In this document: one piece after another, positions 1 through 62,540 of the stretch
How positions within the stretch are numbered: position 1 is the first letter of the stretch
How the letters are laid out: every line of letters begins with the position of its first letter
Origin: an uncultured Spirochaetales bacterium
Lineage (GTDB): Bacteria; Spirochaetota; Spirochaetia; Sphaerochaetales; Sphaerochaetaceae
Assembly (NCBI GenBank): GCA_949285145.1
Contig: CASDXQ010000012.1
Coordinates: 1-62,540, forward strand
Length of the DNA: 62,540 nt
Direction of reading: 5' to 3'
Notes under the pieces: generated by a model
What the model was told of the DNA's origin: nothing
The model's database searches: none
What the model saw: only the letters and a program-made list of their open reading frames with translations
Made by a program: the position numbers and the translations under genes

Positions 1-1746
1 ACAAACATATTCCGCAGAGGCATTGACGAATACATCCACCGTGACAATACAGATTATGCGATCCTCGTCACGGGAGACTGGGGATCGGGCAAAAGCTATT
101 ATCTGTGCAACACGATTGCCGATGAATACAACAGGAATGACGGGGATGATGACGTATTCTACTCTGTCCTGACTGCATCCGCTGCAGGACTTTCATCTTC
201 CGGCCAGTTTCTTTCCCTGCTTTTCGAAAAGATAAAAAGCAACCGCGTACTCTCGGTCCTCAGCAGGTCATCCAGTTTCTTCTCGACCCAGAAAGACGCC
301 AATATTTCGCTTGTGGCGTCAATTATCTCGTCGTTCACCAATATGTTCCAGTCCCGGAGGATAAGGAAGGAACTTGAAAAGACGAAGAAGAAAATAATCC
401 TCATCATTGATGACATAGAACGCTACAAGGGAGAACTTGACGAACTTTTCGCAGCTGTGCAGAACACATTCATCGAAAAACATACGCATGTAATCTATGT
501 GGCTTATGAAGATGATCTGCTTGAAAACGAATATTACCGCAAGTACAAGGAAAAATACATACGCTACACTCTGCATTTCGACATACTTGATGAAGATATG
601 ATCCGCCATGTGGCTGAAGGTGCGGACAATGACAGGGGAGCATTCTCCCTTCTGCTGAAAGAACAGGACAATGCATCGCTCATTGTCCTGTGGATGAAGA
701 AAACGGACATCATCAATCTCAGGACATTCATCATAGCAGTGAACTGCTACAACCATTTCGCGTCTGTCTGCCCCATTCTTGACAACAACCAGTCACTCTA
801 TCTGTTCTTCTCGGCGCTGACTCATGCCGCCTTCGTGAAATCAGGATCCGATGACGGGGATGAAGACGCATTCTCTTCCTTCAAGAAAGCATACAACCTC
901 AGAAGCGACAATCTCGGCTACCTGCCGCGCTTCTATGCATCCTACGGAGATTTCGAGAACATTAAATTCTCGCCTCTCATTCTTTCATACATAAAAAACG
1001 GCTACTGTGATCCCGATGATATCAGGGAGTACATAAGAAAAGACTACGGACTGCTGTCAGAAGAACTTGTTGCCCTCTCCCATCTCGGGCACTACTCACA
1101 GCAGAGCGAAAACCAGGTCAGAGTGGACACACATACTCTTATCAGCAGCATAAAGGAAAAGAAGCTCCCATACAGCGAGCTTGTGAATGCCGCGAAGGCC
1201 CTTTCCGGTGTCGAAGACGAGCTTCTTGATGAAAGCTACAGGGAAACAATCGTGAATGCGATTGAAGACAAGTCATACCCCGGAAGGGATGAATATTTCC
1301 GTGATGTCAAGCTTGAAAACGATACGGACAAAACTTCCTTTTCATACCATGTGTATGAACTGCTGAAAGCACAGAAGGAAGATCATGACAGGGAAAGCGA
1401 AAGGAAAGAGCTGCTGAAGCTGTTCTCCCTTGCCGCATCCGACGCGAATTACATCGTGCAGGATCCCCGGTTCAAAGGAAGCCGGCTGTTTGAAAGAATA
1501 TGCACTCATGATCTTGTCAGACAATTCAGGAATCTTGATGACAGAGGTCTCTACCGCGTCGCCGAAGTCAATATCAATGACATTGCATCCTCTCCTGATC
1601 CGCTTACGCCTTCCACCATTGATGCTCTTGGGAAAATAAGGGATGAACTCATCATGGAAACAGATGAAGGCGGACACATGAACAACAAGACAAACCGCTT
1701 CAGAAAAGCTCTTGCCTCACAGATTGACGATATCATAGCAAAATAA
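1..1746 (+). CDS. KAP-type P-loop NTPase, 5' end outside window
   Basis: The frame is open from the first base, so the gene starts upstream; a GTG at 313 is internal. About 581 residues are visible. A Walker A motif, GDWGSGKS, lies at fragment residues 25-32, and a hydrophobic Walker B strand ending in IIDDIER lies near residues 133-140. This spacing and the following helical C-terminal region fit the KAP/P-loop NTPase group, whose members are often membrane-linked and frequent in defence or mobile islands. No transmembrane segment is visible in this part. The gene ends about 80 bp before an IS110-family element, and a broken antitoxin gene follows the element, so the neighbourhood is accessory. 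A defence role is inference only. The NTPase call is secure; the KAP assignment is likely. Confidence 0.7.
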   Translation, partial: TNIFRRGIDEYIHRDNTDYAILVTGDWGSGKSYYLCNTIADEYNRNDGDDDVFYSVLTASAAGLSSSGQFLSLLFEKIKSNRVLSVLSRSSSFFSTQKDANISLVASIISSFTNMFQSRRIRKELEKTKKKIILIIDDIERYKGELDELFAAVQNTFIEKHTHVIYVAYEDDLLENEYYRKYKEKYIRYTLHFDILDEDMIRHVAEGADNDRGAFSLLLKEQDNASLIVLWMKKTDIINLRTFIIAVNCYNHFASVCPILDNNQSLYLFFSALTHAAFVKSGSDDGDEDAFSSFKKAYNLRSDNLGYLPRFYASYGDFENIKFSPLILSYIKNGYCDPDDIREYIRKDYGLLSEELVALSHLGHYSQQSENQVRVDTHTLISSIKEKKLPYSELVNAAKALSGVEDELLDESYRETIVNAIEDKSYPGRDEYFRDVKLENDTDKTSFSYHVYELLKAQKEDHDRESERKELLKLFSLAASDANYIVQDPRFKGSRLFERICTHDLVRQFRNLDDRGLYRVAEVNINDIASSPDPLTPSTIDALGKIRDELIMETDEGGHMNNKTNRFRKALASQIDDIIAK

Positions 1747-1829
1747 GCAGGAATGCCTTTTACAGATTCAGTCAATGATACTTGCAGAAAAATTTCATCT
1801 TTGAAAAAGAACTTTCATATATTTTCTAT

Positions 1830-1847
1830 GAAACAAGACAGAGGCGT
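1830..1847 (+). repeat. Subterminal inverted repeat, IS110 element, transposase 3' side
   Basis: This 18-bp sequence is the exact reverse complement of 3406-3423. It marks the end beyond the transposase stop codon. Confidence 0.85.
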
Positions 1848-1849
1848 TG

Positions 1850-1950
1850 AAGTCAGAAGAACATGAGGTTCCTATCCATCTGCAATGGATGGATTCTGAA
1901 TGCGTTGGGGGGGCCTCATCGTGGCATGAAAAAACTGCCCCCTTGATGTG
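1850..1950 (-). ncRNA. Possible structured RNA downstream of the IS110 transposase
   Basis: The 108 bp between the transposase stop and the inverted repeat holds an outer stem (ATGAGG 1863-1868 with CCTCAT 1914-1919) enclosing an inner hairpin (ATCCAT/ATGGAT around 1874-1890), plus G-run and C-run segments near 1907-1942. IS1111-type elements are reported to carry their guide RNA on this side of the transposase. The competing candidate is the upstream region 3222-3405. Confidence 0.35.
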
Positions 1951-1955
1951 CTTTC

Positions 1956-3209
1956 TTATTGTGCAACAGCCAACCCGCAATCTTCGACTGAGACGCTGTA
2001 TCCCAGATCTGCCAGCTTTCTCATGAGGGAACCAGCCTTCTTCTCCCTGTTGAACTGGTTGTAGTAATCGGCACCGAGATCACGGAACTTGACGCGATCA
2101 TGAAGAATATGCCAGATGGAGATTAGCATGGAGTGTGCAACTGCAACCTTCGCTCGGTTCTTGCCTCTGCGTATCGCAATCTTGCTGTACTGCGCGGCAT
2201 AAAACGTGTCCTTGCATCTTGATGCTGACTGGGCTGCCTGCACGAGCGTCGCCCGCAGCAGCTTGTTCCCTGGACGTGTCCTGCCGCTTCTCCTCTTGCC
2301 TGCACTCTCGTTGTTGCCGGGACATAGTCCCGCCCAGGAGCACAGATGCTGTGGCGACGGGAAACGGGACATGTCCGTACCAATCACCGCGATGATGTTT
2401 CTTGCTGCGACTTCCTTGATGCCTGGCATGGCCGTAAGGGCTTTAACGGCCGCCTGTTGTTCCTGCGAAAGCAGCCCTTCAACAATCCCGTCGAGCTCCT
2501 TTATCTTCGCGCTGAGCTCGTCGATATGGGCAATCACCATCCTCATCACCGCTGTCTGACCTGATGAGAGGATACCATTGCAGTCCTTCGCAATCTGCTC
2601 CGACGAGGCTTTCAGCTTCCTGGAAAGCGTCCCATCCTCGAACATCTCATCAATGTCATCCTTTGTGAACTTCTTCCCGGACAGCATCCCTTCCAGCAGC
2701 CTCCTCGAACTCATTCCCATGATGTCCGATACGGTACCGGAAAGTTTTATGTTTCCTCCTTCAAGCATCTTCTGCAACCGGTTCAGCTCATCCGCACGCG
2801 TCTTCACGAGTGAGAGCCTGTACTGCAGGAATTCCCTCATTTCACGCTGCTCTTTCGGAGGAATGTAGCTTGCCCTGATCAGACCATGCATCAGCAGATC
2901 CGCAATCCATGCAGCATCGCTTACATCCGTCTTCCTTCCCGGAACCGTCTTGATGTGCCGTGCATTCGCAACAATCACTTCCATCCCGCTAGCCTCAAGA
3001 ACATTGTAAAGGGGCTTCCAGTAGCTCGCGGTACTTTCCATTGCCACCGCCTCACATCCTTCTTCCATCAGCCAACCGCTCAAATCGAGAATGTCTTCTG
3101 TCGATGTACCGAACTGCTTCGTCTCATGCTTCCCTCCACGTCGAAGGCATGCAACCAGCATCTTCTTGTGTACGTCCACGCCGCAACAGATCCTATAAAT
3201 CGCTTCCAT
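1956..3209 (-). CDS. IS110-family transposase (DEDD recombinase)
   Basis: A 417-residue protein. The N-terminal RuvC-like domain starts with the family hallmark GVDVHKK and continues through an AMEST-type strand and a TDVSDA segment, which carry the DEDD acidic residues. The C-terminal Tnp_20-like part has MPGIKEVAA, LCSWAGLCPG and a GNKLLR segment typical of IS110 transposases, including the region with the catalytic serine. An upstream in-frame ATG at 3221 lacks a ribosome site, while GGAGG sits five bases before the ATG at 3209, so the latter start is used. The enzyme would cut and join DNA at IS ends and target, guided by an element-encoded RNA in studied relatives. The gene is full length, so the element may be active. 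Confidence 0.92.
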   Translation of the reverse strand: MEAIYRICCGVDVHKKMLVACLRRGGKHETKQFGTSTEDILDLSGWLMEEGCEAVAMESTASYWKPLYNVLEASGMEVIVANARHIKTVPGRKTDVSDAAWIADLLMHGLIRASYIPPKEQREMREFLQYRLSLVKTRADELNRLQKMLEGGNIKLSGTVSDIMGMSSRRLLEGMLSGKKFTKDDIDEMFEDGTLSRKLKASSEQIAKDCNGILSSGQTAVMRMVIAHIDELSAKIKELDGIVEGLLSQEQQAAVKALTAMPGIKEVAARNIIAVIGTDMSRFPSPQHLCSWAGLCPGNNESAGKRRSGRTRPGNKLLRATLVQAAQSASRCKDTFYAAQYSKIAIRRGKNRAKVAVAHSMLISIWHILHDRVKFRDLGADYYNQFNREKKAGSLMRKLADLGYSVSVEDCGLAVAQ

Positions 3210-3221
3210 CCGTACCTCCAT

Positions 3222-3405
3222 GAATGATCTCGTGGCGCAGAGAGTATTGAGTCACATTTTTCTATACGTCCTTGTCGCCATCGGGCTTTGGACACTGCGT
3301 GGTTCGCCAGTACTCTCCATGAGCAATTTGAGTGTCGGCTTCTTGGATGCCAAAAACACTTCGCTCTTTGCCACGGCATCCATAGTCTATCATGATAAGA
3401 CTCTG
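3222..3405 (-). ncRNA. Candidate IS110 bridge RNA region (upstream of transposase)
   Basis: This region between the transposase start and the inverted repeat has no coding support. It contains two separate foldable blocks: GGATGCC at 3345-3351 pairs with GGCATCC at 3375-3381 around a ~23-nt loop, and AGAGTATTG at 3240-3248 pairs, allowing one G-U, with CAGTACTCT at 3309-3317 around a large loop that has its own internal hairpin. Two internal loops is the layout known for IS110 bridge RNAs, whose loops pair with target and donor DNA. The assignment is by position and structure only. Confidence 0.45.
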
Positions 3406-3423
3406 ACGCCTCTGTCTTGTTTC
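3406..3423 (+). repeat. Subterminal inverted repeat, IS110 element, transposase 5' side
   Basis: This is the exact reverse complement of 1830-1847 and marks the end upstream of the transposase start. Confidence 0.85.
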
Positions 3424-3548
3424 GTTCATCGTGGTGCCTTTAGTGGCGTGAACATTTGAAAAAACAAAAATACGCATACGTATTCCGCCGGTACGTTCAA
3501 TTAGAATTCCGTCTCCCCAAAAGATTTTAGCAACAGAGTTGATTATCT

Positions 3549-3737
3549 TCATTTTTGACGCATAACCTTATCATTAGTTGTATATGGAAAAGTACAGACG
3601 GGCTTTTTTACGGGCTTCCTGTTTCTGAAATGCCCCCTGGAGAAATCAGTTATCTCCGGTATATCAGACAAATCAATCTGATTGTCCGCAATTGCATTCA
3701 TCTCGCTTTCACGAATAAATTTCTCTGAGCCTTCCAT
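3549..3737 (-). pseudogene. BrnA/CopG-type antitoxin remnant
   Basis: The 62 residues contain the block SDIPEITDFSRGHFRNRKPV, very characteristic of BrnA/CopG-like antitoxins that pair with RelE-type toxins. After KKPV the family normally continues into a ribbon-helix-helix C-terminus, but here the sequence diverges and stops within 15 residues, so the DNA-binding part is missing. An overlapping frame (from 3552 down to about 3430) continues as an unrecognised sequence that runs into the IS110 inverted repeat. No toxin gene is visible beside it. The start at 3737 follows a GAGAGGAAAG sequence. The likely history is loss of the 3' part during rearrangement near the IS insertion. The product probably does not bind DNA. 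Confidence 0.55.
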
Positions 3738-3967
3738 AATATTCTTTCCTCTCAAGTAATGTCACACATCTTGCAGATAGGGTCCTTTCCGTGTAACAGG
3801 GAACCACCGCAGAAAGAAGCCCTGTTATCTTTTCCACAGATCATCATATTGAATATCGGCTTAAGTACACTGTCCTAATATTATTATACGCCAAAGTAGC
3901 ACAATACAAAAAGTTTTTACGGACAAAATACTGTACATAAAATACTTTCGAACCCGTTTATATAGAC

Positions 3968-3993
3968 AAAGCCCGCTGTTTCCAGCGGACTTT
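3968..3993 (-). terminator. Terminator after the hydrogenase operon
   Basis: In the minus-strand transcript AAAGUCCGCU pairs with AGCGGGCUUU (one G-U pair) around a short loop, about 30 bases after the last stop codon. The following U-tract is weak. Confidence 0.6.
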
Positions 3994-4023
3994 GGATTGA
4001 AACAGTACTGATCTGTCCTGATC

Positions 4024-5428
4024 TCAGAGAGGAGATTTCACTGCCTTTACGGGGCTTGCTGCCTTACCGCCTCTGAGCTTCATTGCAACTGCAGGCTTTA
4101 CGATGGTTCCGGGACCGTCGATACAGCCGCCTTCGCAGCACATCACTTCGATAAGGTCAACTTCAGGAGCCCTCTTCTCCCAGCTCTTCATCAGGCGGAA
4201 AGTCTTCTTGTCCACACCGTTGATCGGCTGAACGCGGATGGAGGACTTGTCCTCAATGCGGGAGAGAACACAATTGGCAACACCGCTGGTGAGTGCGAAT
4301 TCCCTGCAGTACTCGAATGAAGAAGTATCTCCGAGATCCGCACTTTCCTCTTCTCTTACATCGATTCCCTTTGCCATGAAAATAGCGGCAAGCTCAGAGA
4401 AGCTTATGACACCGTCCACTCCGCCGCGGCGTGCAGCCTCGACTCTCTTTGCAAGACACGGTCCGATAAAGACAGTCTTGTAGTCAGGATCAGCTTCCTT
4501 GCACATCTTCGCTGTATAGATCATCGGACTGAATGCAGATGAATAGCGATCCTTGAGGAATGTGAGATGCTTGTCAACAAGTTCCATATATGCAGAACAG
4601 CAGCTTGTCGTCATATACCCTTCGCCTGCTGCCTTGCGGCGCTGCAGCTCATCGGCTTCATGCTCTGTCGTCACGGCGGCACCTTCGGCAACTTCCACAA
4701 CTTTCGCAAAACCGATCTTCAGCAGGGATTCCTTGATCTGTGCAAGAGTGCCGGGGAACTGACCTTCGATTGCCGGTGCGATCATTGCAGTCACCTTCTC
4801 TCCGCTCTGCAGCATCTTGAGCACGGGGAAAAGACCGCTTCTCTCGGCAATTGCGCCGAACGGACAGGAGCGGCTTGTCGTTCTTCTTCACAGCTCCGAC
4901 AGGGCAGGCTTCCTCACATGGAACGGGAATATGCACGACTGCATGGAAAGGACATACATCCATACACTTGCCGCAGCGGATACATCTCTCTTCATTGATA
5001 TGAGCCTGGCCGTTGATGAACACAATGGCATCCTTGGGGCAGTTAGCCATGCATGGGCGTGCGAAACAGCCGCGGCATGCATCGCTGATACGGTACTGGT
5101 CAGGCGGACAGCCATAGCATCCTGTGGAGATTGTGGTGAGAAGAGGAAGCACCGGCGGATTCTCTGCCATGATCTCTCTGGCGTATTCGCTCAGCGGCTT
5201 CATTTCATCATCATAGCGTTCAATATCGATACCGAGAAGAGCCATGATGCGGTAGCGCACGATTGCCCTTTCCTTGTAGATACAGCACCTGTTCGGTGTC
5301 CTGTCCTTCGGAATAATCGTGTACGGCAGCTTATCAAGCTCGTCAAGCTTTCCCTCGAAGAAAAGCTTCAGGACTTCAGTATCGATACGACGTTTCATCG
5401 CAGTATACTGGTTGTTGAGTTCAAGCAT
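4024..5428 (-). pseudogene. Group-B monomeric [FeFe] hydrogenase, reading frame broken
   Basis: Two frames together make one group-B type [FeFe] hydrogenase. The first (5428 down to about 4870) has the family N-terminus, a CRGC-x3-PC-x3-CP cysteine set and a ferredoxin-type CIRCGKCMDVCP cluster, then CEEACPVGAV. The second (from about 4870 to 4024) resumes as CPFGAIAERSG and carries the H-cluster motifs TSCCSAY, FIGPCLAKR and EVMCCEGGC. The family normally has about 20 residues with three more cluster cysteines (CxxCGxC) between those parts. Here they are absent and the frame shifts at about 4868-4880, which indicates a short deletion, a real mutation or an assembly error. If real, the enzyme is truncated before its catalytic domain. 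The start overlaps the upstream [2Fe-2S] gene by 8 bp. In intact relatives this enzyme couples ferredoxin to proton reduction or H2 oxidation in the cytoplasm. Confidence 0.8.
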
Positions 5429-5684
5429 TTTTCTTTACGGCCTCCGTGAGAAGTCTTGCAAATTCTTCCTGTGTCACTTTTCCATGGATCTCGTTGTTGA
5501 TCATGACATATGGAGCTCCTTCCCCGCCCGCTTTGCAGGTCTCGAGACAAGAGCATCCTTCAATCTCACATTCAGCGATAACTGCCGGATCAACGAAATC
5601 ATTATACAGGAGCAGGTCAGAACCTCCCTGAACGAAACATGCGGTTCCGACACAAATCTTAACCTGAACTTTTTCCTTCTTCAT
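5421..5684 (-). CDS. Thioredoxin-like [2Fe-2S] ferredoxin (NuoE/HydC type)
   Basis: An 87-residue protein with the thioredoxin-like [2Fe-2S] fold. The ligand cysteines are in CVGTACFVQGG near the N-terminus and EGCSCLETCKAGG in the middle. Such proteins pass electrons between NADH or ferredoxin modules and hydrogenases. GGAGG six bases before the ATG supports the start. It lies between the phosphatase gene and the broken group-B hydrogenase gene, overlapping the latter by 8 bp, so it is probably that hydrogenase's electron carrier. It is similar in size and fold to the gene at 8682-8930, and the operon therefore has two such carriers, one before each hydrogenase gene. Confidence 0.85.
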   Translation of the reverse strand: MKKEKVQVKICVGTACFVQGGSDLLLYNDFVDPAVIAECEIEGCSCLETCKAGGEGAPYVMINNEIHGKVTQEEFARLLTEAVKKNA

Positions 5685-5694
5685 AACTATCCTC

Positions 5695-6891
5695 CTACAG
5701 ATATTCTTGTGAAGTTTCCTTTAGATAAATATTTTCCAGGGCAGCCCTCAGACGGCCCACAATGGTTCTTCTTATACCGATCTCAACAGGTATGTTCGGA
5801 TCCTGATGAGCCTCGTTGATCTTCGTTCCGACAATGAAGTGTATCTGGTCACTGTCAAGCAGGATCTCGACAAACTTCTTGACCGGAGTGTTGGGAAGCG
5901 AGGATGGCGATATCTTCTTCTCCAGCACATTCGCGACCTGAGAGAGCGTCAGCATGCCTTCAGTCACAAGATCAATACCGTCCATCTTGCTGGCAGGCGG
6001 AACATCCGGTGACCAGCAGCTCAGATCCACCGATATCTTGGCATTGAAAAGCCGGGAGACAATAAGCGCAGTCGTACCGCCGGAAACAATCTTGCGTCCG
6101 TCAAAGGCTTTTATCTTCTCTCCGAGAAGAGCATCCGATTCCTTTGAGAACGGAGGGCCTGTCACGATCACGGTCTTTCTCGGTCTTCTGATATAAACAA
6201 CAACTGCCGTTATGTCATCTTTGGATGAAAGCCCGTCCAGGCTGTTCGCCTTCTGCACTATTGCGGCGGAAAGCTCTCTTGATGATATATCAGGCTCCTT
6301 GGCGATGAGATCCTTCACGAAAACCTCGACGCCGCTGTTTCTCCATCCCAGGGGAAGGCTCTTGCCAAGACCTGCCTGGGCAACGCCGTCAGAAAACATT
6401 ATGAGACGCTCGCCTATCTCCATATCAAACGTGGAGTACTGGATTATCTCCTTTTTGAAGGCATTCTTGCGCTGCAGCTCGTTCTTTTCTCTCTGCCATG
6501 AAATCTTCTCAGTCCCGCTGAAACGCAGGGAAAGGGGATTATCATATTCCACAAGCCGTACTGAAATGTTTTCCATATTCTCCTTGTAGTGGATATCGGC
6601 AATGGTGAATGTGGAATAACTTATCTTCCTTTCCTTGCACACAGGAAGGGTATTCATTATTATCTCAGCCGAATGCGAAAGCGAGATCGGAGAGAATGAA
6701 AGCTTATGCGCCATGTGAGCTGTAAGGGAGGCGAGAACATTCGCCTTCACTCCGGAGCCGAGTCCGTCCGAGAGAGTGCACACGATCTGGTTGCTCTCCG
6801 GATTCCTTGACAGGAGAAACACATCGCCGCCTATTCTCTGGCCGTGCTTGTAAATCTGGGCATAATCCACATCAATGAATATATTGTTCAC
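5695..6891 (-). CDS. SpoIIE/PP2C-family serine phosphatase linked to sensory hydrogenase
   Basis: A 398-residue soluble protein. Residues about 1-235 form a PP2C/SpoIIE-type phosphatase domain with metal-binding acidic residues in GGD (21-23), LSDGLGSG (D42), FSDGV (D168) and SSKDD (225-226). Residues 240-398 form an extra C-terminal domain that I do not recognise by name. It contains SGGTTALIVSRL, and phosphatases encoded beside group-C [FeFe] hydrogenases commonly carry such an extension. The start overlaps the end of the hydrogenase gene by four bases, so the two are translationally coupled. Known relatives are proposed to act as the output of the hydrogenase sensor by dephosphorylating a target, perhaps an anti-sigma-factor antagonist. 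No target is encoded nearby. Confidence 0.85.
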   Translation of the reverse strand: MNNIFIDVDYAQIYKHGQRIGGDVFLLSRNPESNQIVCTLSDGLGSGVKANVLASLTAHMAHKLSFSPISLSHSAEIIMNTLPVCKERKISYSTFTIADIHYKENMENISVRLVEYDNPLSLRFSGTEKISWQREKNELQRKNAFKKEIIQYSTFDMEIGERLIMFSDGVAQAGLGKSLPLGWRNSGVEVFVKDLIAKEPDISSRELSAAIVQKANSLDGLSSKDDITAVVVYIRRPRKTVIVTGPPFSKESDALLGEKIKAFDGRKIVSGGTTALIVSRLFNAKISVDLSCWSPDVPPASKMDGIDLVTEGMLTLSQVANVLEKKISPSSLPNTPVKKFVEILLDSDQIHFIVGTKINEAHQDPNIPVEIGIRRTIVGRLRAALENIYLKETSQEYL

Positions 6892-8678
6892 GATAGCTGA
6901 TCCTCATCAAGAGTGAAGCCGTCACCCAGGCTGTCTTCATCATGCACGGAGAAGGCATCAATCAGACTGTTCAGCATGATTTCCGTCTCAGCGGCATTCT
7001 CGCCGAGCAGGGATGCAATCTGCTGTACGGTCGCAAGTGATTTCTCGATGACATCTTCTGCCTTTTTAACTACAGTTTCCCTCCTGACTGTCGGACTTGT
7101 GATATCTTCAAACATCGCACCGAGCAGGCGTCCCGCTTCGACCAGGAAGAATGTCACGCGCAGGAACTTATCTTTATAATGGAGACGGTACTGATTCCTC
7201 TTAGGTGCATAGAACTCATCCTCAAACTTCTGGTAGAAAGGCACAAACCTCTCAAGAGGAAGACCGCTGACAAGAGAAAGCATGCTGTCATCAAGCATTG
7301 CTTCATCCATATCGCCGAAAATCCTCAGGAAGTTGATATTGCAGTCGGCTATGCTGAGATCCTTGTTCACAATGACAACAGCGTTCGGAATTGTACGCAG
7401 CAGGACATCCACCTTGCTCTGCGCCTCTTTCCTCATCTTCGTCACGCACATCTCTGCCTCCGCCATACCGGAAAGATACGCTACCGCCATTTCCCTGCAG
7501 GTGTTATAGCCGCAGCCTCCGCAGTTGAGTTCATCCGCCTTGCTTGTCTTTCCAAGTTCCAGCATTGCCCGGGCAATCTCTTCTTCAGCAAATGTCTTAT
7601 GGAAGGTTACAGGCTCATCAGCCTTCATCGTCTTCACAATACCGTATCCTTTGTCCAGAACTTCCCTTGCAAATGCCTCATCAACTTTGAAAAGAGACTC
7701 TCCGCTCTTGAGACGCCTCTGCGTGAATTTCATGACTGCGCTCTTGCGTTCTGCAAGAGATACGCTCTTATTTCCGACCGGGCCGTTTATGCATCCGCCA
7801 TCGCAGCTCAGAAGCTCAAGGAACGGCATGTCTGAAGAAAGCTTTCCGAATACAGCCTGAATCTCACCCATGCCCGAAAGGGATACTGCCTCCTCATCAA
7901 AAGTGTTCTTCCCCCAGACCTCGCTGGTTGCGATCTGTCCGTTTTCAACAGGATAGAACGCGCTCATCCCCGCTTTGGCCGGTATGAACGGCATTGCATC
8001 TTTCTCATCCACACTCTCGAGTGTGAAATGCTCGTCCTCAATCCAGGATGAGAATTCATCCCAGGTCAGAGCGACATCCGGATAACCGGGGGCCATATCA
8101 GCCTCATTCTTCTTAGCAGCACACGGTCCGATGAAAATGATTCCGATATCATCGCCGTAAAGCCTCCGCAGGTATGCACAGTGTGTCTGCAGAGGAGATG
8201 GAACCTTTGCAAGATACTCAGCATCTTCCGGATGATACTTTTTCACCATCTCCACGACAGATGGACAGGCCGTTGAAACCCAGGGGCAGTGACCATCATG
8301 CTCTTTTGCGTAAATATCGATTGCGGCACTGACAAACGCGGCACCGATCGCAGTTTCGCTGACACCATAGAAACCAAGCTTTCCAAGAGCTGCAAGAACT
8401 TTGTCTTCCCTGCCCTGGAATTCTCCCGCAAAGGAAGGGGCAAGAGAACATATGACCCTTTCTTTTGTGTTCATAAGGACTTTCGCCCGCGCCAGATCAC
8501 TCCTGATTTTCTTCGCATTATTTGGACAGACACTGACACAACGTCCGCAGAAAATACATCTTTCCTTTATGATGACTGCACTGCCGTCTTTTATCTGGAT
8601 AGCTTTCACAGGACAGGTTCTGACGCACTTGTAGCAGTCACGGCAATTCGTGGTTTCGGTGTATACAGGGTACAGCAT
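6888..8678 (-). CDS. hydS: Sensory [FeFe] hydrogenase, group C (HydS-like), with PAS domain
   Basis: A 596-residue protein. It has two [4Fe-4S] ferredoxin sets (C12-C22 and C41-C51), an H-cluster domain with L1 STACPS (135-140), L2 IGPCAAKK (183-190) and L3 SCDGGC (291-296), then an Fe-S domain with C386, C389, C394 and C411, and a PAS domain from about 423 to 540. The cysteine that shuttles protons in catalytic hydrogenases is alanine here (A137), as in other HydS proteins, so a low-activity sensor is likely. There is no kinase domain; the output is probably the co-encoded SpoIIE-like phosphatase at 5695-6891. GGAGGAA precedes the start. The gene lies three bases after the small [2Fe-2S] gene. 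Relatives in fermenters are thought to sense H2 or redox state and adjust hydrogenase expression. Confidence 0.9.
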   Translation of the reverse strand: MLYPVYTETTNCRDCYKCVRTCPVKAIQIKDGSAVIIKERCIFCGRCVSVCPNNAKKIRSDLARAKVLMNTKERVICSLAPSFAGEFQGREDKVLAALGKLGFYGVSETAIGAAFVSAAIDIYAKEHDGHCPWVSTACPSVVEMVKKYHPEDAEYLAKVPSPLQTHCAYLRRLYGDDIGIIFIGPCAAKKNEADMAPGYPDVALTWDEFSSWIEDEHFTLESVDEKDAMPFIPAKAGMSAFYPVENGQIATSEVWGKNTFDEEAVSLSGMGEIQAVFGKLSSDMPFLELLSCDGGCINGPVGNKSVSLAERKSAVMKFTQRRLKSGESLFKVDEAFAREVLDKGYGIVKTMKADEPVTFHKTFAEEEIARAMLELGKTSKADELNCGGCGYNTCREMAVAYLSGMAEAEMCVTKMRKEAQSKVDVLLRTIPNAVVIVNKDLSIADCNINFLRIFGDMDEAMLDDSMLSLVSGLPLERFVPFYQKFEDEFYAPKRNQYRLHYKDKFLRVTFFLVEAGRLLGAMFEDITSPTVRRETVVKKAEDVIEKSLATVQQIASLLGENAAETEIMLNSLIDAFSVHDEDSLGDGFTLDEDQLS

Positions 8679-8681
8679 TCC

Positions 8682-8930
8682 TTATTCCTCCAGTGCCTTT
8701 GCAATTATGGCGACAACCTCCTCGCCAGATAGTCCGGAATAGTCTGTACCGCCGATTTTTATATTCGGGCCGTCCTTGCATCTGCCCAGACAGAGATGTC
8801 CGACAAGTTCAATACTGCCGGCCAGATCGTTCTCGCTTATATAATTCTCGATTGCCTGGAGAACTTCGCTGTTGCCACGCGCAAAACAGCTGGATCCCAT
8901 GCAAAGCTCCACGGTTATTTTTTCAGCCAT
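8682..8930 (-). CDS. Thioredoxin-like [2Fe-2S] ferredoxin, first gene of hydrogenase operon
   Basis: An 82-residue NuoE-type carrier with cysteines in CMGSSCFARGN and in LCLGRCKDGPN. It probably feeds or drains electrons from the HydS-like protein encoded three bases downstream. It is the first gene after a clear promoter, with an AAGGAT-type ribosome site. Confidence 0.85.
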   Translation of the reverse strand: MAEKITVELCMGSSCFARGNSEVLQAIENYISENDLAGSIELVGHLCLGRCKDGPNIKIGGTDYSGLSGEEVVAIIAKALEE

Positions 8931-8954
8931 CCTTTTAATTTCCTCTATTTAAAA

Positions 8955-8983
8955 AGATTAACCTCAGAAAAGCGGTTAGTCAA
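8955..8983 (-). promoter_or_regulatory. Promoter of the hydrogenase operon
   Basis: On the minus strand, TTGACT (8978-8983) and TAATCT (8955-8960) are separated by 17 bases, which leaves a short leader before the ATG at 8930. I see no clear Rex-type operator. Confidence 0.6.
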
Positions 8984-9131
8984 TAAAATCTAGCCATGTA
9001 AATAAATATGTTCAAATCAGCGTTTATTTCAGCTTTTAAATACCCGCCAAAGCGTATTAATTATACATTTTTCACATTAATTCGCATAAGCCGCAAAAAT
9101 AATAAGAGCAAAGGAAAATGAACCTGCAATC

Positions 9132-9983
9132 TCAGCTGTTTGCAGCTTTAATCCCGCCTTTTTCCTCCAGAACCGCAACCAGCTCCTGTACAGCCGCGGG
9201 GCAGACACTTGCACCAGCACACACCCCGATGTCTCTGCCGCTGTACATTTCATCTCTCAACTGTGAGGAGTCAGACACCATATATCCCCTCAGCCCGCTG
9301 GAAATCACGATATTATACAGCTCTTTTGCATTTGCGGACTGCCTGTCTCCGACAACGATAACGGTGTCGCAAATCCCGCACAGACGCCTCACTGAATCTC
9401 TGCGGCGTATGGAAGCAACGCAGATCGAATTATGAAAGCGCGCCCTGATTCCCTTTTCATTCATCGCAGACTTGAACTCCTCTGCCTTTGAGGATGAGAA
9501 AGTTGTCTGCATCACTACTTCATAGAAGCATTCCGGATCTATGTCATCCAGATCCTCTCTGTTCTCAATTACATGACAGACAGTATTGCAGCAGCTTATG
9601 GTACTGAGAGTCTCAGCATGTCCTTTGAGTCCGAAATAAAGCACCGGATTGATGCTTTTGCTGCAGATCCTGTGGTTTGCAGCAACGATCCGGCATGTAC
9701 CATCCACAAGAGTGAACCCGTTATCTGTAAATTCCTTCTCAAGCTGCCTGGTGATCCCATGTGCCCTTATGACGGCAATGCCTGGCTCGTATCCTTGAGG
9801 AGAGGATATAATCTTGAGGCCGCGGCTTGAAAGAGAATCGACAACACGGCTGTTATGAACAAGGCTGCCTATTGAATACACAGGGCGGCCGCCGGCATGA
9901 TCAAGAACTTTCCCTGCAGTTTCTATTGATGCTTCCACTCCCTTGCAGAAACCGAATACGGATGCGATATGGATATTGAACAT
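9132..9983 (-). CDS. ispH: 4-hydroxy-3-methylbut-2-enyl diphosphate reductase
   Basis: The 283-residue protein catalyses the last step of the MEP isoprenoid pathway, making IPP and DMAPP from HMBPP with a [4Fe-4S] cluster. The three conserved cluster cysteines are visible in FGFCKG (near residue 13), VDGTC and NSIC. The family blocks AHGI and VVGDRQSANAKEL and the C-terminal CAGASVCP are also present; that last block usually reads TAGAS. Length is normal for IspH. The frame extends 57 bases upstream, but that part encodes the reverse of the yajC terminator, so the ATG at 9983 is used. The gene stands alone between that terminator and the hydrogenase promoter. Confidence 0.93.
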   Translation of the reverse strand: MFNIHIASVFGFCKGVEASIETAGKVLDHAGGRPVYSIGSLVHNSRVVDSLSSRGLKIISSPQGYEPGIAVIRAHGITRQLEKEFTDNGFTLVDGTCRIVAANHRICSKSINPVLYFGLKGHAETLSTISCCNTVCHVIENREDLDDIDPECFYEVVMQTTFSSSKAEEFKSAMNEKGIRARFHNSICVASIRRRDSVRRLCGICDTVIVVGDRQSANAKELYNIVISSGLRGYMVSDSSQLRDEMYSGRDIGVCAGASVCPAAVQELVAVLEEKGGIKAANS

Positions 9984-9995
9984 AGCTTTATGATT

Positions 9996-10027
9996 ACAAA
10001 AAAACCGCCTCACGATCAATGAGGCGG
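9996..10027 (-). terminator. Rho-independent terminator of yajC
   Basis: CCGCCTCA (10005-10012) pairs with TGAGGCGG (10020-10027); in the minus-strand RNA it is followed by eight U residues. Confidence 0.9.
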
Positions 10028-10054
10028 CTGAACATGACAAAATGGAAAATGGAA

Positions 10055-10474
10055 TTATTTGTCTTCCTTATCAGGAACCTTGAATTCAACAGTGTTGTCT
10101 TCTGTCTGTTTCTCAGTTTTCTCAGCTTCCTTCTCTTCCACAGCTGGCTTCTCTTCTTTCTTGTCCTCAACTTTCTTCTTGTTGGGATTAGCTTTCGCAC
10201 CGTCCTTATTGACGACTGATGAAATGGCGCCTTTGGTGAACTCGATGCGGGTATTGTCATCAACTTTGATGACGACTGTCTGTTCCTTGACTGTGACAAC
10301 TGTTCCGTGGATACCGCCGATTGTGACGACCTTGTCGCCTTTTTTCATGGCATCCAGCATTGCCTTTGTTTCCTTGTCTCTCTTCTTCTGCGGTCTGATG
10401 ATCAGGAAATAGAAGATTAAGATGATGGCGGCAAACATTATCACGGTTGTCCACATTGATCCTGTCTGATTCAT
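10055..10474 (-). CDS. yajC: Preprotein translocase subunit YajC
   Basis: A 139-residue inner-membrane accessory of the Sec/SecDF translocase. One membrane helix lies at about residues 9-26, followed by the family signature IIRPQKKRDKE and a small beta domain with GDKVVTIGGIHGTVV. The last 55 residues are a low-complexity tail rich in lysine and glutamate, longer than in E. coli YajC. SecD and SecF are not adjacent here. A strong terminator follows directly. Confidence 0.93.
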   Translation of the reverse strand: MNQTGSMWTTVIMFAAIILIFYFLIIRPQKKRDKETKAMLDAMKKGDKVVTIGGIHGTVVTVKEQTVVIKVDDNTRIEFTKGAISSVVNKDGAKANPNKKKVEDKKEEKPAVEEKEAEKTEKQTEDNTVEFKVPDKEDK

Positions 10475-10547
10475 AATTTTATATCCTCGCTATTGTTTCG
10501 CAAATTAATGCGGCAAAGAAAAAATTAACATTATTGACGTACTGTCG

Positions 10548-11832
10548 TCAAGACAGGAATCTGTATGACAAAAGCTCGACACGGCTGACGGCCTCATCGT
10601 ACAGGATACGTCCTGAACATTCAGCCTCGCCTATCTGGTTGTCGGTGGGATCCCGTCCCACGGTCTTCTTGCCGGTTAGTGTGCAGCAGCACTTCTCATT
10701 GGCAATCATGCGCAGCGTATCGAGGTTGCCGAAGTAGTGACGGCGGCGTTTCTCATTGCCCTGCCGGAATGCACCTCCGCCGAAAGAGCAGTCGACTGGA
10801 AACCATTCTCCAGAGATGTTTATCCTCGCCCAGTCGTGGCCGCCTATATCCTCATCAGTCACGTACCATCCGCTGAATTCCGCAGTCACCCTTCAGAGAT
10901 GTGGCGGCATACGTGCTTATGTCCCTTATGAGGGCATAAGGCCGGACAAAGGAATAGCGGACGCGGGAGGTGATCCAGTCATATATGGCTTCAGCTTTTC
11001 CCCTCATCGTCCTGCAGCCGGCAGTGATCTCTTTGGCAAGTGCCTTCAGGTACGGAGTGAACGCGATGTGTGGAAGTTCCTCACACAGGTACTCATCCAT
11101 TCCCTCAGCAACATATTCCACTTCCGGAAAGCGGCGCAGCTTCTCGCTGATGCGGTATGAGAAGGTAAGGAAGAATTCATCATTTCCCTCAAGGACTTTC
11201 TCAAAAACCGCACTCTTCATCGGCACGCTGTCATCATCAACGGAAATGAGAGTATCGGATGCATCAAGGATTTTCACATCCTCCTGCCGTCCTTCCATTT
11301 TCCTTGCAAGCGGCAGATTCACATGGACACGCTGAGCGCGCAGGGATTCATCGCAGATACGCATGCTTATCCGTGCAGTGATCTCAGCGGAAAGACTGCC
11401 CTTCTCCTCAATGAGGGCTATGCAGTCATCTCTTTTCTTGAGATCCCTGTCGGTATCGGGATCCGGCTGAAAAAGCACATCACAGCGCTTTGCGGCATTC
11501 TCCAGAAGCTTTTCCTCAAACCTCATTTCATTATTCACAAAAGCCCAGTCAAGAAGGCCGTCCTCCATGAATGATGAGAGCATTCCTTTCCTGTAGAGGG
11601 GAAAGCGGGAGGAGAGAAGCGTTTCAGATTCCTCATAAGTGTATTTGTAATAAGACAGCCGGCGCCTCATCAGGTCAAGTTCGAAACGCAGCCGGGCTTT
11701 CATGACATCAGGAGTCTCTTTCTTTTCAAGATACTTTCCGATCAGTTTTTCAGCCTCGTCGGCCCATCCGGCCGAGATCATGTTCTCCACCGCCTCGGGA
11801 AGCGGGTATGACAGAAGTTCAAGATTGTTCAT
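10548..11832 (-). pseudogene. Transglutaminase-like protein gene, frame broken in catalytic core
   Basis: Two frames belong to one protein. The upstream frame (11832 to about 10875) encodes about 317 residues that end in the transglutaminase catalytic block KGDCGIQ. The downstream frame (about 10880 to 10548) resumes as SGWYVTDEDIGGHDWARI and continues through VDCSFGGGAFRQGNE. Those parts carry the catalytic Cys and His/Asp of the triad. Family members normally have about 18-20 residues between GDCG-x-Q and SGW. They are missing here and the frame shifts near 10870-10880, so a short deletion or assembly error is likely. No signal peptide is visible, so the protein would be cytoplasmic. It sits between yajC and groEL, all on one strand. 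If the break is real the protein is inactive. Confidence 0.75.
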
Positions 11833-11951
11833 GAGGTGATTATATCATCTGAAACGGAGATTGCAGACGTAATTTTCCACAAAACCGGAAACAAAGACGT
11901 CTCAATGCCATGAATGACATATCCCTTATTGTCCTGTAAGGGCAGAGCCAC

Positions 11952-11985
11952 AAAAAAAAGCATCCCCGGCGAGGGGGATGCCTGT
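11952..11985 (-). terminator. Rho-independent terminator of groEL
   Basis: GCATCCCC (11960-11967) pairs with GGGGATGC (11974-11981), followed by eight U residues in the minus-strand RNA. Confidence 0.92.
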
Positions 11986-12005
11986 GAAGGAGCAATGATG
12001 CCAGA

Positions 12006-13640
12006 TTACATCATGCCGCCCATGCCTGCACCGCCTGCGGCAGGAGCTGCCGGTTCGGGAGCAGGGATATCTGTAACTGCACATTCTGTTGTGAGAATGA
12101 GTGCTGCGATGCTTGCTGCATTCTGAAGTGCGGAGCGTGTGACCTTTGCAGGATCGATGATACCGGATGATACCATGTTGACCCACTTCATTGCATTGGC
12201 ATCGAAACCGACACCCTTCTTCTCGTTCTTGCAGTGGTCTGCGATGACCGCGCCGTCAAGACCTGCGTTTGCCGCAATCTGTCTGATAGGCTCCTCAAGA
12301 GCTCTCTTGACGATGTTGTAACCGATCTTCTCATCTTCGCTGAGAGAGGAAAGATCCTTCTTGTCCATCTCGACTGCAGCCTGTACGAGAGCAACACCGC
12401 CACCGGGGATGACACCTTCCTCAATAGCGGCACGTGTTGCGGAAAGAGCGTCCTCAACACGATGCTTCTTCTCCTTGAGCTCAACCTCTGTTGCTGCACC
12501 TACGTTGATGAGTGCGACACCGCCGGCAAGCTTTGCAAGGCGCTCCTGAAGCTTCTCTCTGTCATAATCGCTTGTGGAGTCCTGAATCTGTCCCTTGATC
12601 TGGGCGATTCTGTCCTTGATTGCATCTGAAGAACCTGCTCCGCTGATGATTGTGGTGTTCTCCTTCTCGACCTTTACGCTCTTTGCCCTGCCGAGCATTG
12701 AGATATCGGCATTCTCGAGCTTCATGCCGAGTTCCTCTGTGATGACCTGACCGCCTGTAAGGATTGCGATATCCTCAAGCATCGCCTTTCTTCTGTCACC
12801 GAAACCGGGAGCCTTCACTGCAACTACGTTGAGAGTTCCTCTCACAGAGTTGAGAACCAGGGTTGTGAGAGCCTCACCGTCAACATCCTCCGCAATGATG
12901 AGCAGTCCCTTTCCGGCCTGCACGATCTTCTCGAGAATCGGAAGAAGATCCTTCATATTGCTGATCTTCTTGTCATAGATGAGGATGTACGGATTCTCCA
13001 TAACGCATGTCATGGTGTCTCTGTTGTTGCAGAAATATGCTGAAAGATAACCGCGGTCAAACTGCATGCCTTCGACGAAATCAACTGTTGTCTCGATTGT
13101 CTTTGACTCCTCAACAGTGATGACTCCGTCCTTGCCGACCTTGTCCATTGCATTTGCGATCTCATCGCCAATGCCTCTGTCGTTATTTGCGGAAATAGAT
13201 GCGACCTGAGCGATTTCTTCCTTTTCCTGAATCATCTTCGCCTGCTTCTTGATTTCCTCGACAGCATCGGCAACAGCTGTATCAATACCTCTCCTGATAC
13301 CCATCGGATTTACACCGGATGCTACACTCTTCATGCCTTCCTTTGTGATTGCCCATGCAAGAACAGTGGCTGTTGTCGTGCCGTCACCGGCCACATCATT
13401 GGTTTTTGATGCCACTTCCTTGAGAAGCTGGGCTCCCATGTTCTCAAACGGATCCTCAAGTTCGATCTCACGTGCAACGGAAACTCCGTCTTTTGTCACA
13501 GTCGGGGCACCATACTTCTTGTCAAGAAGAACGAGACGTCCCTTCGGTCCAAGAGTTGTCATGACTGCTTTTGAAATTTTTTCCACTCCATTTACAAGAG
13601 ACTTTCTTGCCTCTTCGTTGAATTGAAGCTGTTTTGCCAT
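12006..13640 (-). CDS. groL: 60-kDa chaperonin GroEL
   Basis: A 544-residue ATP-dependent chaperonin that forms the double-ring folding chamber. It is full length, with the ATP-binding [19 protein letters not shown] and the C-terminal GAGMGGMM tail. A longer frame adds 18 residues upstream, but MAKQLQF is the usual start and AAGGAGAG precedes it. groES is not adjacent, so in this genome it must lie elsewhere. No CIRCE (HrcA) operator is visible in the upstream 120 bases. A sigma-70 type promoter is present there. Confidence 0.97.
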
Positions 13641-13699
13641 ATTTATACTTCTCTCCTTAATAAATTTATGATTTCCGATGTGCCTGAGCACCACAAGAT

Positions 13700-13728
13700 A
13701 AAATACAGATTATTAATCCATTCGGCAA
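13700..13728 (-). promoter_or_regulatory. Promoter of groEL
   Basis: On the minus strand TTGCCG (13723-13728), a 17-base spacer and TATTTT (13700-13705) lie about 60 bases before the start. The spacing is ideal; the hexamers are moderate. Confidence 0.5.
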
Positions 13729-13787
13729 GACAAAATTTCAAACATCGGGATTAACAGACACCATGTCCCTTTTCTCATGCCGGATTC

Positions 13788-14621
13788 TCAGGCGACAATG
13801 GCAGCCAGGCTTACGGCAAGGATGAATGTAATCACATTGCTTGTCAGATTCACAATATCATTATCCATGAAACGTATGCCCCTTACCAGCTTGAGTGCAT
13901 TTCCTTCTTTGTCCCTGCTGTGTTCTGTGAGCAGATCTTCCTTCTCATCATAGAAATGGGCCTGAAGAGTGGCACCAAGCAGCGAGTCTGCCATGACTCC
14001 GGCAAAAGAAGAGAATATGACAACCATCACCAGTGAAATATGTATTCCCTCATAGCAGGAGGCAGCGAAAATTCCGTACAGAACAGATGAAAGCATTGCA
14101 CTGCATGTTCCCAGGACGGAGACTCCGCCAGACAGTCCTTTCGGGACTTTCGTGAATGTCAGGATCGAGACAGGATCTTTTTTTGAAAGCACACCTATCT
14201 CACTTGCCCACGTATCGGAACAGGCTTCCCCGAGACATGCGGCGAACACCGCAAGATACACAGGAGAAGGACTGAAAGCATAAATCACTATTGCGGCAAG
14301 TGCCGCACCTCCGTTTGCACATACCTGCACGGCATCTCTTCTGCCGCCCTTCTTGTGTATCCTGTCAAGGCCCCTTATCCTTTTAGAGAGCCTGCCGATG
14401 ACAGCCGCGCTTATCAGGAAGAAAAGATACAGGCTGAGAGATGTGAAGCCTCCTGCCAGGACAGATACACTTCCCATCACAACTGCGGCGATCACACCGG
14501 AAAGACTGAGCTGCCTTTTCCAGTACGCAAGGAAACCTATTGCCAGGACAGATACTAGAGCGATTGCAATGCGCAATGAGAAAGGAAGAGAGAAATAACG
14601 GACATCAAGAAAGCGTATCAT
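13788..14621 (-). CDS. DUF92 (TMEM19/VTE6-like) membrane protein, possible prenyl-phosphate kinase
   Basis: A 277-residue protein with about seven membrane helices. It has the DUF92 hallmarks SGVIAAVVMGSVSVLAGG, RRDAVQVCANGGAA, GEACSDTWASEIG and a C-terminal DNDIVNLTSN segment. A plant member, VTE6, phosphorylates phytyl phosphate to the diphosphate. The start codon overlaps the stop codon of the upstream gene at 14618-15259, a VTE5/SEC59-like kinase, so the two are translationally coupled. The pair would convert a free prenol first to the monophosphate and then to the diphosphate in the membrane. Family assignment is firm; the substrate is inferred. A 90-base in-frame extension upstream is rejected because it overlaps the neighbour's coding region. 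Confidence 0.82.
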   Translation of the reverse strand: MIRFLDVRYFSLPFSLRIAIALVSVLAIGFLAYWKRQLSLSGVIAAVVMGSVSVLAGGFTSLSLYLFFLISAAVIGRLSKRIRGLDRIHKKGGRRDAVQVCANGGAALAAIVIYAFSPSPVYLAVFAACLGEACSDTWASEIGVLSKKDPVSILTFTKVPKGLSGGVSVLGTCSAMLSSVLYGIFAASCYEGIHISLVMVVIFSSFAGVMADSLLGATLQAHFYDEKEDLLTEHSRDKEGNALKLVRGIRFMDNDIVNLTSNVITFILAVSLAAIVA

Positions 14622-15259
14622 ATGAGACTCCCCAGTATGGTGGTCAGAAGAGGCACCGTTATGTTGTCGAGTCCCAGCGGGGTCACAGCCTCGAAGAAAG
14701 CCGCGACACATGCAATGACCATCACCTTGATGAACGAGTACGGAGTGAACACTGCCAGCACGATGAGCGAGACGGCGAACATGACTGCCGTGCCTTCCCA
14801 GCTCTTGCTGGCATTCAGCACGGAGTATTTGTGACGTCCCGCCTTTGAACCTATGAGAGCCGCAAGGCCGTCGCCGTAGCCCATGACAAGCGTACCGGCA
14901 ATCACGTCATATGATGCAACCATGCCATTGTAATAAAGAAGCACCATGATTATCAGGGAGAACGGGAAATAAATAAGTCCGTTGTCCCTCTTCCTGTCCC
15001 CCATGCCAAGCAGTTTTGCAGCACCGGAATAGACAAAAACGGCATTCATGATCATGAAGCTCACCGGCCCCGTCAGTGCATAAGGCAGGCTGTCGATACC
15101 GTAGATCAGTATGAATACCCAGTTGGACACACCTATGTGTATGAGCTTGCGTGCCGTTTCCCTGGAAAGATGCGCAAAACGGAAAAGAATGAATGCAGCG
15201 GCTATGACTGCAAAAATGAAAATATAGGAATATGCAAGCGACAGAATATTCTGATTCAA
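14618..15259 (-). CDS. SEC59/DGK1/VTE5-family CTP-dependent prenol or lipid kinase
   Basis: A 213-residue polytopic membrane protein of the family containing yeast dolichol kinase and DGK1 and plant phytol kinase VTE5. Visible signatures are the RKLIHIGVSNW block near residue 38, VMGYGDGLAALIG and the KSWEGTAVMF strand-loop, which carry the CTP- and metal-binding residues. It is short, as bacterial VTE5-like members are. It precedes a DUF92 gene with overlapping stop and start codons. Together they suggest salvage of free isoprenoid alcohols using CTP. A phosphatidate cytidylyltransferase annotation, common by weak similarity, is less likely. Confidence 0.78.
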   Translation of the reverse strand: MNQNILSLAYSYIFIFAVIAAAFILFRFAHLSRETARKLIHIGVSNWVFILIYGIDSLPYALTGPVSFMIMNAVFVYSGAAKLLGMGDRKRDNGLIYFPFSLIIMVLLYYNGMVASYDVIAGTLVMGYGDGLAALIGSKAGRHKYSVLNASKSWEGTAVMFAVSLIVLAVFTPYSFIKVMVIACVAAFFEAVTPLGLDNITVPLLTTILGSLI

Positions 15260-15271
15260 GAATTCCCCCTG

Positions 15272-17080
15272 TTACCAGCCACGGGCCCCGCCGCCCCCGC
15301 TGCCGCCGCCGGCAAAAGAAGAGAAGCCCGGATGGCCCGGCCCTCTGCCGCTGCTTCGGTATGCGGATGCCGGAGGTGTGAAACAGGTCCGGTACCGGCT
15401 GTTTATCCGATTGAACATTGAATAGTAGAAATAAGATGAAAGCACAGGGTCTCCGTATCCTGTGTACCACACTGCAGGCTCCTTCACGAGATCGGCTGCC
15501 TTGCCGGCCCACTCCTTCTCAAGATCAAGAACTATCGCATATGAGAGATTATGATAGAAATATGACGGATTCTCATCGATGAGCATCCTGAGCTTGTCAA
15601 TCTCGACATTCTCAAGGAAGTCGCGGTAGCCGAGGATCTGGCCAAGAACTTCCTGTGCATATGCGCTTCTCTTTGTCATGGCAGCACACAGCCCGCTGAG
15701 AAGGGAAACCGAAATGGATACCACGATGGCCATTATTCTGGTGAATGCAGTGCTGATGCCGGCACTGGATGCAATCGCCTGCAGTATGAAGATGGAGAAC
15801 AGCGTCACCACCGCTATTATTATGCAGGAGAACAAGTATGTCCTCGCACCGGGAATCCTCCGTCCGAGCGACCAGAACACAAGAGATGTGAACACAAACT
15901 GGAATGAGATGAGCGCAAAGGCGAAAAGACCGAAGCTCCTGTCATTGACCGCAACGGAGAAGGCCATGGCAAGACAGTAGATGAATGTGAGTGCGAAGCA
16001 GATGCTGTGGACTCTCTGCGACTTTGCATCGCTGAGAGCCTTCTCTCCCTTTGAGTATTTCGCCTTCAGCAGTGGATGCACGCTACTCTGTATGTCCTGG
16101 AAAATATTCAGACGGGAAAGATCAGCATCGCTGCCGCTTTTGAAGAGCGCGTTGAAAAGATTAACTTCATAGACTTCCCTGTCGCCGTCAATGTCCCGCT
16201 TCTTGTGAAGGATGAATTCATCTTCCTCCTTCTCCTCAATTGAAAGAAGTCCCTGATCCGCCCAGTAATAGATCATCGCGGTGTAGTCCTTTGTATCGTC
16301 ATTTGAGTCGAACAAGTAGCCCACGTCAAGCGGAGAGAGGTTGTCGGGAGGAGTAAACCGTACGCTGACAACAGGTTCCTCATCACGCCCGAAACGGAAG
16401 TAAAGGAACACATAAAGGCCGGTCAGCGCAAGAGAGATGACCAGTGAGACCATGAAGGCCGGCAGCGAATAGTCACTGCGTATGAAATAGCCGTCCTCCA
16501 TCTCTGCCTCAAGCGTTATTGTCTCCCCGGCACTCAGCACATCGAGACTGCCGGTTATTATGCGGCCGTCCGTAAACTGGAAATCCATAAGCCGGGTTGA
16601 ACCGTACGGGCCGTACGTCACCCAGACATTTTCCTGATCTATACGGGAAGGGAATGCGACAGAGAACTGTATGTTGCTCACACTCTGATCATATGCCGAG
16701 AAAAGATCTATATAGAAATCATCATAGCCGGCAGAACGGTCAAAACCGGGATCGATGCGGTAAGTGACGGTGTAATTCATCACGCCCTGCACCGTTTCAC
16801 CGGCATCCCCTATGACAATTGATGTGATACCGCCGGAACTTCTGAGTGAATAATCATCGCTTACGGCGATGACTTCAAGAGAAGCTCCGTCAAGCGGAAT
16901 GTCGCGGATGAAACCGTGATGAGGCTCTCTGTAGTATATTGTGAAATTCTCGACCACGGTATAGGCCTTGCTCTCGCTGACCGTCATGTCGATTCCGACA
17001 TGCACGAAATCAAGACCGCTGTCAGCCGAAAGCGGGAAAATCAAATGCAGGAAAAGGAGAAATGCCGCAAGTCTTTTCAA
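15272..17080 (-). CDS. DUF2207-family membrane protein with glycine-rich tail
   Basis: A 602-residue protein. It has a signal peptide (residues about 1-19, ending in PLSADS), an extracytoplasmic beta domain up to about 205, a membrane helix at about 210-230, a cytoplasmic region, four further hydrophobic helices (about 355-465), and a C-terminus ending GGGSGGGGARGW. This arrangement is the DUF2207 type often encoded next to LemA. Its start overlaps the end of the lemA-like gene at 17077-17625. The function is unknown; LemA/DUF2207 pairs are envelope-linked. The glycine-rich tail is common in this family and is not an artefact. Confidence 0.85.
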   Translation of the reverse strand: MKRLAAFLLFLHLIFPLSADSGLDFVHVGIDMTVSESKAYTVVENFTIYYREPHHGFIRDIPLDGASLEVIAVSDDYSLRSSGGITSIVIGDAGETVQGVMNYTVTYRIDPGFDRSAGYDDFYIDLFSAYDQSVSNIQFSVAFPSRIDQENVWVTYGPYGSTRLMDFQFTDGRIITGSLDVLSAGETITLEAEMEDGYFIRSDYSLPAFMVSLVISLALTGLYVFLYFRFGRDEEPVVSVRFTPPDNLSPLDVGYLFDSNDDTKDYTAMIYYWADQGLLSIEEKEEDEFILHKKRDIDGDREVYEVNLFNALFKSGSDADLSRLNIFQDIQSSVHPLLKAKYSKGEKALSDAKSQRVHSICFALTFIYCLAMAFSVAVNDRSFGLFAFALISFQFVFTSLVFWSLGRRIPGARTYLFSCIIIAVVTLFSIFILQAIASSAGISTAFTRIMAIVVSISVSLLSGLCAAMTKRSAYAQEVLGQILGYRDFLENVEIDKLRMLIDENPSYFYHNLSYAIVLDLEKEWAGKAADLVKEPAVWYTGYGDPVLSSYFYYSMFNRINSRYRTCFTPPASAYRSSGRGPGHPGFSSFAGGGSGGGGARGW

Positions 17081-17625
17081 AACCTAACCTCTGGTCTTTC
17101 TTTTTCCTCTTGTGAGACTTCAATATACTGCAGAGCCTTGAAGCCGAAGAGAGATGCCACGATATTGGACGGGAACATGCTCACCTTGTCGTTCATCGTG
17201 CGGGCAAGTGCGTTGTAGTACTTACGTGCATTGAGAATATCATCCTCAAGTGAGCTGAGACGTGCCTGCAGGTCAAGGAAGCCTGCGTTGGCTTTCAGCT
17301 CCGGGTAAGCCTCGCTGAGTGCGAAAAGGGACTTGAGCGTTCCGGAAAGCACATCCTCAGCCCTGTTCCTGTCGGCTCCGCTGCTCGACATGGCATGAGA
17401 ACGCGCACTTATGACACGGCTGAGAGTCTCCTCCTCATGCTGTGCATAGCCCTTGACGGTCTCGACAAGATTCGGGATCAGGTCATAGCGCTGCTTGAGA
17501 TGCGCATCAAGCGCGCTGAGGGCCTCCTCTGCCTTGTTGCGGGTCTTGATGAATGAATTATATGTACCCAGCACGTAAAGCACCGCGGCGGCCAGGACAA
17601 CAAGTACGACAATCAGAACAATCAT
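17077..17625 (-). CDS. LemA family protein
   Basis: A 182-residue protein with one N-terminal membrane helix (about 1-20) and a long helical domain containing YNSFIKTRNKAEEALSALDAHLKQRYDLIPNLVETVKGYAQHE, cut here only by family convention, and the C-terminal FPSNIVASLFGF motif. LemA proteins are membrane-anchored with unknown biochemical function. GAGGAAA nine bases before the ATG at 17625 supports that start over a GTG six bases earlier. It overlaps the DUF2207 gene by four bases and diverges from argR. Confidence 0.9.
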   Translation of the reverse strand: MIVLIVVLVVLAAAVLYVLGTYNSFIKTRNKAEEALSALDAHLKQRYDLIPNLVETVKGYAQHEEETLSRVISARSHAMSSSGADRNRAEDVLSGTLKSLFALSEAYPELKANAGFLDLQARLSSLEDDILNARKYYNALARTMNDKVSMFPSNIVASLFGFKALQYIEVSQEEKERPEVRF

Positions 17626-17720
17626 TGGCACTTTCCTCTTTCAAAATTCTCTCTTTTCTTCACGATTTTTGTCAATCTTCCGATTTCACTTGTGCCTGTC
17701 CTGTCCAAGGTGTATATTTA

Positions 17721-17740
17721 TTGCATAAGAATTGCATATT
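17721..17740 (+). promoter_or_regulatory. ArgR-box-like site in front of argR
   Basis: TTGCATAAGAATTGCATATT contains two TTGCAT half sites. It closely resembles the perfect palindrome before gdhA at 19938-19955, with one extra base between halves. Its position just upstream of the ribosome site fits autorepression. Confidence 0.5.
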
Positions 17741-17756
17741 CACAAGGAGACTGATT

Positions 17757-18227
17757 TTGAAAGAAAGACATAACAGACTTGCTGTTGTCAAGGAACTGAT
17801 CAAAAACAACCGTATCGACAATCAGGACACACTTCTCGATCTTCTGAAAGAAGAAGGCTTCAACGTCACGCAGGCAACTCTTTCAAGAGATCTGAAGATG
17901 CTCAAAGTCGGCAAGATATCCGACGGATGGTCAGGCTATTATTATGCTCTGCCCGAAAGCGACCTGATTTCCGAAAGCGAGAAGAGTTATATACAGGATG
18001 TCAGAAGAGGCATCCTGTCGATCGAATTCTCCGGCAATTTCGGCGTGATAAAAACACGTCCGGGTCATGCGAACAGCGTATGTTTCGCACTGGATGTCCT
18101 CAACCTCCCCGAGATCCTCGGTTCCCTGGCAGGGGATGACACAATATTCGTCATACTCAGGGAAGGCATGACAAAGGAAGATCTTCTGGAGAGCTTCCAG
18201 ACACGTATCCCCGACATCCAGGAATGA
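17757..18227 (+). CDS. argR: Arginine repressor ArgR
   Basis: A 156-residue ArgR. The N-terminal winged helix (about 1-70) has VTQATLSRDLKMLKVGKI, the usual recognition helix, and the C-terminal arginine-binding and hexamerisation domain has TRPGHANSVCFALD and the LAGDDTIFVILR motif with the two aspartates that contact arginine. The start is TTG at 17757, with AAGGAGA six bases upstream; the frame is open for 200 bases further but has no other supported start. pgi follows after 30 bases on the same strand. ArgR-like boxes lie before this gene and before gdhA at 19938, so control of nitrogen metabolism is likely. No arginine synthesis gene is in the window. Confidence 0.93.
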   Translation: MKERHNRLAVVKELIKNNRIDNQDTLLDLLKEEGFNVTQATLSRDLKMLKVGKISDGWSGYYYALPESDLISESEKSYIQDVRRGILSIEFSGNFGVIKTRPGHANSVCFALDVLNLPEILGSLAGDDTIFVILREGMTKEDLLESFQTRIPDIQE

Positions 18228-18257
18228 GATGGACAGAATAAAGACAAGGAGAATACT

Positions 18258-19820
18258 ATGAATTTCAACAATCTCGATAAAACACTCGCATTCGACGATC
18301 TCAGGAAACTCGGCAGGGTTTCGCTCAGGAACAATCTCACGGCCAGGAGAATCAGCACATACAGTGCCGTTGCCGGAGCGGATCTCACATATAACTATGC
18401 AGCAATGCCGGTCAACAATGAGATCATAGACAAGCTCCAGGAACTGTGCGATGAGCAGGAACTTGTCGAGAAGTACATAGAACTGCTTTCCGGTGAGATG
18501 ATGAACCCGGGCGAGAAACGCCTCGTGCTTCACCATCTGACACGCGGCAACTGCACAGGAAAGAAAGTCATTGCCGACGGCGAAGACAAAGAGGAATTCT
18601 ATAAAGGCGAGCTTGAGAAGATAAAGGACTTCTCCGAAAAGGTGAGAAGCGGCAAGATCAAGGGCTCGACGGGCAAGAAGATCGACACTGTCTGCCAGAT
18701 CGGCATCGGAGGATCTGATCTCGGCCCAAGAGCACTTTATCTTGCGCTTAAAGGCTGGGCTGCAGGCGAAAAAGTGAAACAGCTGAGAGCCGAGTTCATC
18801 AGCAATGTCGACCCGGATGACGCAGCTGGCGTGCTGAGGGCCATCGACCCGGAAAAGACCCTCTTCATTCTCGTCTCGAAAAGCGGAACCACGCTTGAGA
18901 CTCTTACGAACCAGATGCTCGTGACAAAATCCCTCAGGGGCGTGGATCCGGCAAAGCATCTTGTGGCAGTCACAAGCAAGACAAGTCCGCTTGCCTCTTC
19001 AAAGGACGTCCTCACCTCCTTCTTCATCGATGACTACATCGGCGGCCGCTACAGCTCGACAAGCGCAGTGGGTGCAGTGATCCTTTCACTTGCTTTCGGC
19101 TTTGAGACTTTTGCATCTCTTCTTGAAGGTGCCCATGAAGCGGACAACAACGCGCTCAACGGAGACATCAGGAAGAATGCGGCAATGATGGATGCCGCCA
19201 TTGGAGTCTATCTGAGAAACGTGCTCGGATGCAGGGAGACCGCAATTCTCCCGTATTCACAGGCACTGTGCCGCTTCCCTGCCCACCTGCAGCAGCTTGA
19301 CATGGAGTCAAACGGCAAGCATGTCAGCAGGAACGGGGAGAAGGTGGACTACGAGACAGGTCCAGTGGTCTTCGGCGAAAGCGGCACCAACGGACAGCAC
19401 AGCTTCTACCAGCTCCTGCATCAGGGCACAGATATGATCCCGATGCAGTTCATCGGATTCAGGAACAGCCAGTACGGCTTTGACACTCAAGTCGAAGGCT
19501 CAACCAGCCAGAAGAAGCTGAATGCAAACCTCGCCGCCCAGATAGTCGCATTCGCACTGGGCAGGGACAATGAGAACCCGAACAAGCAGTTTGACGGAGA
19601 ACGCTGTTCATCCCTTCTATATGCCGACCGTCTCACACCGAAGACACTTGGCGCACTGCTCTCACATTACGAGAACAAGGTCATGTTCCAGGGCTTTCTG
19701 TGGAACCTCAATTCCTTCGATCAGGAAGGAGTGCAGCTTGGAAAGGTTCTTGCAAAGAAAGTCCTGGCAGGATGTGAGGGAGATGACGTGCTCAAAGCAT
19801 ATGCGGACATACTGATCTGA
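18258..19820 (+). CDS. pgi: Glucose-6-phosphate isomerase
   Basis: A 520-residue glycolytic enzyme that interconverts glucose 6-phosphate and fructose 6-phosphate in the cytoplasm. Visible signatures are QIGIGGSDLGPRAL, SKSGTTLETLTN (phosphate-binding loop), DYIGGRYSSTSAVG, the MESNGKHVSRNG block and GTNGQHSFYQLLHQGT. Length is typical of the long PGI type. It follows argR by 30 bases and is probably co-transcribed with it. A strong terminator ends the unit. AAGGAGA precedes the ATG. Confidence 0.97.
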   Translation: MNFNNLDKTLAFDDLRKLGRVSLRNNLTARRISTYSAVAGADLTYNYAAMPVNNEIIDKLQELCDEQELVEKYIELLSGEMMNPGEKRLVLHHLTRGNCTGKKVIADGEDKEEFYKGELEKIKDFSEKVRSGKIKGSTGKKIDTVCQIGIGGSDLGPRALYLALKGWAAGEKVKQLRAEFISNVDPDDAAGVLRAIDPEKTLFILVSKSGTTLETLTNQMLVTKSLRGVDPAKHLVAVTSKTSPLASSKDVLTSFFIDDYIGGRYSSTSAVGAVILSLAFGFETFASLLEGAHEADNNALNGDIRKNAAMMDAAIGVYLRNVLGCRETAILPYSQALCRFPAHLQQLDMESNGKHVSRNGEKVDYETGPVVFGESGTNGQHSFYQLLHQGTDMIPMQFIGFRNSQYGFDTQVEGSTSQKKLNANLAAQIVAFALGRDNENPNKQFDGERCSSLLYADRLTPKTLGALLSHYENKVMFQGFLWNLNSFDQEGVQLGKVLAKKVLAGCEGDDVLKAYADILI

Positions 19821-19840
19821 AACAGGTGAGAAACAGAGAG

Positions 19841-19878
19841 AATCCGGTGGCCTCACAGGCTGCCGGATTGTTTTTTTG
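19841..19878 (+). terminator. Rho-independent terminator of argR-pgi
   Basis: AATCCGG (19841-19847) pairs with CCGGATT (19863-19869) with an inner GCCT/AGGC stem, then a run of seven T. Confidence 0.9.
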
Positions 19879-19918
19879 CCCGCATACAGCGAAATTCTCC
19901 ATATTTAAGTCATGACAC

Positions 19919-19955
19919 TTCATAATCGCAAACTCTTTATGCATAATAATGCATA
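19919..19955 (+). promoter_or_regulatory. gdhA promoter overlapped by a perfect ArgR-like palindrome
   Basis: TTCATA (19919-19924), a 17-base spacer and CATAAT (19942-19947) form a promoter. The 18-bp perfect palindrome TATGCATAATAATGCATA at 19938-19955 covers the -10 box. It matches the site before argR and the TGCAT-N4-ATGCA form of ARG boxes, which predicts repression by ArgR. Confidence 0.55.
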
Positions 19956-20063
19956 TTTTTCCATAAAGTTTTCATTTTTAACATTCCTCCCTATTTATCA
20001 TGAATGAAAATTTCCTTATAGTAGCAGACAAAGCAAAAGACCTATCTTTTGAAGGAGACTAAA

Positions 20064-21422
20064 GTGAACCAGATTACAGAGAAAATTTACCAGCATGTGT
20101 GCCAGCTGGATCCGGATCAGAAAGAATTCCAGCAGGCCGTATACACATTCCTGCTTTCCATGGACAAGATCGTCGATGAACTGCCGGAGGTCACCTACCA
20201 TAAAGTGATCGAAAGAATGATCGAACCGGAAAGGGTCATAATCTTCCGTGTTCCATGGATCGATGATGAGGGACAGCTTCAGATCAACAGGGGGTTCCGT
20301 GTCCAGCAGTCATCAGCACTCGGACCATATAAGGGAGGACTCAGGCTTCACCCGTCCGTAAATCTTTCCATCATGAAGTTCCTCGCCTTCGAACAGGTTT
20401 TCAAGAACAGCCTGACCGGTCTGCCGATGGGCGGAGGCAAAGGAGGCAGCGACTTCAACCCGAAGGGCAAGAGCGATGCGGAGGTGATGCGCTTCTGTCA
20501 GAGTTTCATGAGCGAGCTTTTCAGGCATATCGGACCGGATACGGATGTACCCGCAGGAGATATCGGAGTCGGTGCACGTGAGGTCGGTTTCCTCTTCGGC
20601 CAGTACAAGAGGCTCACGAATTCATTCACAGGCGTTCTCACAGGCAAAGGCCAGTCCTTCGGAGGCTCTCTCATCAGACCGGAAGCAACCGGCTACGGCC
20701 TTGTCTATATCTCAAATGAAATCCTCAAAGGAGAAGGCATGACTCTTGAAGGCAAGACATGTCTTGTTTCCGGTTCTGGAAACGTCGCACAGTATACTGT
20801 GGAAAAACTCAATTCTTTCGGTGCGAAAGTCGTCACCCTTTCAGACTCATCCGGAATGATCTATGATGAGGCAGGCATTACGGAGGAAAAGCTTGAATAC
20901 GTCAAGCAGCTCAAAAATGTGAAGAGAGGCAGAATCAGGGAATACAGCGAGAAATACAAAGGCGTCACATACATCCCGCGCAGCGGAAACGAAGCAAATC
21001 CGCTGTGGGACATCAAGGCTGACTATGCATTCCCCTGCGCGACACAGAATGAGATCAACCTTGAGGATGCATCCAATCTGGTGAAGAACGGCATCAAGCT
21101 TATAGGTGAAGGCGCGAACATGCCGTGCGCGGCTGAAGCCGAGAAGCTTTTCCTTGAAAAGGGTGTTCTCCTTGCCCCTGCAAAAGCTGCGAATGCCGGC
21201 GGCGTAGCAGTTTCCGGACTTGAGATGAGCCAGAACTCAATGCGTCTCAAATGGACAAGGGAAGAAGTGGACAGTAAGCTCCAGCTCATCATGAGGGGCA
21301 TTTATGAGAACATCTCGGCTGCTGCTGATAAATACAGCGAACACAATAATTTCGTTGACGGAGCCAATATTGCGGGTTTCCTGAAAGTAGCAGATGCGAT
21401 GATCGCCCAGGGCTATGTATGA
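20064..21422 (+). CDS. gdhA: NADP-type glutamate dehydrogenase
   Basis: A 452-residue enzyme that aminates 2-oxoglutarate with ammonium to make glutamate. Family blocks seen are GPYKGGLRLHPSVNLSIMKFLAFEQ, cited only as a region near residue 90, the catalytic lysine loop GLPMGGGKGGSDFNPKGK, PAGDIGVGAREVGFL and the Rossmann motif VSGSGNVAQYTVEKL. Its length and the LALEQ-like FLAFEQ block place it in the hexameric, usually NADP-dependent class. AAGGAG six bases before the GTG at 20064 sets the start; a TTG at 20049 lies before that ribosome site. An ArgR-like box covers its promoter. Confidence 0.95.
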   Translation: MNQITEKIYQHVCQLDPDQKEFQQAVYTFLLSMDKIVDELPEVTYHKVIERMIEPERVIIFRVPWIDDEGQLQINRGFRVQQSSALGPYKGGLRLHPSVNLSIMKFLAFEQVFKNSLTGLPMGGGKGGSDFNPKGKSDAEVMRFCQSFMSELFRHIGPDTDVPAGDIGVGAREVGFLFGQYKRLTNSFTGVLTGKGQSFGGSLIRPEATGYGLVYISNEILKGEGMTLEGKTCLVSGSGNVAQYTVEKLNSFGAKVVTLSDSSGMIYDEAGITEEKLEYVKQLKNVKRGRIREYSEKYKGVTYIPRSGNEANPLWDIKADYAFPCATQNEINLEDASNLVKNGIKLIGEGANMPCAAEAEKLFLEKGVLLAPAKAANAGGVAVSGLEMSQNSMRLKWTREEVDSKLQLIMRGIYENISAAADKYSEHNNFVDGANIAGFLKVADAMIAQGYV

Positions 21423-21461
21423 TCATCTTTGACAAAATCATGATAATGTAGTTTAACTATT

Positions 21462-21482
21462 GAGGGCCGGCAGACGGCCCTC
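21462..21482 (+). terminator. Hairpin between gdhA and the DUF1846 gene
   Basis: GAGGGCC (21462-21468) pairs perfectly with GGCCCTC (21476-21482) about 40 bases after the gdhA stop. There is no strong T-tract, so termination may be partial. Confidence 0.55.
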
Positions 21483-21508
21483 TATCTGTAGGAAATCAAG
21501 GGAAAGAT

Positions 21509-23026
21509 ATGAGAAAAATTGGTTTTGACAGCGATAAGTATCTCAGGGAACAAGCTGGCTACATCCTCCAGCGTGTCAGTGAAAGCGAGGGAAAACTTTA
21601 TCTCGAATGCGGAGGAAAACTTCTTTTCGACTACCATGCATCACGCGTTCTCCCGGGCTTCGAACCTTCAGTCAAAATGAGGGTTTTCGAAAGTCTGAAA
21701 GACAAGATCGATGTGATCATCTGCATCTATGCCGGAGACATCGAAAGGCGCAAAATGAGATCTGATTTCGGAATTTCATACGACAGCGATGTTTTCAAGA
21801 TGATTGACGATTTCTCCTCCTACGGTCTCAAATGCGACAAAGTCGTGATCACCCGCTATGAAAACCAGCCGGCGGCAATGCTTTTCAAAAGCAAGATAGA
21901 AAGCAAAGGAATAAAGTGCTATACCCACAGTGCGACCCCCGGCTATCCGGGCAGCATTGACGTGATAGTCTCGGATGAAGGCTACGGCAAGAATTCATAT
22001 ATTCCGACAGAACGTCCGATTGTGCTTGTCACGGCACCGGGGCCGGGCAGCGGCAAGCTGGCAACATGCCTGAGCCAGATGTATCATGAGACAAAGATGG
22101 GAAAAAAATGCTCTTATGCAAAATTCGAGACTTTCCCGGTATGGAATCTTCCTCTGGATCATCCTGTGAACATAGCTTATGAAGCTGCAACTGCAGATAT
22201 CGGCGATATAAACCTGATCGATCACTTTCATCTGCAGGCCTACGGTGAAGTCGCCGTCAACTATTCGAGAGATATAGATGCGTTCCCTCTTCTCAGGAAA
22301 ATACTGGAACGTATCACAGGAACAAGATGTGCATATCAGTCTCCCACTGACATGGGCGTCAACAGAATCGCATCAGGCATCATTGATGATGAAGTCTGCC
22401 GTGAAGCCGGACGTCAGGAAATAGTCAGACGTTATTTCACGACAAGAATGCAGTATGCACAGGGACTTGCAGGGGAAGATGCTCTCAACAGGGCAAAGTC
22501 AATAATGGACAAAGCCGGGCTCACGCCGGATTGCAGAGCCGTTGTGAAAGAGGCTAATGAAGCGCTTGAAAAATGCATCGAATCCCGTAAAGAGGGAAAC
22601 AAGGGGACAATCTGCGCCGCGGCTCTCGAGACTGAAGACGGCATTATGGTGAATGCTCACAATTCGCCTCTCATGCATGCCGGAAGTGCTCTCATCCTGA
22701 ACGCGCTCAAGGCTATGGCCGACATAGACAAAAAGGAAAACCTCATTTCGCCCCAGGTCATTGATGCGATAACCAGAATGAAAAGAGATGTGCTGCGCGG
22801 ACGCGGTGTATCGCTGAATATTGACGAGATACTTATCTGCCTTGCGATGAGCTCCACAACGAACGGCAATGCCGAGAAAGCAATGGCAATGCTGCCCTGC
22901 CTTTCTGGTGCAGAGGTTCATTTCACGCATATCCCGTCTGCCGGAGACATGATCGGACTGAGGAAACTCGGAATCAATGTCACAAGCGAACCGAAATTCC
23001 CGTCAAAGAACGTCTACAATCCGTAA
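21509..23026 (+). CDS. DUF1846 domain-containing protein
   Basis: A 505-residue cytoplasmic protein of the DUF1846 family, recognised by GFDSDKYLREQ at the N-terminus, VTAPGPGSGKLATCLSQMYHE (a P-loop-like segment, about residues 174-194), FPVWNLPLDHPVN, YQSPTDMGVNRI and LMHAGSALILNALK. The GPGSGKLATCLSQ segment suggests nucleotide binding. The biochemical role of the family is not established. Length is typical. GGAAAG precedes the ATG. It stands between a hairpin after gdhA and the NSS transporter gene, all on the plus strand. Confidence 0.88.
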   Translation: MRKIGFDSDKYLREQAGYILQRVSESEGKLYLECGGKLLFDYHASRVLPGFEPSVKMRVFESLKDKIDVIICIYAGDIERRKMRSDFGISYDSDVFKMIDDFSSYGLKCDKVVITRYENQPAAMLFKSKIESKGIKCYTHSATPGYPGSIDVIVSDEGYGKNSYIPTERPIVLVTAPGPGSGKLATCLSQMYHETKMGKKCSYAKFETFPVWNLPLDHPVNIAYEAATADIGDINLIDHFHLQAYGEVAVNYSRDIDAFPLLRKILERITGTRCAYQSPTDMGVNRIASGIIDDEVCREAGRQEIVRRYFTTRMQYAQGLAGEDALNRAKSIMDKAGLTPDCRAVVKEANEALEKCIESRKEGNKGTICAAALETEDGIMVNAHNSPLMHAGSALILNALKAMADIDKKENLISPQVIDAITRMKRDVLRGRGVSLNIDEILICLAMSSTTNGNAEKAMAMLPCLSGAEVHFTHIPSAGDMIGLRKLGINVTSEPKFPSKNVYNP

Positions 23027-23100
23027 AGCGGCCAAGCTGGACAATAACGCATTCTTCTGTTTTAATACCAGGAGTGTTTCACTGAAAGAAGGTATTGAAA

Positions 23101-24483
23101 ATGGAAAAACGTGAAAATCTGGGAAGCAGGATCGGTTTCATTCTGCTTTCCGCGGGCTGTGCAATCGGTCTTGGCAATGTATGGAGATTTCCGTACATCA
23201 CAGGAAAGAACGGCGGCGCAAGCTTCGTACTTATCTATCTTTTGTTCCTTGTCATTCTCGGTCTTCCGATAATGATCATGGAATTCTCGATCGGAAGAGC
23301 ATCAAGACAGAATATAGCACTGTCGCTGAAGACCCTTGAACCGGAAGGCAGCAAGTGGCACTGGTACGGCCCTTTGGCTATTGCAGGCAACTACCTTCTG
23401 ATGATGTTCTACACGACAATCGCAGGATGGTTGCTTTACTATTTCTACTCCACCATCATCGGCGACACGGCAGGAATGGATGCAACGGCGGTAAGTGCAT
23501 TCTTCACTGACCTCACAAGCCGGCCTGTCCTTCAGACATTCTGGATGGTGATTGTTGTTGCGCTATGCATGTTCATTGTCGCCCAGGGGCTGCAGAAAGG
23601 TGTTGAGAAGATCTCCAAAATAATGATGGTCTGTCTCCTGTGCATCATTATCGTGCTTGCAGTCAGAAGCTGTTTCCTTCCCGGAAGCCTCGAAGGGCTT
23701 CTTTTCTACATAAAGCCGGACTTCTCCAAAATGGCGGAAATCGGTATCGGCACAGTAGTCTATGAAGCTCTCGGACAGTCATTCTTCACACTGTCCATCG
23801 GTATCGGTGCAATGTCGATCTTCGGTTCATACATCGACAAGAAGCAGGCCCTTGCCGGAGAGAGTGCGAGAATCATCTGTCTTGACACCTTCGTTGCGCT
23901 CATGTCTGGCTTCATCATCTTCCCTGCCTGCTCTTCATTCGGAATTGAAGCCGGCCAGGGGCCTTCACTCATCTTCGTCACGCTGCCCAACATCTTCTCC
24001 CAGATGTCGGCAGGCAGTCTCTGGGGCGGACTCTTCTTCCTCTTCATGAGCTTTGCTGCCCTGACAACCGTAATCGCTGTTTTCGAGAACATCGTATCAT
24101 ACTGGATGGACTGCCGCGGCTGGTCAAGAAAGAAGGCATGCTCTGTGAATTTCTTTGCAATCATCATACTTTCCCTGCCCTGCATTCTGGGTTTCAATCT
24201 GCTTGCAGGATTCCAGCCATTCGGAGCAGGCACAGGAGTGCTTGATCTTGAAGATTTTCTTGTCAGCAATCTTCTCCTGCCTTTCGGCTCGCTGCTGTTC
24301 CTTCTTTTCTGCACACAGCGTTACGGCTGGGGATTTGACAAATTCATTGCAGAAGCGAATGAGGGAAGCGGCCTGAAATTCCCGCTGTGGGCACGTCTGT
24401 ACTGCAAGTACGCTGTTCCGGTAATCATCGTCGTGATCATGGCTAAAGGCATATGGGACAAGTTCGTTCCCCTTTTCAGCTGA
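23101..24483 (+). CDS. Sodium-dependent NSS-family transporter
   Basis: A 460-residue membrane protein of the neurotransmitter:sodium symporter family, with about 11-12 helices. The hallmark TM1 sequence GNVWRFPYITGKNGGASF is present near residue 25, as are the unwound TM6 region ALGQSFFTLSIGIGAMSIFGSY, cited as a region near 225, and the TM8 SFAALTT segment that helps bind sodium. It imports an amino acid or similar compound with sodium; the substrate cannot be told from sequence. The ATG at 23101, preceded by AAGGT, is preferred to a TTG six bases earlier. A terminator follows. Confidence 0.92.
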   Translation: MEKRENLGSRIGFILLSAGCAIGLGNVWRFPYITGKNGGASFVLIYLLFLVILGLPIMIMEFSIGRASRQNIALSLKTLEPEGSKWHWYGPLAIAGNYLLMMFYTTIAGWLLYYFYSTIIGDTAGMDATAVSAFFTDLTSRPVLQTFWMVIVVALCMFIVAQGLQKGVEKISKIMMVCLLCIIIVLAVRSCFLPGSLEGLLFYIKPDFSKMAEIGIGTVVYEALGQSFFTLSIGIGAMSIFGSYIDKKQALAGESARIICLDTFVALMSGFIIFPACSSFGIEAGQGPSLIFVTLPNIFSQMSAGSLWGGLFFLFMSFAALTTVIAVFENIVSYWMDCRGWSRKKACSVNFFAIIILSLPCILGFNLLAGFQPFGAGTGVLDLEDFLVSNLLLPFGSLLFLLFCTQRYGWGFDKFIAEANEGSGLKFPLWARLYCKYAVPVIIVVIMAKGIWDKFVPLFS

Positions 24484-24501
24484 AAAACTGACAATCAGGT
24501 G

Positions 24502-24545
24502 AAAGGCTCTGCTTTCCCATCATCCGGCAAGGCAGGGCCTTTCTC
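24502..24545 (+). terminator. Rho-independent terminator of the NSS transporter gene
   Basis: AAAGGC-CTGC-CTT pairs with AAGGCAG-GCCTTT around a 13-base loop, followed by TTCTCTTATTTTT. Confidence 0.8.
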
Positions 24546-24684
24546 TTATTTTTACAATCATGCATGCAAAAAACCGGAAAACCGGAATGGATTACGGTAC
24601 GCTCTATTAAGTCTTTCCTCAGTGACAGCAGAAAATGCTTTCATCCGTCGCCAGACTCATGGTAAGGTGACAACAGGAGAGAAT

Positions 24685-25077
24685 ATGGCAAAGTATTCAG
24701 ATTTTCTCACATACTGTGTATTCGGCTTTCTTGCAACACTTGTCAACATGGGATCATACCATCTGCTTTATGATGCGGCCGGAATCAGCAATGTCATTTC
24801 AACAGCACTCGCATGGCTGGCAGCGGTTACATTCGCTTTCTTCACAAACAAGTTCATTGTTTTCAGGAACAGAGGAATGAAAGCCTCGCAGGTGGCCAGA
24901 GAACTTTCCATGTTCTATTCTGCCCGTTTTTCAACCGGTGTCATAGACATAGTTTTCATGTTCATCACAGTTGATGTTTTCTCACTCTCCCCATTGGTGT
25001 GCAAATTCATATCGAACCTGATACAGGGAATAATCAATTACCTTGCCGGGAAACTGATTATTTTCAGAAAAAGATGA
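24685..25077 (+). CDS. GtrA-family membrane protein
   Basis: A 130-residue protein with four membrane helices and the GtrA signature: FLTYCVFGFLATLVNMGSYH at the start, FAFFTNKFIVFRN after the second helix pair, and the closing NYLAGKLIIFRK. GtrA proteins are thought to help move polyprenyl-linked sugars across the membrane. The frame is open upstream, but CAGGAGAG just before the ATG at 24685 and the family length set the start. No glycosyltransferase is adjacent. Confidence 0.88.
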   Translation: MAKYSDFLTYCVFGFLATLVNMGSYHLLYDAAGISNVISTALAWLAAVTFAFFTNKFIVFRNRGMKASQVARELSMFYSARFSTGVIDIVFMFITVDVFSLSPLVCKFISNLIQGIINYLAGKLIIFRKR

Positions 25078-25199
25078 ACATCAGAAAAATTTTCACTCAA
25101 AAATATCCTGAAATACATGAATGACGCATAGTGGCGACCAAAGGTGCCATGTCAGGCCGTTTTTGACGTTATTTCATTTACTGTAAGGAAAAATCATGC

Positions 25200-25228
25200 T
25201 TGACAGATGCAATGAATAGCGGCAATAT
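25200..25228 (+). promoter_or_regulatory. Possible promoter of a small RNA
   Basis: A perfect TTGACA (25200-25205) is followed after 17 bases by CAATAT (25223-25228), a weak -10. There is no gene between it and the terminator at 25295-25330. Confidence 0.4.
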
Positions 25229-25234
25229 TGACCA

Positions 25235-25330
25235 TAAGTCTATGCAAGGTCGATTCATGATTTAGTGTTGAGATTCCTCCATTTACAAGGATTACCCTCT
25301 TTGCCGGCTTCAGGCAAAGAGGGCTTTTTT
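25235..25330 (+). ncRNA. Candidate small RNA ending in a perfect terminator
   Basis: The plus strand between the promoter-like site and a perfect terminator hairpin has no coding frame of note. The stem is CCCTCTTTGCC (25295-25305) with GGCAAAGAGGG (25313-25323), then CTTTTTT. The predicted transcript of about 95 bases has an unpaired ATTCCTCCATTTAC segment (25274-25287) that could pair with GGAGG ribosome sites. The alternative is a distant terminator for gtrA, whose stop is 218 bases upstream. Confidence 0.45.
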
Positions 25331-25371
25331 CAGACAGATATCCTTTCTGAAATTACAGGAGCCGGCAGTAT

Positions 25372-25602
25372 TCACCGCCTGACATTCCGGGGCCCGGAAA
25401 ACCGGGTACTCATGAAAAACACGGCGATATCGCTGAACAGCAGGAAGAAAACAGCCTGCCAGAGGAAAGGGAAGCAGAGAAGCGCGGCAAGACAGGCTCC
25501 GGAAAAACCCGCTGAAAGACCAAGCCTGTTGAAAAATGGAATCATTATCTCCATTACCGCAGAGACAAACGCAAAAACGAACCAGATCATCCAGAACTCC
25601 AT
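25372..25602 (-). CDS. NfeD-like small membrane protein
   Basis: A 76-residue protein with three hydrophobic helices. MEFWMIWFVFAFVSAVMEIM at the start, and the aromatic/glycine pattern after it, resemble the membrane part of short NfeD proteins, but the usual C-terminal OB-fold is missing. AAGGAGG lies six to eight bases before the ATG, which strongly supports this start over longer frames. It stands alone on the minus strand after the ktr operon terminator. Function is unknown. It could be a shortened NfeD protein or a separate small membrane protein. Confidence 0.6.
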   Translation of the reverse strand: MEFWMIWFVFAFVSAVMEIMIPFFNRLGLSAGFSGACLAALLCFPFLWQAVFFLLFSDIAVFFMSTRFSGPRNVRR

Positions 25603-25751
25603 GACAGCCTCCTTCACTTCTGATCTTAGCATACAAATACACTTTGTGTGAAAATATATCCAGACCCGCTGTCTGTTTTCCAAAGCACCGGCAGGATATG
25701 AGAAAGAGGAGCGTATCATGAACGATCCTCCATGGAAACTGAGCAGAAAAT

Positions 25752-25785
25752 GACTCCATCTTAGCTGACGTTAAAAGATGGAGTC
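25752..25785 (-). terminator. Terminator of the ktr operon
   Basis: GACTCCATCTT (25752-25762) pairs perfectly with AAGATGGAGTC (25775-25785). In the minus-strand RNA it is followed by AUUUUC. The stem could work in both directions. Confidence 0.75.
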
Positions 25786-25822
25786 TTCTTGCTGGCGTGG
25801 GATAAATTACAGATGATTCACT

Positions 25823-26476
25823 TCACATATTCATAAACTTTGCAAGGCTGCTGTCACTGCCGACAAGCACAAGAATATCATCGTTCTGGAATACAAGATC
25901 CGGTGTGATATCCGCAATAAGTTTCTCGCCGCGCTTCACCGCAATGATGTTTATTGAATACTTGCGGCGCAGATTAGCTTCGACAACAGTCTGCCCGACA
26001 AGTTTCGAAGGAAGATTCGACTGAACGATTGAATAACCGCTTGAAAGAGAGAAGAAATCCATGACCAGCTTGTTCTTCAGGGTTCTTGAAAGACGGTGAG
26101 CAGTGTCAACTTCAGGGAAAATCACCTCAGCACCGATCATCTTGAGAATCTGGGCATGTTCTTCGCTGTTTGCTTTTGCAATGACACGCGGAATCTTGAG
26201 CTCTATGCACTGCAGTGCAGCAAGAAGGCTAGATTCAATATTTCTTCCTATACCGATGACAACAACCTCGCATTTGTCAAGCCCGGCCTCAATGAAACTG
26301 TCCTTGTTGATCTGATGGATTATGAAAACATTATCCGTAAGATCGGACAGAAGACTTGTTCTGTCTTCATCAATATCTACAGCGATGACATCATCCCCGC
26401 CCTCGATCAGTGACTTTGCAAGGGACAGCCCGAAACGTCCCAGACCTATGATTCCGTATTTTATATCTTTAGACAT
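25823..26476 (-). CDS. ktrA: Potassium uptake regulatory subunit, KtrA/TrkA type
   Basis: A 217-residue cytoplasmic protein. The N-terminal RCK domain has the Rossmann motif GLGRFGLSLA with the acidic end DIDED, and binds NAD(H) or ATP/ADP. A C-terminal TrkA_C domain starts near residue 140. It forms the ring that gates the KtrB channel encoded 17 bases upstream. At about 220 residues it is the short KtrA type, not the duplicated E. coli TrkA. AAGGAGG precedes the ATG. A terminator follows. Confidence 0.92.
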   Translation of the reverse strand: MSKDIKYGIIGLGRFGLSLAKSLIEGGDDVIAVDIDEDRTSLLSDLTDNVFIIHQINKDSFIEAGLDKCEVVVIGIGRNIESSLLAALQCIELKIPRVIAKANSEEHAQILKMIGAEVIFPEVDTAHRLSRTLKNKLVMDFFSLSSGYSIVQSNLPSKLVGQTVVEANLRRKYSINIIAVKRGEKLIADITPDLVFQNDDILVLVGSDSSLAKFMNM

Positions 26477-26492
26477 GGTTTGTTCCTCCTTC

Positions 26493-27779
26493 TCAACCTA
26501 TGTTGATATTCTCTTCAAGATAATTAAGCCTTTCCTTCTTATGTGCAACAAGCCCTGCAATTGTAAGAGGACCGACACGTCCGATGAACATGAGAAGAAT
26601 AAGCAGAGCCCTGCTTGCAATTCGCAGACCTGGAGTCAGAGCACAGCTGAGACCTACCGTCGCATATGCGGAAACAACTTCAAAAATCACAAAAAGAGGA
26701 TCCTTTTCCTCCTCCAGAGCCATGATCACAAGACTTGCAGAACATACTATCATGATGGAAATCATGAAGACAGCAAAGGCCTTGAAAATCGATTCGCCTG
26801 ATATTCTCCGCTTGAAGGCAACCGGACTGCTCTGACGTATGACGGAAATGAAAGTGAGCACAAGAACGAAGAATGTGGTTGTCTTGATACCGCCGCCGGT
26901 GGATCCGGGGGAGGCACCGATGAACATGAGTATTACAGTCAGGAAAAGTGTATATGTGGACTGCTCTGCCTGAGGCACGGACTCAAATCCTGCAGTTCTC
27001 GCCGTCACACTCTGGAAAAAGCTGTTGACGAGATCCATTTCCCCTGTAAGGAAAAAACCCAGAGTGCCGGCGATTATGAGGAAAACAGTGGTCACGAGCA
27101 CGACTTTCGTCTGAATTGAAAACTTACGTCCCCTGTTATCCAGAAGATCGGCATAAACCAGGAATCCCAGGCCTCCCAGAACGATCAGGGAAGCCACAGT
27201 AACAAGTATTCCCGCATTGTCATTGAAAGCGACCATTGATGTACCGAAAGCATCAAAGCCTGCATTATTGAAAGCCGATACAGCAGTGAACGCCGCCTGA
27301 CCGAGAGACTCTGCCAGCGATGAAGTATATGGCTGATAGAGAAAGAACAGTATAAGAGTTCCCAGTGCTTCAATGGAAAAGGTTATCCCCATTGTTATCT
27401 TGACCAGTCTCGCCCACTTGCGGGTTTTAACACCATATGATTCGACAATCATCGTACCGGAGGCTTTTCTGCGGAGAAAAAGCAGGAAAGCTGCTGCAAA
27501 TGTTGCAAATGACAGTCCGCCGATCTGCACCAGCAGGGCTATGAAGAAAAACCCTGCCGGGGTGAACACATCTGCAAGGATTACAGGCGTGAGCCCTGTC
27601 ACACATACAGCGCTTGTTGCGATGAAAAGAGAATCAAACCACGACAGAACAGACCCGTCCTTTATTGAAACGGGCAGTTTCAGCAGAACAGTTCCGCTGA
27701 CAATCACAAGAGCGAAGCTTGCCAGTATCTTGAAATGCACAGACTGCACAAGTCTTACAAGCCTCTCCATACGACTCAT
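26493..27779 (-). CDS. ktrB: Potassium uptake membrane subunit, KtrB/TrkH type
   Basis: A 428-residue membrane protein with eight main helices and four pore repeats. The selectivity-filter glycines are visible in AVCVTGLTP, FNNAGFDAFG, ARTAGFESVP and AYATVGLSC, and the conserved GASPGSTGGGIKTTT loop follows the third repeat. It carries potassium, usually driven by sodium. It precedes ktrA in the same transcript. Length fits KtrB rather than the longer TrkH. The start lies three bases after the stop of the beta-propeller gene at 27783-28766, so all may be co-transcribed. Confidence 0.92.
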   Translation of the reverse strand: MSRMERLVRLVQSVHFKILASFALVIVSGTVLLKLPVSIKDGSVLSWFDSLFIATSAVCVTGLTPVILADVFTPAGFFFIALLVQIGGLSFATFAAAFLLFLRRKASGTMIVESYGVKTRKWARLVKITMGITFSIEALGTLILFFLYQPYTSSLAESLGQAAFTAVSAFNNAGFDAFGTSMVAFNDNAGILVTVASLIVLGGLGFLVYADLLDNRGRKFSIQTKVVLVTTVFLIIAGTLGFFLTGEMDLVNSFFQSVTARTAGFESVPQAEQSTYTLFLTVILMFIGASPGSTGGGIKTTTFFVLVLTFISVIRQSSPVAFKRRISGESIFKAFAVFMISIMIVCSASLVIMALEEEKDPLFVIFEVVSAYATVGLSCALTPGLRIASRALLILLMFIGRVGPLTIAGLVAHKKERLNYLEENINIG

Positions 27780-27782
27780 TTT

Positions 27783-28766
27783 TCAAAACTCCCTTTTAAC
27801 ATTGCCTATCAGAAGCCCCAGGCTTTCCCTGACTGGCAAGAATCTATACCCTCCGTTCCGGCCATTGGCAGAATAATAGCAATACCATGTATTCTCATCT
27901 GCCTTGTAAGAGACGGAACATGAAGTGAAACAGCGTGAAGCCCATCCGGAAGACGGACTTGTCATAAGTTCTTTTTCCAGATGAAAGGATTCCCCGTCAT
28001 CAGAAGAAAGAAGAAGTATCGCGGAATTCGTCCCTTCTTTTTTCTCGTCAAAGAAAATCGTTGTCTGAAATGCCATGAGCGCGTCACTGCAAACGACAAA
28101 ACGGAATGATCCGAGCGCAAGATTGCGATATCTGCTGTCAGGATCGATTCTGAGGACAGGTGATTTCCTGATCTCGAAAGGAACATTGAAAGAAGGACTC
28201 TGCGCATACGACAGACAGGCACTCGCCTTCTGTCCTGTATCATATATCCTGACTTCCGATGCACAGAAATACAGTCTGTACATTCCCTGCCAGTTTATTA
28301 TCTGGGGATGTGAAAGACGCGGTACAGAATAATCAGATGCATATGGGACATCAGATGCACTGAGTATCGTCTGAGGCTTTGACCACAGCCTGAGATCTGT
28401 AGAAGATATCACGTTTATTCTTGATATAGTCTTTCTCAGGCAGACTCTCCTTTTGTTCTGATAATCATGGTCATGGCTCTCATATACAAGATAATAAGTA
28501 TCCTTTTCCCTGAAAAGTGAAGGAAAATGCCCCCTCAGTACAATAAGACCAAGTCTTTGCCAGTCAAAACCGGATGCTGAGATGAAATGTTCTATGCCTG
28601 CCCATGTGTGAGCGAAAAGATGCCACTTTCCGTCAACAGCCTCTTCAGGAAGAAGAATGAATGGAGCACACAGTCTGCCGGCCCACCATGATCCCTGCCA
28701 TACAGGCTCCTCGCTGTAAGATGACCATACCGCCGTACACAGGCTGGACTTTTCTTGCAGTCTCAT
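27783..28766 (-). CDS. Beta-propeller glycosidase-like protein (GH43/GH32 fold)
   Basis: A 327-residue protein without a signal peptide. Repeated short strands with WHLFAHTW, PSLFREKDTYYLVYESH, DLRLWSKP, LSHPQIINWQGMYRLYF and SSDDGESF give the pattern of five-bladed beta-propeller glycosidases and their relatives. I cannot place the catalytic acids with certainty, so it may be a non-enzymatic or nucleotide-sugar-related member. It starts one base after the stop of the small membrane protein gene and ends just before ktrB. No sugar transporter lies beside it. Confidence 0.55.
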   Translation of the reverse strand: MRLQEKSSLCTAVWSSYSEEPVWQGSWWAGRLCAPFILLPEEAVDGKWHLFAHTWAGIEHFISASGFDWQRLGLIVLRGHFPSLFREKDTYYLVYESHDHDYQNKRRVCLRKTISRINVISSTDLRLWSKPQTILSASDVPYASDYSVPRLSHPQIINWQGMYRLYFCASEVRIYDTGQKASACLSYAQSPSFNVPFEIRKSPVLRIDPDSRYRNLALGSFRFVVCSDALMAFQTTIFFDEKKEGTNSAILLLSSDDGESFHLEKELMTSPSSGWASRCFTSCSVSYKADENTWYCYYSANGRNGGYRFLPVRESLGLLIGNVKREF

Positions 28767-28767
28767 A

Positions 28768-29064
28768 TCAGTCCATGCGGCTCCTGTTGCGGTTTCTTCT
28801 GCTGCTGAAGACAGGATCCATCTTCTCCTCCAGAGAGAACTTCGCCACTGCCCATTTCACAAGTTTTGAATAAGTGAGAAAAGAAAGCGCTACTGCCATT
28901 ATGAATACCAGAAGCATCAGTATCGGCAACAGGGCAGAAGAGGGAAAGAAATGCGCGAAGAGTGCCATCAGAATTATACCGAGTGTAAAATAAAGAACAA
29001 GCAGCAGCACATTCACAAGTGTTGCAACAACCATGAAAATAACTGAATTAGTTTTCTTATTCAA
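28768..29064 (-). CDS. Small membrane protein of unknown function
   Basis: A 98-residue protein with two to three hydrophobic helices (about residues 8-30 and 38-62) and a basic C-terminus rich in Arg and Asn. A TTG at 29064 with GGAG six bases upstream is chosen; a longer frame reaches 29112 without a ribosome site. It lies directly after lspA on the same strand and just before the beta-propeller gene. I recognise no family. Its place after lspA recalls small uncharacterised membrane genes near lspA in treponemes, but I cannot confirm homology. Confidence 0.55.
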   Translation of the reverse strand: MNKKTNSVIFMVVATLVNVLLLVLYFTLGIILMALFAHFFPSSALLPILMLLVFIMAVALSFLTYSKLVKWAVAKFSLEEKMDPVFSSRRNRNRSRMD

Positions 29065-29108
29065 TTTTTTCTCCAGAAAAACAACGTTTCGAATATAACA
29101 TATGCCGG

Positions 29109-29630
29109 TCAAGGCCTCAATTCCTGCCCCGATTTATGGCAAAAAACTAGACTTAACATCAATAATATTACACAAACCACCACAGACGCATCCGCAATGT
29201 TCCATGTCGGGAAATATTCCATTGACAGAAAACCGTACATTTTCACGGATATCCAGTCAACGACACGCAGAGAACGGAAAATCCTGTCAATAAGATTTCC
29301 CGCACCTCCGCCGACAATGCCGGCAAGGCACCATTTCTCAAATGTGCTGAAATCTCCATCCCTTTTCCCGGAAACAGCAAGGTATGCAAGAAACGAAATG
29401 AGAAACAGAGGAAGGATGACGAAGAGAACGATTTTCAGCGGAATATCAAGTGAAGAACCAAGAGAAAATGCGACAGCATCATTGCGGACATGTATTATTC
29501 TCAGAAATCCATCAAGAAAGCTGTATCCTATCTCATTTTCCGGTATGGTCTTTACAATCCAAAGCTTTGTCAGCTGATCGGCGATTACCACAGCCAGAGA
29601 AAGAATGAACGGTTTCAGACTCCTGCTCAT
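29109..29630 (-). CDS. lspA: Lipoprotein signal peptidase (signal peptidase II)
   Basis: A 173-residue inner-membrane aspartic protease that cuts lipoprotein signal peptides after lipid attachment. Four helices are visible. The catalytic aspartates lie in GAGNLIDRIF and WNIADASVVV, and NDAVAFSLG is the N-terminal family block. The start overlaps the stop of the Nif3-like gene by four bases. A substrate candidate in the window is the lipoprotein at 60273-61613. Confidence 0.95.
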   Translation of the reverse strand: MSRSLKPFILSLAVVIADQLTKLWIVKTIPENEIGYSFLDGFLRIIHVRNDAVAFSLGSSLDIPLKIVLFVILPLFLISFLAYLAVSGKRDGDFSTFEKWCLAGIVGGGAGNLIDRIFRSLRVVDWISVKMYGFLSMEYFPTWNIADASVVVCVILLMLSLVFCHKSGQELRP

Positions 29631-30385
29631 AATGCTGTCTTCCTGTCAATGAACACTGTATCAAAACCGAACTCCTTGTTCAGATAACGGGCAACAGCCT
29701 TGACACCGAAAACCTCGCTCTGATAGTGACCGCCGGAGATCATGTTCATTCCGCTTTCTTTAAGCGTATGATACAGCTCATGGCTGCACTCACCTGTTAC
29801 GAAACAGTCAAGGCCTGCATCCATTGCCTGGAACACGTCCCCGGCCGCACCGCCGGAAATGATGCCGACAGTACTTATCTCATCCTTGCCGAAAGGCAGG
29901 ATGCTGAGACCAAAAGAGGGAGAGAATCCCAGCAGCTTTGCGATTTCCTCACAGGTCATCTCAAAAGGAAGATGTCCTTTATAACCAATATACTGACCAT
30001 GATAAAGGCCGAATGGATCATACTCCTTCATACCAAGAGTCAGAGCCATCTGGGCGTTGTTGCCAAGTACGGGATGCGCATCAAGGGGAAGATGACAGGC
30101 ATAAAGTGCCAGATCATTGTCAAGCATTGTCTTCACCCTGTTGTAATGTATGCCGCTGATGGCAATAGGCTTGCCCCAGAAGAGTCCGTGATGGACAAAA
30201 AGCATGTCCGCCCCTTCCGCAATGGCGCCGTCAATGCTTGCCTGGCATGCATCAACGGCAACTGCAACCTTCCTGATTTCCTTTTCAGATGAACATGCCA
30301 CCTGAACACCGTTAAGCGAAATATCGTCAAAAGCCTCTATCGAGAGCTGTTTACGCAGAATCGTGTCTAATTCATCAAGTTTCAT
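29627..30385 (-). CDS. Nif3-like dinuclear metal centre protein (YbgI/DUF34)
   Basis: A 252-residue member of the Nif3/DUF34 family, which forms toroidal hexamers with a two-metal site. Metal ligands are visible in FVHHGLFW, LYACHLPLDAHP and the C-terminal SGGHYQSEVFG. Length is that of the short bacterial form. The cellular role is unsettled; GTP cyclohydrolase labels in databases are weak. It is coupled to lspA by overlapping codons and follows the AmmeMemoRadiSam radical SAM gene by 33 bases. Confidence 0.92.
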   Translation of the reverse strand: MKLDELDTILRKQLSIEAFDDISLNGVQVACSSEKEIRKVAVAVDACQASIDGAIAEGADMLFVHHGLFWGKPIAISGIHYNRVKTMLDNDLALYACHLPLDAHPVLGNNAQMALTLGMKEYDPFGLYHGQYIGYKGHLPFEMTCEEIAKLLGFSPSFGLSILPFGKDEISTVGIISGGAAGDVFQAMDAGLDCFVTGECSHELYHTLKESGMNMISGGHYQSEVFGVKAVARYLNKEFGFDTVFIDRKTAL

Positions 30386-30418
30386 ATGATCAATTATAAA
30401 TGAAGAAGAAGGGAAAGA

Positions 30419-31345
30419 CTAGGCAAACACACCATAGACAGTTTCACCGCATTCAGGACAAGATGACGGAAGCATCTGCGGGACATCATCTCTCAGTACT
30501 CTGCCGCAGTGAGGACATACTGTAACTGCAGGGGTCATGGTGTTCCCGCCATAGATATAAGGAATGCCGCTTTCTTTTGCCACAGTGAGCATCGAAGAGA
30601 GAAAAGCCTCGCTGGTTTCCTTTCTGTCCTTCATTCTGTAGCGCGGGAAAAAGCGGGAAAGGTGCCAGACACGGACTCCCCGTTCACGGAGAAGAGAGCC
30701 GAGCATCCTCACCATTTTCTCATCGTGCATTCCTTCTATGAGCATGGTTGTCACTTCGATGTGACGGCCATGATTCACGATGTACTCTATACCGTCCAGC
30801 ACCGGCTGCAACGATGCCTTACATATGTTTTTATAAAACTCATCATCCCCTTTGAGGTCAACATTGAAAGCATCAACAAGAGGGACAATCCTTTCAAGAG
30901 CTTCGCATGAGAAACTGCCGTTTGTGACCATTATGTTTCTCACACCTGTCTTCTTTGCCTCTTCTGCAGCGCAGATCATATAGTCCTGCCATACAAGCGG
31001 CTCGGAGTATGTGTAGCTGACTGACGGCACACCGTACCGCAGACAGTATGCAGCAAGAGATGAAGGGTCTGTTTCCTCTTCCTTCACTATCTTCTGGCTT
31101 ATTTGCCAGTTCTGGCAGAAAAGGCAGGAATAGTTGCATCCGCTTTCAGATACCGAAAGGGTCTTTGTATGCGGCAGGAAATGATACAGCGGCTTTTTCT
31201 CAACCGGGTCAAGCGCAAGCGAAACAAGCTGTCCGTAATTGACGGAAACAATCTTTCCCTCAATATTCTCTCTTGCGCCGCAGTACCCTTTCTGCCCTTC
31301 TGAAAGACAGCAGCGGCGGAAACAGAAATCACAGGACAGTCTCAT
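30419..31345 (-). CDS. amrS: AmmeMemoRadiSam system radical SAM enzyme
   Basis: A 308-residue radical SAM protein. The [4Fe-4S]-SAM motif is CNYSCLFC near residue 73. An N-terminal cysteine set (CDFCFRRCCL and GYCG) and a C-terminal zinc-ribbon pair (CPHCG and CPECG) are typical of this family. GGAGG six bases before the ATG at 31345 sets the start. It overlaps the AMMECR1 gene. The three genes 30419-32659 form the conserved AmmeMemoRadiSam set, whose reaction is not known; a role in modifying a molecule or protein is assumed from the radical SAM chemistry. Confidence 0.92.
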   Translation of the reverse strand: MRLSCDFCFRRCCLSEGQKGYCGARENIEGKIVSVNYGQLVSLALDPVEKKPLYHFLPHTKTLSVSESGCNYSCLFCQNWQISQKIVKEEETDPSSLAAYCLRYGVPSVSYTYSEPLVWQDYMICAAEEAKKTGVRNIMVTNGSFSCEALERIVPLVDAFNVDLKGDDEFYKNICKASLQPVLDGIEYIVNHGRHIEVTTMLIEGMHDEKMVRMLGSLLRERGVRVWHLSRFFPRYRMKDRKETSEAFLSSMLTVAKESGIPYIYGGNTMTPAVTVCPHCGRVLRDDVPQMLPSSCPECGETVYGVFA

Positions 31346-31862
31346 CAAAAACCTCCGCAGTGAACGTCATGAACACGGCATCATCCCTTTTCCATGCATC
31401 AGGAGGAAGCCCTGCCTTGCGGCTCAGGGCTGACAGCATTTCCTGTCTGCCCCATCCTGTCTCATCGGCAACCTGCGGAAGGAAGACAGCACGGCGTCCG
31501 GATACGGAAAGGATTATACCGTCACGACCGGGAAGGAAATCTTCCGGTGATGGAATTTCCTCGGGAACACTTAGTACCGAGATCTCGATTGTGATCTCAG
31601 CAAGCTCGCTTTCGCTCAGCGGAGGAAAGCGGTAATCCCTGAACGCGGCATCGCGGGCAAGGGTGAATACTTCATCTGAAAGCGGCATTATTCCTTCAAG
31701 GAAGCCTATACAGCCTCTCAGTTCCCCGTTTTTTCTCAGTGTTACGAATGCTCCCCTCATCATATTGATTTCTGGAACTGTGTACACTTCATGGCTGAAA
31801 GCAGTCTCAAGACTTCTCCTCGCAATTTTTAAAAGGGTATTCCTTATTTCATCACTCAGCAT
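31329..31862 (-). CDS. amrA: AmmeMemoRadiSam system protein A (AMMECR1 domain)
   Basis: A 177-residue AMMECR1-domain protein. The family's most conserved motif, LRGCIGF, is at about residues 48-54, followed by LARDAAFRDYRFPPLS. Its biochemical role is unknown. It overlaps the Memo-family gene (7 bp) and the radical SAM gene (17 bp). Confidence 0.93.
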   Translation of the reverse strand: MLSDEIRNTLLKIARRSLETAFSHEVYTVPEINMMRGAFVTLRKNGELRGCIGFLEGIMPLSDEVFTLARDAAFRDYRFPPLSESELAEITIEISVLSVPEEIPSPEDFLPGRDGIILSVSGRRAVFLPQVADETGWGRQEMLSALSRKAGLPPDAWKRDDAVFMTFTAEVFDETVL

Positions 31863-32659
31863 TCTTTCCTCCAGTACACACTCTGGTAAGAGACGAAATT
31901 CTCATCCTTCTCCCCGCTCACATTATTTGAAGTAGTATGAGGCCCCCTCATACCGGCAAGGCCATCTTCTGAAGACAAAGCCGACACTATCATTGCCGGG
32001 GCAATACCGCAGATCGTTCCGCTTGTGAAATCCGCAAAAACCTTTTCAATTCTGTCCTCTGCAAGCAGGGATGCACAGCGGCTGTCGCTTTCAACCACTT
32101 GTTTTTCCGCATCACGGGAATACGGCATGTAATTGAACCGGGGACCGTAATGGGTGAAGTCCGATGATGCGATAAACGCCGTCTCTCCATCCGCCTCAGC
32201 TCTGAAAATGTCGGCTTTCTCATAAACCTTTTCCGCACTGCTCAGCGAAGAGACAAGCGCATATGACACCTTCAGCCCGCGTGCGGCGATGAAAGGCAGG
32301 AACATCTCCACTCCGTGCTCAGCCTGCAGTGCACTCTCCGACTGTACAGCATGAGGAATTGACAGGGGAAGTGTCTCTGCGTCTCCAAGAGGAGTTGAGG
32401 ATGATGTGAAGGACGCAGTGACAATCACATCAGGCTCAATATAGTAATAATGCGAAGGAGAAATGATCACTATTCTCTTCACGGAGGAAGAAAGAGATTC
32501 AAAATAATTTCTTATTATGCCGCCGCCGTAGAACAGTCCCGCATGAGGCAGAACTGCATTGACATTATTCCCGTGCAATTCTGGATTTCCCGTAATCAGT
32601 GACAGTTCATCAGCAGATGAGGGATACCACAGCCCGGCAAAACGTGCAATTCTTTTCAT
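31856..32659 (-). CDS. amrB: AmmeMemoRadiSam system protein B (Memo family)
   Basis: A 267-residue Memo-family protein, related in fold to class III extradiol dioxygenases. The histidine motifs HAGLFYGGG, ISPSHYYYIEPD and the SSDFTHYGPRFNYMPY block give the metal-binding pattern. It starts by overlapping the stop of the ATPase gene at 32656-34038 and overlaps the AMMECR1 gene. The ATPase is not a known part of this system, so its coupling here is notable. Confidence 0.92.
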   Translation of the reverse strand: MKRIARFAGLWYPSSADELSLITGNPELHGNNVNAVLPHAGLFYGGGIIRNYFESLSSSVKRIVIISPSHYYYIEPDVIVTASFTSSSTPLGDAETLPLSIPHAVQSESALQAEHGVEMFLPFIAARGLKVSYALVSSLSSAEKVYEKADIFRAEADGETAFIASSDFTHYGPRFNYMPYSRDAEKQVVESDSRCASLLAEDRIEKVFADFTSGTICGIAPAMIVSALSSEDGLAGMRGPHTTSNNVSGEKDENFVSYQSVYWRKEC

Positions 32660-34038
32660 ACTTTCACCGCCAGTGAATATAAATCTTCACCACTTATAAG
32701 GATGATATTACCGGCAGAATGGCATTGGAAGCCGGAAGATGAAATCAGACCGAACTTTCTCACACCGATCAATGGAGCCTGATCAACTTTAGCTTTCTCC
32801 TCCATTAAAAGCTGCTGCGTCGCTTCATCCTTCAAAAACTTGCACTCATATATTTCATATGTACCGTCAGTCAGACACAGTGCAACATCAAATTCTCCAT
32901 TCTTCCGTTTTTCCTTGTCATCGTACCAGTAAGAGCCGATACGGAGAATATCCGGCCGGCTTCCATTCAGGGAAAGACGGATGAAGTAAGAACGGGCAAT
33001 ATCCCCAAACCGGTAACTTACAAATGTATTGATCGAGGGTTCAATGCATTTTCTGTACAGCACCTCCATATTTGAGACATTCTCATCATTAAGCACATCC
33101 TGATATGCAAAATAGAATCTGATGACATTACTGCATATTTCATAGAAAACAGTTTTGCTGGAGGATGAGTTGATTGGAGATTTTCTGTTTACCAGCCGGA
33201 CATCAACCATATTCTTGAGGACTCTGGTCAGTTGTGCCTTTATTGACGGAATGCGTATATATGACTGTATTTCCGAAAAACGTTTTTTTCCGTTTCTGAT
33301 TGAATTGAATACTTCAGTTGCATAATTTATCGAAGAACATTCAACATTGACAACATCTTCAGCATAAGCCCTTGCCAGTCCTTTCTTCTCAATAAGAAGA
33401 TTGATTATATTCTCTTCAACACTGATATTCTGATTGATTGATTCGTTTATCCATGGAATACCACCGAAAACACTGTAGAGGATGATTTTATCGCGCACAC
33501 TATATTCTGGGTAGAACATTTGGGAATCATAATAATCCATCTCATCCACAAGAATCTGTGCCTTGAATCTGCCGTATAGTGGATTATCGCTCTGCATCAG
33601 TGCTTCCATCATTCTGATTGAAGAACCGGAGATGATTATCTTTATATTGGATGCCATATCATCCATGGCATTTCTGATCATTGCATCTACATTCTCCCCT
33701 TCAAGTTTCTTCGTATCCTGATACTCATCAAGTACAATAACAAATTGCTCTTTCCGGCTTGAGAGCAGAGAGAAAAGAGATTCAAAGGACGGCAGAGGAA
33801 TACCGCCTAGCCCGATGGCTTCTGTTGCAATTACCGATATTTCTTCTATGGTTCTGGCTACCGGCTGAACCTTTCCCCTGTATATTATCTTGACAGCATC
33901 AATATCTTTGACAGCTTCTTTTATCAGAGTCGTCTTTCCCATTCTGCGCCTGCCGTAAATCAAAATGGCTTTTGAATTAACATCATCAAGAGTGTCTTTT
34001 ATCTTCTTAAGTTCTTTTTCCCTGCCAATGAATTTCAT
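32656..34038 (-). CDS. Archaeal-type ATPase with DUF234 nuclease-like C-terminus
   Basis: A 460-residue protein. The N-terminal AAA/STAND-type ATPase has Walker A GRRRMGKT near residue 30, Walker B VIVLDEYQD near 110 and the sensor IIISGSSI. A winged-helix region follows, then a C-terminal DUF234 domain with GEFDVALCLTDGTYEIYECKF, which matches a PD-(D/E)XK core (D...ECK). GGAG before the ATG at 34038 sets the start; a longer frame exists upstream. Such proteins are common but uncharacterised, often in accessory DNA. Its stop overlaps the start of amrB, giving translational coupling. Codon and base use appear more AT-rich than in the amr genes, consistent with acquisition. Confidence 0.85.
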   Translation of the reverse strand: MKFIGREKELKKIKDTLDDVNSKAILIYGRRRMGKTTLIKEAVKDIDAVKIIYRGKVQPVARTIEEISVIATEAIGLGGIPLPSFESLFSLLSSRKEQFVIVLDEYQDTKKLEGENVDAMIRNAMDDMASNIKIIISGSSIRMMEALMQSDNPLYGRFKAQILVDEMDYYDSQMFYPEYSVRDKIILYSVFGGIPWINESINQNISVEENIINLLIEKKGLARAYAEDVVNVECSSINYATEVFNSIRNGKKRFSEIQSYIRIPSIKAQLTRVLKNMVDVRLVNRKSPINSSSSKTVFYEICSNVIRFYFAYQDVLNDENVSNMEVLYRKCIEPSINTFVSYRFGDIARSYFIRLSLNGSRPDILRIGSYWYDDKEKRKNGEFDVALCLTDGTYEIYECKFLKDEATQQLLMEEKAKVDQAPLIGVRKFGLISSSGFQCHSAGNIILISGEDLYSLAVKV

Positions 34039-34148
34039 AAAAACTCCTGCATTCATTATATGGACAGAAAAGGATGTTGTAAACAAAATTGTTTGCAACA
34101 AATTTGTTTGAAACATTTTTGTATGTAACTAAAAGATACTATTACTTA

Positions 34149-34186
34149 TTGACACTTCAATTTCTGACTTATCATAATTATGATAA
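34149..34186 (+). promoter_or_regulatory. Toxin-antitoxin promoter with perfect palindromic operator
   Basis: TTGACA (34149-34154) and CATAAT (34173-34178) are 18 bases apart. The 18-bp perfect palindrome TTATCATAATTATGATAA (34169-34186) covers the -10 box and start point. This is the classic layout for autorepression by the antitoxin or the complex. Confidence 0.8.
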
Positions 34187-34198
34187 ATGGAGAAAAAA

Positions 34199-34471
34199 AT
34201 GAATGTTGAAGTACGTCCTGTCTCAGATCTGAGAAATAATTTCAAGTCCATTTCAGAAGAAGTCCATGAAAAAGAGGCTTCGATAATCCTTACGAAAAAC
34301 GGCTATGCCGATATGGTTGTGATGAGCTACGAGAAGTACGCAGAACATATGTACTGGGAAAAAGTATCCGATCTTATTGAAGAAGCAGAGGATGCATACC
34401 AAAAAACAGGCATTGCATATGATGCCGAATCCGTACTGTCAGATTTGAAGGAAAAATATAATTTCAAATGA
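34199..34471 (+). CDS. Phd/YefM- or RelB-type antitoxin
   Basis: A 90-residue antitoxin. The N-terminus VRPVSDLRNNFKSISEEVHE and the following ASIILTKNGYADMVVMSYEKY are the Phd/YefM DNA-binding fold; the acidic C-terminus would wrap the toxin. GGAG lies six bases before the ATG at 34199, so the in-frame ATG at 34187 is rejected. The stop overlaps the toxin start by four bases. It should bind the palindrome directly upstream. Confidence 0.88.
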   Translation: MNVEVRPVSDLRNNFKSISEEVHEKEASIILTKNGYADMVVMSYEKYAEHMYWEKVSDLIEEAEDAYQKTGIAYDAESVLSDLKEKYNFK

Positions 34472-34791
34472 CATATCGTGTTAAGTTTTTACCGGAAGCC
34501 GCATCGGATTTAACTGCCACCATTTCGTATATCAATGAAAATCTGAAGAATCCGGTTGCCGCAAATAATCTGTACACCGGATTTCGTGAAGCAATTCAGC
34601 ATTTGAGCGTATCTCCTCACATATGCCAGATCTGCTACAGCATACGGAAGAACATATCTGAAATACGACGGTGCAGCGTAGGAAATTACCATATTTTCTA
34701 TCGCATTGACGAAAAAGAAAAAGTTGTTTTCATATTACGGATTATTTCCTCAAGACGAGATTTTTCCAGCCTGTTTGAAAGCTCGAAATAA
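34468..34791 (+). CDS. RelE/ParE-family toxin
   Basis: A 107-residue toxin of the RelE/ParE superfamily with the usual order: YRVKFLPEAASDLTATISYI (N-terminal strand and helix), SVSPHICQI, and the strands VGNYHIFYRIDE and VVFILRIISSRRD. The conserved basic residues near the end fit a ribosome-dependent RNase or gyrase poison; sequence alone does not decide. It overlaps the antitoxin gene by four bases. The next gene is convergent. Confidence 0.88.
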   Translation: MTYRVKFLPEAASDLTATISYINENLKNPVAANNLYTGFREAIQHLSVSPHICQICYSIRKNISEIRRCSVGNYHIFYRIDEKEKVVFILRIISSRRDFSSLFESSK

Positions 34792-34845
34792 AGGAATCCG
34801 CACATCGTAAGACAGAAAAAAGATATTGTAATCAGGTAAGTAAGC

Positions 34846-35592
34846 TCAGCTCAAGGCCCATTGATAAAGCAGGATACCGGCTGCAACCGATACGTTTATC
34901 GAACCTTTTGAGCCGAACTGCTCTATTGAGACTCTTGACTGACATAACTCGAGAACTTCCGGGCTTACCCCGTCTTCCTCGCTTCCAAGCACACAGACGG
35001 CATCTGGGGGGAAGGAAAAAGATGAAAGCATCTCACCTCCCGTCTCAAGTGCGAAAACAGCCCGTCCCTTCAGCACGTCAAGATCATCGACAATTGTGCA
35101 GGGAACTGTATTCACGGCTCCCCTGCTCGTCCTTATGGCCCGGGGCGATGTCACATCACCGCAGGCCCTGAGATATATGTGATCGACCTGAAAGCTTTCC
35201 GCGCTTCTGAAAACCGCCCCGATATTGTAAGGAGAGCGGATGCGGTCAAGGAAGAGAGTATGTTTTTTCACAACTCTTTTCGAAGAATCAAGACGGCCCG
35301 CATCATCCACGAAATCCCAGTCAGCCATCTCCTCACCCAGGATGGAAAGGATCTTGTAATATATGTCCTTTGCATACAGACTGTCCCTTGAGGAAAGATA
35401 CCGGTCATACAGCATGGACAGTTCGGCCTTGTCATTCTGAGTTATGAGGGGACTTTCATTCACAATAGCCTTCAGCCCCTCTATATATTCATCATCAAAT
35501 GCAGAAAACCGTGCCTCCTCATACATGAGGGATCCGCATTTCCTTATCTGGACACGTTCCTTAAGAGTCCTGATCTTCTTCAGCGTTATCAC
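34846..35592 (-). CDS. SpoU/TrmH-family RNA 2'-O-methyltransferase
   Basis: A 248-residue SPOUT methyltransferase. The knotted SAM-binding part has DRIRSPYNIGAVFRSAE (motif 1), VCVLGSEEDGVSPEVLELC (motif 2) and GSKGSINVSVAAGILLYQW (motif 3). The N-terminal third is helical and unusual. A GTG at 35592 with GGAGG five bases upstream is used as start; it lies inside the end of rsmI, so the two genes overlap by 32 bases. The target nucleotide (tRNA or rRNA) cannot be assigned. Confidence 0.85.
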   Translation of the reverse strand: MITLKKIRTLKERVQIRKCGSLMYEEARFSAFDDEYIEGLKAIVNESPLITQNDKAELSMLYDRYLSSRDSLYAKDIYYKILSILGEEMADWDFVDDAGRLDSSKRVVKKHTLFLDRIRSPYNIGAVFRSAESFQVDHIYLRACGDVTSPRAIRTSRGAVNTVPCTIVDDLDVLKGRAVFALETGGEMLSSFSFPPDAVCVLGSEEDGVSPEVLELCQSRVSIEQFGSKGSINVSVAAGILLYQWALS

Positions 35593-36271
35593 AGGCACCT
35601 CCGCATGGAATGACCACAACGGCAAACTCGCCTTTTATGCCCGGCTTCGAGCTGAGCATTTCAATCGCAGATGATATGTCAGATGAGAAAATCTCCTCAA
35701 ACTGCTTCGTGAGCTCGCGGCCGACCACGACACGGCAGGAAGGATCAGTGCTCCTCACATCCTCAAGAGTCTTCAGTATCCTGAATGGAGACTCATAGAT
35801 GATGAAACTTTCTCCCCTTGAGACAAGTTCCTCAAGCCGTCTTGTCCTTCTTCCCTTCTTGGGAGAGAGAAAACCTTCGAATGTGAAAGTCTTTCCCACA
35901 TTGCCGGCAGCTGAAAGCAGAGTGACGAAGGCACTTGCACCGGGAACGGGAATCACGGTATGTCCGCTTTGTCTCACGGCCTCGGCAAGCCTTGCTCCCG
36001 GATCCGATATCCCCGGAGTGCCGGCATCGGAGCAGTATGCCACATCCTGTCCGCTGTCCATGAGGGCGATGATGCCTTTCGCACTTTCACTCTCGTTGTG
36101 CGCATGGCATGCTATGCATCTTTTCTTAATATTATAGTGCGCAAGCAGCTGTCCCGTATGGCGTGTATCCTCACAGGCTATTACGGAAACACTCTCAAGT
36201 ATTTTCAGCGCGCGCAGTGTTATGTCATCAAGATTCCCGATGGGTGTTGCGACCATGTAAAGCGTACTCAT
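35561..36271 (-). CDS. rsmI: 16S rRNA (cytidine 1402-2'-O)-methyltransferase RsmI
   Basis: A 236-residue SAM-dependent tetrapyrrole-methylase-fold enzyme that modifies C1402 of 16S rRNA. The signatures LYMVATPIGNLDDITLRAL, ACEDTRHTGQLL, SDAGTPGISDPG and VPGASA are intact. It is a little shorter at the C-terminus than E. coli RsmI, lacking the small extra domain. It is coupled to the SpoU-type gene and diverges from the psp operon. Confidence 0.95.
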   Translation of the reverse strand: MSTLYMVATPIGNLDDITLRALKILESVSVIACEDTRHTGQLLAHYNIKKRCIACHAHNESESAKGIIALMDSGQDVAYCSDAGTPGISDPGARLAEAVRQSGHTVIPVPGASAFVTLLSAAGNVGKTFTFEGFLSPKKGRRTRRLEELVSRGESFIIYESPFRILKTLEDVRSTDPSCRVVVGRELTKQFEEIFSSDISSAIEMLSSKPGIKGEFAVVVIPCGGACDNAEEDQDS

Positions 36272-36320
36272 GAGCCAATGATAGCAGAAAAACAGGAATT
36301 TCAGCCATCACAAATTGGTT

Positions 36321-36344
36321 AATTTCGCCTCCGGAAGGGAAATT
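36321..36344 (+). promoter_or_regulatory. Imperfect palindrome upstream of the psp sigma-54 promoter
   Basis: A 24-bp near-palindrome (20 of 24 positions symmetric), with AATTTC and GAAATT ends and a CCGG centre, lies 30 bases before the -24 element. This is a fitting place for an enhancer-binding protein such as a PspF-like activator. Confidence 0.4.
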
Positions 36345-36371
36345 ACGCCTGAAACGCACTCAAAACAGCAC

Positions 36372-36388
36372 TTGGCACAGTGGTTGCA
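36372..36388 (+). promoter_or_regulatory. Sigma-54 promoter of pspA-pspC
   Basis: TTGGCACAGTGGTTGCA has GG (36374-36375) and GC (36386-36387) separated by exactly 10 bases and matches the TGGCAC-N5-TTGCA consensus. It lies about 45 bases before the pspA start. Confidence 0.82.
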
Positions 36389-36432
36389 TTAAAGCAGTTG
36401 TAAACAAAAAAAGAAACAAGGAGCAATAAAAT

Positions 36433-37107
36433 ATGAACGTATTCAAAAGATTATCAGACATCGTATCATCAAACATCAACAGCGCGCTGGACAAGATGGA
36501 AGACCCGAAAAAGATGATTTCCCTCATGATTGACGAGATGGAGGAGACTGCAATCGGAGTCAGAAGCTCCATCGCGGAGAAAGCAGCGGCCCAGACCACT
36601 CTTGAAAGGGAAATAAAGAGCAAGGAAGAGGCCATAACACGCTGGGCTGAGCGTGCAAAGATGGCGGTGGATAAGGGAAATGACGATCTTGCCCGCGAAG
36701 CCATCGCGGAAAAGAAGACTCTTGAGAAACATCTCGTATCGCTGAAGTCGAACCTCGAAGTGCTGAAAGGCATCATTGTCTCATTGAGAGAACAGCTTTC
36801 ACAGGTTGAGACAAAGCTGGAGGAAATCAAGGGAAAGAGAGACGAGCTGCTTGTAAGGGCAAAGGCCGCAAAAGAAAAGATGAAGACAAATGAAGTGGTG
36901 AAAAATGCTGAAAGCAGCGAATTTGCCCGTAAATTCGAGGAACTTCAGGCCCGTATCGAACGCTGGGAAGCTGAAGCAAAGGTGTTTTCCGACTGCAGTT
37001 CATCAAAAATAAAGGGCACAAGTGAGACCTTTGAGGAAATGGAGAGGAACAAGGAAATCGAAGATGAGCTTAATGCCCTGAAAGCGCAGACGAAGAAGGA
37101 GAAATAA
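36433..37107 (+). CDS. pspA: Phage shock protein A (PspA/IM30/Vipp1)
   Basis: A 224-residue, almost wholly helical protein with the PspA N-terminus VFKRLSDIVSSNINSALDKMEDPKKMI, cited as residues 2-28, and long coiled coils rich in Glu and Lys. ESCRT-III-like PspA proteins coat and repair the stressed inner membrane. AAGGAG precedes the ATG. pspC follows after two bases. A sigma-54 promoter drives the pair, as in enterobacteria, although pspB and pspF are not adjacent. Confidence 0.93.
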   Translation: MNVFKRLSDIVSSNINSALDKMEDPKKMISLMIDEMEETAIGVRSSIAEKAAAQTTLEREIKSKEEAITRWAERAKMAVDKGNDDLAREAIAEKKTLEKHLVSLKSNLEVLKGIIVSLREQLSQVETKLEEIKGKRDELLVRAKAAKEKMKTNEVVKNAESSEFARKFEELQARIERWEAEAKVFSDCSSSKIKGTSETFEEMERNKEIEDELNALKAQTKKEK

Positions 37108-37109
37108 GG

Positions 37110-37325
37110 ATGTCATATTATCATTCGCCTTATCAGAAAAGGCTCCTGAGAAGTCCGAACGGAATCCTGTTCGGTGTATGTGAAGGTGTGGCAAGAAGGC
37201 TTGGTGTCTCAACATTCCTCGTCCGTCTCATCACACTCATCGCCTTCTTTTCCACAGGATTCTTTCCTGTCGGTTTCGCCTACTGTCTCATGGTCCTGCT
37301 CATGCCGGTGGGACCAGAGTGGTGA
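37110..37325 (+). CDS. pspC: PspC-domain membrane protein
   Basis: A 71-residue single-domain PspC protein: KRLLRSPNGILFGVCEGVARRLGVSTFLVR, cited as residues 9-38, is the hallmark, followed by a long hydrophobic helix (about 39-68) ending LLMPVGPEW. In the psp response PspC sits in the inner membrane and binds PspA. It is the last gene of the unit, and a terminator follows. Confidence 0.92.
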   Translation: MSYYHSPYQKRLLRSPNGILFGVCEGVARRLGVSTFLVRLITLIAFFSTGFFPVGFAYCLMVLLMPVGPEW

Positions 37326-37352
37326 AAAAAAGCTAATTCCTCCAGACAGACT

Positions 37353-37390
37353 GCAGGAGAGTTGCAAATGTGGCTCTCCTGCAAACAAGT
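37353..37390 (+). terminator. Terminator of pspA-pspC
   Basis: GCAGGAGAG (37353-37361) pairs perfectly with CTCTCCTGC (37374-37382), followed by AAACAAGTTTTA. Confidence 0.7.
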
Positions 37391-37442
37391 TTTATTTGCC
37401 GGTCAGTTGCCAGACCCCACTTGAAAAACAAAGAATGCACAT

Positions 37443-37480
37443 AAAAAAGAGGACTGCACCCACAGAACAAGGTACAGTCC
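37443..37480 (-). terminator. Terminator of the Nramp-like gene
   Basis: In the minus-strand RNA GGACUG pairs with CAGUCC around a long loop, followed by CUCUUUUUUAU. Confidence 0.75.
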
Positions 37481-37504
37481 AGAAGAATAGACACTAAGTC
37501 GACA

Positions 37505-38770
37505 TTAACCGAAAATCAGGTCATACAAGGAGAATCCGGTCAAAATCAAGCATACGATATAACAGATGGTCATGCAGATTCTCAGTGCGGTCGGAGCCTT
37601 GAGACCACCTTCGGTATCCTTTCTCCAGAGCATCAGTGTTACGAATGCGCCGGCTACAGGAGTTGCGATTGCTGTCGCATAGTTTGCAATCAGGATCAGC
37701 TGTACAGGAGATCCGTTGAAAACGAAACAGATCACGGTACAGATTGCAAGTACGATGAAACAGCCGTATTTGATGAACGGGTTGGTAAGTTCTGTCGGTT
37801 TGTCGAAGCCTGCCCTGAGAAGAACGAGGCCGCGCTGTGTGTTTCCCATGAGAGATGAGAAAGCAGCACCGAGAAGAGCAATACCCATGATGATGTAGGC
37901 TGCGCGTCCGAATACCGGTTCAAGCAGTCCTGCAAGCTGAGCAGGAGCACTGATTGCCTGTCCCTGCGGATGGAGGACGATGGCACCGACAAGCATGATT
38001 GCAATACTGATAAGTATGACAACTGCAACATGGGCTATCGCATCAGCCTTCATACTGCCGTTGAAAAGATCAGCCTTGGTCCACTTCTTTTCCTTGCCGA
38101 GGTATGTTCCGTAGATACCTGTTGTGATCGCGGCATGTGTCGAAAGGAATCCCAGTGCGGCTACAATACTTCCCTCAGGGAAGTTACCTATTGTCACAAG
38201 CCCCTTTCCGAATTCACCCCAGTCAGGTCCGCCGACTCCGACAAGAGTGATGTAGAATGCGACAATCATTGCGGCAATACAGATCGTAATACCTTTCTCG
38301 ATGAGCGAGTACACATTCTTCATGCTGTAACAGATTGCAAGAATCGCCAGCATTATGATGGACCCGAGTTTCCAGTCGATTCCGAAAATGAGGTTGAGGC
38401 CGGTGCCTGAACCGGAAATGTTGCCCATCGTGAAGAACACACAGGTAAGGAACAGGGCGAAACCGGTGAAACCGGCGGCGAATTTACCGTAATACTTTCT
38501 TATCGCATGGAGTGTCGGCATGCCTGTGAGCATTGCCAGACGATATGTGGTGAGAACATACACGCTTCCCATGAAACCTACCAGGAGGTAAATCCACATG
38601 AGGCTGTAGCCGTATGATGCACCGAGGTTTGCCGCTGTCGTGATGGCACCCGGTCCGATGACGATACCGCTGAGAATGATACCCGGACCTATTTTCTTAA
38701 GTATTTCCTTAAAAGAAAGTTTCTCTACTTTTGAAGGATCAAAAATTTCCTCTTTTTTTGTATTACTCAT
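37505..38770 (-). CDS. Nramp-related transporter with atypical metal-site motifs
   Basis: A 421-residue membrane protein with about 11 helices in the Nramp/LeuT arrangement. Canonical Nramp metal transporters carry DPGN in TM1 and an A-M-P-H motif in TM6. Here TM1 reads VIGPGAITTAANLGASYG (about residues 37-54), with Gly in place of the Asp, and the TM6 region reads FLSTHAAITTGIYG. The key metal ligands are thus altered. Other Nramp-like features (GSVYVLTTYRLAMLTG, ALLGAAFSSLMGNTQRG) remain. The gene is downstream of a DapA-family enzyme gene and opposite a LacI regulator with matching operators, so it may carry an organic solute used by that enzyme rather than Mn2+ or Fe2+. Canonical metal transport is not excluded. 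Confidence 0.8.
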   Translation of the reverse strand: MSNTKKEEIFDPSKVEKLSFKEILKKIGPGIILSGIVIGPGAITTAANLGASYGYSLMWIYLLVGFMGSVYVLTTYRLAMLTGMPTLHAIRKYYGKFAAGFTGFALFLTCVFFTMGNISGSGTGLNLIFGIDWKLGSIIMLAILAICYSMKNVYSLIEKGITICIAAMIVAFYITLVGVGGPDWGEFGKGLVTIGNFPEGSIVAALGFLSTHAAITTGIYGTYLGKEKKWTKADLFNGSMKADAIAHVAVVILISIAIMLVGAIVLHPQGQAISAPAQLAGLLEPVFGRAAYIIMGIALLGAAFSSLMGNTQRGLVLLRAGFDKPTELTNPFIKYGCFIVLAICTVICFVFNGSPVQLILIANYATAIATPVAGAFVTLMLWRKDTEGGLKAPTALRICMTICYIVCLILTGFSLYDLIFG

Positions 38771-38810
38771 AGTTTTCCGGTTGTAAAACCGTCTCCTTTT
38801 TGAAAATACG

Positions 38811-38842
38811 CCCTGATAGAAGTGAGTAATAGACTATCAGGG
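38811..38842 (-). terminator. Hairpin between the DapA-family gene and the Nramp-like gene
   Basis: CCCTGATAG (38811-38819) pairs perfectly with CTATCAGGG (38834-38842). In the minus-strand RNA GCGUAUUUUC follows, so it may reduce transcription into the transporter gene or stabilise the upstream mRNA. Confidence 0.6.
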
Positions 38843-38865
38843 CGGATCGAACGAATCAGTTTGGT

Positions 38866-39840
38866 TTACTTACTGTACTTTGACATATCCACCTTGCCGA
38901 GCTGACTCTTCTCAAGTCCGAGTGCAACCCATGCCTTCTCTTCATCATCAAGAGGAAGAACCGGCTTTCTCATGATGGCGTTGGAGAAGACACCTCTCTG
39001 GTAGAGAGCTTCCTTAAGGCGTGCATGAGCTTCACCTGAGGGCTGTCCGCCGCCGTAGATGGCCTGAGAGATGTAGTAGATTCTGTTGGACCAGTCCTGA
39101 GCTTCCTTGAGAGTGTGCTTATCCGGATGGCTGAATACGTCCCATGCCGGGCAGATGAGTTCAGGAACACATCCTGCGAAACCTATGAGAGCACCGTCCA
39201 TTCCGGGGAACCAGCTCACGCAGAGTGTTTCATCATGACATGTGATGAGAGAAATGTCCGGGCATTCCTGGCGGAGGAGTCTGACATCATGCTCGTAGAT
39301 TGATGTGACTCTTGTACCCATCTTGATACACTTGACGTGATCGATTTCCTTGCACATCTTGATGAGGGTCTCAACAGGATAGAAAGCCTTGCTTGTAGCA
39401 GGATAGAGGTGGATGACGATATCAATGTCGGCACCTTCGGCAACTTCCTTCACGTATTTGAACGGAGCATCCTTGTGCATGCCGAAGCGCAGCCACATGT
39501 GAGGAGGCATGAGAAGGATGGCATCTGCACCGGCAGCCTTTGCTTCAGCAGCCATCTCGATTGACTCGATTGTGTTCTCGCAGTTGATACCGCTGACGAT
39601 TGTCATCTTGTCACCGACTTCTTCATTGGCAATCTCGATGATTCTCTTTCTCTCAGCTCTTCTGAGGCCGGTGATCTCGCCTGTATGTCCGTTGACAACT
39701 ATACCCTGAATGCCCTGATCATAGAAGCTCTTGATCCAGCGCAGGTATACTCTGAACTCTTCTTCGTTGATTGAATAGTCCTCGTTGAGAGGTACTGACA
39801 CTGCTGGGAAAATTGTCTTGAAATTCTTAACTTTAGCCAT
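38866..39840 (-). CDS. DapA/N-acetylneuraminate lyase family aldolase or dehydratase
   Basis: A 324-residue class I aldolase of the dihydrodipicolinate synthase superfamily. The Schiff-base lysine is in CIKMGTR (K173), the catalytic tyrosine in HLYPAT (Y146), and the carboxylate-binding GHTGE loop is at about 51-55. Length and the lack of other lysine-biosynthesis genes argue against true DapA. Members of this size handle sugar acids, keto-acids or related compounds. The gene sits behind a promoter region with a LacI operator and is followed by the Nramp-like transporter gene. AAGGAGAATG precedes the start. The substrate is unknown. Confidence 0.85.
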   Translation of the reverse strand: MAKVKNFKTIFPAVSVPLNEDYSINEEEFRVYLRWIKSFYDQGIQGIVVNGHTGEITGLRRAERKRIIEIANEEVGDKMTIVSGINCENTIESIEMAAEAKAAGADAILLMPPHMWLRFGMHKDAPFKYVKEVAEGADIDIVIHLYPATSKAFYPVETLIKMCKEIDHVKCIKMGTRVTSIYEHDVRLLRQECPDISLITCHDETLCVSWFPGMDGALIGFAGCVPELICPAWDVFSHPDKHTLKEAQDWSNRIYYISQAIYGGGQPSGEAHARLKEALYQRGVFSNAIMRKPVLPLDDEEKAWVALGLEKSQLGKVDMSKYSK

Positions 39841-39910
39841 TTGTCATTCTCCTTTTCTTGATTTCGGCCTTTGCACTCCGGATGGACTCCCGGGACCTGT
39901 CCGCCTTGTG

Positions 39911-39920
39911 CAAACGTTTG
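39911..39920 (+). promoter_or_regulatory. LacI-family operator before the DapA-family gene
   Basis: The palindrome CAAACGTTTG (flanked as GCAAACGTTTGT) lies 70 bases before the gene start and matches the second operator at 40051-40062. Confidence 0.7.
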
Positions 39921-40017
39921 TATTAACTTTACGATTTTATTCTCATCAGCTTTCAGGCATCCTGTCAAAAGAAAATTGAAATCGCCAAAATATTGCATGG
40001 TTTGACGTTTTCGTTAA

Positions 40018-40062
40018 TTGCAAACCTGCAAAACTTTGCATAAAATAAACACAAACGTTTGT
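40018..40062 (+). promoter_or_regulatory. Promoter and operator of the LacI regulator gene
   Basis: TTGCAA (40018-40023), 17 bases, then TAAAAT (40041-40046). The perfect palindrome ACAAACGTTTGT (40051-40062) lies at the expected start point, which predicts autorepression. Confidence 0.75.
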
Positions 40063-40084
40063 AAAAAAACAAAGGGAAAAAGCA

Positions 40085-41077
40085 ATGGCAACATTAAAAG
40101 ATGTGGCAAAACTTGCCAATGTGGACATAAGCACAGTATCAAGGGCACTGAACAACAAAGGATATGTGCACGAAGAGACAAAGAAAAAGATAATCGAGGC
40201 TGTCGAAGAACTGAGCTATCATCCGAACATTCTTGCGAAAGGCCTCAGACAGGGGAAAAAGCACACAATAGCCTTTGTCGTACCGCGCATAGCCATAACA
40301 ATATATTCAGATATGATCGCACCTTTCTCGGAAGCGGCAAGAAAAATGAACTACGAGTGCCTCATATGCGTAAGCGATGATGATGTGCAGCAGGAAAAGG
40401 AAATCCTCGAGCGCCTGAGAGGCGGCACGGTTGACGGAATCGTCATTTCATCAACAGGAAAGAACAACAAGCTCATAAGGGAAATAAAGAATGAAGGAGT
40501 TTGCATACTGCAGGCTGTAAGGAAACAGGATGAAAGCCTGAGCAGCATTATCTCCGATTACTATACGACAGGATATGAAGCTGTGAAATTCCTATATTCA
40601 AAAGACTGCAGGAACATCGGCCTGATAATAGGCAATCTCTCCCTTCACCCTTATAAGGAAAGATATGCAGGATACATGAAAGCCGTCCGGGAACTCGGCC
40701 TTGAACCGATAGTCGTGATGGATGAGACGAATCCCAACAAAGTGCACTACGGCATGAACTGTGCGGACAAGCTTCTTGATCAGTACCCTGCTCTTGACGG
40801 TCTTCTGGCTTCTGTCGACAGCCAGGGCATCGGGGCGATAAGAGAACTGACGCAGAAAGGAAAGAGAATTCCTGAAGATATAAAGGTGATGTCGCTTACA
40901 GGAATCAGGCTGGGAGGTTTCCTTGAAACTGCGATGACGGCAATGGAAGTGCCGGCCGGGGAAATCGGAGAGACTGCAGCTGAAATAATAATCAAGGATA
41001 TAGAATCAAAAGCTGAAAGGAGAACAGTCAAAAACCTTGTATTCAATTCAACCCTTGTTGAACGGGAAACGACATAA
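40085..41077 (+). CDS. LacI/GalR-family transcriptional regulator
   Basis: A 330-residue repressor. The N-terminal helix-turn-helix (about residues 3-25) reads TLKDVAKLANVDISTVSRAL, and a hinge helix follows near 47-58 (NILAKGLRQGKK). The rest is a periplasmic-binding-like effector domain. Two identical-core operators flank the intergenic region, one overlapping its own start point and one before the divergent DapA-family gene, so it most likely controls that gene and the transporter. The effector would be the substrate of those genes. AGGGAAAAAGC precedes the ATG. Confidence 0.93.
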   Translation: MATLKDVAKLANVDISTVSRALNNKGYVHEETKKKIIEAVEELSYHPNILAKGLRQGKKHTIAFVVPRIAITIYSDMIAPFSEAARKMNYECLICVSDDDVQQEKEILERLRGGTVDGIVISSTGKNNKLIREIKNEGVCILQAVRKQDESLSSIISDYYTTGYEAVKFLYSKDCRNIGLIIGNLSLHPYKERYAGYMKAVRELGLEPIVVMDETNPNKVHYGMNCADKLLDQYPALDGLLASVDSQGIGAIRELTQKGKRIPEDIKVMSLTGIRLGGFLETAMTAMEVPAGEIGETAAEIIIKDIESKAERRTVKNLVFNSTLVERETT

Positions 41078-41169
41078 GCCGGCTGAGAAAGGATTAATAT
41101 AAAAAATATAAATATTCATACCTAACACGGAATTTTATATTCAAACTATAATATCAGACTCCAGAAAGT

Positions 41170-41203
41170 AAAATAAAACTCCCGGATTTCAGGTCCGGGA
41201 GCT
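41170..41203 (-). terminator. Terminator of glgA
   Basis: CTCCCGGA (41179-41186) pairs with TCCGGGAG (41194-41201); the minus-strand RNA then reads UUUUAUUUUA. Confidence 0.88.
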
Positions 41204-41226
41204 GATATAAACCGGAGTGCACAGAT

Positions 41227-42684
41227 TCACATTCTGGAATACAGGTCCATATAGATTTTGGAAGAGTTATTCCATGACCAGTCTTCATTCATGCCGCGTT
41301 CAACCATCTGATCCCAGTGCTCTCTTTCCATATTGTACACGAAAAGCGCATGCTGAATCCTTCCAAGCAGCTCGTCAGAACTGTAACCCGCAAACGAGAA
41401 ACCGGTACCGGTGTTGTTCATTGGATTGTACGGTTTGACAGTGTCTTTGAGACCTCCTGTTTCATGAACGATGGGAACCGCACCGTAACGCAGGCTTATA
41501 AGCTGCGTAAGGCCGCACGGCTCGAATGCGGAGGGAACAAGGAATGCATCGGCAGATGAATATATCTTATGTGCAAGCGCATCCGAATAGCAGATGTTTG
41601 CACTCACCTTTCCCGGATATTTCCATGCATAATAGCGGAACATGTTCTCATAGTTTGACGCACCTGTGCCCAGTACCACGAGCTGCACATTGAGGGAACA
41701 CAGCCTGTCCATTATACCGTCAACAAGATCAAGTCCCTTCTGGTCGGTGAGTCTCGAGACCAGTCCGAGCATGAGTGCATTCTCTTCCTGCGGCAGGTTG
41801 AGTTCAGCCTGCAGAGCCTTCTTGTTCGCACCCCGCTTTGTCCTGAAATTCTTCACGGAGTAATTCGTGCCGATCTTCTTGTCCGTCGCGGGATTCCATT
41901 CAACATAATCAATACCGTTTATAATTCCCCACAGCCGCTCATGTCTCCATTTGAGGATATCATCAAGACCGTCGCCGAAGTTCGGAGTCTGTATTTCCCA
42001 TGAATAGGTATTGCTTACGGTTGTGATGTAGTCTGAATATACAAGACCGCCGCGAAGCATCGAGCAGTTCCACTCACTCTGCGGGATAGATGTATCCTGA
42101 TAAGGACTTACAAGCCTTCCGGGAGTGAAGCATTCATCCGGCAGACCTGCAACCCACTTTATATGTCCCACATTCCATGTTCCCTGGAAACGGAGGTTGT
42201 GGATTGTCATTATTGTCCTTATTCCCCTGAAGAACTGATCTCCCTGGAATACTGTATTCAGATATACCGGAACCAATGACGCCTGCCAGTCATGGCAGTG
42301 GATTATATCCGGCCGGAAGCCGATAAGAGGGAGAGAAGACAGGCATGCCTTTGAAAAGTATGCAAATCTCTCCAGATCCTGAAACATGTCATAATATGGA
42401 ACAAGACCGGAGAAATACTGTTCATTGTCTATGAAGTAATAAGTTATTCCATCATACTCGAGCTTCTTGACGCCTACATAGATCCTGTTGTCCATCTGGA
42501 AATAATAGATGGTTTCCATTTTGTCCCTGTACTCGGGTTTTATCGCATGGTAATTCGGGATCATCACCCTTATATCGTAATCATCCTTGCTGAAAGCCTT
42601 GGGCAGAGATCCGACAACATCTGCAAGTCCGCCGGTCTTCACGAACGGCACGCATTCAGATGCCACAAATAATATTTTCTTCAT
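41227..42684 (-). CDS. glgA: Glycogen synthase (ADP-glucose type)
   Basis: A 485-residue GT5 glycosyltransferase that extends glycogen from ADP-glucose. The N-terminal nucleotide-sugar motif KTGGLADVVGSLP is at residues 17-29 and the C-terminal FEPCGLTQL and YGAVPIVHETGGLKDTV blocks hold the catalytic and ADP-binding residues. Length is typical of bacterial GlgA. It is a single gene: other glycogen genes are not adjacent. A strong terminator follows. Confidence 0.95.
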   Translation of the reverse strand: MKKILFVASECVPFVKTGGLADVVGSLPKAFSKDDYDIRVMIPNYHAIKPEYRDKMETIYYFQMDNRIYVGVKKLEYDGITYYFIDNEQYFSGLVPYYDMFQDLERFAYFSKACLSSLPLIGFRPDIIHCHDWQASLVPVYLNTVFQGDQFFRGIRTIMTIHNLRFQGTWNVGHIKWVAGLPDECFTPGRLVSPYQDTSIPQSEWNCSMLRGGLVYSDYITTVSNTYSWEIQTPNFGDGLDDILKWRHERLWGIINGIDYVEWNPATDKKIGTNYSVKNFRTKRGANKKALQAELNLPQEENALMLGLVSRLTDQKGLDLVDGIMDRLCSLNVQLVVLGTGASNYENMFRYYAWKYPGKVSANICYSDALAHKIYSSADAFLVPSAFEPCGLTQLISLRYGAVPIVHETGGLKDTVKPYNPMNNTGTGFSFAGYSSDELLGRIQHALFVYNMEREHWDQMVERGMNEDWSWNNSSKIYMDLYSRM

Positions 42685-43035
42685 AAAATTACCTTCCTTT
42701 GCTGTGCATTACTTTCTAATTATATTGCCTTAAGAGAGAATTAACAAAGAGAAAAGGGCCTTCCTTTATTTAATTTTTCAATCATATTACGGGAAAAAGA
42801 AAAAATAAGTGCCGCTTACTTTAATCATGTCAAAGCCGCCGGCCCGGCAATATGATATATTCTCACGTTCCCATATCGTAAGCAGGGCTGACAAGCCATC
42901 GGGACAGAATCAAGCTTCCATAAGCAGAAAAACAGTACTATTCATGCCATGAACAGTCAAATTTATGCCAAATAAAGCAATTTTATGAACTTTTCTATTG
43001 CAATGAAATTGTTTCCCTGCTTTATAATCCCTAAT
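42685..43035. other. Divergent intergenic region glgA / HSL hydrolase
   Basis: 351 bases without a gene. It holds the unresolved glgA promoter and, at its right end, TATAAT at 43023-43028, the probable -10 box for the hydrolase gene. I see no operator or riboswitch. A GC-rich GCCGCCGGCCCGGC patch lies near 42835-42850. Confidence 0.5.
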
Positions 43036-44112
43036 ATGAGTGATAAATATCCGCTATCAAGAAAGATGCAGAAGATTATCCAGGTCTCGGGTCTCTTCGT
43101 GGAGAGGGATGTGGACAAACTCACGCCGGAAAGAATCGAGGCGATGAACACGAAAAGTGTTCCATCATCGCGTCTGGCAAGAAAACTTCTGAACAAACCT
43201 GCAAGAAAAATCTCAAAGACAACATATATAGTTCCTGTAAACGAAGGCGCAGTCACAGCCTATTTCTTCAATTCCCTTGAAGACCTCACGCTCACCAGCC
43301 TCAAGCCGATGATCATCTACTTCCACGGCGGCGGCTGGGTATTCGGCAACATGGACATGTACGGACTCTACTGCAGCCACCTTGCATACATCACAGGTGC
43401 GTGCGTTCTGCTTGTCGACTACCGCCTGGCACCTAAATACAAGTTCCCGACAGCTGTGGAAGACTGCTATGATACATACCTGTGGGCACTGCAGGGCATA
43501 AAATACTGGAAAGTCGACCCCGACAGGGTGTTCCTTGCAGGCGATTCGGCAGGAGGAACGCTGTGTGCAGGTGTCTCGCTGCTTTCCCGTGACAGGAAAG
43601 CCGCAATGCCGTCAGGACAGATACTTATCTATCCATGTACTGACGGCAGGCTCAGGACCGAATCTTTCAGCCTGTATGCAGACAGTCCGACTCTTTCGGA
43701 AAAACAGATGCAGTTTTACATCAACAGCTACCAGAGGGAACCGAAAGATATTCTCTCCCCGCTGTTCTCGCCTCTGCTTTCGCCCGATCTCTCGCGTCAG
43801 CCCGACACGCTGATCATCGGCGCCGAATTCGATCCGCTGAAGGATGACGGACGGTTATATGCAGAAGCCCTGAATGCCGCAGGTTCATGCGCCCACTATG
43901 TGGAAATAAAGGATACGGTGCATGGTTTCGCGCTCTATCCTCATGCAAACGGTACGGAAGAAACCGACTGCATGATCCGTCAGTTCACTGCAGGCCGCCC
44001 ATGTCAGAAAGTCCAGGCACTCACGGAGGCCGAACTGAAGAGAGAGGGAAAACAGAAGATGCAGGCGGCAAGCCAGAAGTTCCACGAAAAAAACGAAGAA
44101 GAAAAGGATTAG
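43036..44112 (+). CDS. Alpha/beta hydrolase, hormone-sensitive-lipase family
   Basis: A 358-residue esterase-like protein of the HSL family. The oxyanion motif HGGGW, the nucleophile elbow GDSAGG, the acid in EFDPLKDD and the histidine in VHGFALYP complete the triad. There is no signal peptide, so it is cytoplasmic. The C-terminal 45 residues are charged and extend past the usual fold. The ATG at 43036 is chosen from the alignment start; it has no ribosome site, but a perfect TATAAT ends seven bases before it, so the mRNA may be leaderless. Upstream ATGs at 42985 and 43003 are weaker. It converges with the DMT transporter gene, with four bases shared. Confidence 0.87.
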   Translation: MSDKYPLSRKMQKIIQVSGLFVERDVDKLTPERIEAMNTKSVPSSRLARKLLNKPARKISKTTYIVPVNEGAVTAYFFNSLEDLTLTSLKPMIIYFHGGGWVFGNMDMYGLYCSHLAYITGACVLLVDYRLAPKYKFPTAVEDCYDTYLWALQGIKYWKVDPDRVFLAGDSAGGTLCAGVSLLSRDRKAAMPSGQILIYPCTDGRLRTESFSLYADSPTLSEKQMQFYINSYQREPKDILSPLFSPLLSPDLSRQPDTLIIGAEFDPLKDDGRLYAEALNAAGSCAHYVEIKDTVHGFALYPHANGTEETDCMIRQFTAGRPCQKVQALTEAELKREGKQKMQAASQKFHEKNEEEKD

Positions 44113-44978
44113 CTTTTCACCCTCTCTCTTCTGTTGTTGTAGAAGAACATGAGTACTGCCATCAGACAAATGATGCAGTATCCTGCAATGCTCCAGATGT
44201 CAGGCACCTGAGAGAAAAAGACAAATCCCAGAAGCGCAGAAAATATGATCTGGCTGTAGTCGTAGACTGAAATCTCCCTGCCGGGTGCATAAGTGTATGC
44301 TGCCGTAATTGAGAACTGACCTCCGGCCGCAGCAAGTCCTGCAGCAAGCAGCACCATTGTCTGGCTCACTGTCATTGGATGATAGTCAAAAACAAGGAAC
44401 GGCAGCGTCACAAGGCAGGAAAATGCAGAGAAAAAGAACACAATCCTGTTTCCGTTTTCACCCTTTGTTCCAAGCTTGCGGACAAACGTATATGCAAGAC
44501 CGGCACCGAGCCCTCCGAGAAAACCGAGAGAAGATGCAAGCAGATCCGTATTCGAGAATGTCGGCTTTATGACAAGAAGAGAACCGAGGAAGGCACCGGC
44601 GACACACAGGATCTGGATAACGGTGACTCTCTCCCTGAGAATGAAAATGCTGAAGATGATCACAAAGAAAGGACTCATCTTGTTCAGCATTGATGCATCG
44701 GAAAGCACGAGATGATCAACGGCATAGAAGTTGCACAATATTCCCACAGTTCCGGCAATTGCCCGAACAAGAAGATCCGGAAGGTTTCCTTTGTTCCATC
44801 TGAATGATGTACCGCTTTTCACAATCATCACAGCTGCGAAAATCGCTGCGATGAAATTTCTGAAAAAACTTTTCTGAATTGAAGGGAGATCGCCTGCAAG
44901 ACGTACGAATGTATTCATGAGTGCAAAACAGAAAGCCGAGAGTATTATGAGAAGAATTCCTTTGTATTTGTCTTTCAT
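44109..44978 (-). CDS. EamA/DMT-family transporter
   Basis: A 289-residue inner-membrane protein with ten helices in two EamA repeats (about 1-140 and 145-285). The first repeat has GILLIILSAFCFALMNTFVR and SFFRNFIAA; the second has GLGAGLAYTFVRKLG and PGREISVYDYSQIIFSALLG, cited as regions. Such proteins export or import metabolites such as amino acids or riboflavin; the substrate is unknown. It is a single gene that converges on the hydrolase gene. Confidence 0.9.
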   Translation of the reverse strand: MKDKYKGILLIILSAFCFALMNTFVRLAGDLPSIQKSFFRNFIAAIFAAVMIVKSGTSFRWNKGNLPDLLVRAIAGTVGILCNFYAVDHLVLSDASMLNKMSPFFVIIFSIFILRERVTVIQILCVAGAFLGSLLVIKPTFSNTDLLASSLGFLGGLGAGLAYTFVRKLGTKGENGNRIVFFFSAFSCLVTLPFLVFDYHPMTVSQTMVLLAAGLAAAGGQFSITAAYTYAPGREISVYDYSQIIFSALLGFVFFSQVPDIWSIAGYCIICLMAVLMFFYNNRRERVKS

Positions 44979-45019
44979 ACATTCCTTGCTATCTTTTTTT
45001 CATCATTGCTGTCAAGACG

Positions 45020-45057
45020 GAAAAAGTCCTGAACCGGCATTGTGAAACCGGCTCAGG
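45020..45057 (-). terminator. Terminator of the feo operon
   Basis: CCTGAACCGG (45028-45037) pairs with CCGGCTCAGG (45048-45057) with one mismatch; ACUUUUUCC follows in the minus-strand RNA. Confidence 0.8.
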
Positions 45058-45093
45058 AAAAACACAAAACACTATGGATACAAAAATGGCAAA

Positions 45094-45459
45094 TCAGATA
45101 CTCTCAACTTTCACAAGAGAATAGCCTTCTGTTTCAATTACCTTTTCAAGAAGATCCCGTGAAAGCTCCCTGTTGCATGAGAGAATCACAAGACCTGCAT
45201 TGCGGCTGATACTGCTTACAGCAGCGCCCTCGATGCTGTCCAATGCCTTTCTCACCCTGTCTTCACAGTGCTGGCAGTGCATGCCGTTGACAGTCAGGCG
45301 GAGTGTGGATGTGGCATTGTCCAGTTTTTTCACTGCCACGGATGTGACAGGAGAAGAGGACTGACAGCAGGAGCCTTCGCCTTTGAAATGCTTTGATGCT
45401 CCTCTTGCTGCAAGTATCATCAGCGCCGCAACAATCAGAATTATGATGATATCTGTCAT
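45094..45459 (-). CDS. Membrane-anchored heavy-metal-associated (HMA) domain protein
   Basis: A 121-residue protein. One N-terminal membrane helix (about 2-20) is followed by a Cys pair (GEGSCCQ) and a C-terminal HMA domain (about 50-121) with NGMHCQHCEDRV, the metal-binding CxxC. Its role is probably to bind a soft metal ion at the membrane or act as a small metallochaperone. It is the last gene of the feo operon, and its ATG overlaps the stop of the 39-residue gene. HMA domains usually bind copper rather than iron, which is unusual in a feo operon. Confidence 0.85.
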   Translation of the reverse strand: MTDIIIILIVAALMILAARGASKHFKGEGSCCQSSSPVTSVAVKKLDNATSTLRLTVNGMHCQHCEDRVRKALDSIEGAAVSSISRNAGLVILSCNRELSRDLLEKVIETEGYSLVKVESI

Positions 45460-45575
45460 TTTCTTCTCCTCTTCTCCCTTATTTTCAGGACTGCCGTATA
45501 GATCGCAGCACCGACGACATAGACAGCGATGATTATCAGGAAGAAAATAAACATCGAACCTGTAGAGTCACCCAT
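45456..45575 (-). CDS. 39-residue membrane protein in the feo operon
   Basis: ATG at 45575 overlaps the stop of the Cys-rich gene (TGATG), and its stop overlaps the ATG of the HMA gene (ATGA). The product begins MGDSTGSMFIFFLIIIAVYV, has one membrane helix (about 8-30) and ends in a basic IREKRRRK tail. The exact overlaps on both sides strongly support translation. I recognise no family. It resembles small single-helix partners of transporters in size and may stabilise FeoB, but that is inference. Confidence 0.7.
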   Translation of the reverse strand: MGDSTGSMFIFFLIIIAVYVVGAAIYTAVLKIREKRRRK

Positions 45576-45757
45576 CACTTTTCTTCCTTCGCCTTTGCGA
45601 TCAGTGCATCGATATAGGCACTGTCACAGCCGTGACAGGATGAGCAGGAACCTCCAATGCATCCTGTGCATCTGCCGCTTTTCCTGTCCTTCATCAGTTT
45701 TCTTATGACCGCCGCCGCCCAGAGGGCGACGAAGGTCAGTATCAGAATATCAGTCAT
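45575..45757 (-). CDS. FeoB-associated Cys-rich membrane protein
   Basis: A 60-residue protein with one N-terminal helix and the cysteine cluster CTGCIGGSCSSCHGCD (residues 35-50). This is the FeoB-associated Cys-rich family, proposed to help iron transfer at the FeoB exit. It lies eight bases after feoB and overlaps the 39-residue gene. Confidence 0.88.
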   Translation of the reverse strand: MTDILILTFVALWAAAVIRKLMKDRKSGRCTGCIGGSCSSCHGCDSAYIDALIAKAKEEK

Positions 45758-45765
45758 GACACACC

Positions 45766-47961
45766 TCAGGCACTTGCAGCTTCAACGCTTCTCTTGCTGT
45801 AGCTTTTCAATTCCCTGTACGGATCTTTTCTGAAAAGCGCATAAAGCATTGCAGCAAGGAAGACGAAGGCAAGAGCCGTTGCGAATGAGAATGTTCCATA
45901 TATGATCAGCCGTCCGATCTGGAAGACTATCATGGTGGAGACATATGCGAATATATTCTGGAAGAGGATCGCAAACCAGAACCACTTCCTGCTCTGAAGC
46001 TGCTGTGCCATTGTGGCGATAGCGGCAAGACAGGGGGAGTCAAGCAGATTGAACATAAGGAAGCAGAATGCGGCAAGCGCACTGGGAGCACCGTTCACAG
46101 TGAACCACTGTGCAACTGCAGGGGCAACGACGCCGGCATCTTCCACATCACCTGCCACGCTTGCAAGAACACCCATTGTTGATACAATCGCCTCTTTTGC
46201 GGTGAAGCCGGAGAGCGATGCTGCAACAGGCTGCCACTGTCCGAATCCGAGAGGTGCGAAAACAGGAGCGATCACGTTTCCGATCACAGCCAGCAGGGAA
46301 TCATCTGAGTCGACCATGCCGAAACCGTCAGGGCCGAAGCCGAAACCGGAGAGGAACCACATGACGACACATGCGAGGAAAAGAATTGTACCGGCCTTGA
46401 TGATAAAGCCCTTGAGGCGTTCCCATACATGAAGCAGCACTGTTCTTGCAGATGGAACATGATATGAGGGAAGTTCCATTACGAACGGAGCCGGCTTGCC
46501 GGAGAACGGCTTTGTCTTTTTGAGGATGATGGCACTTACAAGGACTGCAGCAATGCCGAGGAAGTATGTGAGTGGAGCAACCCATGCAGATTCCTGATAA
46601 CCCATTACAGCACCGCCCATGACACCGGCCATGAGAGAGATGACAGGAAGCTTCGCACCGCAGGGGATAAATGTTGCAGTCATGATTGTGAGCCTTCTGT
46701 CATTATCCTGTTCGATCGTCCTGCTTGCCATGATGCCGGGAATACCGCAGCCGGATGAGATGAGCAGCGGAATGAAGCTCTTTCCTGAAAGTCCGAAGTG
46801 CCGGAATACCCTGTCCATGACGAATGCGATTCTCACCATGTAGCCGCAGTCTTCAAGAATTGAGAGGAATAGGAAGAGAATTGCCATCTGCGGCACGAAA
46901 CCGAGTACGGCGACAAGGCCCCCTATGATACCGTCGACAACAAGACTTGTAACGACCTCTCCGGCACCGACGGCTGCAAGCATCGAGGAGAAAATATCTC
47001 CGACCCAGCCTCCGAATGTATCATTCGTCCAGTCAGTAACCCAGGTACCGACTGTAGTGACGGAAATGTAGTAAACAACAAACATGACAGCAATGAAAAT
47101 GGGAATTCCGAGAATTCTGTTTGTCACGATGCTGTCTATCCTGTCAGAAGCTGAAAGTTTGCTTCCGCTTTTCTTCACTGTTGTGGAAATGAGCTTCTGG
47201 ATGTATTTATAGCGCTCATCGGTTATGACGGATTCGATATCATCATCCTTCTTTTCCTCAATGAGCTTTCTCTCTTCATTCACAGCCGCAATCGCCTGCG
47301 GTGAAAGATTCAGGGAAGGAACGGCTTTTGAGTCATTTTCAAGAACCTTGACGGCATACCATCTCTTCTTCTCTGAGGGAACATTCTCAAGCAGCGCTTC
47401 AATCTTTGACACGGAAGCCTCTATATCGCCGGAGAAGATATCGCGGGCAAGATCCGCATTCTTTTTATGAGCGGTCTTCACAGCTTCGTCAATGAGTGCC
47501 TCAAGTCCCGTCTTCTTCAGTGCGGAAGTCTCGATGACCGGACAGTTCAGAAGCATTGAAAGTCTTTTTGTGTCAATCTTGAGACCTCTTTTCCCAACAA
47601 GATCCGACATGTTGAGTGCGATCACAACAGGAATCCCTGTCTCGATCAGCTGAGTTGTCAGATAAAGATTCCTTTCGATGTTGGTAGCATCAACAAGATC
47701 TATGATCACATCGGGGTTTTCATCCAGAAGATAGTTTCTGGAAACCACTTCCTCCAGGGTATACGGACTGAGTGAGTAAATACCGGGAAGATCCGTGATG
47801 ATAATTTCATCACCTCTTTTCTTATCTCTGAGGCGTCCTTCCTTCTTTTCAACGGTCACACCCGGCCAGTTACCCACATACTGGTTTGCACCGGTGAGAG
47901 CGTTGAACATTGTAGTCTTTCCGCAGTTGGGGTTTCCCGCAAGAGCAAACTTCAGTTTCAT
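45766..47961 (-). CDS. feoB: Ferrous iron transporter FeoB
   Basis: A 731-residue inner-membrane Fe2+ transporter. The N-terminal G domain has G1 GNPNCGKTT (about 9-17), G3 DLPGIYSL and G4 NMSD. A helical GDI domain follows, then about eleven membrane helices with the conserved GCGIPG and CGAKLP gate cysteines. Length is typical. It overlaps feoA by four bases and is followed by the Cys-rich gene. Expression is probably controlled by the palindrome before the first feoA gene. Confidence 0.96.
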   Translation of the reverse strand: MKLKFALAGNPNCGKTTMFNALTGANQYVGNWPGVTVEKKEGRLRDKKRGDEIIITDLPGIYSLSPYTLEEVVSRNYLLDENPDVIIDLVDATNIERNLYLTTQLIETGIPVVIALNMSDLVGKRGLKIDTKRLSMLLNCPVIETSALKKTGLEALIDEAVKTAHKKNADLARDIFSGDIEASVSKIEALLENVPSEKKRWYAVKVLENDSKAVPSLNLSPQAIAAVNEERKLIEEKKDDDIESVITDERYKYIQKLISTTVKKSGSKLSASDRIDSIVTNRILGIPIFIAVMFVVYYISVTTVGTWVTDWTNDTFGGWVGDIFSSMLAAVGAGEVVTSLVVDGIIGGLVAVLGFVPQMAILFLFLSILEDCGYMVRIAFVMDRVFRHFGLSGKSFIPLLISSGCGIPGIMASRTIEQDNDRRLTIMTATFIPCGAKLPVISLMAGVMGGAVMGYQESAWVAPLTYFLGIAAVLVSAIILKKTKPFSGKPAPFVMELPSYHVPSARTVLLHVWERLKGFIIKAGTILFLACVVMWFLSGFGFGPDGFGMVDSDDSLLAVIGNVIAPVFAPLGFGQWQPVAASLSGFTAKEAIVSTMGVLASVAGDVEDAGVVAPAVAQWFTVNGAPSALAAFCFLMFNLLDSPCLAAIATMAQQLQSRKWFWFAILFQNIFAYVSTMIVFQIGRLIIYGTFSFATALAFVFLAAMLYALFRKDPYRELKSYSKRSVEAASA

Positions 47962-48188
47962 TTTCTTACCTCCACAACTTCAACACAGGCGGCATCGGCC
48001 TTTCTGACAGAAAGTTCGTAACCGCGAACAGTGATCTCGACAGGATCTCCAAGCGGAGCGACCTTCCTTATATAAAGCTCCGTCCCCTTTGTAAGTCCCA
48101 TGTCCATAATGCGTCTTTTGTAGGCGGCATCCCCGTCAATGGACAGAATGCGCACCGTACTTCCGATCTGAGCATCTCCAAGTTTCAT
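47958..48188 (-). CDS. feoA: FeoA-type protein, second copy
   Basis: A 76-residue SH3-like FeoA with GSTVRILSI, RRIMDMGLTKGTELYIRKVAPLGDPVEI and a C-terminal EVVEVRK. It assists FeoB at the cytoplasmic face. It overlaps feoB by four bases and follows the first copy by 11 bases. Confidence 0.92.
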   Translation of the reverse strand: MKLGDAQIGSTVRILSIDGDAAYKRRIMDMGLTKGTELYIRKVAPLGDPVEITVRGYELSVRKADAACVEVVEVRK

Positions 48189-48199
48189 ATTTCCATCTC

Positions 48200-48415
48200 C
48201 TAAATATTGACCATGATATGTCTTGCCATGTCATTGAGCGCTATACGGCTGCCACAGATGCTGACGATCACATTTTCATTCAGCTTGTTGACGACTTCGA
48301 GTGAAGCCTGTGAGACAAAGCCCAGATTTCCAAGGTACCTTCTGGTATCCTCGCCTCCGCTTATCTTGCGGATGATTCCCTTTTCACCAACCTGCATTAA
48401 TGTCAGCGGCATCAT
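48200..48415 (-). CDS. feoA: FeoA-type protein, first copy
   Basis: A 71-residue FeoA-like protein with QVGEKGIIRKISGGEDTRRYLGNLGF and GSRIALNDMARHIMV. It is shorter and more divergent than the second copy. Tandem FeoA genes before FeoB occur in several anaerobes. It is the first gene behind the operator and promoter at 48430-48494. Confidence 0.9.
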   Translation of the reverse strand: MMPLTLMQVGEKGIIRKISGGEDTRRYLGNLGFVSQASLEVVNKLNENVIVSICGSRIALNDMARHIMVNI

Positions 48416-48429
48416 AAAACTCCTTGCAA

Positions 48430-48494
48430 ATAGTTAGGAATGTCTAACTATCTTTTACAAAAGTTAGCATATGCAAACACAAGGTCAATGTCAA
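48430..48494 (-). promoter_or_regulatory. feo promoter with DtxR/MntR-like palindrome
   Basis: On the minus strand TTGACA (48489-48494), 17 bases, TATGCT (48466-48471). ATAGTTAG-N6-CTAACTAT (48430-48451) is a perfect interrupted palindrome with the GTTAG/CTAAC halves typical of DtxR-family iron or manganese regulators, placed downstream of the start point as a road-block operator. Confidence 0.7.
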
Positions 48495-49360
48495 CATATC
48501 AGAAGTATTATTTGCATATTTTACACAAATACATGCCGTATCAGCTATTTTTTTAAGTAAGGAAAACCAATAAAAATAAAATATATTTATTAGACGTGAT
48601 TAACTCATACCGACAAAATCGCTCAAGATCGTCAGCCAACTGCTGCAGTTTTTACTTTCCAGATCCGATTTTCTTTCTCACTTTCTGCCGGGTATGTGCT
48701 TTTCTTCCCGGAAAAAGAAAGATATGAACAATGATGTTCTGATGGTGGATTACTCAGCCAGCGAGCATTGATTATTGAGTACAGTGGCTTAGCAGAACCA
48801 GTGAAAACGAGTTTATGGACGCTGTGTATGAGCTTTTTCAGGTTATTATCTTTGAGAGAGCAGAAAGTATCTTTCATGAAATTGCCTGCCATGCGACAGG
48901 CTTGCGTTTATTTTGGGAGACGGACGACGGACAGAAGAGACTGAAACAAGCCAGGCTTTTCTGTGATGGAGTACAGGTTATTTATATTTATTTTTGTTAA
49001 AAAATGTATACCCCGAACTTCAACGTATGGATTGGCCGCGGGAGAGAGGAGAAGCAGACCGATGTTGCATAGATATGGTAAGCAGGGATATTGGACAGGC
49101 TGAACTGCAGAAATAGATAGAAAAACTAATTGATCGTGGAGAGGACAACTAATTTGTAATGTATATACTGTCCATTCTATGGAGAGAGTGAACGAAAAAG
49201 ATAGAAGTCCTCCTCCTATAATGGAAACATTAGCATGCATTCTAATCTTATTGCTGTAATCCATTTCTTCCCCACAATCACAGCAACAGTAGCATTTGAC
49301 AGAAAAATGATTGAAAACAAAATCTCATCAGTGATGATTATGTAATATTTTCTGTTTGAT
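48495..49360. other. AT-rich stretch without a supportable gene
   Basis: About 865 bases. Frames of 60-118 codons exist on both strands (for example 48632-48892 and 48908-49264 minus), but they have no ribosome sites, family motifs or steady codon use, and they overlap one another. The stretch looks like decayed DNA at the edge of an acquired segment. Confidence 0.5.
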
Positions 49361-50500
49361 TCATAAATTCTGGTATTCAATCGGTACTTGCATATAATTG
49401 ACTCCCAGACCGAATAAAGCATTAAGTTTGCCAAGATATTCTTCTGAATCTTTTGTTTCAGAGAATCTCGATACAATACAAAGATTTACACCTTCAAATG
49501 AAGAAGTATTCCAAAGTTTATATTCTAAAAGCTGTCCAATAGCCTGTCTGATACAAGATCTAATATCCATTCCAGTTTTAATCTCATAATATGTACGTTT
49601 ATCATTATCATTCGGATCAGACCACATAACAACATCTATAGATCTGTTATCTGTAAGGGGAACCTCTGCCTCAACTCTGCATGACGGATATTTTTCCTTA
49701 AGCATATCAATAAGTCTGGCCTGAATACGCGCATGCAAACGCTCTGATATCGTTGTATGATCAGAAACCGTTATAGTCACTGGTGCTGTATTAGGCACCC
49801 CTCTTCCCATTCCTGAAATCTGATTTTTACTGGAAGTCGGTGATGTTTTTGCAGGAGCTTGTAACTCTTTTGGATTAACCATATAAAGATAAAGAGGTCT
49901 AAGTTTTTCAAGCATATCAAGAATATTTTTCCAGGTAACCCCGTTTGTCTTCTCATATTCAATCATGGAACCAAAAAAGATGAACGCATTCTTTTCAAGT
50001 GCTTTTGCGTATAATCTGTCAGAATTCTCTATAATAGTAGTATTATTTTGCAGAGTCCAATAATAAAACTTGCAATCTGCAAAAACATCCATATTATCTT
50101 CAGTATATTCACCTAGACGACAAAATGCTCTTCTTAAAGTTTCACTTTCTATAGCATGTGGCATACTCATGCTTTCCTGAAAGGAGATAGCTATCCCATA
50201 ACGGAGTCTACCATCTTCTAACGCAATATTGTACTGAGGATATTTTCTTCCATTATACTGAATAATATACTGGCTATCATTACTCATAATTCTGAAAAAT
50301 TTCTTCCTTTCTCTATATTTCTCCTGTTCTTCGGGGTAATTTGATCTGATAAAGTGAAATATATCCAACATCTGAGAATAGTCAGAGCAAATATACTTAT
50401 TCAGAGTTTCCGCAATCTGAGCAATAGCTCTACATTCATTGTCATGGTCTCCTCTGCTCGGCTTGTTGATATCTTTCCATATATAATCCTCAATACCCAT
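49361..50500 (-). CDS. Orphan protein with C-terminal PD-(D/E)XK nuclease-like domain
   Basis: A 379-residue protein in AT-rich DNA. Residues 1-215 form a mixed domain I do not recognise. A Ser/Thr-rich linker (about 218-245) follows. Residues 250-379 carry SIDVVMWSDP then YYEIKTG (D...ExK) and RQAIGQLLEYKLW, the typical core of PD-(D/E)XK nucleases. AAGGAGT precedes the ATG. No methyltransferase or helicase partner is adjacent. A defence or restriction role is plausible but unproven. The gene is flanked by gene-poor DNA on both sides, and its AT-rich codon use differs from neighbouring operons, which indicates acquisition. Confidence 0.7.
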   Translation of the reverse strand: MGIEDYIWKDINKPSRGDHDNECRAIAQIAETLNKYICSDYSQMLDIFHFIRSNYPEEQEKYRERKKFFRIMSNDSQYIIQYNGRKYPQYNIALEDGRLRYGIAISFQESMSMPHAIESETLRRAFCRLGEYTEDNMDVFADCKFYYWTLQNNTTIIENSDRLYAKALEKNAFIFFGSMIEYEKTNGVTWKNILDMLEKLRPLYLYMVNPKELQAPAKTSPTSSKNQISGMGRGVPNTAPVTITVSDHTTISERLHARIQARLIDMLKEKYPSCRVEAEVPLTDNRSIDVVMWSDPNDNDKRTYYEIKTGMDIRSCIRQAIGQLLEYKLWNTSSFEGVNLCIVSRFSETKDSEEYLGKLNALFGLGVNYMQVPIEYQNL

Positions 50501-51112
50501 AACAACCTACTCCTTTTAATCATTATATTATATTAGATCCTTATTTTTGTCATATCTAAAGTTAATTAACTTCAGACTTTACGGTGTATTCCAAGTTGAA
50601 TCATTACATGGATTATTTTACCAGCCAGAAAGCTGAGAGATATCATCATCCTGATTATGGGAAAACCATAGTAAGGCAATATGTAGGATTCTGTCTGTTT
50701 GAAAGATTTAGATTACCGCTTTCATCAATATGGATTGACAGTACAGACATAAACAAGTCCCTTACAAAGAAATTGCCGGAGACAGCCTCCGGCTCTTCGA
50801 CGGGGACTCGCCCCTGTTCGGCTTGGTGTCCGACTTGTTCACAATATAGCGTAAAAATCTGTTACCAGAAAAGTTTTTATCTTTCTTATAAAACATGGCA
50901 TTGATATTATTACCAGAGACTCCTTTTCTCTGAATACTGACACTGAAATCAAGCAGATCACTTTCAGTACAACCACTGTTTTTAATCATTTCAGGTTAAG
51001 TTCCGAGTTAAATCAGCATTTTCCAGCATCCTCAGCATCTTGCCACAAGTACTTTACTTAAAGGTAAGCACTTACAGCGCCTTCACTTATCATGAGCTCC
51101 AAACCCGCAGAT
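50501..51112. other. AT-rich stretch with a GC-rich hairpin cassette and no clear gene
   Basis: Frames at 50584-50904 (plus) and 50762-50989 (minus) overlap each other and show no family match, so I do not call them. Apart from the hairpin cassette at 50771-50833, nothing else is evident. Confidence 0.45.
50771..50833. repeat. GC-rich triple-hairpin cassette in AT-rich DNA
   Basis: Three adjacent small palindromes: GCCGGAG/CTCCGGC (50775-50793), GGGG-ACTCG-CCCC (50802-50814) and TCGG/CCGA (about 50818-50833). The block is sharply different in composition from its surroundings. It looks like a dispersed palindromic (REP-type) unit, but copy number cannot be seen from this window. Confidence 0.35.
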
Positions 51113-51114
51113 AA

Positions 51115-51210
51115 TAAAAAACCCCTAGCGGAAAAAAGGAGGTAAACCGCTGTAGGGGAACAAAAGGAGGTAAATTTTTAATCGGAAACTTGCTGTTTCC
51201 TCTGTGTTAT
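51115..51210 (-). ncRNA. Candidate small RNA with two anti-Shine-Dalgarno motifs
   Basis: A ~96-base transcript is predicted on the minus strand from a promoter at 51217-51245 to a U-tract at 51116-51121. From its 5' end it has a hairpin GGAAAC-AGCAA-GTTTCC, an AU-rich single strand containing ACCUCCUU (complement of 51164-51171), then a terminator stem (CCCCTA/TAGGGG plus GCGG/CCGC with a two-base bulge) whose loop contains a second ACCUCCUU (complement of 51136-51143). ACCUCCUU is the 16S rRNA anti-Shine-Dalgarno core. No open frame fits on this strand. pfkA has its own terminator upstream, so this is an independent unit. Confidence 0.7.
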
Positions 51211-51216
51211 GGCCTA

Positions 51217-51245
51217 ACAATAATAGAATACGAATTTTATGTCAA
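51217..51245 (-). promoter_or_regulatory. Promoter of the candidate anti-Shine-Dalgarno small RNA
   Basis: A perfect TTGACA (51240-51245) and TATTGT (51217-51222) are separated by 17 bases on the minus strand. The start point would be near 51210. Confidence 0.7.
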
Positions 51246-51591
51246 TATACTTTTTAAAAATTTGTATACAAATTTCTTTTTTTTATGCGAACAAGACGTT
51301 ATTTTTATTGTCCTGTACAGTATCTTGTCTGCTATTTATTTATAATGTAACCTTTTAAAAATTAAATCCCTTTTTGTGAAAATCATGGAAAATTTTTAAA
51401 TTTTTTATCTGCCAATGATTTTCTTCCAGATCTGCAAAAAGAGAACAATGTATTTAAACGGAAAATGATGACTTTCTCCGGCTCTTGGATCATGCGTATC
51501 CATATGGAACAGACATACAATGTTCAGAGATTTGTCTTCGTCCGTTCCTGTTCTTCTATGACTAAGAAAATACAGACGAAAAGAGACAGAA
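51246..51591. other. AT-rich intergenic stretch upstream of the small RNA
   Basis: About 345 bases of AT-rich DNA with a near-palindrome around TTTGTATACAAATT (51260-51275). A 63-codon minus-strand frame at 51405-51596 has no support. Confidence 0.4.
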
Positions 51592-51625
51592 TACAAAACA
51601 TGCCGGGCAGTCTCGTCCCGGCATG
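51592..51625 (-). terminator. Terminator of the pfkA operon
   Basis: CATGCCGGG (51599-51607) pairs perfectly with CCCGGCATG (51617-51625), followed by UUUUGU in the minus-strand RNA. Confidence 0.9.
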
Positions 51626-51652
51626 AATGGAATATCCTGTATTTCGGTGTTG

Positions 51653-52978
51653 TCAGTTCTTCATACTGAATGGCTGTCTTGTATTCTCAAGAACATCTCT
51701 CCACAGTGAGCCTTCGATATCCACATGGCTTCTCTTGGACACTGCCTGCCTGATCGGCAGATAGACAAACTGATTGTTCACGCGGCTCACAAGACATCTT
51801 GTCTTTCCTGCCATTGCGGCATGAACGGCATGAGCACCGAGACGTGCACAGTAAATCGAGTCATAGCTGTTGGCAGGAGCAGAGCGGATGATATAGGAGG
51901 GATCAATATACTTCACGGAAGTGGGAATACCCTCATCTTTGAAGTACTGCTTGATTCTTTCTTTCAGGAAAATGCCGATATCATGATACTTGATGTTTCC
52001 TGATGCATCGGTCTCTCCTGTGGGAGGTGCGAATTCCTGACCAGCTCCTTCTGCAACGAGGATGACAGCATGTCCGCGCTCAAGGATTCTTCTCTTGAGG
52101 TTCTCAAGCAGGCCGTTGGGGCCGTCAAGGTCAAACGGACTCTCGGGAATCAGACAGAAATTCACGTCTGACTGGGCAAGAGAAGTGTGTGCGGCAATGA
52201 AGCCGGACTCACGTCCCATGACCTTTACAAGGCCGATGCCGTTGATTGAGTTCTTCGCTTCAACATGTGCTCCACGCACCGAAGGAACGGCAGATGTGAC
52301 TGCCGTATCAAAACCGAATGAGGAATCAATGAAGCTGAGATCATTGTCTATCGTCTTTGGAACGCCTACGACCGCGATTTTGAGACCGCGTTTCTTTATC
52401 TCCTCTCCGATATCATAGGCGCCTCGCAGCGTGCCGTCGCCTCCGATCGTGATGAGAATGTTTATATTCAGTCTTTCAAGCGAATCGACGATCTCCTCAA
52501 CCTGCTTTCCGCCACCGCGGGCCGAACCGAGGATGGTTCCGCCCTTCTCCTGGATATCATCAACAACATCCGGATCAAGAGGGATCAGAGGCCATGCGGA
52601 ATTCTCAAGAAGCCCCAGATAGCCGTACTGTATGCCCGATATTCTCCTTACGCCGTAGCGGTACCAGAAACAGCGCACGACTGCCCTGATGACATTGTTG
52701 AGTCCCGGACAGATTCCGCCGCAGGTACAGATGGCGGCATGCACATGACTGGGGTTGAAGTAGATCTTCTCTCTGGGTCCTGCGACTTCCATGGCATCTT
52801 CATGCACAGGCTGGCGTCTTCCATCCACAATCTCCGTGTCGATTGAATAAAGCACCTTGTCGCTGTCGTTCACATAATCAGCCATACCGTCGCCGCCGCT
52901 TTTGCTCATGCGGATCGGAGACTGGAGCTTTGCCTCTCCCAGTGTTTCAATATCGAAATCATAAAGACGATCACCCAT
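51653..52978 (-). CDS. pfkA: ATP-dependent 6-phosphofructokinase (clade X type)
   Basis: A 441-residue phosphofructokinase with an N-terminal extension of about 80 residues. The phosphate-donor site reads GGDGTLRGA; Gly after GGD indicates ATP, whereas pyrophosphate enzymes have GGDD. The catalytic loop is PKTIDND, as in the PPi-like but ATP-using clade X found in spirochaetes and trypanosomes. MGRESGFIAAH and AEGAGQEF are conserved substrate-site blocks. It commits fructose 6-phosphate to glycolysis, with pgi also in this window. The start overlaps the ModE-like gene by eight bases; a strong terminator follows. Confidence 0.92.
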   Translation of the reverse strand: MGDRLYDFDIETLGEAKLQSPIRMSKSGGDGMADYVNDSDKVLYSIDTEIVDGRRQPVHEDAMEVAGPREKIYFNPSHVHAAICTCGGICPGLNNVIRAVVRCFWYRYGVRRISGIQYGYLGLLENSAWPLIPLDPDVVDDIQEKGGTILGSARGGGKQVEEIVDSLERLNINILITIGGDGTLRGAYDIGEEIKKRGLKIAVVGVPKTIDNDLSFIDSSFGFDTAVTSAVPSVRGAHVEAKNSINGIGLVKVMGRESGFIAAHTSLAQSDVNFCLIPESPFDLDGPNGLLENLKRRILERGHAVILVAEGAGQEFAPPTGETDASGNIKYHDIGIFLKERIKQYFKDEGIPTSVKYIDPSYIIRSAPANSYDSIYCARLGAHAVHAAMAGKTRCLVSRVNNQFVYLPIRQAVSKRSHVDIEGSLWRDVLENTRQPFSMKN

Positions 52979-53339
52979 TCTTGTATTCCTCCATTTGTTT
53001 TCTCAGCTGTTCAGAGAATTTCTCATAAGGTATCTTAACACATTCTTTTGCTTCTTTCTGGAAATCCGAATAGATTTTCACGAAATTCACGGCAAACGGG
53101 GTGAGACTCGCACCGTCACGGCTGGAACCGCCTTTTCTGCGTTCCAGAACCTCTATGCCGAGCTGCTCTTCCAGTTTGCGGATCATGTTGTACGCCTTGG
53201 TATATGAAATCGACATGCTGCTGGCAGCCTTGCGCAGAGATCCGCTCTGCCCGACCTTCTCAAGCAGCCACAGCACTCCTATACCCATGAATTTGTCACC
53301 GTTTCCGTCAACGAGATAGAATTTGGTTTTCAGTTCCAT
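52971..53339 (-). CDS. ModE N-terminal-type winged-helix regulator
   Basis: A 122-residue DNA-binding protein. The fold is that of the ModE/LysR winged helix: GVLWLLEKVGQSGSLRKAASSMSISYTKAYNMIRKLEEQLG, cited as residues 21-61, then a wing with ERRKGGSSRDGASLT. There is no molybdate-binding domain, so molybdate sensing here is unlikely or depends on another protein. It overlaps the aminotransferase gene by 10 bases and pfkA by eight, so the three are translated together. Its target is unknown; it may control the operon. Confidence 0.88.
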   Translation of the reverse strand: MELKTKFYLVDGNGDKFMGIGVLWLLEKVGQSGSLRKAASSMSISYTKAYNMIRKLEEQLGIEVLERRKGGSSRDGASLTPFAVNFVKIYSDFQKEAKECVKIPYEKFSEQLRKQMEEYKNG

Positions 53340-54628
53340 ATCTCTCCGGCAGCCTTGAAAATCGTGTCCACGAGGTCTTCAAGACTCTCGTTCTCGACAG
53401 AACAGTATGCAAGACGCAGCGTGCTGCCCATGATGTTTATCGTACCTATTCCGTATTTATCCAGCAGGTATAGCCGCAGTTCCTCGGCGCTGTGCTCTCC
53501 TGTATCAAAGGCCATGAAATAACCTGAGTTGAAAGGATAGGCTTTAAGAAGACAGCTTGATTCCCATTTCCCGACTGCCCTGCGGATTGTCCTGTAGCGC
53601 ATTTCCATCTCCTTCATTATGGCAGCCTTGTCTTTCCCGACATTCGCCCCTTCTTCATATGCCTTCACCAGCATTGACTGTCCCGGCCTGTCACAGTTCG
53701 ATACGGTGCACCGGATTGCACCCAGTGTCTTCTTCACAAGAGCGTCAAGATGTTCTTCCCTGAAGCCTTTCGAGGCATATGTTATGAAGCCGATTCTGAA
53801 CCCCCATACCATGTCTTCCTTGGTTGCGGCATCACCTTTGACGGCAAAAATGTTCTCATGAATATCCGCAAGACGGGAGAAAAGGCTTTCCTTTGCGGTA
53901 TCCTCCTCAAAGAAAAGGCCGTAATACGCGTCATCACAGATGACAAGGATTTTCTTTCCGCAAGACGCAACCGAGACAAGAGCCGATACGAGCTCGTTCA
54001 TTTCATCTTCGCCGGGAGTGTAACCTGTGGGATTGTTCGGGAAATTGAGAAGAATCCTGACAATTTCACTGTCACAGCTCATAAGGGCTTCCTTCATTCC
54101 GCTGCTGTTGAATCTGCCGTTGTCGAAGAAGCGGAACGTCCTGATGCTGCATCCTCTCAGCTCGCGGAAGACAAGATCATAGTTATCCCAGAAAAGGTCA
54201 GGAAGAACCAGAGTGTCTCCTTCATCGAAGAAAAGAGTGGCGCACAGGCTGATTGCATGTGTAAGGCCCGCAGTCACAAGAGGCTGAGAGAAAAGCTTGT
54301 TCTTCAGTGAAGGATTTTTCCTTATCATCTCATCCTTCCATATTTTCCTCAGGGTCTTGTCTCCTCCGCCTGGGGCGTAATTGAAAATCTCTGACGGCCT
54401 GAAAACACCTTCCTTGTAGAAATCCATTATGTCGTGAAGGTGCATCGGCTGCCCTTTGCTCGTTGCAAGACCTACTGTCGCATTATATCTGTCAGCCTTC
54501 TGCTTTGCCTCATCGCTCTGGGCAACAATTCCTTTCGGGAAATACATTCTCCTGCCTACCCGGGAAAGGAAGGCACCGGCGATGCTTGTATCAAGCACCT
54601 CATTAAGACCTACAGCAAGTTCATTCAT
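53330..54628 (-). CDS. PLP-dependent aminotransferase, class I/II fold
   Basis: A 432-residue fold-type I PLP enzyme. LLNFPNNPTGYTPGEDEM and VICDDAYYGLFFEED give the cofactor-binding Asn and Asp-x-x-Tyr motifs. The region AVKGDAATKEDMVWGFRIGF holds the Schiff-base lysine and the phosphate-binding Arg. It is longer and more divergent than AspC-type enzymes. The substrate is not predictable. An ATG at 54628 with GGAG six bases upstream is used; a GTG at 54658 lacks a ribosome site. It begins 48 bases after ligA and overlaps the ModE-like gene. Confidence 0.85.
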   Translation of the reverse strand: MNELAVGLNEVLDTSIAGAFLSRVGRRMYFPKGIVAQSDEAKQKADRYNATVGLATSKGQPMHLHDIMDFYKEGVFRPSEIFNYAPGGGDKTLRKIWKDEMIRKNPSLKNKLFSQPLVTAGLTHAISLCATLFFDEGDTLVLPDLFWDNYDLVFRELRGCSIRTFRFFDNGRFNSSGMKEALMSCDSEIVRILLNFPNNPTGYTPGEDEMNELVSALVSVASCGKKILVICDDAYYGLFFEEDTAKESLFSRLADIHENIFAVKGDAATKEDMVWGFRIGFITYASKGFREEHLDALVKKTLGAIRCTVSNCDRPGQSMLVKAYEEGANVGKDKAAIMKEMEMRYRTIRRAVGKWESSCLLKAYPFNSGYFMAFDTGEHSAEELRLYLLDKYGIGTINIMGSTLRLAYCSVENESLEDLVDTIFKAAGEIWN

Positions 54629-54676
54629 AAGCATCTCCTGCCAGCTAATATTACTCACTCTACGAGCGGGTTGTGA

Positions 54677-56779
54677 TCAGAAATCAAAGGAAAGCTGGGC
54701 CTGTCCTTTTTTCTCATCTTCATTCTTTTCCTCTCCATGAGAGAGAAGAGAGAGGAACTCTTCCTCACTCACGATCTTCACTCCGAGGGAAAGCGCCGTG
54801 TCTCTCTTTGAACCTCCGCCCTTACCTGCAAGCAGATGGGTGGTTTTTCCTGTAACTGACGATACAGTACGTGCGCCTCTCTTTTCAAGCTCCCTGACTG
54901 CAAGCGAGCGGGGATTGAAATGTTCGAAACTTCCGGTCACTGCCCAAACCTGGGCGGCGAATATCTGGTCAGGCTTCTCCTCATGATCATCATGCACCTC
55001 GAACTGCAGTCCCGCCGCCCTGAGTTTTTCTATCCTGTCCCTCATCGCTTCATCCTTCAATGCATCGATTATCAGATGCGCGGTCTGCTCTCCTATCTGG
55101 GGAATGGAAGTGAATGCGGCGACATCATTCTCATCGCTTGCCTTCAGCAGATCGTCAATTGAACGGAAGCCGCCTTTGATGAGAATCTCTGCACCCTTGC
55201 TCCCCACCTCGGGAAGGCCGAGGGATGAGAGAACCGTGGCAAAGGGTCTTTTCTTCGAGTCTTCAACCGCATCACGGAAAGCCTTCACCATCTTCTCCCC
55301 ATATCCTTTCTCTGTGAGAAGCAGACTGTAGTCGCATGTGTACAGATCAGGTATATCCCTTACTAGATGCAAGTCATAAAGCTTTTCAATTGCCTTAGGG
55401 CCCATGGAGTCCATATCCATCTGGTCGCGTCCTGTGAAAAATGAAAGCCTTCCCTTCACCTGATCCGGACAGTCCCTGTTCGGGCAGAAAAGATGCGCTC
55501 CTTTATGGACAAGGGGACTTGAACAGGTCGGACAGAGAGGCGGAATGATATATGTATTGTTTCCCTCTTCATTCTTCTCAAGCACTTCCTCTACTGCAGG
55601 AATGACATCCCCTCTCTTAACGACGGAAACAGTATCGCCGACGGCAAGTTCCAGCTCATCAATATATTCCTGATTGTGCAGTGTCGCCCTTTTCACCGTT
55701 GAACCGGCAAGGGAGACGGGTTCAAGTTCGGCAACAGGAGTTATGCGTCCGGTTCTGCCGACCTGGACAGTGACGGAAAGCACCTTCGTCACGGCCTGCG
55801 GGGATTCGAATTTATATGCGATTGCCCAGCGCGGATGATGCTCGGTATAGCCCAGGTCATCACGCACGGCAATCTCGTTGACCTTCGTGACCATGCCGTC
55901 AATCTCGTACTCAAGGCTCTTACGCTTCTGCGTCACTTCCTCAAGGTACGATGCAAGATCACCGAATGCGAGGGCACGGGCCTGAAGTCCGGCTTCCTCA
56001 ATAAGCTTTCCGGAATGCGCTATAGATGATGAGAACACGGCAAGGTGGGGATTGATCCTGAATCCCAGCTCCTTCAGGCAGGCAAGGATCGCAAGATGGC
56101 TGTCAGGAGTCTGACTCCTGTCCGCCCAGAAACCTTCGTAGACGAAAATCGTGAGCGGAACCTGAGCCGCCTCGCTGCTCTTCTGCCTTCTCACGGTGCC
56201 AGCAGTCATGTTGCGGGCATTGGCGACCTCAGGATTCGCTTCCTTGAGGCGCTCGAAATCGGCTTTGGGAAGATACACTTCCCCCCTCACCGCAATCGTG
56301 ACTGGCCGTGAAAGGCGCAGGGGGATCGTCTTTATCGTCCTTATATTGTCGCTCACGTCATTGCCCACATAGCCGTTGCCGCGTGTGAGCGCCCTTACGA
56401 ACATGCCGTCCTCGTAATAGAGGACGATTGAAATACCGTCTATTTTCTCTTCCTCGACGAACGAGAGATTGCCATGTGCCATGGCTGAAGTCTTCTCCAT
56501 CCAGGAAACGACCTCAGAGGCGCTGTATGCCTTGTCCAGGGAGAGAACGGGAATCGTGTGCTCAACTTCGGGAAAGTCGCTGGTGAGATCGGAACCGACC
56601 CTCATTGTCGGGGAATTCTCGCTCCTGAGTTCGGGATGTTCTCTCTCTATCGCGGAAAGTTCGTCAAAAAGACCATCATACTCCAGATCGCTCATAAGCG
56701 GTCTGCCGTCAACATAATACGCCTTCTGCGCCTTAAGCAGCTCATCACTGAGAGTCTGCACTCTTTTCCTGAGATCCAT
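54677..56779 (-). CDS. ligA: NAD-dependent DNA ligase LigA
   Basis: A 700-residue DNA ligase that seals nicks using NAD+. The adenylation lysine is K111 in EEKIDGIS, where most family members have KLDG. NAD-binding domain Ia, an OB-fold (VQVGRTGRITPVAELEPV, cited as a region near 335), a zinc finger (CPTCSSPLVHKGAHLFCPNRDC, about 400-421), HhH repeats and a C-terminal BRCT domain (about 600-680) are all present. The 20-residue charged tail ends the protein. It is the first gene of a minus-strand series leading into the aminotransferase gene. Confidence 0.96.
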   Translation of the reverse strand: MDLRKRVQTLSDELLKAQKAYYVDGRPLMSDLEYDGLFDELSAIEREHPELRSENSPTMRVGSDLTSDFPEVEHTIPVLSLDKAYSASEVVSWMEKTSAMAHGNLSFVEEEKIDGISIVLYYEDGMFVRALTRGNGYVGNDVSDNIRTIKTIPLRLSRPVTIAVRGEVYLPKADFERLKEANPEVANARNMTAGTVRRQKSSEAAQVPLTIFVYEGFWADRSQTPDSHLAILACLKELGFRINPHLAVFSSSIAHSGKLIEEAGLQARALAFGDLASYLEEVTQKRKSLEYEIDGMVTKVNEIAVRDDLGYTEHHPRWAIAYKFESPQAVTKVLSVTVQVGRTGRITPVAELEPVSLAGSTVKRATLHNQEYIDELELAVGDTVSVVKRGDVIPAVEEVLEKNEEGNNTYIIPPLCPTCSSPLVHKGAHLFCPNRDCPDQVKGRLSFFTGRDQMDMDSMGPKAIEKLYDLHLVRDIPDLYTCDYSLLLTEKGYGEKMVKAFRDAVEDSKKRPFATVLSSLGLPEVGSKGAEILIKGGFRSIDDLLKASDENDVAAFTSIPQIGEQTAHLIIDALKDEAMRDRIEKLRAAGLQFEVHDDHEEKPDQIFAAQVWAVTGSFEHFNPRSLAVRELEKRGARTVSSVTGKTTHLLAGKGGGSKRDTALSLGVKIVSEEEFLSLLSHGEEKNEDEKKGQAQLSFDF

Positions 56780-56904
56780 AGGTGAAGTATAGCCGAAAAG
56801 AGTTTTTCCGTTTAGTACTTTCAGGAAAAACTGTGTTCAGGCCGTCCGGAGGATACAGGAGGAAACACTTTCTCTTTTCCTTCTCATTGTGCTAAACTTG
56901 CCAT

Positions 56905-58872
56905 ATGGCAGAACACATGCGATCCAGCCAGAACAAAAGCAGCAAGTTCTACGGCATAGTAATAAACAGCACACAGGCCGGAGTGAGAATAAAGGACATC
57001 CGGCTCCCTGAGCTCGGAGAGCGTTATTTCACGCTCCGCAAGGAGGATTTTCATTCCAGCGGCGTGCTGTCAGTCTTCTCCGGCAGCATTCCGGCTCTCA
57101 GTGAGGACAGCATCCTTTTCCCCCAGCAGGCCGTCATGGCGCTTTTCGGACCTGACAGCGAATCGGTTTCACTGCAGGCGCAGAAAATTGAATTCGAATA
57201 TGCACCTCTTGACGAAGATCAGAACCATTTCAACTTCGAAGACGGTTTCACTGACAGTCTGACAATCGGGAACAGACCGGAGAATCTCAGCGAACTGAGG
57301 GAAATAAAGACAAAATTCAGTACAAAGGAAGATTTGTATGAAAGCAGCACGATCATAAACTGTGAAGCATGGCAGGAAGGCGACAAGATGCATATAGAAG
57401 TGCCTGCACAGTGGCCCCAGCTCATAAGGGAGAACATAGCACAGCTGCTCTCAGTTGAAATGTCAAATGTCGTCGTGCATCAGATGCCGTGCAATCCGCT
57501 GCACAACGAATACCTCATATACCCCGCAGTCCTTGCATATATCGCGGCGATGGCTGCGATAAAAGCAGGGGTTCCCGTGGTTCTCTCAGGACATGCGTAT
57601 TCGTCCTCACCTGTCCTGAATGCGGAGAAAACAACATGGTGCGCGCAGGACGGCAGACCCGTATGCGAGGAATGCAGGCTTGAAGCGCAGCTGGGAGCAT
57701 TCCAGATCGGGGACAGGGAATACATCAGGCAGGCGCTTGCAGGACTCATTCCCAATTATCCGGTCGAATATTTCAATGCAGACGTCACCACGAAGCGCAG
57801 CTCCTCTGCTCCTTCCATTTTCCACGCTGGCTGCGGCTATGCCGATGCGCTTTTCACAAGCGAGGCTCATCTCTCGCATATCGCTTCCGCCTTTGAGATT
57901 CCCGTGCCGCAGTGGAAAGAATACGTCAGCAGGGACGGCAGGAGATCATTCACTGACTATCTTCCCTCGGTGCAGCTTGCACCGCTGGTGGAGCTTGAGA
58001 GGAACATAGTCGCACACAGCGATTTCAACCGCAAGTGGTCAAGCTATGAGACACAGAACAATGACTATTCCGTAATTCCGTTCAGCAGAGGCATCGGTAT
58101 TGCCGGAGGCATCTCCATTGCAGGTTTTTCGACTTCACTTGCCAAAGAAATGAACAGCCAGGCAAAAATAACGCTCACGGAAAAACAGAATGTGACACTG
58201 CTCACATCATTCATGGAAGACAGTGCTTTCGATTCCGCCGTGAAGAGCATCATATCCAGAGAAGTCGATCTCGCTGACGACAGCGAGATAATGATTCTCG
58301 ACAACGACGGAGTCCTGATCGACTCCGGGCCGGACATGCTTTCGAGGAGCAGGGCCAGTTTCCTCTCACAGCTGGCAGGAGCCTGCTCAAAGCTCAATGT
58401 CCAGAGGAAAACGGAGAAACCGCCGATTTCCGTTTATTTTTCCTGTGATGACAATCTCATGCCCTGTGAATTCGACCAGAGAGGCAGGGTTGCGGTCATT
58501 GTGGAAATAAGAGTCGACAGCATCAGCTATACACCTGTAGCAACCGGCGCATGGGTGAGCGTTGATGCCGGCTGGCTTGACAGCAGAAAGGATATCGAGA
58601 CAGAGGTCAGGAGCACAGTGACACGGACTCTGGCCGAATGCGGCGCAGAGCTTTCCTGCGATGCGGAACGGCCATTCCGCATACATTTCTCCATCAAGGA
58701 GACAACAGCGGAATATTCAGCCGCCATCACGCAGACAGTGAGTGCTCTTACCAAAGCAAGTTTTCTCAGCGCCCTGAATCAGTGTGTGCCTGCAATCGGG
58801 GAAGGTCTCCCGGTGACTGCCTCCGATATTCAGAAAGCACTGGGCGAGAAGGAGGCCGCGGATGAAAATTGA
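56905..58872 (+). CDS. Degenerate xanthine-dehydrogenase-like large subunit
   Basis: A 655-residue protein that aligns in layout with the molybdenum-binding subunit of the xanthine dehydrogenase/CO dehydrogenase family but is about 100 residues short. The GGGFGGK molybdopterin motif is absent; the matching place reads QMPCNPLHNEYLIYP (about 192-206). Later family landmarks remain recognisable: KAGVPVVLS (about 218-226), RGIGIAGG and AIGEGLP, where the E of the usual GEP motif is kept (E633). It probably has lost or changed cofactor use. A -10-like TAAACT ends six bases before the ATG and no ribosome site is present, so the mRNA may be leaderless. Two partner genes follow with overlaps. I recall a T. 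pallidum annotation of similar kind (quinoline 2-oxidoreductase) but cannot check it here. Confidence 0.7.
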   Translation: MAEHMRSSQNKSSKFYGIVINSTQAGVRIKDIRLPELGERYFTLRKEDFHSSGVLSVFSGSIPALSEDSILFPQQAVMALFGPDSESVSLQAQKIEFEYAPLDEDQNHFNFEDGFTDSLTIGNRPENLSELREIKTKFSTKEDLYESSTIINCEAWQEGDKMHIEVPAQWPQLIRENIAQLLSVEMSNVVVHQMPCNPLHNEYLIYPAVLAYIAAMAAIKAGVPVVLSGHAYSSSPVLNAEKTTWCAQDGRPVCEECRLEAQLGAFQIGDREYIRQALAGLIPNYPVEYFNADVTTKRSSSAPSIFHAGCGYADALFTSEAHLSHIASAFEIPVPQWKEYVSRDGRRSFTDYLPSVQLAPLVELERNIVAHSDFNRKWSSYETQNNDYSVIPFSRGIGIAGGISIAGFSTSLAKEMNSQAKITLTEKQNVTLLTSFMEDSAFDSAVKSIISREVDLADDSEIMILDNDGVLIDSGPDMLSRSRASFLSQLAGACSKLNVQRKTEKPPISVYFSCDDNLMPCEFDQRGRVAVIVEIRVDSISYTPVATGAWVSVDAGWLDSRKDIETEVRSTVTRTLAECGAELSCDAERPFRIHFSIKETTAEYSAAITQTVSALTKASFLSALNQCVPAIGEGLPVTASDIQKALGEKEAADEN

Positions 58873-59365
58873 ACTGACTGTGGACGGGAAGTATCTTGCA
58901 TTATCGGTAAGCAGCGACAAGCCGCTGAATCTTCTGCTGCGTGATGATCTTGAGATCAGATCGCTTCAAAGCCACTGCAACGGCGGCTTGTGCGGAAACT
59001 GCATAGTCCTTCTTGAGGGGAAAGCCGTGCTTTCCTGCATGATTCCTTCTTTTGAGGCAAGGGGAAAGACAATAGTCACCTACGACGGTTTCTGCAGGAC
59101 AAGGGACTACAGGGATATAGAAAAGGCATTTGCCGCCTGCTCTGCATTCCCGTGCAATACATGCTATGCGGCAAGAGTGCTGCAGATTGAAAGCATTGTA
59201 CGCCGCTACGAAAGAGGCGGAGATATCGATGAGACAGAAATACTGCAGGAATCACAGCTGATCCGCTGTTTCTGCATGGACAACGGAAGCTTCCTCGCAG
59301 TGGTGAAGGAAAGCATCAGCAACAGGAGAAAGAGAAAGAATGTACGCAGAGCTCCGGTCGCCTAA
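58862..59365 (+). CDS. [2Fe-2S] subunit of xanthine-dehydrogenase-like complex
   Basis: A 167-residue CoxS-type protein. The plant-type [2Fe-2S] site is intact: SHCNGGLCGNC (about 38-48) with the fourth Cys in VLSCM. The second, helical cluster site is altered: FPCNTCYAARVLQ and IRCFCMDNG replace the canonical CGFCTPGM and CRCTGY. It overlaps the large subunit gene by 11 bases and the FAD subunit gene by 26 bases. It would carry electrons between the other two subunits. Confidence 0.8.
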   Translation: MKIELTVDGKYLALSVSSDKPLNLLLRDDLEIRSLQSHCNGGLCGNCIVLLEGKAVLSCMIPSFEARGKTIVTYDGFCRTRDYRDIEKAFAACSAFPCNTCYAARVLQIESIVRRYERGGDIDETEILQESQLIRCFCMDNGSFLAVVKESISNRRKRKNVRRAPVA

Positions 59366-60239
59366 CATACATGAACCGCTGAACATGGCGGAATACAACA
59401 ACACAATATTAAGCTATCGCGACACATTGCCGTATCTGTGGGCCGGCGGCACTGAAATAATGAGCCGCCCCGGTTACTATCCTGCCCAGAGAGCGAATGT
59501 GGAACTCATATCCCTGGACAAGATCGAAGAGCTGCACCATTTCCTCCGCAACGACCGTTTTGCGGAATTCGGGGCAATGGTCAGCATCAATGAGATTGCA
59601 CAGGCCGGCAAGCTCGTACTGCCGAAAATCCTTCTTGACACAATAAACGGCACTGCCTGCAGGACGGTGAGGGAAAGAATAACAATCGGAGGATCCCTGT
59701 GCACGAAATCATTCAAGACAAGCCTGGCCTCAACGCTCATGATCCTTGATGCTGCTGCCGAGATCAGATATCTGAAGAAGAGGATGCATTCCAAATGGTT
59801 CCAGCTTTCAAGAATATATGACAAGAACGGAAAGCTTGAAATTCCGGAAGGGGGTCTGCTTTCAAAAGTCAGAATTGCGATACAGCAGTATGACTACCAG
59901 TATTTCAGAAGCGCGGGCTCTCCCATGACCGACAGGGAAAATGCTGTTTCGCTCGCACTTGTCGCCAGGTTCGAGCAGGGCAATATATCGTATGCACGGA
60001 TCATATTCACCCTTCATGATAAAGGATTCTGCTATTCACGTGATCTGGACAATCTGATCACAAGCGTGCAGCTTCCCCTCAGCATCACGCGTTATGCACA
60101 GATCGAGAACTATGTTGCTGATTATGTGAAGGAAAGTCTCACTCCGGTCTCGCCATTGCAGGAAGCAAGACTTAAAGGACTGTTCCATGACATGGTAAGC
60201 GATATGAACGAGACCGTGCTGTGCTATACGCCGAGGTAA
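59340..60239 (+). CDS. FAD-binding subunit of xanthine-dehydrogenase-like complex
   Basis: A 299-residue CoxM-type flavoprotein. WAGGTEIM (about 35-42) and IGGSLCT (near 117-123) match the two FAD-binding loops of molybdopterin dehydrogenase FAD domains (usually AGGTDL and IGGN). EFGAMVSINEI is another family block. The C-terminus ends with a divergent CO_deh_flav_C-like part. The order large-small-FAD subunit with overlapping genes marks one complex. Confidence 0.8.
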   Translation: MYAELRSPNIHEPLNMAEYNNTILSYRDTLPYLWAGGTEIMSRPGYYPAQRANVELISLDKIEELHHFLRNDRFAEFGAMVSINEIAQAGKLVLPKILLDTINGTACRTVRERITIGGSLCTKSFKTSLASTLMILDAAAEIRYLKKRMHSKWFQLSRIYDKNGKLEIPEGGLLSKVRIAIQQYDYQYFRSAGSPMTDRENAVSLALVARFEQGNISYARIIFTLHDKGFCYSRDLDNLITSVQLPLSITRYAQIENYVADYVKESLTPVSPLQEARLKGLFHDMVSDMNETVLCYTPR

Positions 60240-60272
60240 AGCCGGCAATGAATGCGGCAGCGCAGGAGCTAA

Positions 60273-61613
60273 TCAGAAAGCAACTCCCGCACCTATGTCA
60301 AAATAGAACGTATCCGGGATTCTGTAGGTGAACATCATGTTGAAAGCAAGGAAATTTGTAATGAACGTCGCTCCTGCATTGATTCCGATACCCAGAGCCT
60401 GTCCTGATGAAAGCCACACAGGACCACCGTTATAAGACGTTATATCCCCTCCGTCATGCGGTCTGTATGAAAGATCTGCTTCTGTATAAGTCTCCATGTC
60501 AATGAAGGCTTCCGGTCCTAAGAGGAATGTCGTGTAAGGAAGCGGATTCACAGCAAAACCGATTGAAATTCCAACAGTTTTCCTGAGAGTTTTTCCCGTC
60601 GCATCTCCATGGAATTCATAATTTGTGTCCTCAGCCAGATTCAGCCGGTCGGCAAAAGAATAGTCAATATCAACATTGCCGAAGCCATCTCTGACAAAAT
60701 ATTCGGCACCTGCCGGCATGATGCCGCCGGTTTTGATGAAACCGTTGAAAGACAGACCCATATAAGCTCCCAGTCTTCTGTATCTGGAAATGGTGGATGT
60801 CAGTGCAAATCTGTCATCATTGACTGCGTGAGCCAGAGTAATGGCAAAACGGTCACGATGCTGATCAAGCCATGGATTCAGGACAGAGTCCCTGTCGCTG
60901 CGCTGGAAAATGAATTCCTTCTCTGCCCCTTTATCACATGTGAACACTATTCTGTAGTCCGGCGATTTTTTCTCAGGCTCAATGACAATCAATCCTCTGG
61001 CGGCCGTTCCGGCTTCTATATTCACATCTTCGAGTCTTTCCCGGCTGAAGCCGAATTTCCTCTCATACGGGGTAAGCTGTATTTCCTCTCCTTCAATAGT
61101 GAAAGGAATGGAAGGTATGAGAGAGGAAAGTGCTGTCGCCATTTCACTCTGAAGCTCTGCAGTGAATTCATTTATGTGAGGAGCAAGGGCATTGTATGCA
61201 GAGGAATAGACGGCCGAGGCTACTGTTCCGAACGGGTTAACAAGGAAAGACAGGAAAGGAAGAAAGAAAGAACCGCCCTCGTCCTCATACTGTTCGATCC
61301 TGAACCACTCGCCGGTATCCGCATTTCCACTGTACAGCTCAAAACAGCCGAGAGAAAAATCAATATCCTCTGCCGTTGGATTTTCCAGAGCCACACTGAC
61401 TTCTATCAGATCCGTATCTTCATTCGGAAGAGCGACCATGGCAATTTCAAAACCGCTGCTGCTGATGCTGGAAAGATATTCAAGATCCTCATCCACAACA
61501 ACTTCCGTATTTCCGCTTTCAAGCGGAACCATGTCCACATAGTCAAGCTGGACGCAGGATGACAGCAATAATGCCGGAATAATGAAGAGCACAGCGTATC
61601 GTATTTTTCCCAT
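60273..61613 (-). CDS. Predicted lipoprotein with C-terminal beta-rich region
   Basis: A 446-residue protein. The signal peptide MGKIRYAVLFIIPALLLSSC ends in a lipobox with Cys20, so LspA (29109-29630) would process it. Residues 21-250 include a LEA/immunoglobulin-like strand pattern (IEVSVALENPTAEDIDFSLG) and a glycine-poor middle. From about 255 to the end, alternating hydrophobic strands finish with FDIGAGVAF, a terminal Phe typical of outer-membrane barrels. A lipoprotein-barrel combination is unusual. GGAG before the ATG at 61613 sets the start, and an upstream 18-residue extension is rejected. No family is recognised. Confidence 0.7.
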   Translation of the reverse strand: MGKIRYAVLFIIPALLLSSCVQLDYVDMVPLESGNTEVVVDEDLEYLSSISSSGFEIAMVALPNEDTDLIEVSVALENPTAEDIDFSLGCFELYSGNADTGEWFRIEQYEDEGGSFFLPFLSFLVNPFGTVASAVYSSAYNALAPHINEFTAELQSEMATALSSLIPSIPFTIEGEEIQLTPYERKFGFSRERLEDVNIEAGTAARGLIVIEPEKKSPDYRIVFTCDKGAEKEFIFQRSDRDSVLNPWLDQHRDRFAITLAHAVNDDRFALTSTISRYRRLGAYMGLSFNGFIKTGGIMPAGAEYFVRDGFGNVDIDYSFADRLNLAEDTNYEFHGDATGKTLRKTVGISIGFAVNPLPYTTFLLGPEAFIDMETYTEADLSYRPHDGGDITSYNGGPVWLSSGQALGIGINAGATFITNFLAFNMMFTYRIPDTFYFDIGAGVAF

Positions 61614-61708
61614 ACCTTTCTCCTTGATATCTCGTACCTGATTCATTGCTGCACAGCCTCCCTGCAAGGAAAATCATCCCGGGTACCGTTCTCAGGCAAA
61701 TTGCACAA

Positions 61709-62338
61709 TCAATAACTGTAAGCCAGCCCTATATACGGCAGCACGCCTGCTCCGTATTCGCTCATATCCACACCGGAAGAGTGACTTTCGTAGGAAATCC
61801 TCAGCCATGTGAAGACCGGAACAATCACTTTCACACCGGCTCTGAGGAGAAGATGATCCATCATTTCAAATGAGAAGCCCAGATCTGCCCCGGCCCCGGC
61901 CTGCATCACTGCCGCCTTTATGATCGCACCAAATAAATCCAGATCGCACTCCTGATAGCTGAAATATGCGCCTGCCCCGGCTTCCAGGCTCATGGATCTG
62001 CTGAAATCATGCTTGAACTGGAATGAAAGAGCCGGCTTGAATGTGATGTTCTTTTCAAAATCATCATAGAAATCAGCATCCTGTGTTTTTGCCGAAACCG
62101 GATAAATGATATCTGCAGAATACCCGAGGCCGAGTGAATCCGTGAAATAATGGGCTCCTGCAACTGATGCATGAAAATCAACCGCGCTGACAGTACCGGT
62201 ACCGGCATCCTTGCCATCCCCGCTGAATCTCACATCCGTCCAGGAAAATCCGGCTCCGGTCTCAACCCCTATCCAGCCCCCTGCAAAGGCAATGCATGAT
62301 ACAAAAAGAAATGAAATCATCAGAACAGTTTTTTTCAT
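61709..62338 (-). CDS. Small outer-membrane beta-barrel protein
   Basis: A 209-residue protein with a signal peptide (cleavage near IAFA-GGW, residue 19-20) and eight or so amphipathic strands separated by turns. It ends LPYIGLAYSY with a terminal aromatic, as outer-membrane proteins do. It resembles OmpA/OmpW-sized barrels (PorT- or outer-membrane beta-barrel-type families) with unknown function. It precedes the lipoprotein gene on the same strand with about 95 bases between them. Confidence 0.8.
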   Translation of the reverse strand: MKKTVLMISFLFVSCIAFAGGWIGVETGAGFSWTDVRFSGDGKDAGTGTVSAVDFHASVAGAHYFTDSLGLGYSADIIYPVSAKTQDADFYDDFEKNITFKPALSFQFKHDFSRSMSLEAGAGAYFSYQECDLDLFGAIIKAAVMQAGAGADLGFSFEMMDHLLLRAGVKVIVPVFTWLRISYESHSSGVDMSEYGAGVLPYIGLAYSY

Positions 62339-62540
62339 CCGCTCTCTCCCGTTTTCCAGATCTGAAGAAATGAAGTCACATTCAGTTTATTACAGAATTT
62401 CATAAATTCAAATGATTATCCATCATTCCTGATGCAGTTGTAGATAGTAATTCTTGATGCAACAAATAAGCGCATGTTGCAACAACCTTTACCAAATTTC
62501 ATTTGAATCAGCAAAGCATGCTAAGCTTAGATCATATCCA

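Follow-up and report, generated by a model that had tools for sequence, protein, structure and literature searches.

A predicted small RNA family with two anti-Shine-Dalgarno motifs in the class Spirochaetia

A short locus in the genome of an uncultured member of the Sphaerochaetaceae probably represents a new, Spirochaetia-wide family of independent, trans-acting small RNAs (sRNAs) of approximately 95 nt. The sRNA carries two accessible copies of ACCUCCUUUU and would repress selected mRNAs at their Shine-Dalgarno (SD) sequences, likely in a sugar-related setting; we assign this reading a probability of roughly 0.75. Positions refer to the whole stretch of DNA analysed, 62,540 nt in length and hereafter called the window.

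Anatomy of the locus

The sRNA gene was intergenic and encoded on the minus strand, with its own predicted promoter and rho-independent terminator and an accessible SD-complementary sequence, as in the functional class of anti-SD sRNAs. The promoter (TTGACA-17-TATTGT, 51245-51217, minus strand) consisted of a -35 hexamer at 51240-51245 and a -10 hexamer at 51217-51222, spaced by 17 bp. It aligned with the promoters of other members of the genus, and the TTG of the -35 hexamer was found in 14 of 14 genus sequences. The predicted transcript of approximately 95 nt (51115-51210, minus strand) was delimited from promoter and terminator positions and from homologues, its start being placed approximately 7 nt past the -10 hexamer and its end at the U run. 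The only small open reading frame (ORF) within it was a 16-residue TTG frame.

The predicted fold comprised a 5' hairpin (GGAAAC/GUUUCC, 51184-51200, minus strand), an unpaired, AU-rich segment bearing the first anti-SD motif (ACCUCCUU, 51164-51171) and a terminator stem-loop (CCCCU..AGCGG / CCGCU..AGGGG, 51122-51158), in the 15-nt loop of which the second motif was located (ACCUCCUU, 51136-51143). The stem was followed by a run of six U (51116-51121), which was retained in homologues. Both copies of ACCUCCUUUU, the one in the single strand and the one in the terminator loop, were unpaired in the fold. The fold z-score was only -1.6, a modest value due to the shortness of the hairpins. The sequence-only reading had described the promoter with its perfect -35 hexamer, the GC stem, the U6 run and two exposed motif copies, and all of these were found where it had placed them. 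The 8-mer ACCUCCUU occurred three times in the window, against an expectation of 1.67, so that the count alone was unremarkable; two copies at most 40 nt apart on one strand were seen in none of 300 simulated windows. On the other side of the window's sRNA locus from pfp, the phosphofructokinase family gene discussed below, a minus-strand gene (49361-50500) encoded a 379-aa protein without a Pfam match.

Distribution, conservation and covariation

The reality of the sRNA is settled by its conservation, since the motifs were near-invariant while their flanks drifted. In BLAST searches with the element, all 15 genomes sampled from the genus (Bullifex/Aphodenecus) gave a match, and the core was recovered in further genera and families as well. 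A first covariance model (R1) detected the sRNA in 40 of 44 sampled Sphaerochaetaceae genomes and in 140 of 297 genomes of the class Spirochaetia at E ≤ 1, approximately 70 of them below 1e-3. A second model (R2) reached a group of 2.8-Mb genomes, in one of which the TD-1 RNA family lay nearby; these genomes probably represent the T. denticola group. The sampled genomes of a Borrelia-like family (f19) and a 1.1-Mb, T. pallidum-like genome (f24) gave no match. As a control outside the phylum, approximately 85,000 species were scanned for the two-motif pattern. This yielded 114 loci, approximately 107 with the whole sRNA anatomy; the sRNA members among the 80 matches listed by title were all spirochaetes, and the few outsiders were without a hairpin or U run. 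No Rfam family fitted the sRNA at gathering or permissive thresholds, and no report of this spirochaete RNA was found in the open-access literature.

Single UUUCCUCCUUU-type-loop terminators, without the full upstream motif, were also observed in distant spirochaete families (L027, L186, L190, L192, L201, L210, L222, L223, L226, L228 and L229), and sometimes shared a genome with the two-motif gene (G048). Either paralogy or membership in a broader class of anti-SD terminator loops may account for them.

Among 14 sequences of the genus, ATTTACCTCCTTTTGTTCCCC and CGGTTTACCTCCTTTT were nearly or fully invariant. In the alignment of 84 homologues, ACCUCCUUU was present at the place of the first motif in 71, and GUUU(N0-3)ACCUCCUUU at the second in 75; the U-rich flanks of the motif were conserved too. 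Two CCUCC strings were found in 71 of the 84 homologues. The first was unpaired in 71 of 71, and the few cases of low accessibility for the second were strings lying in a stem arm.

The terminator stem varied while both motifs stayed fixed. Across the 84 homologues, aligned by fitting to the model and hence with numbers biased in its favour, 95.5% of the stem cells were paired and 101 were double changes, compared with 25 after shuffling. None of 500 shuffles gave as many double changes, slid controls reached at most 15, and the covariation score was threefold the mean of the shuffles. The signal was lost when the partner was shifted by a single column. The same compensation was visible by eye in unfitted lists of homologues. 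In the 2.8-Mb genome group, two CCUCCUUU motifs were accompanied by a wholly changed stem (CCCGACAGG/CCUGUCGGG). The arms of the 5' hairpin changed jointly in relatives as well (GGGAAC/GUUCCC, AAGGGA/UCCCUU, AUCAGGA/UCCUGAU). The loss of both stem and motifs in relatives, which the sequence-only reading had named as grounds for giving up its proposal, was looked for; both had been kept. The homologues, the covariation and the recurrent promoters and terminators lend strong support to the proposal itself, an independent small RNA with two exposed anti-SD copies.

The 16S rRNA gene was absent from the window's own assembly, and the 16S sequences of relatives were therefore used for comparison. 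The motif equals the 9 nt that end 16S rRNA in these relatives, and GGATCACCTCCTTT was found in 5 of 12 genomes tested. The sRNA could imitate the 3' tail of 16S rRNA and have a protein or the ribosome as its partner instead of mRNAs, titrating an anti-SD-binding factor or damping initiation everywhere. Its identity to the tail over ACCUCCUUU, a depth of conservation unusual for a base-pairing sRNA and the conserved U-rich flanks would all fit such a role. However, the conserved block ends at ACCUCC; the homologues lacked the preceding GAUC of 16S rRNA, a part of the Era site. Moreover, known RNAs of such a layout act on mRNAs, and we consider such mimicry unlikely. A decoy or titration role for the sRNA is possible, if conjectural.

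No Hfq gene (PF17209) turned up in any of 41 genomes, while the search did recover it from the controls E. coli and B. subtilis. The sRNA probably acts without Hfq.

Glycolytic neighbours and a probable upstream operator

In the window, pfp (51653-52978, minus strand; PF00365, E 5e-65) lies upstream of the sRNA on the same strand, as a neighbour and not as part of the RNA. A phosphofructokinase (PFK) gene adjoined the sRNA in 42 of 85 homologous loci, usually upstream and on the same strand. The glucose-6-phosphate isomerase gene pgi (PF00342) was a neighbour in 26 of the 85, downstream and convergent and often followed by argR. At least one of the two genes was present in 48 of 85 loci, and both in 20.

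With a PFK gene at about half of the loci, and with single-loop CCUCCUUU terminators elsewhere in the phylum, the element might simply belong to pfp, as its strong terminator or as part of its 3' UTR, with an incidental anti-SD loop. Four observations make this improbable. A hairpin and T-rich tail of its own, read by eye, follow pfp at 51599-51625; the sRNA is also found at loci without a pfp neighbour; conservation is as strict for the motif in the single strand as for the one in the hairpin; and the sRNA's own promoter recurs. Promoter-like -35/-10 blocks were present 5' of the sRNA in several Sphaerochaetaceae groups, as CTTGATT..TA..GT in Sphaerochaeta-like genomes, TATATT -10 boxes in Ornithospirochaeta-like genomes and TATTG.. 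in a third group. Given the recurrent promoter and the separate pfp hairpin, the sRNA is most likely an independent gene and not a processed piece of pfp. The perfect SD strings on the opposite strand (AAAGGAGGTAAA, two copies) might be taken to serve a plus-strand gene, a reading refuted by the lack of a start codon with an open frame after either copy and at odds with a promoter, terminator and compensatory stem that are all oriented on the minus strand.

A palindrome, TTTGTATACAAA (51261-51272), lies just 5' of the -35 hexamer and is a probable operator. Its 8-base centre, TGTATACA, was invariant in 14 of 14 genus loci. The only other exact copy of TTTGTATACAAA in the genome was located before a gene for a GntR/FCD regulator, next to a KduI-family gene (L212:732-1430 and 3-716). 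The two sites suggest that the sRNA and the GntR-kduI locus may be under a common carbon-source control. Sugar uptake and catabolism are the likely setting of the sRNA, on account of the pfp/pgi synteny, the operator in common with GntR-kduI, and the ABC-importer genes among the complements described below. A more far-reaching proposal, in which an ancient anti-SD RNA, present class-wide and independent of Hfq, would compete with the 16S tail itself, tune initiation on many messages at once according to sugar status and have been kept beside pfp and pgi since the early Spirochaetia, appears doubtful to us.

Candidate targets and comparison with known anti-SD RNAs

The perfect 9-nt complement of the motif, AAAGGAGGT, had 20 sites in the window's genome, 2 in the sRNA gene and 10 at gene starts. 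Within the window, the full AAAGGAGGT was confined to the sRNA gene, and at least 6 nt of AAAGGAGGTAAA were present at 18 of 60 ORFs. The suggestion that many genes in the window use GGAGG or AAGGAG was too strong, the SDs of window genes being partial. Of the 12-nt complement AAAGGAGGTAAA, the window's genome had no copy outside the sRNA gene; no mRNA there therefore pairs perfectly over the whole motif and its flanks.

When four Bullifex genomes were pooled, 35 genes, a few doubtful ORFs included, had AAAGGAGGT at ribosome-binding-site distance. ABC-importer genes made up 12 of the 35 (8 BPD_transp_1 permeases and 4 solute-binding proteins), against a background of approximately 4% of genes that was taken from a relative in another genus (G036), not from Bullifex. 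In this relative (a 2.2-Mb single contig), permeases were enriched about equally when the 16S tail or the reversed loop was used as a control. Since the controls behaved alike, targets of the sRNA are inseparable in these data from a possible general strong-SD habit of importer genes; SD complements resemble the rRNA tail, and strong importer SDs could thus explain the target list. The best candidate target found was an importer permease gene of Bullifex porci (L290, C1:148526) with an extended, 13-nt perfect complement, AAAAAGGAGGTAAAAATG, before its start; it was the one gene of that species with a match beyond the 9-nt core to the 12-nt complement. RNA duplex estimates were made for four perfect-SD messages and compared with the 16S tail; the messages were the stronger in three of four. 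A perfect AAAGGAGGT site was also observed at a gene of the S30AE family (ribosome hibernation factor; L395, G011).

The favoured mechanism, judged from sequence, is probably the repression of selected and probably transport-related messages. The sRNA would be transcribed from its own promoter as an RNA of approximately 95 nt, and either copy of ACCUCCUUUU would pair with the SD regions of selected mRNAs. Such pairing would block access of the 30S subunit and reduce translation. The copies may be redundant, or may let the sRNA bind two messages; the repressed messages would perhaps encode sugar importers. The global action on translation put forward in the sequence-only reading was unsupported as stated.

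CyaR acts with Hfq in enterobacteria. Another group, the CcsR or 'cuckoo' RNAs of Rhodobacter, has the anti-SD-like CCUCCUCCC in loops; compared by description, these RNAs differ from the spirochaete sRNA in motif and taxon. CyaR (RF00112) resembles the spirochaete sRNA in that it carries ACCUCCUU in the stretch before its terminator, as checked at the E. coli locus, and pairs with the SD of ompX (PMC11795201). However, CyaR has a single full motif, its covariance model gave no match in the window, and model R2 gave none to the CyaR locus at E 0.5.

A close likeness was seen to LhrC1-5 of Listeria (RF00616), RNAs of approximately 111 nt with the same ground plan of hairpin, single strand and terminator. 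LhrC has three CU-rich sites, in a hairpin loop, a single strand and the terminator loop, and represses lapB without Hfq (PMC4132741). Its redundant CUCCC..UUUU sites in the single strand and terminator loop, with coverage of the lapB SD and dispensable Hfq (PMC4132741), are paralleled by the repeated CU-rich site, with predicted SD binding, at both of these places in the spirochaete sRNA. The LhrC model was also the best weak Rfam match and aligned along the whole transcript, at a sub-threshold 23.8 bits compared with a gathering score of 110. In contrast to the ACCUCC of the spirochaete sRNA, the LhrC motif is CUCCC, and Listeria has five LhrC copies. There is no evidence of common descent.

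The NfeR1/alpha-r14 RNAs of rhizobia likewise combine variable stems with an anti-SD motif that is repeated, in identical form, in several unpaired regions. NfeR1 silences mRNAs at the initiation region through three redundant anti-SD motifs, and its tested targets include ABC transporters (PMC10746234). Unlike the spirochaete sRNA, which has two ACCUCCUUUU copies, one of them single-stranded, this alphaproteobacterial group has three hairpins each with CCUCCUCCC; no sequence match to it was found, nor an Rfam match at the gathering threshold. By analogy, the spirochaete sRNA probably follows the same working principle as LhrC, NfeR1 and CyaR. We would classify it as a new family within the known anti-SD kind, outside the sequence families of these three; it is set apart from known anti-SD sRNAs by its depth of conservation, its exact rRNA identity and its glycolytic synteny.

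With three CU-rich SD-binding sites in LhrC and three anti-SD loops in NfeR1, the two motif copies, which the sequence-only reading called striking, are not in themselves without parallel; the surprise lies in the class-wide conservation. Base-pairing sRNAs are usually quick in turnover, and an sRNA kept over many families of one class, with near-invariant seeds and recurrent synteny, is rare. To our knowledge, work on spirochaete sRNAs has mostly been confined to Borrelia and Leptospira. Since no Hfq was found in the 41 genomes, the sRNA would offer a natural case of SD-directed control without the Hfq chaperone, and it would give spirochaetes a tractable core regulator.
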